NCBI GenBank assembly: GCA_015233615.1
Contig: JADFXJ010000025.1
Location: 1 to 39,539, forward strand
DNA: 39,539 nucleotides
From: Nitrospirota bacterium
GTDB taxonomy: Bacteria; Nitrospirota; Thermodesulfovibrionia; Thermodesulfovibrionales; Magnetobacteriaceae
Direction: 5' to 3'
Shown here: positions 1-39,539 of the stretch, piece after piece
How positions within the stretch are numbered: the first letter of the stretch is position 1
How the letters are laid out: each line of letters begins with the position of its first letter
Made by a program: the position numbers and the translations under genes
The notes under the pieces: model-generated
What the model saw: only the letters and a program-made list of their open reading frames with translations
The model's database searches: none
What the model was told of the DNA's origin: nothing

Positions 1-2
1 AC

Positions 3-143
3 ATAAAAGTGATATTCCTGTCCGGGTATTCACAGGAAATCATATCGCACAAAGGTATTATAGACGACGGGCTGCAATTTATAGAGAAGCCTGCACATCC
101 AAATGAACTCTTGCTCAAGGTAAGGCAGGTATTGGATGCGTGA
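3..143 (+). CDS. Response regulator receiver domain, C-terminal end only (gene starts before the window)
   Basis: The frame open from the left edge encodes about 46 residues ending at the TGA at 141-143. It contains VIFLSGYS (strand beta-4 with the conserved Ser/Thr position) and FIEKP (the beta-5 Lys-Pro signature), followed by a final helix. This is the C-terminal third of a CheY-like receiver. The protein ends right after the receiver fold, so the receiver is C-terminal, as in hybrid histidine kinases or single-domain regulators. The stop codon overlaps the GTG start of the next gene by 4 bp (GTGA), which indicates co-transcription and translational coupling. What lies upstream cannot be seen. 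Confidence 0.8.
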   Translation: MKVIFLSGYSQEIISHKGIIDDGLQFIEKPAHPNELLLKVRQVLDA

Positions 144-1240
144 TAATAGATTATGAAAATGAGACGGGAAGCGAGGTGAGAAAGCCGCTTTTACTTATTG
201 TCGACGACGATCGGAACTTACTGAACTCTATCGCTTTGATTCTGGAGAGGTACGATTATTATTTTATTACCTGCGATAATGGCACAGAGGCTTTGTCGAT
301 TTTAGCGGAGAAAGATATAGACGTGGTGATATCGGATTTCAGGATGCCTGGCATGACGGGTTTGGAATTACTCGATAGGATTAAGAAGATAAACGCAGAA
401 ATACCGATCATGCTAATGACTGCTTACGCGGAGTTAGACATCGCAGTGGAAGCAATCAGAAAAGGCGCGTATAATTTCATTATAAAGCCGATAAATCCGG
501 AGCTTTTCTTAAATTTAATAAACCAGGCCATTGAACATGCTAATTATATACAGATTGAAAAGAATTACAAGGAGCACCTCGAAAAAGAAGTAGCCCAAAA
601 AACGAGAGAATTATATGAATCTCTGATCTTGTTAAATGACCTGAGTAACGAGATTGTAAAGAGGCTCACCATGGCGGCCGAGTTCAAAGACACCGACACC
701 GGGGAACATATTAAGCGGATAGGTTTATATGCCTCCGAGATATCGGGAGAACTGAAGATGCCATCGGGGTTTGTCGAAGCCATAGCGTTTGCAAGCCAGC
801 TCCACGACGTCGGAAAGATCGGAATCGCCGATGGAGTGCTCCTGAAACCCGGTAAACTTACACCGGACGAATGGAAATTAATCAGATCCCATCCTTTAAT
901 AGGAGCGAAAATACTTTCCAACTCATCTTATCCAAAGATAAAAGCATCCGAAATAATAGCGCTGTACCATCATGAAAGATGGGACGGAGGTGGATATCCA
1001 TATGGATTAAAAGGCGAGGAGATTCCGCTTGAGGCAAGAATAACCATTATCTGCGACCAGTACGACGCGCTGAAAATGAGAAGGCCATATAAACCGCCGC
1101 TTAGCCAGGAAGAAGTAATCGAAATAATCACAAAAGGGGATGGAAGAACACTGCCGGAGCATTTCGACCCCGAAATTCTAAACGTGTTCAAAAAAATATC
1201 GTCGAGATTCGAGGAGATATTCAACTCATACATTACTTAA
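140..1240 (+). CDS. Response regulator with HD-GYP domain (cyclic-di-GMP phosphodiesterase, RpfG class)
   Basis: This is a 366-residue two-domain regulator. Residues about 17-130 form a receiver with acidic residues DDD (22-24), phospho-acceptor Asp66 (SDFRMPG), Thr94 and Lys116 (KPINP). A helical linker (about 130-170) leads to an HD-GYP domain with HDVGKIG (His222-Asp223), an HH pair (277-278) and GGGYP (283-287). The family hydrolyses cyclic di-GMP in the cytoplasm, and the catalytic set looks intact. The assigned GTG start at 140 overlaps the previous stop. A second GTG at 176 (residue 13), preceded by GGGAAG, is an alternative start that would keep the receiver whole. The neighbours are a receiver gene upstream and a receiver-kinase gene 58 bp downstream, so this is probably one phosphorelay cluster in which c-di-GMP turnover is the output. 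Confidence 0.93.
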   Translation: MIIDYENETGSEVRKPLLLIVDDDRNLLNSIALILERYDYYFITCDNGTEALSILAEKDIDVVISDFRMPGMTGLELLDRIKKINAEIPIMLMTAYAELDIAVEAIRKGAYNFIIKPINPELFLNLINQAIEHANYIQIEKNYKEHLEKEVAQKTRELYESLILLNDLSNEIVKRLTMAAEFKDTDTGEHIKRIGLYASEISGELKMPSGFVEAIAFASQLHDVGKIGIADGVLLKPGKLTPDEWKLIRSHPLIGAKILSNSSYPKIKASEIIALYHHERWDGGGYPYGLKGEEIPLEARITIICDQYDALKMRRPYKPPLSQEEVIEIITKGDGRTLPEHFDPEILNVFKKISSRFEEIFNSYIT

Positions 1241-1298
1241 ATGGGTATTACGTAATGTAATCATCTTACATAAAAGGCCGATTAAAAGGTAATATAAA

Positions 1299-2501
1299 TT
1301 GTATAAAATATTAATAGTAGACGACGATAGCCAGGTACGGTTCAGCTTAGGCATGATTTTAAGAAGAGCTGGGCATGTGGTCATGGAAGCTTCCAACGGT
1401 AATGAAGCTATAGATATTTTCTCTAATGAAAGGCCGTGTGTGGTATTGCTCGATTTAATGATGCCGGGAATAGACGGCATAGAGACGTTAAAGGAATTGC
1501 AAAAGATAGATTCTTTGGTACCGGTTATTATGATAACCGGTTATGGGGACGTTTCTACCGCAGTGGATGCTATAAAACACGGAGCATATGACTTCACTCT
1601 TAAGCCGACGGATATAAACAGACTTTTAATAACGATACATAAAGCCATAGAGAAACAAGATCTTGAAAGGCAAAATCAAAAACTGTTAATTCAACAATCC
1701 AAACTGGCAACACTTGGAGAGATGATAGGCTCCATCGCCCACCAATGGAAACAGCCGCTTAGTTCGATTAATTTAATCATACAGGATTTGGAAGACGCTT
1801 ACGCCAATGGAGAAATGAACAAAGAGTATTTGGACGATTCCGTAAAATCGATTTTAGAGCAGACAAGATACATGTCCGAAACGATAGGAGATTTCAGGCA
1901 GTTTTTCAAACCGGATAAAGAGAAGAAGTCATTTGACATATTAAAATCCATTAGAGAAGTGTATTCTCTTATAGAAAGACAGTTGCGAAGCTTAAACATT
2001 GCGTTTTCGATTCATTGCCGATGTGATAAAAAAACAGAGTGCGATGCTCTGATAAACTTAAAACCGTGCGAACATAATTATATGGCTATAAAAGGTTATC
2101 CCAACGAATTTAAACAAGTAGTTTTGAATATTGTAAATAACGCAAGAGATGCTATAGTCGACAGACGTACGGAGGGAAAAATCGGTAAAAATGAGATTGG
2201 ATGTTCAGTTGCAATTGGATGTCAGGCGATAAAAGGAAATATTAAAATTCAAGTTGAAAAGCAAGCCGGTTCTATAAGAGTGGCCGTAAATGACAACGGT
2301 GGAGGGATTCCGGAAAGTGTAATCGACAAAATATTCGAACCATATATAACCACAAAACAAGGGGACAAGGGTACCGGTATCGGATTATATATGTCGAAAG
2401 TTATAATTAAGAACATGGGAGGCCGGTTATTTGCTCATAATATTGGCAACGGCGCTATGTTTACAATAGAATTCTTCTCCGATATTGCGGAATTGAGTTA
2501 A
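1299..2501 (+). CDS. Receiver-histidine kinase hybrid
   Basis: This 400-residue cytoplasmic protein has no membrane segment. Residues 1-120 are a receiver (Asp52 in LLDLMMPG, Thr80, Lys102 in LKPTD). A coiled linker about 120-135 follows, then a HisKA-type dimerisation domain with His148 in IAHQWKQPL. The HATPase_c domain (about 215-395) shows an N-box (VNNARDAI), a G1 box (DNGGGIP) and a G2 box (GTGIGLYMSK). It should autophosphorylate His148 and be gated by its own N-terminal receiver. The start is TTG at 1299 with AAAAGG about 10 bp upstream; no ATG fits. It lies 58 bp after the HD-GYP gene, on the same strand. No input domain is visible, so the signal probably comes from a partner kinase through the receiver. 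Confidence 0.92.
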   Translation: MYKILIVDDDSQVRFSLGMILRRAGHVVMEASNGNEAIDIFSNERPCVVLLDLMMPGIDGIETLKELQKIDSLVPVIMITGYGDVSTAVDAIKHGAYDFTLKPTDINRLLITIHKAIEKQDLERQNQKLLIQQSKLATLGEMIGSIAHQWKQPLSSINLIIQDLEDAYANGEMNKEYLDDSVKSILEQTRYMSETIGDFRQFFKPDKEKKSFDILKSIREVYSLIERQLRSLNIAFSIHCRCDKKTECDALINLKPCEHNYMAIKGYPNEFKQVVLNIVNNARDAIVDRRTEGKIGKNEIGCSVAIGCQAIKGNIKIQVEKQAGSIRVAVNDNGGGIPESVIDKIFEPYITTKQGDKGTGIGLYMSKVIIKNMGGRLFAHNIGNGAMFTIEFFSDIAELS

Positions 2502-2715
2502 ATATGACAATATGCAGGGAAACAGAAGTAAACCCTGTACAGTTATCTCCTGTAGTGTAATTATTCTAACTACACGTATTATATGCATTATTTAGAATTC
2601 ACTCTACTTTTATAGCAGAACATCCGTTTCAAATGGAGGCTGGAGACGAGTGTTGGGTCTACCCAGTCCGGATAGGGGGAAATCCTTCCTCTGGCTACGA
2701 CCGCTTGCGGCATTC
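2502..2715. other. Intergenic segment after the kinase gene
   Basis: No convincing gene is visible here. The segment contains a weak dyad (TGTAGT at about 2552, ACTACA about 12 bp later) that could act as a terminator-like or operator-like hairpin, though no clear T-run follows. The sequence near 2630-2700 is GC-richer. I tested it by eye for tRNA cloverleaf features and found none. Confidence 0.4.
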
Positions 2716-3012
2716 TTAGCGTTTAAGAATCTTTTTCATTATCGGTCCGCTGATGAGACTGGTTAACATTGCCATCACCAGAAGAGCCACGTAAATTTGT
2801 TCGTCTATAAGCTTTGCATGATATGCGGGGGAGATGGATGCCCTGGCTCTTATGCCGGTTACCACCATTTATCAGGCCGGCCACGGCAGTCCGGGTCGGC
2901 CGGCTATTGTGCCGACGTTGACAGACAGGGGGCACTCTCTGTTCAAGCCGGAGGCAAGCTTCGTGAGAAGGACGACCAAGGAAAAGACAAGGACGACAAT
3001 GGCAAGAACGAT
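2716..3012 (-). pseudogene. Decayed 3' end of a CPA2-type cation:proton antiporter
   Basis: On the minus strand, 2868 down to 2716 encodes an open segment ending in a normal stop. It includes LIDEQIYVALLVMAML and TSLISGPIMKKIL, which match the last transmembrane helix and tail typical of CPA2 Na+(K+)/H+ antiporters. An in-frame stop lies immediately upstream. A second hydrophobic segment (LAIVVLVFSLVVLLTK, about 2920-3012) follows in another frame, so the piece is frameshifted as well as 5'-truncated. It sits next to a dispersed repeat and IS-like repeats that probably took part in the loss of the rest. Family assignment rests on the C-terminal motif only. Confidence 0.55.
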
Positions 3013-3016
3013 TCCT

Positions 3017-3039
3017 GGACTTGCCCGGAATGACGAAGG
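3017..3039 (+). repeat. Copy of a dispersed short repeat (core GGACTTGCCCGGAAT)
   Basis: The core GGACTTGCCCGGAATGA here recurs at 13318-13333 (inverted orientation) and, with small changes, at 33486-33510, 33531-33557 and about 34344-34370. All copies lie between genes. Its function is unknown. It marks the boundary of the antiporter remnant. Confidence 0.6.
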
Positions 3040-3165
3040 GGGTGGGGTTGACGGAAAGGGGTTGGAATGATGGGCAAGGACTGCAAAAGAGTTGAGCATC
3101 GAGTGACTTTACCCGACAGAGGATAATTGACACGACACTGGTATCGAAAACGTTTTTCAAACGTC

Positions 3166-3215
3166 AAAATAGGACATTCTTATCTTGGTTAAAATAGGAC
3201 ATTTCTATTTTGGCT
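3166..3215 (+). repeat. Two tandem 25-bp repeats resembling an insertion-sequence end
   Basis: Units at 3166-3190 and 3191-3215 share AAAATAGGACATT at the start and a T-rich second half ending in TTGG. Multiple 20-25 bp terminal repeats with this motif style are typical of IS21-family ends (recognised from memory of the family, not searched). No transposase gene remains, so this would be a solo end or relic. Confidence 0.45.
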
Positions 3216-3236
3216 TAACATCATATAATATTTTAG

Positions 3237-3266
3237 TTGACAGCATTTGGATGCCGGAACTATAAT
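3237..3266 (+). promoter_or_regulatory. Sigma70-type promoter TTGACA-N18-TATAAT
   Basis: A perfect -35 (3237-3242) and a perfect -10 (3261-3266) are separated by 18 bp. Transcription would start near 3273 and leave an unusually long leader of about 265 nt before the hydrolase start at 3539. The leader is AT-rich and contains short direct repeats (TCGATAT twice at about 3345-3361; a TATATATCTA motif twice at about 3382-3405), but I see no known riboswitch. Confidence 0.65.
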
Positions 3267-3538
3267 TAGTTGTTCGGTAGGAGAATCGCTCAAATCGCTC
3301 AATTTGAATAGTAATAAAAATGTTTAATTGCTTTAAACGTTTAATCGATATGCCTCGATATAGCTTGCGGGAGAGATTTTGGTATATATCTATTGTATAT
3401 ATCTAAAGGTTAAACACATAGGCAATCTGAGGGTAATTTGGGTTTTAATCGTAGTATTCCGAACAATAGTAAGTCATGACACAGGCTGAAACGGTTTCTT
3501 TTCAATATCTTTTTTCGAATAAGGGGGTAAGTATTGTC

Positions 3539-4432
3539 ATGTCTTTCAATAATACGTGCAAGGAAGGATATATTGCGTTAACCGGCGGCAAAGTATGGTA
3601 TAGGATTTGCGGTTCCGACAAAAAAGAAGTACCTTTAGTAGTTGTCCATGGAGGGCCGGGACTGTCGCACGATTATCTCGATACGTTAGAAGAGCTTTCG
3701 GATGAGCGGCCCGTAATATTTTACGACCAGCATTGCTGCGGAAACTCCGAGAAAAAAGAAGATTTGACCAACTGGACTCTCGACTATTTAGGTTTCGAAC
3801 TAGGACGGGTACTGGCAATGGCTGAGAAAACTCATGATTCGAATAAATATCACATCTTTGCCCATTCCTTCGGAGCTTCCGTTGCCGTATCACACATATT
3901 GCATACAAAGTTGGACGGGCTCGTAAGCCTCGTACTGGCAAGTCCGAGTTTGAGCATTCCCCTTCTTCGTGACGACTTAAACAGGTGCATATCTTTATTG
4001 CCTCAATCCGTCCGGGACATCCTGAAAAGCGAGACACCGCCCGGGAAGTTTGATGAGGCACCGATGGCTTTTTATAAATCGTTTTTTTGCCGTATGAATC
4101 CATTTCCGGATTGCCTTAACAGAACCCTGGAGAAAATTAACATAAGCATGTTCGATTACATGTTTGGCCCGGGTCTCTTTCATCTCACGGGAACTCTTAA
4201 AGAATTCGACGTAACCGACAGGCTCGGTGAGCTTTCCCTTCCCACTCTCCTGACTTGCGGTGTTTATGATGAAATCACTCCCGATACGGTAAAGTATTAT
4301 CACGGAAAGATAAGAAATTCGGAAATGGCGATTTTTAACGAATCATCCCATATGCCTCACCTTGAACAGAAAGACGAGTATTTGAACTATATCCGGAGCT
4401 TTTTAATCAAGCATGACGTTAACGCAGGATAA
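3539..4432 (+). CDS. Alpha/beta hydrolase, proline iminopeptidase-like (peptidase S33 family)
   Basis: The 297-residue soluble protein shows the S33 hallmarks: oxyanion motif HGGPG, the DQ-x5-S motif (YDQHCCGNS), a nucleophile elbow AHSFGAS, the acid in CGVYDEITP and the catalytic His in SSHMPHLEQ. The nucleophile elbow reads A-H-S-F-G rather than the usual G-x-S-x-G, so substrate preference may differ from classical prolyl aminopeptidases. I chose ATG 3539 because AAGGGGGTAA lies 9-11 bp upstream. An in-frame ATG at 3476 has no ribosome site. The gene is followed after 49 bp by the first large SARP/BTAD regulator on the same strand, suggesting one transcript from the promoter at 3237-3266. 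The substrate is unknown; a signalling peptide or amide is one possibility. Confidence 0.85.
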   Translation: MSFNNTCKEGYIALTGGKVWYRICGSDKKEVPLVVVHGGPGLSHDYLDTLEELSDERPVIFYDQHCCGNSEKKEDLTNWTLDYLGFELGRVLAMAEKTHDSNKYHIFAHSFGASVAVSHILHTKLDGLVSLVLASPSLSIPLLRDDLNRCISLLPQSVRDILKSETPPGKFDEAPMAFYKSFFCRMNPFPDCLNRTLEKINISMFDYMFGPGLFHLTGTLKEFDVTDRLGELSLPTLLTCGVYDEITPDTVKYYHGKIRNSEMAIFNESSHMPHLEQKDEYLNYIRSFLIKHDVNAG

Positions 4433-4481
4433 CGTATAAGATAACTTGTAATCCGACTTATAATGAGGGGAGAAAATATAA

Positions 4482-7400
4482 ATGCCGAATACTAATCTGG
4501 CAAAGATTACGGCTCCTCGCCTTCACATGGTAATGGAGCGGAAAAGGTGTTTTCAGATTGTCGATACCGCCCTGGATAAATCCGTTGTATGGGTATCGGC
4601 GCCGGGCGGCTCCGGAAAAACTACGTTAGTCGCGAGCTATCTCAATAGCAGGAAGGTTCATCAACTGTGGTATCGTATAGATGAAAGAGACATCGACGTC
4701 GCGACGTTTTTCCAATACATAAAACAGGGCGTTAAAATGCAAACGCCCACAAAGCCTACGGCATTGCCCGATTTCACGCCGGACCACTTCAGAGATATTA
4801 ACTCATTCACGATGATGTACTTCGAAAGAATATTCGAAGAATTAAAACCTCCTTACGTACTGGTTTTTGACGATTATCAGGATCTTCCGGCCGACTCGGC
4901 GTTTCACGAGATGCTTTGCAAGGGCCTGTATTTATTGCCTGAAGGCATACCCGAAGGAGTAAAAATCATCTTGATAAGCAGGGGAGAGCCTCCGCCCGCA
5001 TACGTTCGGCTGCTGGCAAACGGAAAGATAAACTTCGTCGGTTGGGACGAGGTAAGATTCACTTTGGACGAAACATGGGAGTTCATAAAAAGTGGTACGC
5101 GATATACCGTCGAGGATGGCGTAGTCGAAAAGTTATACGATGAAACGGGCGGCTGGGTAGCAGGTTTGATACTGGCAATCGGGCAGATTGACAAAACAAA
5201 GAACACCGCTCTTTACAAAAGTGCGACTACACGTGAAATATTGTTCGATTATTTTTCGCGGGAGATATTTGGAACTATAGATAAAGAAGTTCGGGAACTT
5301 TTGCTTAAAACAGCTTATTTACCAGAGTTTAACGTTGAAATGGCAAAGAGGATATCGGTAAACGCGCAAACCGAAAGAGTCCTGACGCGGGAAAACAAAC
5401 AGTACTTTATTATGGAAAGACATGTAAACGATGACGTCATATTTAGCTATCATGCATTATTCAGGGATTTTTTATTAAAGCGATCAAAAGACTACTATGG
5501 ACAAAAGGCAGATGAGATAATATTACAGGCAGCGGATATTTTAGAGGAATACGGGTACGTCGAAGAAAGTGCCCGACTGCTTATCGAAATAAAACATTGG
5601 GAAAGACTTGAACGCTTAATGCTTAAGAACGTGCCGGATTTGATTGCCATTGGAAGAAACAATATTGCCGATAGTTGGTTTTCCCTTATTCCGGATGAAT
5701 TTGTACGACAACACCCGTGGCTCATGTACTGGCATGGCATGAACAGGTTGTCTCTAAACCCGCAGGAGGCCCGCACGATATTAGAAGCCGTATATGTCTT
5801 ATTCACAAAGATACACGATTCGGAGGGCCGGCTCCTGACGTTATGTGCCGTAATCAAGACTTTTATGTTCGAATGGAAGAATTTTTACCCGCTTGACTAC
5901 TGGATAAAAGAGTTCGAAGACGAATTGATCGAAGCATATAGAAACACCGGATCTATTCAGATCAGGGAAGAGGTAGTGTCAAGTATTGTGGCGGCGTTTA
6001 TTTTCCGTAAACCCGGCCACAGAGATATGGATTATTGGTTAACTGAGGCCGAGGAGATTGTACGGAATTCTAAAGACACCGAAAAACGAATGTTTATCGG
6101 CTATAATATCACCCTTTACTACCTATGGTCCGGTTTGATATTTAAAGCCGGCCGTATCGTGGAGATATTGTCACCTCTGTACGGAAAAACAAAAAAGTAT
6201 CCGCTGCTGAAATTGATGTGTCTGAGAGCGGAAGTCTTGTATAGATGCTATAGAGCTTCTTATAAAAAGGCCATTAAAACCGTTGAGGAAGGATTCGGGG
6301 TTGCGGAGGAAACAGGCATTCACCTGATGGATATGATGTTGTTAGGGGTGGGTATTTATGCTTCTGTTCCTGCCGGGGATAATGAGAGAGCGCAGAGGTA
6401 TCTGCAAAAGATGGAGTCTTGCATGGAAGGTCTCCAATGTTATGGAGCATGCTATTATCAGATAGCATCTCTGGTTGCAATTGCTAACGGTAATATTTCC
6501 TCCGCAATCGAACATGCCGAAAAACACCTGGCCATTATGGAACAACAGGGTAATCAATTAATGATGATAGTTCATAAATATAATTTTGCGCATTTATTAA
6601 TAGAGGCGGGGCGTTATGATGAAGCCCGTCGGTACTTAAGGGATATCGAGAGAATCGGTGAGATTACAAAGAGTATGATGCCCCCTTATTATTCTTCTAT
6701 GGCCGAAGCCCTTATCGCTTTAAAAAATAATGACATAAAACAATTTGCGGATAGATTCGAAAATTCCGTCAAGTTGGCTGAAGTATCGGGAATGAGGTGG
6801 ATAACGCCTTTTAGGAAACCCGTGGATTTATTATGTAAAGCGGCTCTCGATAGAGAAGTTCAAGTCGATTATGTAAAGGAATTGATAAGGCTCCATAATC
6901 TCACACCGCACGAACGGATAATAGAAAACTGGCCATATCCTCTTAAAATCTACACCTTTGGGAGATTTTCGATTGAAAAAGACGGCAAACCCGTCGAGTT
7001 CAAAGGCAAGGTGCAGAAGATACCTCTATTATTGCTTAAAGTGTTGGTAGCGTCAGGCGGCACGAGCGTCGGTATAGAAAACATATCCGATACCTTGTGG
7101 CCGGAGGTCGATGGCGATACGGCTAAAATATCTTTTAACACCACCATGCATCGTCTTCGCAAGTTGCTAAGCGATAGTGACGACGTGGTCTTGATTTCTG
7201 ACGGCCACGCCACGCTTAATCAGAATTATTGCTGGACGGACGTGTGGGCCTTCGAAAGTTTATGTGGTAAGGTTGAAAATATGTGTAAAAATCGCATAAA
7301 AAAAGATCCTGAAGAAACGGATGATTACCAGGAGGCATGGGGGTTGCTTATTAAAGCATTAGATCTCTACAAAGGACACTTTTTTGAAACCGAATCGGAC

Positions 7401-7733
7401 TTGCAGTGGGCGTTAACTACTCGTGAACGCTTGAAAAGTAAGTTTGTAGATATCTTGCTTAACATGGGAATATGGTGTGAGGAGGCCGCCCAATCGGAAA
7501 ACGCAATAGAATGTTACAATAAAGGCATATGGATAGAACCTCATGCCGAGGCGTTTTATCAGAATCTTATACTATGCCGTCTTCGTCTTGGCCATTATGC
7601 CGAGGCTTTGCAGGCGTACGAACGGTGCCGTGATGAGCTTTCCGCTGCTTTTGGTATAGAGCCGTCGGAAAAAACAAAGAAAATTATCGATTCTTTAAGA
7701 GAAAATCGACGGAAGCACAATCCTGCATATTAA
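4482..7733 (+). CDS. Giant ATPase-TPR-SARP/BTAD transcriptional regulator, copy 1
   Basis: This is a 1083-residue STAND/MalT-like regulator. The N-terminus has a P-loop (APGGSGKTTL, about 40-49) and a Walker-B-like FDDYQDLP (about 128-135), followed by the ETGGWVAGL arm typical of MalT-class ATPases. A long helical TPR-like region spans about 340-800. From about 820 a winged-helix SARP/OmpR-type DNA-binding domain (IYTFGRFSIEKDGKPV ... ISDTLWPE) is followed by a bacterial transcriptional activator domain (about 930-1070, ending AYERCRDELSAAFGIEPS). The family uses nucleotide binding and TPR ligand sensing to control DNA binding. A strong GAGGGGAG ribosome site precedes the ATG. It is paralogous to the next gene (44 bp away). 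The ligand and target genes are unknown; the upstream hydrolase is a possible partner. Confidence 0.88.
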   Translation: MPNTNLAKITAPRLHMVMERKRCFQIVDTALDKSVVWVSAPGGSGKTTLVASYLNSRKVHQLWYRIDERDIDVATFFQYIKQGVKMQTPTKPTALPDFTPDHFRDINSFTMMYFERIFEELKPPYVLVFDDYQDLPADSAFHEMLCKGLYLLPEGIPEGVKIILISRGEPPPAYVRLLANGKINFVGWDEVRFTLDETWEFIKSGTRYTVEDGVVEKLYDETGGWVAGLILAIGQIDKTKNTALYKSATTREILFDYFSREIFGTIDKEVRELLLKTAYLPEFNVEMAKRISVNAQTERVLTRENKQYFIMERHVNDDVIFSYHALFRDFLLKRSKDYYGQKADEIILQAADILEEYGYVEESARLLIEIKHWERLERLMLKNVPDLIAIGRNNIADSWFSLIPDEFVRQHPWLMYWHGMNRLSLNPQEARTILEAVYVLFTKIHDSEGRLLTLCAVIKTFMFEWKNFYPLDYWIKEFEDELIEAYRNTGSIQIREEVVSSIVAAFIFRKPGHRDMDYWLTEAEEIVRNSKDTEKRMFIGYNITLYYLWSGLIFKAGRIVEILSPLYGKTKKYPLLKLMCLRAEVLYRCYRASYKKAIKTVEEGFGVAEETGIHLMDMMLLGVGIYASVPAGDNERAQRYLQKMESCMEGLQCYGACYYQIASLVAIANGNISSAIEHAEKHLAIMEQQGNQLMMIVHKYNFAHLLIEAGRYDEARRYLRDIERIGEITKSMMPPYYSSMAEALIALKNNDIKQFADRFENSVKLAEVSGMRWITPFRKPVDLLCKAALDREVQVDYVKELIRLHNLTPHERIIENWPYPLKIYTFGRFSIEKDGKPVEFKGKVQKIPLLLLKVLVASGGTSVGIENISDTLWPEVDGDTAKISFNTTMHRLRKLLSDSDDVVLISDGHATLNQNYCWTDVWAFESLCGKVENMCKNRIKKDPEETDDYQEAWGLLIKALDLYKGHFFETESDLQWALTTRERLKSKFVDILLNMGIWCEEAAQSENAIECYNKGIWIEPHAEAFYQNLILCRLRLGHYAEALQAYERCRDELSAAFGIEPSEKTKKIIDSLRENRRKHNPAY

Positions 7734-7777
7734 GTATTTTCAAGCAGTAATCTATATGTTAGATGGGTAAAGTATAA

Positions 7778-10700
7778 ATGCCGCATACTAACCTGGCAAA
7801 GGTCACGGCTCCCCGCCTTCACATGGTAATGGAGCGGAAAAGGTGTTTTCAGATTGTCGATAACGCCCTGGATAAATCCGTTGTATGGATATCGGCACCG
7901 GGCGGCTCCGGAAAAACTACGTTAGTCGCGAGTTATCTCGATAGCAGGAAGGTTCCTCAACTGTGGTATCGTATAGATGAAAGAGATATCGACGTCGCGA
8001 CGTTTTTCCAATACATAAAACAGGGCGTTAAGATGCAAACGCCCGCAAAGCCTGCGGCATTGCCCGATTTCACGCCTGATCACTTCAAAGATATTAATTC
8101 ATTCACGACGATGTACTTCGAAAGACTATTCGAAGCATTAAAACCTCCTTACGTACTGGTTTTTGACGATTATCAGGATCTTCCGGCCGACTCGGCGTTT
8201 CACGAGATGCTTTGCAAGGGCCTGTATTTATTGCCTGAAGGCATACCCGAAGGAGTAAAAATCATCTTGATAAGCAGGGGAGAGCCTCCGCCCGCATACG
8301 TTCGGCTGCTGGCAAACGGAAAGATAAACTTCGTCGGTTGGGACGAGGTAAGATTCACTTTGGACGAAACATGGGAGTTCATAAAAAGTGGTACGCGATA
8401 TACCGTCGAGGATGGCGTAGTCGAAAAGTTATACGATGAAACGGGCGGCTGGGTAGCAGGTTTGATACTGGCAATCGGGCAGATTGACAAAACAAAGAAC
8501 ACCGCTCTTTACAAAAGTGCGACTACACGTGAAATATTGTTCGATTATTTTTCGCGGGAGATATTTGGAACTATAGATAAAGAAGTTCGGGAACTTTTGC
8601 TTAAAACAGCTTATTTACCAGAGTTTAACGTTGAAATGGCAAAGAGGATATCGGTAAACGCGCAAACCGAAAGAGTCCTGACGCGGGAAAACAAACAGTA
8701 CTTTATTATGGAAAGACATGTAAACGATGACGTCATATTTAGTTACCATGCATTATTCAGGGATTTTTTATTAAAGCGCTCAAAAGACTACTATGGACAA
8801 AAGGCAGATGAGATAATATTACAGGCGGCGGACATTTTAGAGGAATACGGGTACGTCGAAGAAAGCGCCCGACTGCTTATTGAAATAAAACATTGGGAAA
8901 GGTTTGAACGGTTAATGCTTAAGAACGTACCGGATTTGATTGCCAATGGAAGAAACAATATTGCCGATAGTTGGTTTTCCCATATGCCGGATGAATTTGT
9001 ACGACAACACCCGTGGCTCATGTACTGGCATGGCATGAACAGGTTGTCTCTAAACCCGCAGGAGGCCCGCACGATATTAGAAGCCGTATATGTCTTATTC
9101 ACAAAGATACACGATTCGGAGGGCCGGCTCCTGACGTTATGTGCCGTAATCAAGACTTTTATGTTCGAATGGAAGAATTTTTACCCGCTTGACTACTGGA
9201 TAAAAGAGTTCGAAGACGAATTGATCGAAGCATATAGAAACACCGGATCTATTCAGATCAGGGAAGAGGTAGTGTCAAGTATTGTGGCGGCACTCATGTT
9301 TCGTCAACCGGGGCATAGAGATATGGATTATTGGTTATCGGAGGCAGAGGAGATTGTACGGAATTCCAAGGACACCGAAAAACGGATGTTTATTGGCTAT
9401 AATATCATCCTTTACTATCTGTGGTCAGGTTTGATATTTAAAGCCGACCTTATCGTAGAAATATTGTCGCCTCTGTACAGAAAAACAAAAAAGTATCCCA
9501 TGTTGAAATTGATTTGCCTAAGAACGGAATCAGTGTACAGATGCTATGAAGGTTCTTTTAAACAGGCCATTAAAACCGTTGGCGAAGGCCTTGCGGTTGC
9601 CAACGATACAGGCATACATTTGATAGATATAATGTTGTTAGGGGTAGGTATTTATGCTTCTCTTTGTTTGGGTGATAACGAAATAGCTGGAGAATATCTG
9701 CAAAAGATGGTGTCCACACTGGAAAGTACCCAATGTTATGGATCGTTCTATTATCAGATGGCTTCTCTGGTTGCGCTTGCTAACGGTAATATTCCATCCG
9801 CGATTGAACATGCAGAAAGACACGCTGCAATCTCGGAACAATCGGGCTGCCAAATAATGATGATACCTCATAAAAGTATTATTGCCTATTTATTAGTAGA
9901 GGCGGGGCGGTATGATGAAGCACGGCAGTATTTAAGGGACGTCGAGAGAATCGGAGCTATTACAAGGAGTATACTTCCCTTTTTGTGGTCTTCCGCGGAT
10001 GAATCGCTTATCGCACTGAATAATAATGATATAAAACAATTTGCCGATAGATTTGAAAATACCGTTAAATTATCGAAAAAGTTGGGAGTGAGGTGGATAT
10101 ATCCTTTAAAGAAATCCGTAGATTTAGTATGTAAAGCGGCACTTGAGAGAGGAATTCAAGTCAATTATGTAAAGGAATTAATAAGGCTTCATAATCTTGC
10201 ACCGAACGGCCGGTTGATAGAAAACTGGCCATATCCACTTAAAATTTACACCTTTGGAAGATTTTCGATTGAAAAAGACGGCAACCCCGTCAGGTTCAGA
10301 GGCAAGGTGCAGAAGATACCTCTCTTAATGCTTAAAGTGTTGGTAGCGTCAGGCGGCACGAGCGTCGGTATCGAAAACATATCCGATACCTTATGGCCGG
10401 AGGCCGACGGCGATACGGCTAACAAATCTTTTAACACCACTATGTATCGTCTTCGCAAGTTTCTATGCGACGATAAAGACGTAATTTTGATTTCGGAAGG
10501 CCACGCCACGCTTAATCAGAATTATTGCTGGACGGACGTGTGGGCCTTCGAAAGTTTATGTGTCAAGGTTGAAAATATGTATAAAAATCGTACTAAAAGC
10601 GGTACTGAAGAAACGAATGATTACTCAGATGCGTGGGGTTTGCTTATTAAGGCATTGGCGCTCTATAAGGGACACTTTTTCGAAAACGAAGCGGACTGCC

Positions 10701-10996
10701 CGTGGGCGTTAACTACCCGTGAACGCTTAAAAAGCAAGTTTATATATATCTTGCTTAACATGGGGTTATGGAGTGAGGAGGCCGCCCAATTGGAAAACGC
10801 AATAGAATGTTACGATAAAGGTATATGGGTAGAACCTTTTACCGAGGAGTTTTATCAGAATCTAATGCTATGCCGTATTCGTCTTGGTCATTATGCCGAG
10901 GCTTTGCAGGCGTACGAACGTTGCCGTGATGAGCTTTCCGCTGCTTTTGGTATAGAGCCGTCGGAAAAAACAAAGAAAATTATCGATACTTTGTGA
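7778..10996 (+). CDS. Giant ATPase-TPR-SARP/BTAD transcriptional regulator, copy 2
   Basis: At 1072 residues it has the same architecture as the gene before it, colinear at a 3296-bp offset: P-loop APGGSGKTTL, FDDYQDLP, a TPR region, a SARP-type winged helix (about 815-905) and a BTAD domain. The start aligns exactly with that of copy 1, but the ribosome site (GATGGGTAA) is weaker. Divergence is uneven. The ATPase half is almost identical, with two stretches lacking any difference (8137-8742 and 8987-9291 against 4841-5446 and 5691-5995). The TPR sensor and the DNA-binding/BTAD part differ clearly. This suggests the two proteins share mechanism but sense different ligands or bind different sites. 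It lacks the last residues of copy 1. Confidence 0.88.
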   Translation: MPHTNLAKVTAPRLHMVMERKRCFQIVDNALDKSVVWISAPGGSGKTTLVASYLDSRKVPQLWYRIDERDIDVATFFQYIKQGVKMQTPAKPAALPDFTPDHFKDINSFTTMYFERLFEALKPPYVLVFDDYQDLPADSAFHEMLCKGLYLLPEGIPEGVKIILISRGEPPPAYVRLLANGKINFVGWDEVRFTLDETWEFIKSGTRYTVEDGVVEKLYDETGGWVAGLILAIGQIDKTKNTALYKSATTREILFDYFSREIFGTIDKEVRELLLKTAYLPEFNVEMAKRISVNAQTERVLTRENKQYFIMERHVNDDVIFSYHALFRDFLLKRSKDYYGQKADEIILQAADILEEYGYVEESARLLIEIKHWERFERLMLKNVPDLIANGRNNIADSWFSHMPDEFVRQHPWLMYWHGMNRLSLNPQEARTILEAVYVLFTKIHDSEGRLLTLCAVIKTFMFEWKNFYPLDYWIKEFEDELIEAYRNTGSIQIREEVVSSIVAALMFRQPGHRDMDYWLSEAEEIVRNSKDTEKRMFIGYNIILYYLWSGLIFKADLIVEILSPLYRKTKKYPMLKLICLRTESVYRCYEGSFKQAIKTVGEGLAVANDTGIHLIDIMLLGVGIYASLCLGDNEIAGEYLQKMVSTLESTQCYGSFYYQMASLVALANGNIPSAIEHAERHAAISEQSGCQIMMIPHKSIIAYLLVEAGRYDEARQYLRDVERIGAITRSILPFLWSSADESLIALNNNDIKQFADRFENTVKLSKKLGVRWIYPLKKSVDLVCKAALERGIQVNYVKELIRLHNLAPNGRLIENWPYPLKIYTFGRFSIEKDGNPVRFRGKVQKIPLLMLKVLVASGGTSVGIENISDTLWPEADGDTANKSFNTTMYRLRKFLCDDKDVILISEGHATLNQNYCWTDVWAFESLCVKVENMYKNRTKSGTEETNDYSDAWGLLIKALALYKGHFFENEADCPWALTTRERLKSKFIYILLNMGLWSEEAAQLENAIECYDKGIWVEPFTEEFYQNLMLCRIRLGHYAEALQAYERCRDELSAAFGIEPSEKTKKIIDTL

Positions 10997-11065
10997 TTGA
11001 GTAATCTCCACGGAGCTTTCCCTATGTCGGTCTTCACCTAAATACGTAATTTTAACCAATTATGT

Positions 11066-11071
11066 TATAAT
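11066..11071 (+). promoter_or_regulatory. Probable -10 box (TATAAT) of the M48 protease gene
   Basis: A perfect TATAAT lies 26 bp before the ATG at 11098. The -35 region is poor. Transcription would start near 11078, too close for ATG 11083 to have a ribosome site, and this supports the 11098 start. Confidence 0.5.
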
Positions 11072-11097
11072 ATTTATCATCTATGGCAGGAGAGCAC

Positions 11098-12384
11098 ATG
11101 ACAACATACGCTATGGTGGCTTTAGTCCTTTACATTGCCAGGGAAGGTTTCGGGTACTGGCTCGAATACCTCAACATTCGCCACATGAAACTCAGCATCG
11201 CGGTTTTGCCGGAGGAGTTTAACAATGTGGTGGGGAAAGAGACGATCGATAAAATCCAGTCGTACGAAATCGATAAGGCCACATTCGGTGTCGTATCTTC
11301 TTTGTTCGGTAACGTTATCCTGATAGCGTTTATATTCGGCGGAATACTGAACATTTACAACAACTGGATATCCTCCCTGAACCTGCCTTTCATAGCCGCC
11401 GGTCTCGTCTTCTTTCTTGCCCTGAGCTACGCCGAAACTTTGCTATCCATGCCTTTCAGCCTCTACAGAACCTTCGAGATAGAAAAAATATACGGTTTCA
11501 ACACCATGACTCTAAAACTCTGGTTGCTGGATTCGGTAAAATCATTACTACTGTCAACAATCCTCATGGGCATTCTGATATCGGGTGCCTTGTGGCTTAT
11601 AGAGTGGAGCCCCGCCTGGTGGTGGCTCTGGGTATGGGCGGCGTTTCTTGCCTTTAGCGTATTTATGATGTACGTCTCTCCGTACGTTATAGAGCCGCTC
11701 TTCAATAAGTTTACACCAATCGAAGATGAAGGGCTCGAAACGGCAGTTCGTTTACTAATGGACAAAGTTGACATAAAGGTAAGCAGAGTATTCAAGATGG
11801 ACGCCTCACGCAGAAGCACACACACGAATGCATATTTTTCGGGCTTAGGTAAGGTCAAGCGGATTGTGCTCTACGACACACTGCTGAAATCCATGGATAC
11901 AGACGAGGTACTTGCCGTACTCGCCCACGAGGCAGGCCACTGGAAAAAGCACCACGTTTTAAAGCTCATGGCCCTATACGAAGTAATAGCCTTCGCAGGT
12001 CTCTACGTTTTCTACAGGGTCGTAAGTATGGATTACGTTGCAACGGTTTTCGCAATAGGGCAGGGCACCCTCTTTGCAAAGGCCATATTGATTAGCTTTA
12101 TTGCAAGCATAGTCTTTTTTCCACTCAGCCCTCTCTTGTCGTACGCTCACAGGCGGCACGAAAGAGAGGCCGACAGGTTTGCCAGCGAGGCTACCGGAGA
12201 CTCAAAACCAATGATCATGGCCCTCGTAAAGCTCGCTAAAGATAACCTGTCTAACCTTTACCCACACCCACTTTACGTAAGCTTTTACTACTCCCACCCG
12301 CCCATATTGGAGAGGATTAAGTACATCGGGGATATTGGAAATGCTGGGAATGATGGGAATGATGAAATTGATGGGAGTACCTAA
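11098..12384 (+). CDS. M48-family integral-membrane metalloprotease (Ste24/CAAX prenyl protease 1-like)
   Basis: The product is a 428-residue polytopic membrane protein. After an N-terminal CAAX_prenyl_protease_N region with several hydrophobic segments, it carries HEAGH (about 277-281, zinc ligands and catalytic Glu) and the third-ligand motif HEREADRFA (about 354). It ends with the SHPPILERI signature of M48A peptidases. Bacterial members act in membrane protein quality control; a true prenyl substrate is unlikely. I chose ATG 11098 because AGGAG sits 5 bp upstream; the in-frame ATG at 11083 has no ribosome site. The last codons (about 12325-12384) are a low-complexity GN/DG stretch beyond the family core. 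The 3' end overlaps the convergent arginase-fold gene by 4 bp. Confidence 0.92.
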   Translation: MTTYAMVALVLYIAREGFGYWLEYLNIRHMKLSIAVLPEEFNNVVGKETIDKIQSYEIDKATFGVVSSLFGNVILIAFIFGGILNIYNNWISSLNLPFIAAGLVFFLALSYAETLLSMPFSLYRTFEIEKIYGFNTMTLKLWLLDSVKSLLLSTILMGILISGALWLIEWSPAWWWLWVWAAFLAFSVFMMYVSPYVIEPLFNKFTPIEDEGLETAVRLLMDKVDIKVSRVFKMDASRRSTHTNAYFSGLGKVKRIVLYDTLLKSMDTDEVLAVLAHEAGHWKKHHVLKLMALYEVIAFAGLYVFYRVVSMDYVATVFAIGQGTLFAKAILISFIASIVFFPLSPLLSYAHRRHEREADRFASEATGDSKPMIMALVKLAKDNLSNLYPHPLYVSFYYSHPPILERIKYIGDIGNAGNDGNDEIDGST

Positions 12385-13307
12385 GTAGACCGGAAGTGTG
12401 TAAGGCACCGTAAAATCTCTCCATTAATCTCGCGATGTTTTTGGCGTTGAGCCTGCTCATCCGGTAATATCGCAGTACCACCGTCAATCCACCTGAAAAA
12501 TTTCTTCAGACGGCTTTTAAATTTTTCACCCGCTATTTCACCGGTTACGTCTGCAATTACTACGTCGCCGGCAACCGCGCTTATACACTCCAGCAGTTCC
12601 TCATTACCCATAAGCCCCTGGTCCCACGAAGTCCTGGCGGCATCGGCGCAGAGGACGTCCTTGTCTACTGACAGGTATACCGGCAAGCCTATGCCTTTTA
12701 CGACACCTCTTACTATTTCGGCTAACCTTCCTCTTTCCTGCGATAAATCGACAATTCCCATGCCGCCCATTAATCTTGCCAGTTTTGGCACCGGAGCCAG
12801 GCAGTAATATTTTACTTTTCCCTTTCTTATAGCGCAGTAGTGGTTCTGAAACAAGTTCACTCCACCCAGGTCGTTAGAGGCTATGCCAAAGACGGATACT
12901 GCCGCAACGAAAGGCAGCCTGCCCACGTGGTAAACCCACGAACCGCAGTGTATACCACCGGGGAAAATCATGTTGTCCGGATGGTTGTCGAAAACTACCA
13001 TTTGAACCGGTAAGCGGAATGTTTGTTTCGCGAACGCTTTTACGAGTGCATAGGTTACGTGGTGGAAATCCCCGCTGCCGGTAAAAAAAACCTTTGCACC
13101 CTCAGCACCATTCACTATAGCTGATTCTAACCTGTCCATGGATTTAAACGTTGCCGCATACCATATCTTCTCACCAAATTGCGTGAGAGAGAGCTTCCTG
13201 GCATTTTCTACCGTATCGGCAGATCCGTCGAAATCCAAAATCACGGCATCGTCAGATACGCTATCGCCGAAGTTTGACCCTAAGTCAAACGCCAAATTAT
13301 CCGCCAT
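12381..13307 (-). CDS. Arginase/ureohydrolase-fold protein of unknown substrate
   Basis: The 308-residue protein carries the metal-binding pattern of the ureohydrolase superfamily in divergent form: GSGDFHH (77-83, in place of GGDHS), FDNHPD (106-111, in place of DAHxD) and SVDKDVL (213-219, in place of SxDxDxxDP). The Asp and His metal ligands (about D107, H109, D111, D215, D217) appear present, so a binuclear-metal hydrolase is plausible. Spacing and overall sequence are unlike canonical arginase, agmatinase or formimidoylglutamase. It is the last gene of the long minus-strand block, about 100 bp after the GNAT gene, and its end overlaps the converging protease gene. The ribosome site is weak. 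The substrate cannot be predicted from context. Confidence 0.75.
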   Translation of the reverse strand: MADNLAFDLGSNFGDSVSDDAVILDFDGSADTVENARKLSLTQFGEKIWYAATFKSMDRLESAIVNGAEGAKVFFTGSGDFHHVTYALVKAFAKQTFRLPVQMVVFDNHPDNMIFPGGIHCGSWVYHVGRLPFVAAVSVFGIASNDLGGVNLFQNHYCAIRKGKVKYYCLAPVPKLARLMGGMGIVDLSQERGRLAEIVRGVVKGIGLPVYLSVDKDVLCADAARTSWDQGLMGNEELLECISAVAGDVVIADVTGEIAGEKFKSRLKKFFRWIDGGTAILPDEQAQRQKHREINGEILRCLTHFRST

Positions 13308-13317
13308 TGGAAATTCT

Positions 13318-13333
13318 CATTCCGGGCAAGTCC
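13318..13333 (-). repeat. Dispersed short repeat copy, inverted orientation
   Basis: The reverse complement reads GGACTTGCCCGGAATG, identical in its core to the copy at 3017-3039. It lies just upstream of the arginase-fold gene start, between two minus-strand genes. Confidence 0.6.
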
Positions 13334-13409
13334 CTGAATCAGAGTCGTCAGCCGAATTCGCGGGCCGGCATTTTCTCGCCGGGGATCGGTCATAATGGCT
13401 ATTCGTCCG

Positions 13410-14516
13410 TCATAAGGGTTTTTCGTAAATCCGGTACGTCTTGTAGTGGCGGCCTCCTATCATCTTTATCAGCATCTGCACGGGCAGGTTGTCTTCGAGT
13501 ATCCAGGAGAATTCGACGTTGGCGTACTTACCCCGCTTTAACCCCTTGAAGGCCTCCCTGAACATGAGAGCGTCTACGCCCTGTTTTTGGAACTCCGGCT
13601 TGGTGCCTAAAAGAAGCAGCCGCAGTGTCTTAATCTTTTTAGAGTAATAGAGTGCCTTGAGTATGGTGATGGGGTTAAGCTTGCCCTTCATCTTACTCAG
13701 GACGTAATTAAAGTCGGGAATCATGCCGAGAAAGCCGACGGTCTCGCCGTCTTTTTCCGCAAGTACGATGAGATCGTTTACTACTATCTGCTTCATCTTC
13801 TTGCCGGTAAAATCAATCTCTTCGTTAGTCATCGGGACGAACCCCCAGTTTTTTGCCCACGTGGCATTATATAACTCCTTGAACTTTCTGAGGTCCGAAA
13901 CGAACTCCTTTAGGTTTATCAACCTGACGGTTATCCCCTTTTTTTCTGCAATCGAGGCGACCCGTAAAACTTTTTCAGGCAGCTCCGGCAGCACGTCGTA
14001 TATATACGCGTAGAGGTCTTTGGCCTTGCCAAGACCGTAACTTTGCAACAGATTTTCGTAGTAAGGGGGATTGTAAGGCATCATGATAACGGGGGGGGAG
14101 GTGTAGTTGTCTATAGCCAGGCCGCATTCCTCGTTCGTAGAGAAGTTCATGGGTCCCCGCATGGTCTTAAGCCCTTGTTTACGAAGTTCGGCGGCCGCGG
14201 TATCGAGGAGAGCCGAGGAGACTTCATGGTTGTTCGCCGATTCGAAGAATCCAAAAAAACCCGCGCCGTCTTTCTGGTATTTCAGGTGGTTGTCGTTTAC
14301 TATCGAGGTTATCCTGCCAACGCACTCGTTGCCCTGGTGGGCGAGGAAGAATTTCACCGACCCGTGATTTAAAAAAGGATTTTTTGGCGAGAACTCCGTC
14401 TTCAGGTCAAAGGTCAACTGAGGGCAGTAGAGAGGATATGAACGGTAAATCTTCAGTGGAAGCTCGATGAAAGCCAGCATTTCTTTTTTAGTCCTGACTT
14501 CTGTTATTTCTACCAT
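13410..14516 (-). CDS. YghO-like GNAT-family acetyltransferase-type protein
   Basis: The 368-residue soluble protein resembles the YghO family: an N-terminal IYRSYPLYCPQL motif (about 23-34), a GFFGFFES motif (about 85-93), RGPMNFSTNEECG (about 120-132) and a second GNAT-like half with GFLGMIPDFN and LLGTKPEFQKQGVDAL (acetyl-CoA pyrophosphate-loop-like). No membrane segment is seen. YghO-family members are often found with lipid or sphingolipid-type genes, but their reaction is not established to my knowledge. The ATG follows AAGGA by 7 bp. It lies between the CheW fusion (about 100 bp upstream) and the arginase-fold gene, all minus strand. Confidence 0.75.
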   Translation of the reverse strand: MVEITEVRTKKEMLAFIELPLKIYRSYPLYCPQLTFDLKTEFSPKNPFLNHGSVKFFLAHQGNECVGRITSIVNDNHLKYQKDGAGFFGFFESANNHEVSSALLDTAAAELRKQGLKTMRGPMNFSTNEECGLAIDNYTSPPVIMMPYNPPYYENLLQSYGLGKAKDLYAYIYDVLPELPEKVLRVASIAEKKGITVRLINLKEFVSDLRKFKELYNATWAKNWGFVPMTNEEIDFTGKKMKQIVVNDLIVLAEKDGETVGFLGMIPDFNYVLSKMKGKLNPITILKALYYSKKIKTLRLLLLGTKPEFQKQGVDALMFREAFKGLKRGKYANVEFSWILEDNLPVQMLIKMIGGRHYKTYRIYEKPL

Positions 14517-14617
14517 GTTTAATCGTCCTTTTTAGCCTTATTAGTTTGGTAAGCTCCGGATCAGTGTACTTCCTCTATGGTTATCATCGATAAGACACAA
14601 GTATATTCTTTAAAGTG

Positions 14618-16537
14618 CTACGCCCTGGCCGCGAAAAGCTGCTTGGTGTCTAAAAGTATTTTTATTCCAGCCTCCATGTTGGCCATGGCAAGAATGTAGT
14701 TGTTGCTGCCGTTGTTCTTGTAAGAAGGCGGTTCTTCTATATGCTCGGCCTTTATGCTCAGCACGTCCGAGACGGAGTCGACGATAACCCCTATCTGGTC
14801 TACTATGTTGTTAACCTCGTTTTCGAGCACTATTATCCTGGCGTGGCTTTCGTCTTCTATGCTTTCGATACCAAGCTTATACCTTAGATCCACTATGGGA
14901 ATAATCCTGTCTCTGAGGTTTACTATGCCCTTGACGAAGGATGGGGCTTTTGGCATGGACCTGATGGCCATCATCCTTACGATCTCCCTGACCCATAGTA
15001 TATCTATGCCGTATTCCTGGCCGTTAAGCGTGAATATGAGATACTGGCCTTCCTTGTTCAGATTGGTCTTGGATACGAAGCCTTCCTTTTGCCTGCTGAC
15101 TATATCGCCAACCATGGAGGAAATTTCCCGTATATTCGAGCGTCGGGCCACGAAACCGGACTCCTTGCAGGCCAGCTTTGCAAACCTCGTATCTACGAAC
15201 CCGCTAAGATCTATGATAGTGCCTATGCCCATCTGGTGTACCATGTACTGTTGTATTCTGTCGAGATCATCCACCACGGGGAAGAGATCGTTGGTTTTTA
15301 TACCCTGCGCTTCCTTGAGGACGTTTTTCAGAACGGGTACTTTCAGATTCAGCGTCTTATTCGGGTCGAGGAAGTTGACGCCTATTTCTGCGGCTGTCTC
15401 GGGCTTTTCCCCGATAAACTTGCCGGCTTCCACGAGAAAGGTGGTAAACTCCTGAACCGCATCCGGGTACTGGTTTATGATCTCGTCCCTGATGGTGACC
15501 ACGCAGCAGGGGTGGGATTCCCATAGCTCACCGGACAAAAAGAGCAGATCGGCAATTCCTTCGGCTATCGCTTTCGTGCCAAGCGGCTCGGCCACGAGGT
15601 AACCGCAAGCCTCCGGATTCGAGGCTAAAAACTCCGGCATTTTCACGGGAGGCACCACCTCGAAGAGGACGTCGAAATCGCCTCTTCCGAAAAACCCGGG
15701 TTTAAGCCCTATCTGGGTCAAAAACATGTGGGCCAGCATGTGGTGTATAGACATCTCGTGGGGCAGGTAGAAGGTCTTGCCCCTGAAGAACTCCTTCAGG
15801 TCTTTGCCTTTTTCCTCGCTCTTTTTCAGAACCGAGATGCTCCCGTTTTTGTGGGCGAAGAGGACTAACTTTATAGGTACGCCGAAACCGTAGAGATCCA
15901 TGGCTATGGGGGCAAGGACGAAGGCCGCGTCTACGGAGCCCTTTTCGAGAGCACCCTGCAGAGAGTTCCAGCTTGGCATGCAGCTAGTCTGAAGTTCAAA
16001 ATGCTTTGGGGCAATCTTACCGGACTCTATGAGATTTTTAAGTACCCCCAGGGTAAGGTGATCGGTTATCTGTATATGGGCCACGTTGAGCAGGAGCTTA
16101 CCTCCTGGCGTGGTTTGAGGTACGAGAGGCTTTGACGTGTCGGCCTTCTTGCCGCCCGAAAAAGTATCGTCTATGAGTTGCCTGAGTTCGTCGGGCCCAA
16201 AGGGTTTCGTAATGAAGTTGCTGACGCCTGCCTCCGTGGCTGCGGCAGCCTGCTTTTTTTCGCCCCTGGCGGTGGCCATTATGAAGGGGACGTTCGTTGT
16301 CGGACCATTTGACCTCACCCATACCAGAAACTCGTATCCGTCCATGACGGGCATGTTCCAGTCGCTTAATATGAGGCCTACGTCGCTGTTTTCCTGAAGC
16401 TTTGCTATCGCGTTTTGCCCGTTGTCCGCCTCTATTACGTTGGTAAAACCTACGTCGACGAGGGCCTTTTTTTGCATCTTGCGTGCAACCTTCGAGTCCT
16501 CGACCAACAAAACCTTTATATTTCTGTCAACTGGCAT
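14618..16537 (-). CDS. Receiver - NMT1-type solute-binding - CheW fusion protein (CheV-like adaptor)
   Basis: The 639 residues divide into three parts. Residues 5-125 are a receiver (Asp59 in LSDWNMPV, Thr in MATARG, Lys in TKPFGPDE). Residues about 148-430 resemble an NMT1/SsuA/NrtA periplasmic-type ligand-binding domain (HIQITDHLTLGVLKNLI, then GSVDAAFVLAPIAMDL, PHEMSIHHMLAHM, ACGYLVAEPLGTKAIAEG). Residues about 495-639 are a CheW domain (YLIFTLNGQEYGIDI, VREIV, GIVNLRDRIIPIVDLR). There is no signal peptide, so the binding domain must work in the cytoplasm. CheV (CheW plus receiver, in the opposite order) couples chemoreceptors to CheA, and here a small-molecule sensor seems to be added. 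A GGGGG ribosome site lies 6 bp before the ATG. No CheA, receptor or transporter gene is nearby. Confidence 0.88.
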   Translation of the reverse strand: MPVDRNIKVLLVEDSKVARKMQKKALVDVGFTNVIEADNGQNAIAKLQENSDVGLILSDWNMPVMDGYEFLVWVRSNGPTTNVPFIMATARGEKKQAAAATEAGVSNFITKPFGPDELRQLIDDTFSGGKKADTSKPLVPQTTPGGKLLLNVAHIQITDHLTLGVLKNLIESGKIAPKHFELQTSCMPSWNSLQGALEKGSVDAAFVLAPIAMDLYGFGVPIKLVLFAHKNGSISVLKKSEEKGKDLKEFFRGKTFYLPHEMSIHHMLAHMFLTQIGLKPGFFGRGDFDVLFEVVPPVKMPEFLASNPEACGYLVAEPLGTKAIAEGIADLLFLSGELWESHPCCVVTIRDEIINQYPDAVQEFTTFLVEAGKFIGEKPETAAEIGVNFLDPNKTLNLKVPVLKNVLKEAQGIKTNDLFPVVDDLDRIQQYMVHQMGIGTIIDLSGFVDTRFAKLACKESGFVARRSNIREISSMVGDIVSRQKEGFVSKTNLNKEGQYLIFTLNGQEYGIDILWVREIVRMMAIRSMPKAPSFVKGIVNLRDRIIPIVDLRYKLGIESIEDESHARIIVLENEVNNIVDQIGVIVDSVSDVLSIKAEHIEEPPSYKNNGSNNYILAMANMEAGIKILLDTKQLFAARA

Positions 16538-16732
16538 ACATAACCCCCATTTTTGTCTTCACTACGGAATCTTATACCCCATATATTTAAAAGCCATTAG
16601 TAAAAACGGCCGCAAAGAGCTATCACCTGATTTATATGATCGTATCACAACCGGAACCTGGATTACAATGAGTTTTTTTGCCGCCTATGTCTTTATAGCT
16701 ACGAGTTTCGGGTCATTTATTAACGGTGGTTA
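16538..16732. other. Intergenic leader of the CheW fusion gene
   Basis: The 195 bp separate the membrane-protein stop from the CheW-fusion start on the minus strand. The fusion gene's own ribosome site and an AT-rich stretch at about 16570-16595 (possible -10) are here. A plus-strand reading frame runs through it but lacks a ribosome site and is not called. Confidence 0.4.
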
Positions 16733-17560
16733 TCATTTTAATAGGAAATATTTGAAGACTATAAAAAAAAGCACAACTTCGAAGCACAGGGCCACACTCA
16801 GGATGCCCTTGGCCGGCAAAAGCAGCTTAGGTATGACGCATGCAAAGGTAGAGGCCAGGAGTTGGCCTGACTCCTCGAGTGCGTCTACGAACGTGCCGAG
16901 TCTTCTTTGCCTGGCCTCGCCGCTTGTACCCGGGGTGATTTCTGTCTCGCTTTCGGCATCACTATAGTCGGTTCTTTTCAAAAATGACTCTGTAGCAATG
17001 GAGAGATACTTCGTCGAGTGCAGGATTCCCGGTTCGGAGAGAACCAGTACCGGAATGGAAAAGATTCCAAGCCGCTTTTTCATGGCCTTCTCTATGCACG
17101 GGGCTATCGTCACGTAGCTTATTCCCTGTATGATTTCCGCAAGAGATGCAGTTGCGGAGGCATTCGCTTTGTTTTCCTCCATGTCCTTTACCACCTGTTT
17201 GCCGATGTCCAGCGAGTAGTTGAGCATTTGAGTCGTACCGTTTAAAAAACGTCGTATGGTGGTCATTATTCCAATGGAAAGGCCTATTGCCAGGTTTCCC
17301 ACGTTGCCCGGAATGAACAGCAGTAAGGCACCGTAGGGGTTGGCTCCGGTGATGGCTATATAGGCCATAACGATAACGTTGAATACGGCTATGGATATCA
17401 ATACTGGTTTTGCCACGGATGTGATTAACGACAGGGGAGTTACCAGGGTACAGGTGGCCTTGTTGATATTTTCGTCCAATGACGGGTCCCTGTACTTATT
17501 GAAATCGATACCGGTTTTTTTTATTAACTTTTCGCCGGCCCTTTTTATCTTTCCATACAT
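16733..17560 (-). CDS. Unrecognised membrane protein
   Basis: I do not recognise this 275-residue protein. It has a basic N-terminus, two or three hydrophobic segments at about 40-110 (LISIAVFNVIVMAYIAI; ALLLFIPGNVGNLAIGLSIG), a helical middle part and a final hydrophobic helix (about 248-275) ending in FKYFLLK. The region about 215-230 is acidic and Ser/Thr/Gly rich. AAGGAG lies 7 bp before the ATG. The start is only about 21 bp after the stop of the cysteine desulfurase fusion, so it is probably its operon partner. A link to sulfur trafficking is inference from position only. Confidence 0.65.
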   Translation of the reverse strand: MYGKIKRAGEKLIKKTGIDFNKYRDPSLDENINKATCTLVTPLSLITSVAKPVLISIAVFNVIVMAYIAITGANPYGALLLFIPGNVGNLAIGLSIGIMTTIRRFLNGTTQMLNYSLDIGKQVVKDMEENKANASATASLAEIIQGISYVTIAPCIEKAMKKRLGIFSIPVLVLSEPGILHSTKYLSIATESFLKRTDYSDAESETEITPGTSGEARQRRLGTFVDALEESGQLLASTFACVIPKLLLPAKGILSVALCFEVVLFFIVFKYFLLK

Positions 17561-17581
17561 GACATATCTCCTTTAATGGGG

Positions 17582-19096
17582 TTACCGGGGGTTACCGAAC
17601 TTCTCTTTCGAATTCCGTTGCCCTCTGTCGAGCTGCCTTAATATGTCGGGCAGATACCTGAAGAGGTAGTCGAGGGCCTCCGTAGTGGTGTTCATGCCAA
17701 AGCTGAAACGTATTACCCCGTACTTTTCGGTGTCTATTCCTAATGCCCTGATCACGTGGGATGCCTCAACACGTCCGGAACTGCAAGCCGAACCTGATGA
17801 TACGTATACTCCTATCTGGTTTAGGCTAAGGAGCAATGAGCCGCTGTCTATGCCAGGAAATCCGATACTCAGGTTGTTTGGGAGTCGTTTTTCTAAAGAT
17901 CCATTGACGATGAATCCGGAGTCGGCGTCTTTCAACCCTGCAAGGAAATAGTTTCTCAGTGCAACGAGCCGCTCCCTCTCCCTGTCCATTTCTTCGTGGG
18001 CAAGAGTTGCGGCCAGGCCGAAGGCCATAATAGAGGCCACGTTTTCCGTGCCGGCCCTTAAGCCGCCTTCCTGGTCTCCACCATGGATGAGGGGGACAAG
18101 CTCAAAACCTTTTTCCACGTAGAGTGCTCCGACCCCCTTGGGAGCGTAAATCTTATGTCCGGACATGGACATGAGGCTTATGCCCATCTTCCCGGGGCTT
18201 AGCGGCATCTTGCCGAAGGCCTGTACTGCGTCAACCATTAACGGTACTCCTTTTTCCCGGCATATGGCCCCTATCTCCCCGATGGGATTAACGGTGCCTA
18301 TCTCGTTGTTGGCAGCCATGACGGCTACGAGCAACGTGTCCGGTCGCAGTGTGTTGCGCACGTCTTGTGCACGTACCACGCCATCGCCGTCTACGCCTAA
18401 GTACGTGGCCTCAAAACCCAGACCTTCGAGGTACCCGACTGTTTTCAATACGGAGGAGTGCTCCGTAGCACTGGTTATGATGTGGCCTTTCGAAGCCATG
18501 TGCTTAAAGGCCACTCCCTTTATGGCCAGATTATTGGCCTCGGAGCCGCTGCCGGTAAATACTATCTCGTCGTCCAACGCGTCGATGCATTGGCTGATCT
18601 GATAACGGGCCTTTTGGAGCGTGTCGTAGGCTCTCTTACCGAGGGACGTGCTGCTCTGAGGGTTTCCGAAGTCTTTGCCCAAATTGCCGACCGAATTGCT
18701 GCCAAAATTACCGCTAAAGTTGCAGGATGATTGGTGGCAGAAGCTGATAAGGGCCTCCGTTACCTCTTTCCGCAGGTACGTAGTGGCGTTGTGGTCCAGG
18801 TAGACGTCCATGCGGTCTTTGACGTTTACACTGGCTATCGGCTTGCATCCGTTGTCGGTGGATTGTATCGGTATTCCTACCCAGTTGTAGATGGAGTTAA
18901 GGCCGTGTGGGAAGAGCCTTTCTATATCCTCTTTCGTTAGGCCGGTGTTTTTTCTTATGTTCTGGTAAAGTGGGCCCACCCTGTGCTTTTCGTAGTGCTT
19001 GTGGGCGTACGTGAGTACGCGCATGTGCTCCCCGGTAAGGGTGGTGCCTGTTTTCCTGGCCATTAGGTTTATCATGGCCTTATTCATGTTATTCAT
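17582..19096 (-). CDS. Cysteine desulfurase with N-terminal DsrC/TusE-like domain
   Basis: This 504-residue fusion starts with a DsrC/TusE-like domain at about 18-90: LTGEHMRVLTYAHKHYEKH, then VGPLYQNIRK, LFPHGLNSIYNWVGIP and a conserved-type Cys84 in NGCKP. Only the terminal DsrC cysteine is kept, as in TusE. Residues about 97-480 are an aminotransferase-V cysteine desulfurase of NifS/IscS type: DHNATTYL, ANNEIGTVNPIG, VDAVQAFGKMPL, PLP-binding Lys315 in SGHKIYAPKG, LRAGTENVA and active-site Cys438 in SSGSACSSGR. It should convert cysteine to alanine and form a persulfide. The fused domain could accept that sulfur directly. An unusual Gly/Asn/Phe-rich insertion (about 123-146) interrupts the usual FGNP-region loop. 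Upstream is a DUF169 gene (38 bp); downstream is a membrane protein. The tail beyond about 480 is hydrophilic. Confidence 0.88.
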   Translation of the reverse strand: MNNMNKAMINLMARKTGTTLTGEHMRVLTYAHKHYEKHRVGPLYQNIRKNTGLTKEDIERLFPHGLNSIYNWVGIPIQSTDNGCKPIASVNVKDRMDVYLDHNATTYLRKEVTEALISFCHQSSCNFSGNFGSNSVGNLGKDFGNPQSSTSLGKRAYDTLQKARYQISQCIDALDDEIVFTGSGSEANNLAIKGVAFKHMASKGHIITSATEHSSVLKTVGYLEGLGFEATYLGVDGDGVVRAQDVRNTLRPDTLLVAVMAANNEIGTVNPIGEIGAICREKGVPLMVDAVQAFGKMPLSPGKMGISLMSMSGHKIYAPKGVGALYVEKGFELVPLIHGGDQEGGLRAGTENVASIMAFGLAATLAHEEMDRERERLVALRNYFLAGLKDADSGFIVNGSLEKRLPNNLSIGFPGIDSGSLLLSLNQIGVYVSSGSACSSGRVEASHVIRALGIDTEKYGVIRFSFGMNTTTEALDYLFRYLPDILRQLDRGQRNSKEKFGNPR

Positions 19097-19134
19097 TTTC
19101 GGTTAATCATCTTTGCTTGTTCTTCTTCTGTTAT

Positions 19135-20016
19135 TCAACTCCGGACGATAGCCCCCGATCCGGGGTAAAGATGGAACGGAAACCCGCCGTAGGAGTCCTT
19201 CAGGCCCTTTACGAGCACCCGGAACGTATTAAAGGGCATCCCGATACCCATGCGGTCGGGAGGATTTTCGGCTATGACGCGTGCCCCGAGGCAATATGGC
19301 GTGAAATTTATCTCCTGCGTCAGGTATGGCCTTACGATGAGGTCCGAGTTTACGGCTCTCAGGCCCCCAACGCTGGCCGTAACCCTTTTGCCGGTATTGA
19401 ACTGGTAACCCTGGATGAGCCTCGTAAGCTCTACCGGGCGCACGCTCATGGTTATCACGTCGGGAGCGAAGGGGAGATCCTGGAAATCGGGAGGGTAGAA
19501 AAATACCCCCCTGGTGGTTGGAGGCTGTATGGCCAGCATGTCCGATATGGCGGCACGGGCAGTGGCGGCGTCTTTGAACCGGCCCGTATCCCCGGTACCG
19601 AAGAGGCAAAACTCCGGTTTCCGGGAACTCTTGCAGGCGTACACGGTGCCGTCGGTGAAGTCCCGAGGTGTCGGAGGCGTGAAACTCTCCCTCAACGCTG
19701 ATTGTGACTGCATTATGCTCGTATAGACACGCGGGCCCTTTAGCGGCACGACCGAATATGCGTCCACGAGGCCGAAGGTTATGGCTGCGGCTACACAGCC
19801 TATATTATCGATTGCCAGTAAAACCGCGTCTCCCAGTGCAGCTTGCCTAAGTGCCTGGCAACTGGTAAGGGTTATCTCCGTAAGGTGGTTTTCCTCCACG
19901 ACGGGAGGAATTTCGTCGCCCATGGTGAAGATCTTCACCGCGGTGAGAGGTATTTCCAGGTCATCTACACCGAAGTAGGCTATCATTTCCCTGTAAAGTC
20001 TTCTCAGAGAGGCCAT
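19135..20016 (-). CDS. DUF169-family protein
   Basis: The 293-residue soluble protein matches the DUF169 (archaeal/anaerobe conserved) family in overall pattern: VGLxxPPVAVKI-like start (LEIPLTAVKIFTMGDEIPP), a Cys-containing segment LTSCQALRQAALGDAVLL, then CVAAAITFGL, GVFFYPPDF and a C-terminal MGIGMPFNTFRVLVKGL. The biochemical role of DUF169 is not established. GGAGGT lies 8 bp before the ATG. It is set between a universal stress protein gene (about 80 bp upstream) and the DsrC/TusE-cysteine desulfurase gene (38 bp downstream), consistent with one minus-strand operon. Conserved cysteines fit, but do not prove, a metal- or sulfur-related job. Confidence 0.8.
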   Translation of the reverse strand: MASLRRLYREMIAYFGVDDLEIPLTAVKIFTMGDEIPPVVEENHLTEITLTSCQALRQAALGDAVLLAIDNIGCVAAAITFGLVDAYSVVPLKGPRVYTSIMQSQSALRESFTPPTPRDFTDGTVYACKSSRKPEFCLFGTGDTGRFKDAATARAAISDMLAIQPPTTRGVFFYPPDFQDLPFAPDVITMSVRPVELTRLIQGYQFNTGKRVTASVGGLRAVNSDLIVRPYLTQEINFTPYCLGARVIAENPPDRMGIGMPFNTFRVLVKGLKDSYGGFPFHLYPGSGAIVRS

Positions 20017-20097
20017 GGCTTGTTACCTCCGTTTATCATGTTTAGTTTCATCCCGTGTAACTACTCAGATGTCTGCTATATGTGATTCCTTTGTTTG

Positions 20098-20916
20098 CTA
20101 TCCCCTTACAATCAAAACCGAGCAGTACGTACTGTCTATCAATCTTTCGGCGAAACCTCCGATGAAGGTTTCCCGCAAACCCCATGAGTGGGGCCCTGAG
20201 GTGATTATGGTATCGGCTTTTTTGCTTGCTACGGCTCCGGCTATTTCCACGACGGGATTGCCCATGGCGGATATACACCCGGATGTTACCCCGGCAGCCT
20301 CCGATTGCTTTGCAACGATGGCAATGTTTTTTTCCGCCCTCTTCAATCCCTCTTCGGAGGACGATATGGCCATGGCGATAAGTTTGCTTCCCTCCGATTT
20401 GGCTATTGCCAGTGCTTTGCCCACGGTCTTTTCGCTGAAGTGCCGCTCGTCGAGTGCCAGTATTACCGTGTTCCACTGGATAAGGGACGCCCATGGCACT
20501 ACGAGCACGTCACATGGGGCGAGTTTCAGTATCCTTGACGTGCTGCTTCCCCTGATGAGCCTCTTGATTATGTTCGAACTCCTGCGTCCAAGCATAATAA
20601 GGTCTGCTTCCTTTTCCCGCGCAGTCTCTATGATGTCATTTACGAAGACGCCTTGTTTGACGATGGTTTCGAAGTTCTTAACCCCATCTTCTAAGGCCAT
20701 GCCTTTAAAGGTGTTGACGAAGTGCTTTGCCGAATCATATAGTATGTCCGCCACCTCCGGTGAAGGTGCTCCGAAAGGGTCGCTATTTAAAATGTCCTTC
20801 AGAACGTGGAGCAAAAATACCTGCCCGCCACCCTTTCTGGCCATCTCCGTCGCCTCTATGATAGCCGACGTGCTGTACTGAGTACCGTCTGTAGCGATAA
20901 GGATTCGTTTATACAT
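20098..20916 (-). CDS. Universal stress protein with two Usp domains
   Basis: The 272 residues hold two tandem UspA-fold units. The first (1-140) begins YKRILIATDGT and has an ATP-site-like LGRRSSNIIKRLIRGSSTSRIL (read as two motifs: LGRRSS and GSSTSRIL). The second (about 150-272) begins WNTVILALDERHFSEKTV and ends SGPHSWGLRE...GGFAERLI. The first domain has a recognisable G-x9-GS nucleotide motif; the second is more degenerate. Such proteins bind ATP or act in stress survival in the cytoplasm. The gene has its own promoter (20958-20987) and is probably the first gene of a set with DUF169, cysteine desulfurase and the membrane protein. Confidence 0.9.
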   Translation of the reverse strand: MYKRILIATDGTQYSTSAIIEATEMARKGGGQVFLLHVLKDILNSDPFGAPSPEVADILYDSAKHFVNTFKGMALEDGVKNFETIVKQGVFVNDIIETAREKEADLIMLGRRSSNIIKRLIRGSSTSRILKLAPCDVLVVPWASLIQWNTVILALDERHFSEKTVGKALAIAKSEGSKLIAMAISSSEEGLKRAEKNIAIVAKQSEAAGVTSGCISAMGNPVVEIAGAVASKKADTIITSGPHSWGLRETFIGGFAERLIDSTYCSVLIVRG

Positions 20917-20957
20917 GGCTGCCCCTCATGTTGGCCTTTCCCGGATATACCTTATCA

Positions 20958-20987
20958 ACTATATAACAATGCCTGCAATAATGTCAA
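20958..20987 (-). promoter_or_regulatory. Sigma70-type promoter of the universal stress protein operon
   Basis: On the minus strand a perfect TTGACA (20982-20987) is followed after 16 bp by TATATA (20960-20965), or after 18 bp by TATAGT (20958-20963). Transcription would begin near 20950, giving a leader of about 35 nt before the ATG at 20916. Confidence 0.65.
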
Positions 20988-21045
20988 AGGTTCCGGCTCA
21001 TTCTGTCCGGCTCATTTCGGTTCGTTCGTTCATTCGTACAACCGT

Positions 21046-22800
21046 TTATTCGTACAACCCGTCGAGTACACTGCCGAACTTCTCGTAAACCGCCTTGCGC
21101 CTGAGCTTTAACGACGGCGTCAGAAAGCCGCCATCGACGGTTAGGTGGCCGGCGTACACGTGAAACTTCTTGATCGTCTCGAAGGAGGCCAGTGTAGCGT
21201 TTACCCTCGCAATAGTTTTGCCCACAAGATCTGTCACATTAGGGTGCCTCACGAGGTCCGTAAGTGGAAGGCCTTTAAGCCCGTCCCCCTCCGCCCACGT
21301 CTTTAAGGCTTCTTCCTTCAACGTAACCAGCGCTACCAGGTACTTCCTTTCGTCGCCGTAAAGGACGATATGCTCTATGTAGGGGTCTTCCCTGAAGAGG
21401 TACTCGATGGGTTGGGGAGAAATGTTTTTGCCGCCGGAGGTAACGATTATTTCTTTCTTCCTTCCCACAATCTTCAAAAACCCACTGTCGGTGAGCGTCC
21501 CTATGTCGCCGGTCTTAAACCATCCGTCGCCGGTGAACGTTTCACGCGTAGCTTCGGCGTCCTTGTAGTATTCCTTGAAAATGTTAGGCCCGCGGGCCAG
21601 TATCTCACCGTCCGGTGCGAGTTTGATGTCCACCTTCGGGAAGGGTTTACCTACAGTGTCGAAGTCGAAGTCCTCCCCACGGTTCATCGTAAGGGTAGGG
21701 GAGCACTCGGTAAGGCCGTACCCCTCGATGAGCAAAAGACCGGCCTCGTAAAAGAATTCTTTCACTTCCCGTTTCAGTCCGGCGCCACCGGAAAGGCAAA
21801 ATTTTAGCCTGCCTCCCGTTAAAACGTGAAGCCGCTCAAGTTGGGCGGCCCTGTTGCCGGAAAACTCCTTCGCCCCGCAATAGAGCTTTTCCCAGTAGGC
21901 CGGTACGCTTATGAAGATAGTCGGCCTTACCTCCGGCATATGGCGAAGTACGTCTATCGGAGTCGTCATGTACGTGGTAAACCCCAGAGTATTGCCCAGG
22001 CCCATCTCACCCCAGCCGAATATGTGGGAAATAGGCAGCCATAGTAAGTCTACCCGCTCATCCGGTATGAGTGGGCTTAAGACGTTTATCCAGTCCTCTG
22101 CGTTGGTGTAGAGGTTGTATAGGGTGAGAACCACCCCCTTTGGCACGCCGGTTGTGCCGGAGGTGTATAGTATGGTGGAGACGTCCTCCGGGACTATCTT
22201 CTCTGCCATGGCTTCAAAGGAGGATAGGGCGCTGTCGCCTGTACTCGTGCCGAACTCGCAGGCGTCCTCAATCGATATGACTCTGTTCTTTACGTCGCTT
22301 GTGGAAAGGGGGCCGGCCCCCGCAGAGTTAAATCGCCGAAGGATCTCGTCGATGGAGTTTGTACCATCGATGCCCATACCCATAACGACCACCTTTCTTA
22401 CTGCGGGTATGTCTTTCCAGATGGACAGAACAAGGGGTAAGAGGTCTGATTCGGTAAAAAGCACCTCGGCGTCGGAGTGGTTAATTATGTATTTGGTTTC
22501 GATGGCGGTGTTGGACTGGTAAATTGGAACGAAGACCCCCCTGGCGGCGTGAATGGCCATGGTGCAGAAAGGCCATTCAACCCTGTTTTTCGAAAAGATA
22601 GCCACTTTCTTTCCCGGGACTATCCCCTCTGCCGTCAAATAGTGGGCGAGTGCAAGGGAGCGGTCAAGAAATCCCCTCCAGGTTACCATTTCCCAGCCTC
22701 CCGACGGGGATTGATAAAAAAAGCGCGGTTTATCGGGTGTGTCCGTGGCTCTTTCCAGGAGTTTTTTAGCTTCCGGTATGAATTCATTCTTTTCAGGCAT
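21046..22800 (-). CDS. Long-chain acyl-CoA synthetase (AMP-dependent synthetase/ligase)
   Basis: The 584-residue ANL-superfamily enzyme activates fatty acids with ATP and CoA. Visible motifs are the P-loop-like YTSGTTGVPKGV, the A5-type GYGLTECSP, the KTGDIG motif with the adenylation Asp (GWFKTGDIG) and the hinge/A8 region KEIIVTSGGKNISPQPIE. Length and motifs fit FadD15/FACS-type synthetases. ATG 22800 is preferred over ATG 22815 because GGGAGA lies 7 bp upstream of it. The gene follows the Yip1-family gene by 49 bp on the same strand. A small hairpin (TACTG-GTAAAA-CAGTA) lies between them. Confidence 0.93.
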   Translation of the reverse strand: MPEKNEFIPEAKKLLERATDTPDKPRFFYQSPSGGWEMVTWRGFLDRSLALAHYLTAEGIVPGKKVAIFSKNRVEWPFCTMAIHAARGVFVPIYQSNTAIETKYIINHSDAEVLFTESDLLPLVLSIWKDIPAVRKVVVMGMGIDGTNSIDEILRRFNSAGAGPLSTSDVKNRVISIEDACEFGTSTGDSALSSFEAMAEKIVPEDVSTILYTSGTTGVPKGVVLTLYNLYTNAEDWINVLSPLIPDERVDLLWLPISHIFGWGEMGLGNTLGFTTYMTTPIDVLRHMPEVRPTIFISVPAYWEKLYCGAKEFSGNRAAQLERLHVLTGGRLKFCLSGGAGLKREVKEFFYEAGLLLIEGYGLTECSPTLTMNRGEDFDFDTVGKPFPKVDIKLAPDGEILARGPNIFKEYYKDAEATRETFTGDGWFKTGDIGTLTDSGFLKIVGRKKEIIVTSGGKNISPQPIEYLFREDPYIEHIVLYGDERKYLVALVTLKEEALKTWAEGDGLKGLPLTDLVRHPNVTDLVGKTIARVNATLASFETIKKFHVYAGHLTVDGGFLTPSLKLRRKAVYEKFGSVLDGLYE

Positions 22801-22849
22801 GGTTGAGTCTCCCATAGATTGATTACTGGTAAAACAGTATTTAGCGGTG

Positions 22850-23500
22850 TTATTTTGCCTTTTGCATCTGTTTTTGCATCTCTTCCGCTTGTTTTTTCAT
22901 TAATTCGGAGGATTTTTCAATCGATTGCCTAAACAGTGTGGCATTTTCGACGGCTCTCCTTGCTGCAAACTGACTTGATAGACTTGTAAGCGCAATTATC
23001 GCCCCTATTATTCCGAATACAGTCCAGGCCTTTTTAGAGTTTATACCATGTGTTTCGACGCTGGCCGTGACGATGAAAAACGTCGAAATCGCGATACCGG
23101 CAATCGAACCGATGATTGGAAAAAGGCTCAGCGCTGTCGTTATTGGTGTTATAACCGAAATATATGCCATGCACCTGTAGGCGGTTTCGTAATTTTCCTG
23201 CGAACCGATTGCCTTCCAGATGATATACATTATAGCCGCTCCGACAAAACCGAATATAGCGATAAAAATCGGTATGACTACCACCGAAGCGATACCCCAT
23301 ACCAAACTGGTCAAACTTAATCCAAGAATGCCCAATACCATGCGCATGAGGCCACTGACAACTCCCATGGCTAACACGAATACGAGCGGTTCGACGTAGC
23401 CGCCGGTTTTTGGCATTTCCCTGAAAAAAGCGGACGGTGACGTCAGAACTTTGATTGCGGTTTGAGGAATTGCGGTTAAATCGATACCTTTTGTGTCCAT
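22850..23500 (-). CDS. Yip1-family integral membrane protein
   Basis: The 216-residue protein has a short cytoplasmic N-terminus with the Yip1-like pattern VLTSPSAFFREMPKTGGYVEPL. About five transmembrane helices follow (LVFVLAMGVVSGLM; VVVIPIFIAIFGFVGAAIMY; CMAYISVITPITTAL; GIAISTFFIVTA; KAWTVFGIIGAIIALTSL) and then a charged coiled tail rich in KKQAEEMQKQMQ. Function in bacteria is unknown. I chose ATG 23500 because GAGGAGG lies 7 bp upstream; a TTG two codons earlier is not needed. It probably leads a two-gene transcript with the acyl-CoA synthetase. Confidence 0.85.
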   Translation of the reverse strand: MDTKGIDLTAIPQTAIKVLTSPSAFFREMPKTGGYVEPLVFVLAMGVVSGLMRMVLGILGLSLTSLVWGIASVVVIPIFIAIFGFVGAAIMYIIWKAIGSQENYETAYRCMAYISVITPITTALSLFPIIGSIAGIAISTFFIVTASVETHGINSKKAWTVFGIIGAIIALTSLSSQFAARRAVENATLFRQSIEKSSELMKKQAEEMQKQMQKAK

Positions 23501-23993
23501 GTTCAATCCTCCTCAGGATATATTTATTTTACAATGTCATGATGTCTCCTATTATCCCATAACTTCCCGTAATAATGCCTGAATTTCCGGAAATTTCTAC
23601 AAATTCGTAAACGGATCCGAAACTTGCTTGAAAAGTTGACCGATAAAATGCATTACTTCTGCAAAAGGGAGCGGCTGCCTACGGCGGGAAGGAGGCGTTT
23701 AAAGATGCGCTTAAGGCAAAACCTTGTAAAACCTGCCCCTGTCATTGCCTGTCATGCTTGTCATTGCCTGTCAACCCCATTTGACAGGCAATGACAGGCA
23801 TGACGGGTTTAACGGCTTTTCTGCTCCCAAGCCTATCGTTATCAAATCGGAGGTGGGATTGATGTTGAAGTACATGGCATAGGAGTAATCCGGGGAGGCT
23901 GGAGTATCAAAAGAGAAAAAGGAAGCCATTTCCATCTCATGAAAGAATGACAGAAAAAATTCAGGCCGGCTTTATGTATTTGTCCAGTCGGCT
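23501..23993. other. Intergenic region, 493 bp, with a long inverted repeat
   Basis: There is no credible gene. It holds the leader of the Yip1 gene (minus strand), a short palindrome ATTTCCGGAAAT at about 23582-23593, and a long hairpin at 23748-23807. Beyond the hairpin, 23820-23990 shows nothing recognisable except the 3' flank of the response regulator gene. Confidence 0.6.
23748..23807. repeat. Long near-perfect hairpin built from TGTCATTGCC-type repeats
   Basis: Arms at 23748-23774 and 23781-23807 pair over 27 positions with one internal G-T and one terminal G-T wobble, closed by a 6-nt loop (CCCCAT). The left arm is internally repetitive (CCTGTCATTG then GCTTGTCATTG then CCTGTCA). No T-run adjoins, so it is not a classical terminator. 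It could end transcription from either side, protect an mRNA 3' end or be a mobile palindromic repeat. Confidence 0.8.
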
Positions 23994-24542
23994 TTATGGG
24001 TTTTCGCGTTTTGGTCTTCCAATCAGCCTGGCTACCGCCTGGGAAAACTCCTCCGGCTCGATTGGCTTATCCAGGAAGATATCCGGCAACGCCGATATTC
24101 CACCAGATTGTCCCTTACGATATTTTTCTATTAACGCATTTCTATCTAAAAGCAGACATTTACGAAAATTTTGGAACCGCACAAAGAATACTTCCGACAT
24201 GCTGTCCGGATTATCCAGCAAGTATTCTATTTGCTTTATTGTTTCGACGTTATCGAGTTCTTTGTAAGCCTGTTCTATGAAATTGCGAATCCCGCTTAAC
24301 ATGATGACGTTGACATCCCCTAAATCGGGGTCTCTTCTCAATGCTTCCAATACCCTTATGCCATTTTTTTTAGGCATCATTATATCCAGGATAATCAGAT
24401 CCGGTTTTTCTTCCCTGGCTTTTGCCAATCCTTCCACACCATCTTCCGCGAATAAAACTTCGTACTTCTTTTTTTTAAGTATGCTGGCAAGATACGTTCT
24501 GGTGTCTTTTTCATCGTCTACGATTAATACTCGCTTACTCAT
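23994..24542 (-). CDS. Response regulator with an enlarged receiver domain
   Basis: The 182-residue single-domain regulator has VLIVDDEKD (acidic pair), phospho-acceptor Asp in LIILDIMMPKKNG (about 53), VIMLSG (the Ser in the Thr/Ser position, about 83) and a KP dipeptide in IFLDKPIEPEEF near residue 160. About 70 residues separate the beta-4 Ser and the beta-5 Lys, where a normal receiver has about 20, so the alpha-4 region carries an insertion of roughly 50 residues (including IKQIEYLLDNPDS and NALIEKYRKGQ). I chose ATG 24542 because GAGGGAG lies upstream. No output domain is present. It is apparently transcribed alone. Confidence 0.87.
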   Translation of the reverse strand: MSKRVLIVDDEKDTRTYLASILKKKKYEVLFAEDGVEGLAKAREEKPDLIILDIMMPKKNGIRVLEALRRDPDLGDVNVIMLSGIRNFIEQAYKELDNVETIKQIEYLLDNPDSMSEVFFVRFQNFRKCLLLDRNALIEKYRKGQSGGISALPDIFLDKPIEPEEFSQAVARLIGRPKRENP

Positions 24543-24920
24543 GTTTTTCTCCCTCAGCCAGGGGTCGGTGGTTGGCAACCCCTGGGAAACTCAAAAACCT
24601 GGAAAACTAACAAGCCTGGCACTCTGCTACCGGGTTACGCACGCATCGACAAAAAACCAAACTCGTAACCTTACCTTAAAAGTAGCATATCCCTTAAATG
24701 CTTTGCAAGAGCTTTTATCTTAAAAACTGCATGGTTAATGTTGCTCCCGCACTCCGTCACTGCCGGCCTGTGAATGAGGCAGACGGCTCGGCTGAACGGC
24801 TCCTGAAAGGGGTCAGCGACGCCCTGCGAAAAGGTGCGCGGCTCTTCGCTGAAAAGACGAGATTGCAATGCTTACGCTCGCAACGACAAATTTCTATATT
24901 GGAATTTGAGATACAACCGT
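24543..24920. other. Intergenic region with decayed sequence
   Basis: The region contains the leader of the response regulator (minus strand), a stretch of non-coding sequence and a dispersed-type motif at about 24860-24890 (GAGATTGCAATGCTTACGCT plus CGCAACGAC, a degenerate form of the GCTTCGCTCGCAATGAC repeats common between genes in many bacteria). No gene is supported. Confidence 0.45.
24558..24585 (-). promoter_or_regulatory. Stable hairpin in the response-regulator leader
   Basis: CCAGGGGT (24558-24565) pairs with ACCCCTGG (24578-24585) around a 12-nt loop that itself contains GGTT/AACC complementarity. It lies about 15 nt before the ATG and directly next to the ribosome-binding site, so it could modulate translation. 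No known riboswitch class is recognised. Confidence 0.5.
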
Positions 24921-25559
24921 TTATCGCCGGGCAATTTCAATACCGCACGGTATCGAGGCTGGCCCCCTCAAGTGTGTCAAAAAATTCACTAATGATTTGA
25001 TTTTACAGGTAAATTTCCTTTTGGTATCGTTCGCGAAACATGATAGTCCGGGAAATAGTTGTGGATCTTTGAACTCGATGAACAGATACCGATCGCTAAG
25101 TTCGACAATGAAATCCACCGGCTTCATGCAATGGGTAAGGCCATGGTTTGCATCGTCGAATTTCCTGACGTTTGCCGAAATGTATACGCTTTCCATTGGC
25201 TGCGCATACCATTGGGCCTCTCCGGTTATAGAAGCCGAATCCGCCTTTTTGGCGTGATTTGTAAACGACGCCCGCAGCTTGCCCTCTGCGCGATGCACCT
25301 CGACGCTCGCGCTCGAACTTGCCTTATAGCGTTTAACCATGCGTCCTATAGCTCTACCCGACGGCAGGAAGACGCGGGAAAGTTTTTCGGCAAAATCCAG
25401 TTTGGTTTTCGAAATGTCGCATGCTGCGTAGGCTATTTTCATGAGGTGGGTTTTCCCTGTGCCATTGGCGCCCACAAAGACGTTAATGCCGGGCGAGAAA
25501 TCCACGGAAATCTCCTCAAAAGCGATGAAGCGCTCACAAACTATCTTTGTAAGACTCAT
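24921..25559 (-). pseudogene. Chimeric remnant: ABC/AAA-type ATPase N-terminus joined to a nuclease-like fragment
   Basis: The open frame encodes 212 residues. Residues 1-127 resemble the start of an SMC/AAA_15-like ATPase: KIVCERFIAFEEISVDFSPG, P-loop GANGTGKTHLMK (31-41) and WYAQPMESVYI, after which the family continues quite differently. From about 128 the sequence switches to KPVDFIVELSDRYLFIEFKD, a D-x12-E-x-K pattern like the PD-(D/E)XK nuclease core, and then decays. A shift at the T-run near 24981-24986 would yield a more protein-like end. No ABC signature or Walker B is present. I read it as the product of a deletion fusing two genes. A deliberate ATPase-nuclease fusion is less likely at this length. 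Confidence 0.6.
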
Positions 25560-25757
25560 TGTTCTCCTCCAGTTGTTGTCTGAGCTTGATCATACCACGT
25601 TAAGGAAACGGATTCCCACTCCCCGGTCGTAGCCGAGGACAAGCTTCGCGACAATGACATATTTGACACGGTTAATGTTATTCGTCCTTTTTCGTGTTTT
25701 TCGTGGTTAAAAAAATCCTTTTCATATTGTGACCTCCGTAGTAAACACTCACACTCG
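25560..25757. other. Intergenic segment with two common dispersed-repeat motifs
   Basis: The segment contains GAGGACAAGCTTCGCGACAA at about 25633-25652 and, at about 25680-25710, the motif TTTTTCGTGTTTTTCGTGG. The second resembles the CCACGAAAAACACGAA-type repeat that I recall from intergenic regions of many bacterial genomes. No gene is seen. Confidence 0.45.
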
Positions 25758-26438
25758 TCAGCCCTTTTTAAGAAGCACGTAGAGGGCACCGAGCCCACCG
25801 TCGCAGGACCTTGCCGTCGTAAAGGCTATCACGTGCTTCCTGAGTCTGCCCGCCAGCCATTTTATAAGCGCGTTTTTGAGCACCGGCCCTTTAGGAGAGC
25901 CAAGGCCCCTGCCGTGTATTATTTTTACACACCTGTAGCCGAGCTTTAATGAGTCCGATATAAAGTTGAAAGTCAATACCTCCGCTTCGGCCAGCGTATA
26001 CCCGTGGAGGTCAAGGTAGTCCTGCACGGAGTATACTCCTCTGTGAAGAGACTCGGTATAAGCGTTTTTGTACGACGGGTTGCACCACTGCGCGTACTCT
26101 TGCGTATCCCTGATGTCTATGCTGCGTTTGCCGTCCCTTATAGCCCTGAGGACGCTTAAGCACTCCTCGTCGATGGAGGCTGGTACACGGGATCTGCCGG
26201 TTATCCGTTTCTTTGGCGTGAAGGGGATTTCACGGAATTCCTTTATCTCTCTAACCTTTTCCATGGCCCGGAGAAAAAGCTCCTCGTCGGCCGTAGGTTT
26301 TTCCTCCTGTTCCGGTGCCGGAGTACTATGGCTTACGGGGTCTATGGCTGTTTTAGGTTTAGGTTTAGGTTCTGGTTTTACCTTTAAGGCAACGCCTTTT
26401 AAAGCTTCGAAGGGCCGGTTCGAGAAATCATCCGACAT
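25758..26438 (-). CDS. Smr-domain protein
   Basis: The 226-residue protein begins with a proline/lysine-rich disordered stretch (KVKPEPKPKPKTA and onward to about residue 50) and a charged helical linker. It ends in an Smr domain (about 140-226) with LDLHGYTLAEAE, the conserved HGRGLGSPKGPVLK and the C-terminal TTARSCDGGLGALYVLL. Smr domains are nucleases acting on nucleic acids, seen alone or at the end of MutS2. The LDLHG and HGRG motifs are intact. ATG 26438 is preferred because GGGGGAG precedes it. An upstream in-frame start near 26495 lacks a ribosome site and would run into the divergent promoter area. It is transcribed away from trmFO. Confidence 0.9.
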   Translation of the reverse strand: MSDDFSNRPFEALKGVALKVKPEPKPKPKTAIDPVSHSTPAPEQEEKPTADEELFLRAMEKVREIKEFREIPFTPKKRITGRSRVPASIDEECLSVLRAIRDGKRSIDIRDTQEYAQWCNPSYKNAYTESLHRGVYSVQDYLDLHGYTLAEAEVLTFNFISDSLKLGYRCVKIIHGRGLGSPKGPVLKNALIKWLAGRLRKHVIAFTTARSCDGGLGALYVLLKKG

Positions 26439-26524
26439 AAAAAACACTCTCCCCCTGTAACTCTTTATTAATACTAACATATCGTGATTAGACAAAAAAA
26501 GGCCGGTTTTATTAAAATAGGACG
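26439..26524. promoter_or_regulatory. Divergent promoter region between smr and trmFO
   Basis: The 86 bp separate two head-to-head genes and must hold both promoters. TTAGACA at about 26488 and TATTAAAAT at about 26509-26517 are candidate elements for the plus-strand trmFO operon. They would leave a very short leader before the GTG at 26525. The minus-strand elements are not clear. Confidence 0.4.
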
Positions 26525-27901
26525 GTGTCTGACTTAATCGTAATAGGCGGAGGTCTTGCCGGCTCCGAGGCGGCCTACCAGGCTGCCAAAAGAGGGATAA
26601 GCGTGGCGATATACGAGATGAGGCCCGCGAGGCAGACCGAGGCGCACAAAACCGGTCTCCTGGGGGAACTCGTCTGCTCCAACTCCCTGCGCTCCGAATC
26701 GTTGAGCAACGGCCACGGACTGCTTAAGCGTGAGTTATCCACTGCGGGCTCCCTTGTGATGGAAGCGGCCATGGCGTCGCAGATTCCGGGCGGCAGTGCC
26801 CTTGCCGTGGACAGGGAGCGTTTTGCCGCATATATAACCGGCCGGCTCACGATGCACCCGCTGATAACGATAATACGCAGTGAACTGGACTGCGTACCCG
26901 ACGGCGTCTGCATACTGGCTACGGGACCACTGACTTCCCCGGCGCTCTCCGGGTGGCTGATGGATACGCTGGGTGCCGGGCATCTTTATTTCTACGACGC
27001 TATAGCGCCAATTATCGATGCTACTTCCATCGATTACGAAAAGGTTTTTTTCGCGTCACGTTACGGCAAGGGTGGGGACGACTACCTTAATTGTCCCATG
27101 AACGAACGGGAGTACGGGATATTTTACGATGCACTTGTCGAAGCAGACAAGGTAATGGCGAGGGATTTCGAAGACGAAAGGGTTTTTGAGGGGTGCATGC
27201 CACTGGAGGCCATGGCCTTGCGCGGCAGGGACACTATACGCTTTGGTCCATTGAAGCCCGTGGGACTTAGAGATCCCCGCACGGGAAAAGAGCCTTTCGC
27301 CGTGGTTCAGCTTCGCCCCGAAAACGAGGACAAGACCGCCTTTAACATGGTCGGATTTCAAACCAGGCTCAGGCAGCCCGGCCAAAAGATGGTATTCGGT
27401 TTGATTCCGGGACTCGAAAAGGCGGAGTTTCTCAGGTATGGCTCCGTCCACCGCAATACGTTCATCGATTCGCCTAAAGTACTCAACGATGACCTTACGT
27501 TGAAGATAAACCGGAAAGCGGACGGAATGAAAAACGGCAGCGAAAATGGGAGCGAATATGAAATGCAAGTCGGTAAGACAAGCGGGAATATCTACGTGGC
27601 GGGACAGTTAAGCGGCGTGGAGGGTTACCTGGAGTCTACCGCCATGGGGCTTCTGGCGGGCATTTACGCTTCCAGGAGGTTAAGGGGTCTGCCGTTGGTC
27701 ACTCCCTCTGAAAATACATGCCACGGTGCCCTCGTAAGATACATTACCACCGGAAAAAGCGGCTCCTTCCAGCCGTCCAATATAAATTTCGGCATACTGC
27801 CCCCCCTGGAGAAAAACATCAGAGATAAGGCGAAAAAAAAGCTCGCTATGGCCGAAAGGGCCTTGCGACAGTGGGAAATGTTTGTTGAACGAGCTGATTG
27901 A
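26525..27901 (+). CDS. trmFO: Methylenetetrahydrofolate-tRNA-(uracil-5-)-methyltransferase
   Basis: The 458-residue flavoprotein makes 5-methyluridine at position 54 of the tRNA T-loop, using methylenetetrahydrofolate and reduced FAD. The N-terminal FAD-binding GGGLAGSEAAYQAAKRG and the family signatures YEMRP, TGLLGELVCSNSLRS, PIIDATSID and GNIYVAGQLSGVEGYLES are all visible. Length is typical. The start is GTG (26525) with a poor ribosome site. The 3' end overlaps xerC by 20 bp. trmFO-xerC-hslV-hslU is a widely conserved order in Firmicutes and deltaproteobacteria-like genomes. A short repetitive insert (MKNGSENGSEYEM, about 338-350) is local low complexity. Confidence 0.97.
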   Translation: MSDLIVIGGGLAGSEAAYQAAKRGISVAIYEMRPARQTEAHKTGLLGELVCSNSLRSESLSNGHGLLKRELSTAGSLVMEAAMASQIPGGSALAVDRERFAAYITGRLTMHPLITIIRSELDCVPDGVCILATGPLTSPALSGWLMDTLGAGHLYFYDAIAPIIDATSIDYEKVFFASRYGKGGDDYLNCPMNEREYGIFYDALVEADKVMARDFEDERVFEGCMPLEAMALRGRDTIRFGPLKPVGLRDPRTGKEPFAVVQLRPENEDKTAFNMVGFQTRLRQPGQKMVFGLIPGLEKAEFLRYGSVHRNTFIDSPKVLNDDLTLKINRKADGMKNGSENGSEYEMQVGKTSGNIYVAGQLSGVEGYLESTAMGLLAGIYASRRLRGLPLVTPSENTCHGALVRYITTGKSGSFQPSNINFGILPPLEKNIRDKAKKKLAMAERALRQWEMFVERAD

Positions 27902-28784
27902 CGCGTTTTTGAGGTACCACGAAATCGAAATGGATGCATCCAAACACACTATCAGGGCTTACGACAAGGATCTGAGGGAATTTGCCGCTTTCGTTTCCAA
28001 GGAGGCCGTCGAAGTCGATCTCTACGACGTAAGGGCATACGTGGCCTTCGAGTCTAAAAAGGGGCTTAAGAAAACGACCGTACGCAGGAAATACGACGTT
28101 TTAGGGAGTTTTTTCAAATACCTCCACCGTGAGGGATACATAAAAATAAACCCGGTGCGCCTGGTTGCGCCTCCAAAGGCTCCAAAGCCGCTACCCAAAT
28201 ACCTTACGATAGACGACGTGGTGCAGCTCATAGACAAGGCCTCCGGGTTAGGGTTTTCCCCTGCCAGGGACAAGGCAATACTGGATCTCTTCTATTCGAG
28301 CGGCCTCAGGGTGAGTGAGCTTGTTGGAATCGACATGCAAGACCTGGATCTTAAGCAAGGATTATTGCGCGTTCGTGGCAAAGGTAAAAAAGAGAGGCTC
28401 GTACCGGTTGGTTCTTACGCCGTAAACAACCTCAAGACATACGTGGTGGAGAGGATTCTGCTCCTAAAGGGAAAGAATGCCCAACATACCGACGCTCTTT
28501 ATCTGAACAGGCAGGGCGGCAGGATAACCGACAGGAGTGTTTTTCGAATAGTTTTGAAGTTTGCCAGGATGATAGGAATAGAGGGTAAGATTGGCCCCCA
28601 CACCCTGAGACACACCTTTGCTACGCACCTCCTTCACGGTGGTGCCGATCTCAGGACGATACAGGAACTCCTCGGCCATGCAGGGCTTTCCACCACGCAA
28701 AAGTACACCCACCTGGATACTCAGCATCTGATAGACGTTTACGACAAGAGCCATCCGCTGGCACAGATAGCCGCAGACGATTGA
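27882..28784 (+). CDS. xerC: Tyrosine recombinase XerC
   Basis: The 300-residue recombinase has an N-terminal SAM-like core-binding domain (LIDAFLRYHEIEMDASKHT) and a catalytic domain with Arg in YSSGLRVSEL, Lys in RGKGKKERLVP, HTLRHTFATHLL (His and Arg), LGHAGLSTTQKYTHLD (His/Trp position and nucleophilic Tyr). XerC resolves chromosome dimers at dif with XerD. Its start is TTG at 27882 (or TTG 27885) inside the end of trmFO, indicating translational coupling. Operon position supports XerC rather than a phage integrase. A large inverted repeat follows 3 bp after the stop. Confidence 0.95.
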   Translation: MLNELIDAFLRYHEIEMDASKHTIRAYDKDLREFAAFVSKEAVEVDLYDVRAYVAFESKKGLKKTTVRRKYDVLGSFFKYLHREGYIKINPVRLVAPPKAPKPLPKYLTIDDVVQLIDKASGLGFSPARDKAILDLFYSSGLRVSELVGIDMQDLDLKQGLLRVRGKGKKERLVPVGSYAVNNLKTYVVERILLLKGKNAQHTDALYLNRQGGRITDRSVFRIVLKFARMIGIEGKIGPHTLRHTFATHLLHGGADLRTIQELLGHAGLSTTQKYTHLDTQHLIDVYDKSHPLAQIAADD

Positions 28785-28786
28785 TT

Positions 28787-28857
28787 CTGCGTTAATCTGC
28801 GTCATCTGGGGATAGTAAAAAAAGAATATTATCCGCAGATGACGCAGATTAACGCAG
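28787..28857. repeat. Large inverted repeat after xerC (28-bp arms)
   Basis: Arms at 28787-28814 and 28830-28857 are complementary with one mismatch (22 outer positions perfect), with a 15-nt A-rich loop. The arm motif CTGCGTTAATCTGCGTCATC belongs to the CGCAGATTAACGCAG-type repeats that I recall between genes of many unrelated bacteria. It may stop or attenuate xerC transcription and separate it from hslVU, which seems to have its own promoter downstream. Confidence 0.8.
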
Positions 28858-28988
28858 CCGCAGACCATAAAAGATTTGATTAATTGGTATATGATTTTGT
28901 TAATATATTTAATACGTGATTAATATTAGCCGATTATCCGGCAGTCCGTTATATTGTTCGACACGCAAGGAGACAAAGGGCAGGTGAC

Positions 28989-29540
28989 ATGGAAAATGGA
29001 ATAAATTTAATACACGCCACTACGATACTGTGCGTCAGACGTGAAGGAAAGGTTGCCATTGGTGGGGACGGCCAGGTCACGCTTGGTACGACGGTACTTA
29101 AGCAGACCGCCAGGAAGGTGAGGAAAATGTACGGCGAAAAGGTACTGGCCGGTTTTGCCGGGGCCACTGCGGATGCGTTCACTCTCTTCGAGAAGTTCGA
29201 AAGCAAGCTCGAAGCATACCGCGGCAACATGACTCGGGCAGCCGTCGAATTGGCGAAAGACTGGCGTACCGACAAGATGCTCAGAAGGCTGGAGGCTCTT
29301 TTGCTCGTTGCCGACAAGGATATTACTTTTATCATTTCCGGTACCGGAGACGTTATCGAGCCCGACATTGGAGTATGTGCGATTGGTTCGGGTGGCCCAT
29401 ATGCACAGGCAGCCGCCAGGGCCCTTTATGAAAACACCGAAATGTCCGCCAGGGAAATAATCGAAAAGGCGATGAGCATAACGTCCGAAATTTGTATATA
29501 TACTAATAAAAATATCATTATAGAGGAGTTAAATGGATAA
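28989..29540 (+). CDS. hslV: ATP-dependent protease subunit HslV
   Basis: The 183-residue protein is the proteasome-like peptidase partner of HslU. The active-site threonine follows a short propeptide: residues 1-10 ([10 protein letters not shown]), then TTILCVRR with Thr11 as the mature N-terminal nucleophile. Further family motifs are [37 protein letters not shown] and [16 protein letters not shown]. The ATG follows AGGTG closely; the leader region 28860-28985 is AT-rich and likely holds a promoter. The gene overlaps hslU by 8 bp. Confidence 0.97.
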
Positions 29541-30873
29541 CCTGACGCCAAAAATGATAGTGCTGGAGCTGGACAAGTACATAATAGGCCAGGGAAAAGC
29601 TAAGAAGGCCGTAGCCATTGCCCTTAGGAACAGGTGGCGCAGGCAGCAGCTTGCACCGGACATGAAAGACGAAGTGCTTCCAAAGAACATCATAATGATA
29701 GGCCCTACCGGTGTAGGAAAGACGGAAATAGCCCGCAGATTGGCTAAACTTGCCAGTGCGCCTTTCATTAAGGTGGAGGCCTCGAAGTTCACAGAAGTAG
29801 GTTACGTCGGCAGGGACGTGGAATCGATGATTAGAGACCTCACGGAGCTTGCCGTTAACATGGTCAAAGAGGAGCACTACGAGAAGATCCAGCAGAGGGC
29901 GAAAGAACTGGCCGAAGAGCGGATGCTCGACATACTCCTGCCCCAGTCCAAGGGCACCAAAGGTGTACCCCTAAGCATAGAGGATAAGCAAAAGCAGACG
30001 GAGACGAGAGAGAAGCTAAGGGAGAAACTCCGCGAGGGAAAGCTCGACAACAAGTACGTCGACATCGAGGTTAAGGAAAAGGTTATGCCCTTTGGCGTGA
30101 TTTCCAACATCGGACTGGACGATCTGGAAATAAACCTGAAGGAGATGTTAGGCAACTTCCTGCCGGAAAAGCCGAAGAGGAAAAAGATGCGTGTACCGGA
30201 TGCCTTCGTCCAACTGACAAGGGAAGAGGCAAGCAAGTTGATAGACATGGAGAAAGTTACCAAGGAGGCTATAGAGAGAACGGAGCAATCGGGTATAGTA
30301 TTCATCGACGAGGTGGATAAAATAGCCAGCAGGGGCTCAAGCGTTGGCCCTGACGTCTCGCGTGAAGGCGTACAGAGAGACTTGCTGCCCATAGTGGAGG
30401 GTACTACCGTTACGACCAAGCACGGCCCCGTCAAGACGGATCACACGCTGTTTATCGCCGCCGGAGCTTTCCACGTATCGAAGCCCTCCGATCTTATTCC
30501 CGAACTGCAGGGCCGTTTCCCCATAAGGGTGGAACTGGAACCACTCGGCAAGGAAGAATTCATAAGGATTCTCACCGAGCCAAGTAATGCTCTGACCAAG
30601 CAGTACGTAGCACTCCTGGGGACGGAGAATTTTTCGCTTACTTTTTTGGAAGATTCAATCGACGAGATCGCCGAGATTGCCTCTACCGTCAACGACAAAA
30701 CCGAAAACATCGGGGCCCGGCGCCTTCAGACGGTTTTAGAGAAACTCCTGGAAGATGTTTCCTTCGAGTCGCCTGAGATGAAAAGCGGCTCTCTCACCGT
30801 CGACAGGCAATACGTCAGAGATAAGCTGGCCGACATAGTGAAAAACGAGGATTTAAGCAGATATATCTTATGA
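29533..30873 (+). CDS. hslU: ATP-dependent protease ATPase subunit HslU
   Basis: The 446-residue AAA+ unfoldase feeds substrates to HslV. It shows [16 protein letters not shown], Walker [19 protein letters not shown], the pore motif GYVGRDVE, the family-specific I domain (about 110-240, charged and helical), Walker [13 protein letters not shown], and sensor/box motifs GRFPIRVEL and [18 protein letters not shown]. Length is typical. Its ATG lies inside the end of hslV, as expected for coupled expression of the two subunits. Confidence 0.97.
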
Positions 30874-30928
30874 CGTCGCCACGGATGAAGATATCAGATA
30901 AAACATGTAACCACGAAAGGCCCCGCGA

Positions 30929-31756
30929 ATGCGGCCGACGGCTCGAAAACGGATGAAGACATCACGCGTAAAGACATTGCGTATAAAGCTATTGCGCATA
31001 AACTTATCACGTATCCGGAACGTCTATATCTTAATTTTAACCGGTACCGTTATAGGGCTGGTTTTTCTGGCCGGATGCAGCAGCACTACTACTACGGTAA
31101 AGAGTCGCGTGTACCGGCCAAAGAGCAACGTTTACGTTCCCCAGTACCAGGAGGAGGAACAACGCCCTAAAGCTACCCCTGAAACGCAAAACACCATGAT
31201 AGCCTCGTGGTATGGCACTGACTTCAATGGTAAACCAACCGCCTCCGGTGAGAGATATGACATGTACTCCTACTCTGCGGCTCACAAGTACCTGCCCTTT
31301 GGCACTATTATTAAGGTAACGAACCCCTCTACAGGCATCTCGGCCAGGGTAGTGGTTAACGACAGGGGCCCCTTCGTGGCGGGAAGAGACATAGACCTGT
31401 CTTATCAGGCTGCAAAGGACATAGGCCTTGTAAGGTCGGGTGTTGGCGTTATAAACGTGGAGTACCTGGGAAGAGATAACAAGTACGTAAAATACATAAG
31501 GGTATCCGACCAGGTGGCCAAAGGCCTTTACACGATACAGATAGCATCCTTCGAAGATCAACAAAACGCGGAGAGGATGAAGAAGTCTCTTGAGCTGGGA
31601 TACCAGACTGTCTATATCAGGTTGGCCAAGGTAAACGGGAAGACCTTTTATCGCGTAAGGGTTGGAAAGTTCGGCGGGAAACAGAAGGCCATCGAACGCG
31701 CCCAAAAGCTCGCAGACGAGGGATACGACACTTTTGTGACAGGAGAGGAGGGTTAG
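30929..31756 (+). CDS. rlpA: RlpA-family septal-ring lipoprotein with SPOR domain
   Basis: The 275-residue lipoprotein has a basic N-terminus with a repetitive stretch (RVKTLRIKLLRINLSRIRN), a hydrophobic helix and lipobox LVFLAGC (about 44-50). A double-psi beta-barrel RlpA domain follows (about 88-180: ASWYGTDFNGKPTASGERYD, VVVNDRGPF, IDLSYQAAKDIG), then a C-terminal SPOR domain (about 195-272: YTIQIASFEDQQNAERM, YRVRVGKF). RlpA cleaves or binds denuded peptidoglycan strands at the division site. A weak AAGG precedes ATG 30929; ATG 30953 is an alternative that still retains the signal peptide. It follows hslU by 55 bp and precedes the FmdE-like gene by 6 bp. Confidence 0.92.
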   Translation: MRPTARKRMKTSRVKTLRIKLLRINLSRIRNVYILILTGTVIGLVFLAGCSSTTTTVKSRVYRPKSNVYVPQYQEEEQRPKATPETQNTMIASWYGTDFNGKPTASGERYDMYSYSAAHKYLPFGTIIKVTNPSTGISARVVVNDRGPFVAGRDIDLSYQAAKDIGLVRSGVGVINVEYLGRDNKYVKYIRVSDQVAKGLYTIQIASFEDQQNAERMKKSLELGYQTVYIRLAKVNGKTFYRVRVGKFGGKQKAIERAQKLADEGYDTFVTGEEG

Positions 31757-31762
31757 ATAAAT

Positions 31763-32527
31763 ATGGATTTGGAGGATTCGGATTATAAGGATTTGGATTT
31801 TAAGAAAGTGGCTGCCTTTCACGGGCATGCTTGTCCGGGCCTTGCCCTTGGTTACAGATTGAGTTTGGTTGCACTGAGAGATTACCTTGTCAAAAGGGAC
31901 GTAGACGAAGAGGCCGTTGCCATAGTGGAGAACGACTCCTGTGCCGTTGACGCCGTACAGTTTATGACCGGATGTACATTCGGCAAGGGTAACCTGATAT
32001 TTAAGGACTATGGCAAGCAGGTTTATACGTTTATCAAAAGGCCGCCCCAATGCGTAACCCCCAAAGGTGAAAACGCCCAGGGTGGAAATCCCCAATGTGG
32101 CTCTCCCCAAGGCGTAAGAGCTGGTGGTGAAAACGAAAGCGGAAATCAACAGGGTGGACATGAAGATGGTGGAGGCGAATGTAGAGAGCAGTTGGCGGAG
32201 GGGTTTCGCCTGTCGGTGAAGTGGCAATCCCCGCCCGAAACCATAGAGGAGTCCCGTATGTGGGAGCGCTACAGCGGCGGAGATCGCTCCGAATCCGTGC
32301 TTAGAGCCGTACACGACCGGAAATCCCGGAAGATTGCGTCGATTCTCGATGCCGACGACGACGAACTCTTTGACGTAACCCACGTTGAGGTGCGTCTGCC
32401 CGAACCGGCCCGCATACATAAGTCGCTTATCTGCGGCAAGTGCGGCGAAAGGGTTATGGAGACCAGGACGGTGGTAAACAAAGGCCACATATACTGCATC
32501 CCTTGTTCCGGGGTAGGAGGACAATGA
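31763..32527 (+). CDS. FmdE-family protein with a low-complexity insertion and zinc-ribbon end
   Basis: The 254-residue protein has the FmdE (formylmethanofuran dehydrogenase subunit E-like) core: [14 protein letters not shown] (19-32) and [20 protein letters not shown] (58-77), with the Cys/His residues proposed as metal ligands. Residues about 100-140 are a Gly/Asn/Gln/Glu-rich insert ([17 protein letters not shown] and onward), absent from typical members. The C-terminus has CGKCGERV ... HIYCIPC, a treble-clef/zinc-ribbon pattern. No methanofuran pathway genes are nearby. In bacteria many FmdE proteins are stand-alone and thought to relate to molybdenum or other metal enzymes (family knowledge, not shown here). 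GGAGGG precedes the start, and the stop overlaps the argB start region. Confidence 0.87.
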
Positions 32528-33408
32528 TGGAAGACCTCATAGCAAAGGCCGGGGTCTTAATAGAGGCTCTGCCATATATCAGGACGTTTTACAAGAAGAC
32601 CTTTGTAATAAAATACGGCGGTGCGGCACAGGTGAGGGAAGACTTAAAGGAGTCTTTTGCCCGGGACATCGTGCTGTTTAATTACATAGGCATAAACGCG
32701 GTAATAGTTCACGGCGGCGGGCCCCAGATATCTTCCCTGATGAAGAGGTTGGGCAAGGAACCCGTATTCGTCGAGGGCTACAGGGTGACCGACGAGGATA
32801 CCATGGGGCTTGTGGAGATGGTGCTCGGAGGGGCCATAAACAAGGAGATCGTGAGTCTGATAAACCGCCACGGGGGAAGGGCCGTCGGGTTGAGCGGCAA
32901 GGACGCCAACCTGATATCCGCAATGAGGAAGGCCCCGAAACGGGTGATTACCGCGCCGGGGGTGGAGGAGAAAGTGGACCTCGGGCTGGTAGGTGATATC
33001 GAGAGCGTAAATCCTTCCATACTGAAGGCACTCGAAGATACCGGTTTTATTCCGGTCATAGCACCTATAGGGTTCAGCCATGAGGGAGAAACGCTTAATA
33101 TAAACGCGGACTTTGCAGCCGCCTCCATTGCCGCGGCGTTGAAGGCCGAAAAGCTGATACTACTCACCGACGTACCGGGGATACTGGACAAGGCCGGTAA
33201 ACCCATGTCTACCATCCAAAAGGCGGACGTTCAGATGCACATCACGGAGGGAACTATAACCGGAGGCATGATACCTAAGGTTACGGCCTGCCTGGACGCT
33301 CTGGACGAGGGGGTTACGAAAGCCCACATCATAGACGGGCGGACTCCCCATAGCCTGCTCCTGGAAATATTTACGACACAGGGTATCGGTACCGAGATCG
33401 TGTTGTAG
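32527..33408 (+). CDS. argB: Acetylglutamate kinase
   Basis: The 293-residue amino-acid kinase catalyses the second step of arginine synthesis, phosphorylating N-acetylglutamate. Motifs are [10 protein letters not shown] (Lys of the phosphate site), [53 protein letters not shown] and [14 protein letters not shown]. The C-terminal GIGTEIVL is complete. AGGAGG at 32515-32520 has 6-bp spacing to ATG 32527 and only 3 bp to ATG 32524, so I prefer 32527. The FmdE-like stop overlaps this start. The final roughly 270 bp have a second copy at 33991-34256. Confidence 0.96.
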
Positions 33409-33431
33409 TTTGTAGGACTGGCCGCAAATAA

Positions 33432-33465
33432 TTCCCGACACGGAATTACGGGAAAAGATTATAAT
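33432..33465 (+). promoter_or_regulatory. Conserved hairpin and -10-like box before DUF5618 copy 1
   Basis: TTCCCG (33432-33437) pairs with CGGGAA (33449-33454), and TATAAT follows at 33460-33465. The same hairpin and TATAAT occur at 34291-34324 before DUF5618 copy 2 although the surrounding sequence has drifted. The hairpin may serve as the argB terminator and the TATAAT as a promoter for the DUF5618 gene. No good -35 is evident. Confidence 0.5.
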
Positions 33466-33485
33466 TAAAGAAGGACTATATTAGC

Positions 33486-33557
33486 GGACTTGCCCGGAAT
33501 AATGACAAGGACTGGCAGGAACTGGATTTCCGGACTTACCAGGAATAACGACAAGGG
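33486..33557 (+). repeat. Two dispersed-repeat copies in the DUF5618 leader
   Basis: Copies at 33486-33510 (GGACTTGCCCGGAAT then AATGACAAGG) and 33531-33557 (CGGACTTACCAGGAAT then AACGACAAGG) lie in tandem just upstream of the ribosome site of the first DUF5618 gene. A further degenerate copy occupies the same position before the second gene (34344-34370). They are related to those at 3017 and 13318. Confidence 0.6.
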
Positions 33558-33577
33558 AAAGGAAAGGAGACAGTCAT

Positions 33578-33976
33578 ATGCCTAAGCATCTTCATACCGA
33601 AGGTGAAGCATTCCGGTACATGGAAAATGCAAGAGAGCTACTAAAGAACGCTTCCATTGAAGATAATCTCTACCTCGATAGAAAGCCGGTTCGGGAAGCC
33701 TTTGGAACTGCATACCTTGCCGTGCTGGAAGCTATTAACGAAGTCCTGCTAAAAAAGGGGGTAACCGTTAAACAACTGCCGAAGTCCGTGGAAGCCTATA
33801 GGGCCGCTCTGCAAAAATACATGGCCGTTAACAATGGTAAGCTTTTAAGAGAGTTTGATGGCCTTTATATGACATTGCACATAGGCGGTTACTACAGAGG
33901 TCTGTTTAATGACGTAAACGTAGTCAAAGAATCTATGAAAATAGCCGATAGGTTCATTAATAAGCTCTTGCATTAA
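33578..33976 (+). CDS. DUF5618-family small helical protein, copy 1
   Basis: The 132-residue all-helical protein shows the DUF5618 pattern: [57 protein letters not shown] and [13 protein letters not shown]. The family has no assigned function. Its helical layout and the final YY/H motif resemble HEPN-type proteins, which are often paired with MNT nucleotidyltransferases, but this likeness is only inference. AAAGGAGA lies 9 bp before the ATG. It is a paralogue of 34391-34789 (about three-quarters of residues the same by eye). Confidence 0.8.
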
Positions 33977-33990
33977 CCCTTTCATGTACC

Positions 33991-34256
33991 GCTGCGTTGA
34001 AGGCCGAAAGCTGATCCATGTACCGGGGATACTGGACAAGGTCGGCAAACCCATGTCTACCATCCAGAAGGCGGACGTACAGAGGCATATCACGGAGGGG
34101 ACTATAACCGGCGGCATGATACCAAAGGTTACGGCCTGCCTGGACGCTCTCGATGAGGGGGTTACGAAAGCGCATATCATAGACGGGCGGATTCCACATA
34201 GCCTGCTCCTGGAAATATTCACGACGCAGGGCATCGGCACCGAGATAGTGCTGTAG
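33991..34256 (+). pseudogene. argB: Duplicated 3' fragment of argB
   Basis: The segment repeats the last about 270 bp of argB (33134-33408), from GCGTTGAAGGCCGAAA to the stop. It has a small deletion near its left end (GCCGAAAGCTGAT followed directly by CATGTACCGG) that shifts frame and removes the upstream part. The downstream frame remains open, differing from ArgB at only a few residues (for example QM to QR and RT to RI). It lacks a start, a ribosome site and the kinase N-domain, so it cannot be an enzyme. Confidence 0.9.
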
Positions 34257-34390
34257 TGGAGAAGTTTGGCTTAACAAGGGCCGCAAATTATTCCCGGCAC
34301 GGCAGTTACGGGAAAGGTTATAATTAGGCAGGGACTATATTTCCGGGCTTGGCTGGAATAACTACAAGGGAAAGGAAAGGAGACTGTATA

Positions 34391-34789
34391 ATGCCTAAAC
34401 ATGTTCATATGGAAGGTGAAGCGTTTCGGTACATGGAAAACTCCAAAGAGCTATTGAAAGCCGCTTCCATCGAAGATAATGTTTATATCGACAAGAAGCC
34501 GGTTCGGGAAGCCTTCGGGACGGCTTACCTTGCCGTACTGGAAGCCATTAACGAAGCGCTGATAAAGAAGGGGGTAACCGTCAAACAACTGCCTAAGTCC
34601 GTAGACGGTTACAGAGCCGCCCTGCAAAAGTATTTGACCGTCAATAACGGAAAGCTTCTCAGAAGTTTCGAATATCTCTATGAGAGTCTACACATTGCAG
34701 GCTATTACAGGGGTTTGCTTCATAACGTAAGCACGGTCAAAGACGAAATCAAAGAAGCTGAAGTCTTCATTAATAAGCTCTTGCGTTAA
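34391..34789 (+). CDS. DUF5618-family small helical protein, copy 2
   Basis: Also 132 residues and colinear with copy 1: [67 protein letters not shown]. The start at 34391 is fixed by alignment with copy 1 and by AAAGGAGA upstream; an earlier in-frame start at 34349 lies in the duplicated leader. The core segment [18 protein letters not shown] is unchanged between copies, which suggests both are under selection. It is followed after 18 bp by the methylase gene, suggesting co-transcription. Confidence 0.8.
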   Translation: MPKHVHMEGEAFRYMENSKELLKAASIEDNVYIDKKPVREAFGTAYLAVLEAINEALIKKGVTVKQLPKSVDGYRAALQKYLTVNNGKLLRSFEYLYESLHIAGYYRGLLHNVSTVKDEIKEAEVFINKLLR

Positions 34790-34807
34790 CCCTTCAGTGA
34801 CGGACAA

Positions 34808-35659
34808 TTGACAAACGATTACACACCGTTCGTAAAGTGGGCCGGCGGTAAAAGACAACTACTTTCTACTATCGACAAATACCTGCCTCCATTTGGTAAC
34901 AATTATACATACTATGAGCCGTTCATTGGCGGCGGTGCTCTCCTGTTTCACTTACAACCGAAAAAAGCCGTTATTAACGATAGTAACGCGGAAATTGCCA
35001 ACTGCTACGAGGTTATACGAGATTATCCTGATGAACTAATAGCCGACTTACAGGAGCACAATCGTAAAAACAATGAGGAATATTATTATGAGGTTCGAGA
35101 CTCTGACCGAAAGCCTGAATATAAAACCTCTACTAAAATACAACGTGCCGCAAGAATTCTATATCTTAACAAAACTTGTTATAACGGCTTGTTTCGCGTT
35201 AATTCACAAGGACAATTTAACGTACCTTTTGGAAGATATAAGAAACCGGCTATCGTTAATGAAGCCGTTATTCGTGCGGCAAGTTCATACCTGAAACAAA
35301 ATGAGTTAACTATTTTACATGGTGATTTCAAACAGGCCGTCAATGAAGCTAAAGAGGGAGATTTTGTCTATTTCGACCCTCCCTACGACGTACTCTCTTC
35401 CACCTCATCCTTTACCAGTTATGACGTTAACGGTTTTGACCGGGCAGAACAAGAAAGACTGTTTAACGTTTTCCAACAATTAGACAAACGTCGATGCTAT
35501 GTAATGTTAAGCAATTCAAGTACTGATTTTATTCGAAAACTATATAAAAATCGTAAGTATAAAGTTTTGACCGTGTCGGCAAACCGGGCAATTAACTCCG
35601 TATCCGGCGGCCGGGGAAAGATCGACGAAGTGCTGGTGATTAACTACGAGCCGACCTGA
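34808..35659 (+). CDS. D12-class DNA adenine N6-methyltransferase (Dam/DpnM-like)
   Basis: The 283-residue enzyme transfers a methyl group from S-adenosylmethionine to adenine N6 in DNA. It has motif X FVKWAGGKRQLL (8-19), motif I YEPFIGGGALLFH (36-48), the Dam-type LYLNKTCYNGLFRVNSQGQFN (split here: LYLNKTCYNGLFR and VNSQGQFNVPFG) and catalytic DPPY (190-193) in VYFDPPYDVLSS. The arrangement is the alpha class (I before IV); GATC is the usual target of close relatives. The start is TTG 34808; no ATG fits. No cognate restriction nuclease is seen, so it is an orphan methylase or part of a defence island. Composition is more AT-rich than argB. Confidence 0.94.
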   Translation: MTNDYTPFVKWAGGKRQLLSTIDKYLPPFGNNYTYYEPFIGGGALLFHLQPKKAVINDSNAEIANCYEVIRDYPDELIADLQEHNRKNNEEYYYEVRDSDRKPEYKTSTKIQRAARILYLNKTCYNGLFRVNSQGQFNVPFGRYKKPAIVNEAVIRAASSYLKQNELTILHGDFKQAVNEAKEGDFVYFDPPYDVLSSTSSFTSYDVNGFDRAEQERLFNVFQQLDKRRCYVMLSNSSTDFIRKLYKNRKYKVLTVSANRAINSVSGGRGKIDEVLVINYEPT

Positions 35660-35794
35660 GCTCTCACACGCTTCACCGGGCGGCAACACACCCGTCGAAG
35701 TATAGAACAAAATCCCGGTTGTAAGGAAGACGGCATAATGGTAAAGATGACAAAAAAACCCTCATAGTATGGTGAATCCTGAATACACTAAAAA

Positions 35795-35830
35795 TTGGTC
35801 TTGACAAAGATGTGCACTATACTTTAACAT
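35795..35830 (+). promoter_or_regulatory. Promoter before the PARIS-like pair
   Basis: Two overlapping readings are possible: TTGGTC (35795-35800) with 17 bp to TATACT (35818-35823), or a perfect TTGACA (35801-35806) with 18 bp to TAACAT (35825-35830). Either yields a leader of about 110 nt. Confidence 0.55.
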
Positions 35831-35835
35831 GTAAA

Positions 35836-35880
35836 TAGTATTTAGATTAATTAATACTTAGGATCGTTAATAGTGTTTAG
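35836..35880 (+). promoter_or_regulatory. Operator-like repeats downstream of the promoter
   Basis: TAGTATTTAG (35836-35845) recurs as TAGTGTTTAG (35871-35880), and AGTATT/AATACT form a dyad at 35837-35858. The placement just after the start of transcription fits a repressor site. No regulator gene is adjacent. Confidence 0.4.
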
Positions 35881-35941
35881 GAATGGGTATGTTTTTATAA
35901 CTGAGCCTCTTTGCTCATAAGTAAGATGAGGAATAAAGAAA

Positions 35942-37288
35942 ATGTTAGAAACTTTGCCGCTATCTATTCCGGAACCACAAGAGGAAAAAGGGGAAAGTAG
36001 TATTGAAAGATTTCAAATACGAGGTTTGCACGGCTATAAGAATTTTGATATCAGCATCAAAGACAACCGCCTTATTTTAGTTGGCGAAAATGGATCCGGT
36101 AAAACCACGATACTTCGACTTCTCTATTGTATGCTGTCCGGGCAATGGAGTATGATGGCTCAATATACATTTTTGGATACAACTCTAACTATTTCCGGTA
36201 TTGATTACACGATTCCTTACGAATGGATTGCTAATAAAAAGAAAGGATTTCGTTCAAAAGATACTGATTATATTGATTATCTTATGAAGTATTATGAATT
36301 AGTGAGGAGTAATAAATTAAACGACAAAATAGATAAAGAACATGAATCAAAAGACCAAATAGATAAAGATCTTGAATCGGTTTTCAATAAAATTAAAAAT
36401 GCCTTAAACGTGCAAACATTATATCTTCCCACTTACAGAAGAATTGAGCAGGAGCGTAGCCTAATACTAAAAGGTAGCGATGAAAACGATATACAGAAAT
36501 CTGGGAAAAAAAAGGCAGAAAAAGAGGTAACTGGAGCTTCGGTTGAACTTGTAGAATTTGGAATGGAAGATGTCGATGATGCCATTAACGCTAATCTGGT
36601 CGAGTTAAAAGAATTTGCAAGAGAGAGTCTCACCGATTTAACATTAGATTATCTGAGAGATGTTGTAGATCGTAAATATTCAGAAATTAATATTGAAGCA
36701 ATCATAGATACACCGTCTGACACGATTAAGGATGTATTGAAGAGGATTCCTGAAAATATCTTGGCTGAAAGCCAGAGAAAACATCTTTCCGAAGTAATAT
36801 CTAATGTAAGAGACAACACAGACTCTAATATTAATAATGAACATGATAAAGTAATTTGCCATTATTTCTTAAAATTATTGAATTTTCAGAAGAAGTTAAA
36901 AGAAAAAGAACAACTCATGACAAACTTTTGCGAGGTTTGCAATGGATATTTACACGATAAGAAATTCAATTATGATGGTAACAATTTTACTTTTTCCATT
37001 AATATTGATTCTGATGAAAAGAAGAAGATCGAACTGAAACATTTGTCATCAGGTGAAAAACAAATAGTTTCATTGTTTAGCCATTTATATTTATCCGGCG
37101 GACATAAGCATCTGGTACTGATAGACGAACCGGAATTATCGTTATCTGTTCCGTGGCAACAGAAGTTTTTAATTGATATTATTCAAAGCGGATTTTGTTT
37201 CGGAGTTGTTGCTGCCACTCATTCACCGTTTATTTACGATAATGATTTAGATCATTACGCTCATGGTCTTGGCGAGTTTGAGTTGTAA
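35942..37288 (+). CDS. ABC/AAA-type ATPase of a PARIS-like defence pair (AriA-like)
   Basis: The 448-residue SMC/ABC-fold ATPase has Walker A VGENGSGKTTILRLL (47-61), a long helical middle (about 100-330), ABC signature LSSGEKQIVSLF (about 368-379), Walker B HLVLIDEPELSLS (about 390-402) and an H-loop in AATHSPFIYDND. This AAA_15/AAA_21-like layout followed 27 bp later by a DUF4435 protein is the AriA-AriB arrangement of PARIS, in which the ATPase holds the TOPRIM effector until it senses a phage anti-restriction protein (established for characterised systems). Here the function is inferred from gene pairing. An OLD/Gabija-like relationship is the alternative. The gene is AT-rich relative to the core genome part of the window. 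Confidence 0.85.
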   Translation: MLETLPLSIPEPQEEKGESSIERFQIRGLHGYKNFDISIKDNRLILVGENGSGKTTILRLLYCMLSGQWSMMAQYTFLDTTLTISGIDYTIPYEWIANKKKGFRSKDTDYIDYLMKYYELVRSNKLNDKIDKEHESKDQIDKDLESVFNKIKNALNVQTLYLPTYRRIEQERSLILKGSDENDIQKSGKKKAEKEVTGASVELVEFGMEDVDDAINANLVELKEFARESLTDLTLDYLRDVVDRKYSEINIEAIIDTPSDTIKDVLKRIPENILAESQRKHLSEVISNVRDNTDSNINNEHDKVICHYFLKLLNFQKKLKEKEQLMTNFCEVCNGYLHDKKFNYDGNNFTFSINIDSDEKKKIELKHLSSGEKQIVSLFSHLYLSGGHKHLVLIDEPELSLSVPWQQKFLIDIIQSGFCFGVVAATHSPFIYDNDLDHYAHGLGEFEL

Positions 37289-37315
37289 ATTTCGGATATA
37301 GAGGACATTATATTT

Positions 37316-38275
37316 ATGAATATGAAAGATATCCATGATGTTGCAAAGCAATCGGAAAGAATATACCGCCATGTTTTTCTACAAAAATATAATAAGTCGG
37401 CAAAAATAGTGTACGGCTTTGTTGAAGGGAAAGATGATCCTTCGTTTTACAAGGGCATTATCGACAATCTTCTGCTTCCATTTGAATGGCATATTGAAAT
37501 TACTATTGTGGGTAATAAGGAAAAGGTTTTGAATGTTCACAAATTATTTGACTGGACACGATTTCCTAAAAAAAGAATAATATTTTTTGTTGATAGAGAT
37601 TTATCCGAAATATTAAAAGAGCCCATTCCGGATGAAATGAATATATACATAACCGATAACTACTCGATTGAAAACGATATGGTTAACCGTTATACTTGTG
37701 GACGGGTATTAGAAGAAGTGTGTAACATAACCGAGCTTGCACATAATGAAAAAGAATGCATATTAAGCAAATTTGATGAACAATTAGAAATTTTCGGAAG
37801 AGAAATGTCACTGATTATGGCATGGATAATTTACTGGAAACGAAATAATTTAAAACCTGAACTTGATAAGATCGAAATGAACAAGTTATTTGTGTTCAAT
37901 ACCGGTCAGCTTGTGAAATGCTCAAACCCCATACCAATCAATAATGTTAAGACTATTCATGAACTCTGTGAAATTGATTTCAATTCCAATTGTGATATTA
38001 CTGAAGCATTAGCGGATTTTAATAAAGCAGATGGTGTGAAAAGATTTATCAGAGGAAAATATTTGCTTTGGTTTTTGGTAGAATATGTCTTATCGATTCG
38101 TCAAAGCATTGATCGATTCTCTTCAAGCTACAAAAAACCTCCTACTATGACAAGTAATCTTCATCATAAGAACGCTATTATAATGATTGCACCTAGAGTT
38201 AAAGCACCTGCTTCACTCAGGAATTTTCTCGAAGATACCTGTATATATTACGCTAAAAATGTTAATACAGAGTAA
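37316..38275 (+). CDS. DUF4435 (TOPRIM-like) effector of a PARIS-like defence pair (AriB-like)
   Basis: The 319-residue protein carries the DUF4435 pattern: FVEGKDDPSFYKG (35-47, TOPRIM Glu37), then IIFFVDRDLSEI (88-99, acidic DxD at Asp93 and Asp95) and ITDNYSIENDMVN, followed by a helical C-terminal half. In PARIS, AriB is released by the ATPase and cleaves tRNA to abort infection (established for studied members). The acidic TOPRIM triad seems intact. The start is ATG 37316 with AGAGGA upstream; ATG 37322 is two codons later. It is the second gene of a two-gene unit. The 5' neighbour cluster contains a Dam-type methylase, in keeping with the link of PARIS to restriction-modification surveillance. 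Confidence 0.82.
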   Translation: MNMKDIHDVAKQSERIYRHVFLQKYNKSAKIVYGFVEGKDDPSFYKGIIDNLLLPFEWHIEITIVGNKEKVLNVHKLFDWTRFPKKRIIFFVDRDLSEILKEPIPDEMNIYITDNYSIENDMVNRYTCGRVLEEVCNITELAHNEKECILSKFDEQLEIFGREMSLIMAWIIYWKRNNLKPELDKIEMNKLFVFNTGQLVKCSNPIPINNVKTIHELCEIDFNSNCDITEALADFNKADGVKRFIRGKYLLWFLVEYVLSIRQSIDRFSSSYKKPPTMTSNLHHKNAIIMIAPRVKAPASLRNFLEDTCIYYAKNVNTE

Positions 38276-38311
38276 GCTTTTAGGTATAAACGTTGCTATA
38301 ATTACCCCTGA

Positions 38312-38572
38312 TTGAGTTTCGGTTATGAATACAGACAAAAAATGCTAAACCTCGTTGAATTAGATAATGCTTCCGGGCAACCAGTGGGAGGGAATGCCGC
38401 GTATAACCGCGAATTTGAGCAAAAACTTAAAGAAGTCATCGATAAAATTATAGTTGAATTTCAACCTGAAAAGATCATTCTCTTTGGCTCCTATGCCTGG
38501 GGAAGCTCCAATATAGATACCGATGTGGATTTATTTGTTATCAAAGAGACAGACAATACCCGTAGCCGATGA
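38312..38572 (+). pseudogene. Truncated MNT-type nucleotidyltransferase
   Basis: The open frame (86 codons) shows the minimal nucleotidyltransferase core: FQPEKIILFGSYAWGS, then DTDVDLFVIKETDNTRSR. GS-x-AWG and DxD are the catalytic motif of MntA-like proteins. The family normally continues 40-60 residues beyond KETD with a third acidic residue. Here the frame ends at once and the DNA becomes the opposite-strand ATPase fragment, so the gene is 3'-truncated. The start is uncertain (TTG 38312 or ATG 38342). No intact HEPN toxin gene directly adjoins; the DUF5618 genes lie 3.5 kb away. Confidence 0.75.
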
Positions 38573-38674
38573 TTTTCCCATTCCATTCAAGCCTGTTAGG
38601 ATATTTATATTGGATAGGTTTAACTCAGTATCCTCATGGGATTTGAAGTTCTTAATATGAAGTGAAGTTATCAT
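38531..38674 (-). pseudogene. N-terminal stub of an AAA ATPase following the DUF262 gene
   Basis: The minus strand from ATG 38674 reads MITSLHIKNFKSHEDTEL, then LSNINILTG and the Walker A LNGMGKSS, typical of AAA_15/DUF3696-type ATPases. After about 36 residues homology stops (near 38565), and the frame runs into the truncated nucleotidyltransferase and ends at 38531. The ATG overlaps the DUF262 stop (ATGA), so the two genes were once a coupled pair. Too short for automatic gene callers, it is clear from the P-loop. Confidence 0.75.
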
Positions 38675-39486
38675 TCCGGCGGAAGCAATTCATTTAGCAG
38701 GTTTCTAATTGTTTCGAACCTTTTTTTAACGTTTGATTTATTACCTGTAGCCGTAGTTATTGATTTAAGACTATTTTCATCATTGAACAATTCTATAAGC
38801 CTTTCTTCAAAATACTCCTTTTTATTAAGCAATTGTATTTGTTGCTCATCGGAAAGCCAGGCAAAGTTGACACTGATCGTATCAAACACCGCTTTGGCAA
38901 TTGGGTTGCGTTTAGCTCTTAAATCGTATCTTGTTCTAAAGGCGTCATTGCCAAAAATTTGATATGAAAGCTCCATTGATTTTCGAAAGGCCTCCTTAAT
39001 TTGAGTACGCTTGTTTTCAGTAGAATTTGCTAATTCTATCATGCCATCGTTAAGAAATGTATCTAACTCACCCTTGTACTTTTCATTGTAACCTAAAAGA
39101 TAAAAAGCAACAAAGCGATTAGCAAAATCCCGGTCTTCCATGCGTTTCGAAGGGATTTTATTACATGTAGCTTGTTTAAACTCTTCCACCTCTGCTAATT
39201 CTTTAACAAAATTTGATGGAATTCCCTGATTTAATGAATGTCGCATCTCCTGGGGGGTTAGTACTAAACCTCCCGTGTTAACCCGTTTAAAGATAATAAA
39301 TTTAACATCGGGAGGACTTTGTTTTTCTATTACATAGTAGATTATTTTTGTGCCGCTTATTTTTCGTTTGTCTGCCCTTGATAATTCTTCATAACTTTTA
39401 CCTTCATATGTTATTAGAAACTCAAGCCCGGAAAGCTTAAGTTTATTATTAATAATAAAGTCGTTAAATGTACACAATCTCTGCAT
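38671..39486 (-). pseudogene. 5'-truncated DUF262-family gene
   Basis: The 271-codon frame matches DUF262 proteins from their middle onward: QRLCTFNDFIINNKLKLSG, FKRVNTGGLVLTPQEMRHSL (the NTGG-x-L-T/S-x-x-E motif) and the C-terminal helical part ending NELLPPE. The ParB-like N-terminal active region (usually with DGQQR and an upstream FQR-x-x-VW motif) is missing. Upstream of ATG 39486 homology stops in about 15 nt and an in-frame stop appears at about 39515. The DGQQR segment survives only as DMQRL. The gene is therefore a remnant, probably of a DUF262-ATPase defence pair (GmrSD/SspE-like superfamily). Confidence 0.75.
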
Positions 39487-39498
39487 GTCTTGGTTCAG

Positions 39499-39524
39499 CG
39501 TGAATTGGACAAACCCGATTCACG
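39499..39524. repeat. Short inverted repeat at the DUF262 break point
   Basis: CGTGAAT (39499-39505) and ATTCACG (39518-39524) are inverted repeats 12 bp apart, just where the DUF262 homology ends. It may be the end of an inserted element whose remainder lies outside the window. Confidence 0.4.
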
Positions 39525-39539
39525 ATTAAGATAGTTCGA

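Follow-up and report, generated by a model that had tools for sequence, protein, structure and literature searches.

Sulfur relays normally run through a series of separate proteins, and this makes their single hand-overs hard to isolate. One gene in the window, by which we mean the whole stretch of 39,539 nucleotides analysed here, raises the question of whether donor and carrier of such a relay have been joined in one natural polypeptide and, if so, what the joined protein serves. The gene, P0001 (17582..19096, minus strand), encodes 504 amino acids in an uninterrupted frame, while the plus strand across the same interval is full of stops. A sequence-only reading had taken the product for a DsrC/TusE-like domain fused to a full NifS/IscS-type cysteine desulfurase, and had supposed that the fusion shortcuts the relay.

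Both halves of this domain assignment are borne out. Residues 1-97 (18806..19096, minus strand) comprise a DsrC/TusE-like helical domain and a carrier arm. The N-terminus matches the Pfam DsrC family (PF04358) with 32.3 bits (E 1.4e-7), above the curated cut-off of 24.9, and residues 2-67 of the fusion align with positions 19-91 of the 107-position profile; the beta-hairpin at the N-terminus of DsrC, which occupies about the first 18 profile positions, is absent, and the end of the domain is altered. The NCBIfam model TIGR03342 is matched weakly, at 24.8 bits and below its cut-off of 53.5, which together with the missing N-terminal part makes the domain DsrC-like rather than a bona fide free DsrC or TusE. 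A PDB sequence search with the N-domain placed solved DsrC chains on top (2v4j, 2xsj), and all 11 aligned fusion N-termini match DsrC and nothing else in Pfam (best E 1.3e-10). Moreover, a profile-profile comparison of these 11 N-termini with 12 free DsrC proteins (hhalign) gave 99.3% probability over 77 columns, a value that belongs to one pairwise comparison rather than a database search and to an alignment that stops at residue 77-78. The predicted model gives the N-domain five helices, from H3-16 to H66-72. Its closest free relatives are one-cysteine DsrC paralogues of the same phylum with the motif AYKLAGLPKPxxC (L006, L007, L019, L035, L036 and L037).

The desulfurase half, residues 98-489 (17630..18805, minus strand), scores 223 bits against Aminotran_5 and 407 bits against NifS (TIGR03402). 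The latter value lies below the NifS equivalog cut-off of 530.75 bits, and the domain belongs to the same superfamily as the nitrogenase NifS equivalog without being one. The PLP lysine, Lys315, lies in an SGHK motif (codon 18152..18154, minus strand) and the catalytic persulfide cysteine, Cys438, in an SSGSACSSG loop (codon 17783..17785, minus strand), as the sequence-only reading had placed them. The whole active-site set (His213, Asp289, Gln292, Ser312, His314, Lys315 and Cys438) is invariant in all 14 fusions now in hand. With a PLP lysine, a loop cysteine and the His/Asp/Gln/Ser set in place, this half is a complete domain of the group I (NifS/IscS) type, with cysteine desulfurase activity predicted. 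A fold search with the model of the whole fusion returned NifS/IscS-type desulfurases alone because the large domain dominates, so that this search does not probe the small domain. The desulfurase domain of the window also carries a 17-residue Gly/Asn/Ser-rich insertion around residues 123-142 (18671..18730, minus strand), which has low confidence in the predicted model and does not occur in the other ten aligned fusions.

A search for the same fusion elsewhere, suggested along with the sequence-only reading, brought up 13 further full-length homologues. A pattern scan of 84,980 species genomes yielded ten loci, every one a full fusion; by record title they belong to six Desulfobacteria-type MAGs and one each of Anaerolineae, Gemmatimonadetes, Nitrospinaceae and Ca. 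Magnetocorallium paracelense, the last a member of Nitrospirota. Three more, all in the class of G403, came from profile searches that covered about 1,200 genomes. Nine of the 13 homologues come from Desulfobacteria-type genomes. The labels of the genomes that carry the fusion with its partner gene span five bacterial phyla, a count that depends on MAG labels taken from the records, which may be wrong. Most loci are from metagenome assemblies. Chance or assembly fusion is ruled out by 14 full-length proteins of the same layout in several phyla. The fusion is nevertheless rare and patchy in distribution, being found in 2 of 396 genomes in the phylum of the window, in 9 of 390 in the class of G403 (at least the centre genome is included there by construction), in 1 of 376 in the class of the Anaerolineae MAG and in 1 of 24 in the phylum of the Nitrospinaceae MAG. 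In a tree with six other desulfurases, a small outgroup, the desulfurase domains of the fusions form one branch with 100/100 support, and a single fusion event is therefore the simplest reading. The most divergent fusion of the G403 class (L132) keeps both Cys84 and the catalytic cysteine (SACHSG); its host, G699, is a single 6.3 Mb contig and thus a finished, possibly cultured genome. No description of a DsrC-desulfurase architecture was found in the open-licence papers searched, and the fusion appears to be an undescribed domain architecture within a conserved cassette, assembled from known parts.

What the joined protein might do depends on two residues. Cys84 (codon 18845..18847, minus strand; motif x-C-K-[PK]) and Cys438 are the only cysteines present in every one of the 14 fusions. 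The sequence-only reading would have fallen had Cys84 varied among homologues; it is kept in 14 of 14, and the pair Cys84-Lys85 is invariant while the remaining positions of the arm vary. That reading had also held that the terminal DsrC cysteine alone is present. The absence of the second cysteine (CysB) stands, since its position is occupied by Thr, Asn, Ser or Ala and never by Cys, whereas the equivalence of Cys84 with the terminal cysteine (CysA) is one of position: Cys84 falls outside the profile-aligned part of the N-domain, 8 residues past the conserved Pro as against 5 in free DsrC, in an arm that is 3 residues longer. Matched in this way, Cys84 is best taken as the counterpart of CysA. 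Organisms that lack DsrAB have TusE-type proteins in which the second DsrC cysteine is likewise replaced (PMC3397948). Cys84 lies about 14 residues ahead of the start of the desulfurase domain, and the predicted model has low confidence precisely in the mobile segments 78-83 and 436-444, at the two cysteines; for the former, this is compatible with a flexible arm.

The fusion has a constant companion. A DUF169 gene (PF02596; 19135..20016, minus strand) lies 38 bp upstream of it, and in all 14 loci such a gene is found directly upstream on the same strand. Three cysteines of the cassette DUF169 protein, Cys53, Cys74 and Cys242, are invariant in all 14. Pairwise identities of the fusion and of DUF169 across pairs of loci are correlated (r = 0.82), as they should be if the two genes move as one cassette. 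In the genome of the window and in five others it is the sole DUF169 gene found, and a profile built on the cassette DUF169 proteins missed, at E 1e-5, the DUF169 proteins encoded elsewhere in the fusion-bearing genomes, which marks the cassette protein as a distinct subtype. Its predicted model is confident (pLDDT 85), and fold and sequence searches against solved structures gave no meaningful relative. The neighbourhoods of other, non-cassette DUF169 genes, inspected by eye, have no common sulfur context, and in the open-licence papers DUF169 receives no more than a brief mention, in connection with selenium, nitrate resistance and SepRS.

The sequences themselves show the domains, the two invariant cysteines Cys84 and Cys438 and the linkage to DUF169; from these we infer a transfer of persulfide, its direction, an acceptor and a physiological role. 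The fusion is probably a self-loading sulfur carrier with an intramolecular persulfide relay from Cys438 to Cys84 and thence to DUF169 or another client. The PLP-dependent half would take sulfur from L-cysteine to form a persulfide on Cys438, and the mobile Cys438 loop would pass it to Cys84, probably the first acceptor, on the flexible arm of the one-thiol DsrC/TusE-like domain, either in the same subunit or in its partner. A client would then receive the sulfur from the persulfurated arm; the best candidate is the DUF169 protein, which is encoded beside the fusion at every locus and has conserved cysteines. Most of the organisms concerned have a dissimilatory sulfur metabolism, and the relay would often belong to a response that is sensed or regulated. 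The flexible loop of IscS delivers persulfide to nearby acceptor thiols. In trans, when E. coli IscS is supplied with cysteine, A. vinosum DsrC acquires a persulfide at its terminal cysteine and nowhere else (PMC3397948). With one thiol, a carrier is unable to form the internal disulfide or trisulfide of DsrC, which favours simple hand-over over redox chemistry.

The conservation of the N-domain can also be read another way. Its globular surface (VGPxY, FPxGxNSVYxWVGIP) is conserved nearly as well as Cys84, and DsrC/TusE domains bind partners in known relays, as in TusE-MnmA and DsrC-DsrAB (PMC3397948). The domain might thus be a docking module that recruits DUF169, DsrAB/DsrMK or MnmA, with Cys438 giving up its sulfur directly and Cys84 being structural or of minor importance. 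We regard this as rather unlikely, since a mere docking surface would not need an invariant Cys84-Lys85 inside a variable, flexible arm.

Beyond DUF169, the surroundings of the fusion differ between loci. In the window, a gene at 14618..16537 (minus strand) encodes a CheV-like adaptor with a receiver, an NMT1_2 (substrate-binding-protein-like) and a CheW domain, and its homologues adjoin the cassette in L075, L076 and L078. The protein has no obvious signal peptide, and a sensor-like domain sits inside a chemotaxis adaptor. The receiver-NMT1_2-CheW layout is shared with the Anaerolineae MAG (L075), while L076 and L078 have a stand-alone NMT1 domain; in the PDB, the NMT1_2 domain has its relatives among substrate-binding proteins and among regulatory domains of transporters for nitrate and bicarbonate. 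In L070, L071, L072, L074 and L160, the cassette is bordered by a hybrid histidine kinase. Sensory genes, either hybrid histidine kinases or genes for a cytoplasmic nitrate/taurine-binding-protein-like domain, thus flank at least 9 of the 14 loci; at L069, L073, L132, L133 and L077, no such gene was recognised next to the cassette. Between the fusion and the CheV-like gene lies a gene for a 275-aa protein (16733..17560, minus strand), which looks membrane-associated by eye, matches no Pfam family and has no homologue in the other loci compared; it is probably incidental. Farther off on the plus strand, two tandem genes (4482-7733 and 7778-10996) encode large proteins of about 1,080 aa each, the first with AAA and bacterial transcriptional activator (BTAD) domains and the second similar by eye.

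The hybrid histidine kinases of five loci and the NMT1-domain proteins of four, two of them CheV-like, could mean that the DsrC-like domain is a thiol sensor or a DNA- or partner-binding switch for sulfur status, and that DUF169 and the sensory proteins make up a signalling module with it. Several observations render this distinctly improbable. The full catalytic set of the desulfurase is retained, the sensory genes vary by lineage and go unrecognised at five loci while DUF169 is constant, and the similarity of the N-domain to a helix-turn-helix family is insignificant (HTH_19, E 0.16). The invariant DUF169 partner and the sensory neighbours, neither of which the sequence-only reading had noted, do suggest that the purpose of the fusion is not simply a shortened Tus relay. 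Tentatively, and with less assurance than the self-loading carrier itself, the pair may constitute an undescribed, horizontally spread sulfur-delivery system of sulfur-metabolising bacteria, in which a single polypeptide would both generate the persulfide and carry it, with DUF169 as the acceptor or effector devoted to it and with a coupling to sensory kinases or to a cytoplasmic ligand-sensing CheV-like adaptor.

Links to sulfur metabolism are visible at some loci. In Ca. Magnetocorallium, the roughly 5 kb that follow the fusion include dsrC and dsrM-, dsrK- and dsrJ-like genes, and in L133 a qrcBCD set adjoins the cassette. DsrA scores above the cut-off in 12 of the 14 fusion genomes, which counts as weak evidence, since dsr genes are present in most of these lineages in any case; the two genomes with no DsrA above the cut-off, G408 and G409, are MAGs that may be incomplete. 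The MAG labelled Nitrospinaceae (G411; locus L152), the sole carrier among the genomes searched in its phylum, has DsrA above the cut-off.

The window's own genome encodes two further desulfurases and five free DsrC-family genes, canonical DsrC among them. On contig C130 of G000 (L023, L024, L028), two tandem DsrC-family genes diverge from the canonical copies L020 and L021, and contig C193 carries a fifth DsrC-family gene (L022). The two other desulfurases, together with the rarity of the fusion, rule out a housekeeping desulfurase. A biosynthetic role, in which the one chain would replace IscS-TusABCDE as sulfur donor for tRNA 2-thiouridine (MnmA) or another product, has a precedent in E. 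coli TusE, a single-thiol DsrC homologue that acts as the carrier next to MnmA (PMC3397948). It is very unlikely here, since a gene with two carriers among the 396 genomes of its phylum does not fit housekeeping tRNA modification, its own genome holds the other desulfurases and free DsrC-family genes, and no tRNA-modification gene was recognised in the cassette. That the fusion is a DndA/SspA-like desulfurase of phage defence or DNA phosphorothioation is more improbable still, since its matches to the PADLOC SspA and DndA models reflect the general desulfurase family (NifS scores similarly) and no Dnd or Ssp partner was found among three neighbouring window genes with PADLOC or among the neighbouring genes with Pfam.

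With donor and carrier thiol in one natural chain, the hand-over from a desulfurase to a DsrC-family domain becomes testable in one molecule with two point mutants. In addition, the invariant neighbour gives a widespread family of unknown function a testable role and, if the fusion and DUF169 do form a sulfur-delivery system, would provide the first clue to what DUF169 proteins do. From the sensory neighbours there is a hint that persulfide derived from cysteine may serve as a signal or a regulated delivery route in sulfate- and sulfur-metabolising bacteria.

Each part of the cassette can be set beside a known relative. The upstream partner is a member of DUF169 (PF02596, COG2043), of a cassette subtype of about 290 aa that keeps Cys53, Cys74 and Cys242. 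With NifS/IscS (TIGR03402, TIGR02006) the fusion shares the complete catalytic set and the fold, but it forms its own branch among the desulfurases compared, bears an N-terminal carrier domain and has DUF169 as its neighbour rather than IscU/NifU. With DsrC (PF04358/TIGR03342) it shares a homologous helical core, the LFPxG motif and a conserved late cysteine; in contrast to dissimilatory DsrC, it is without the second cysteine, so that no trisulfide chemistry is expected. TusE of the E. coli IscS-TusA-TusBCD-TusE-MnmA relay is, like the N-domain of the fusion, a one-thiol DsrC-family carrier for cysteine-derived sulfur. However, TusE is a small protein in its own right that has the N-terminal beta-hairpin and carries its terminal cysteine close to the C-terminus, whereas the fusion has lost the hairpin, has the cysteine in an internal arm and includes the donor in the same chain.
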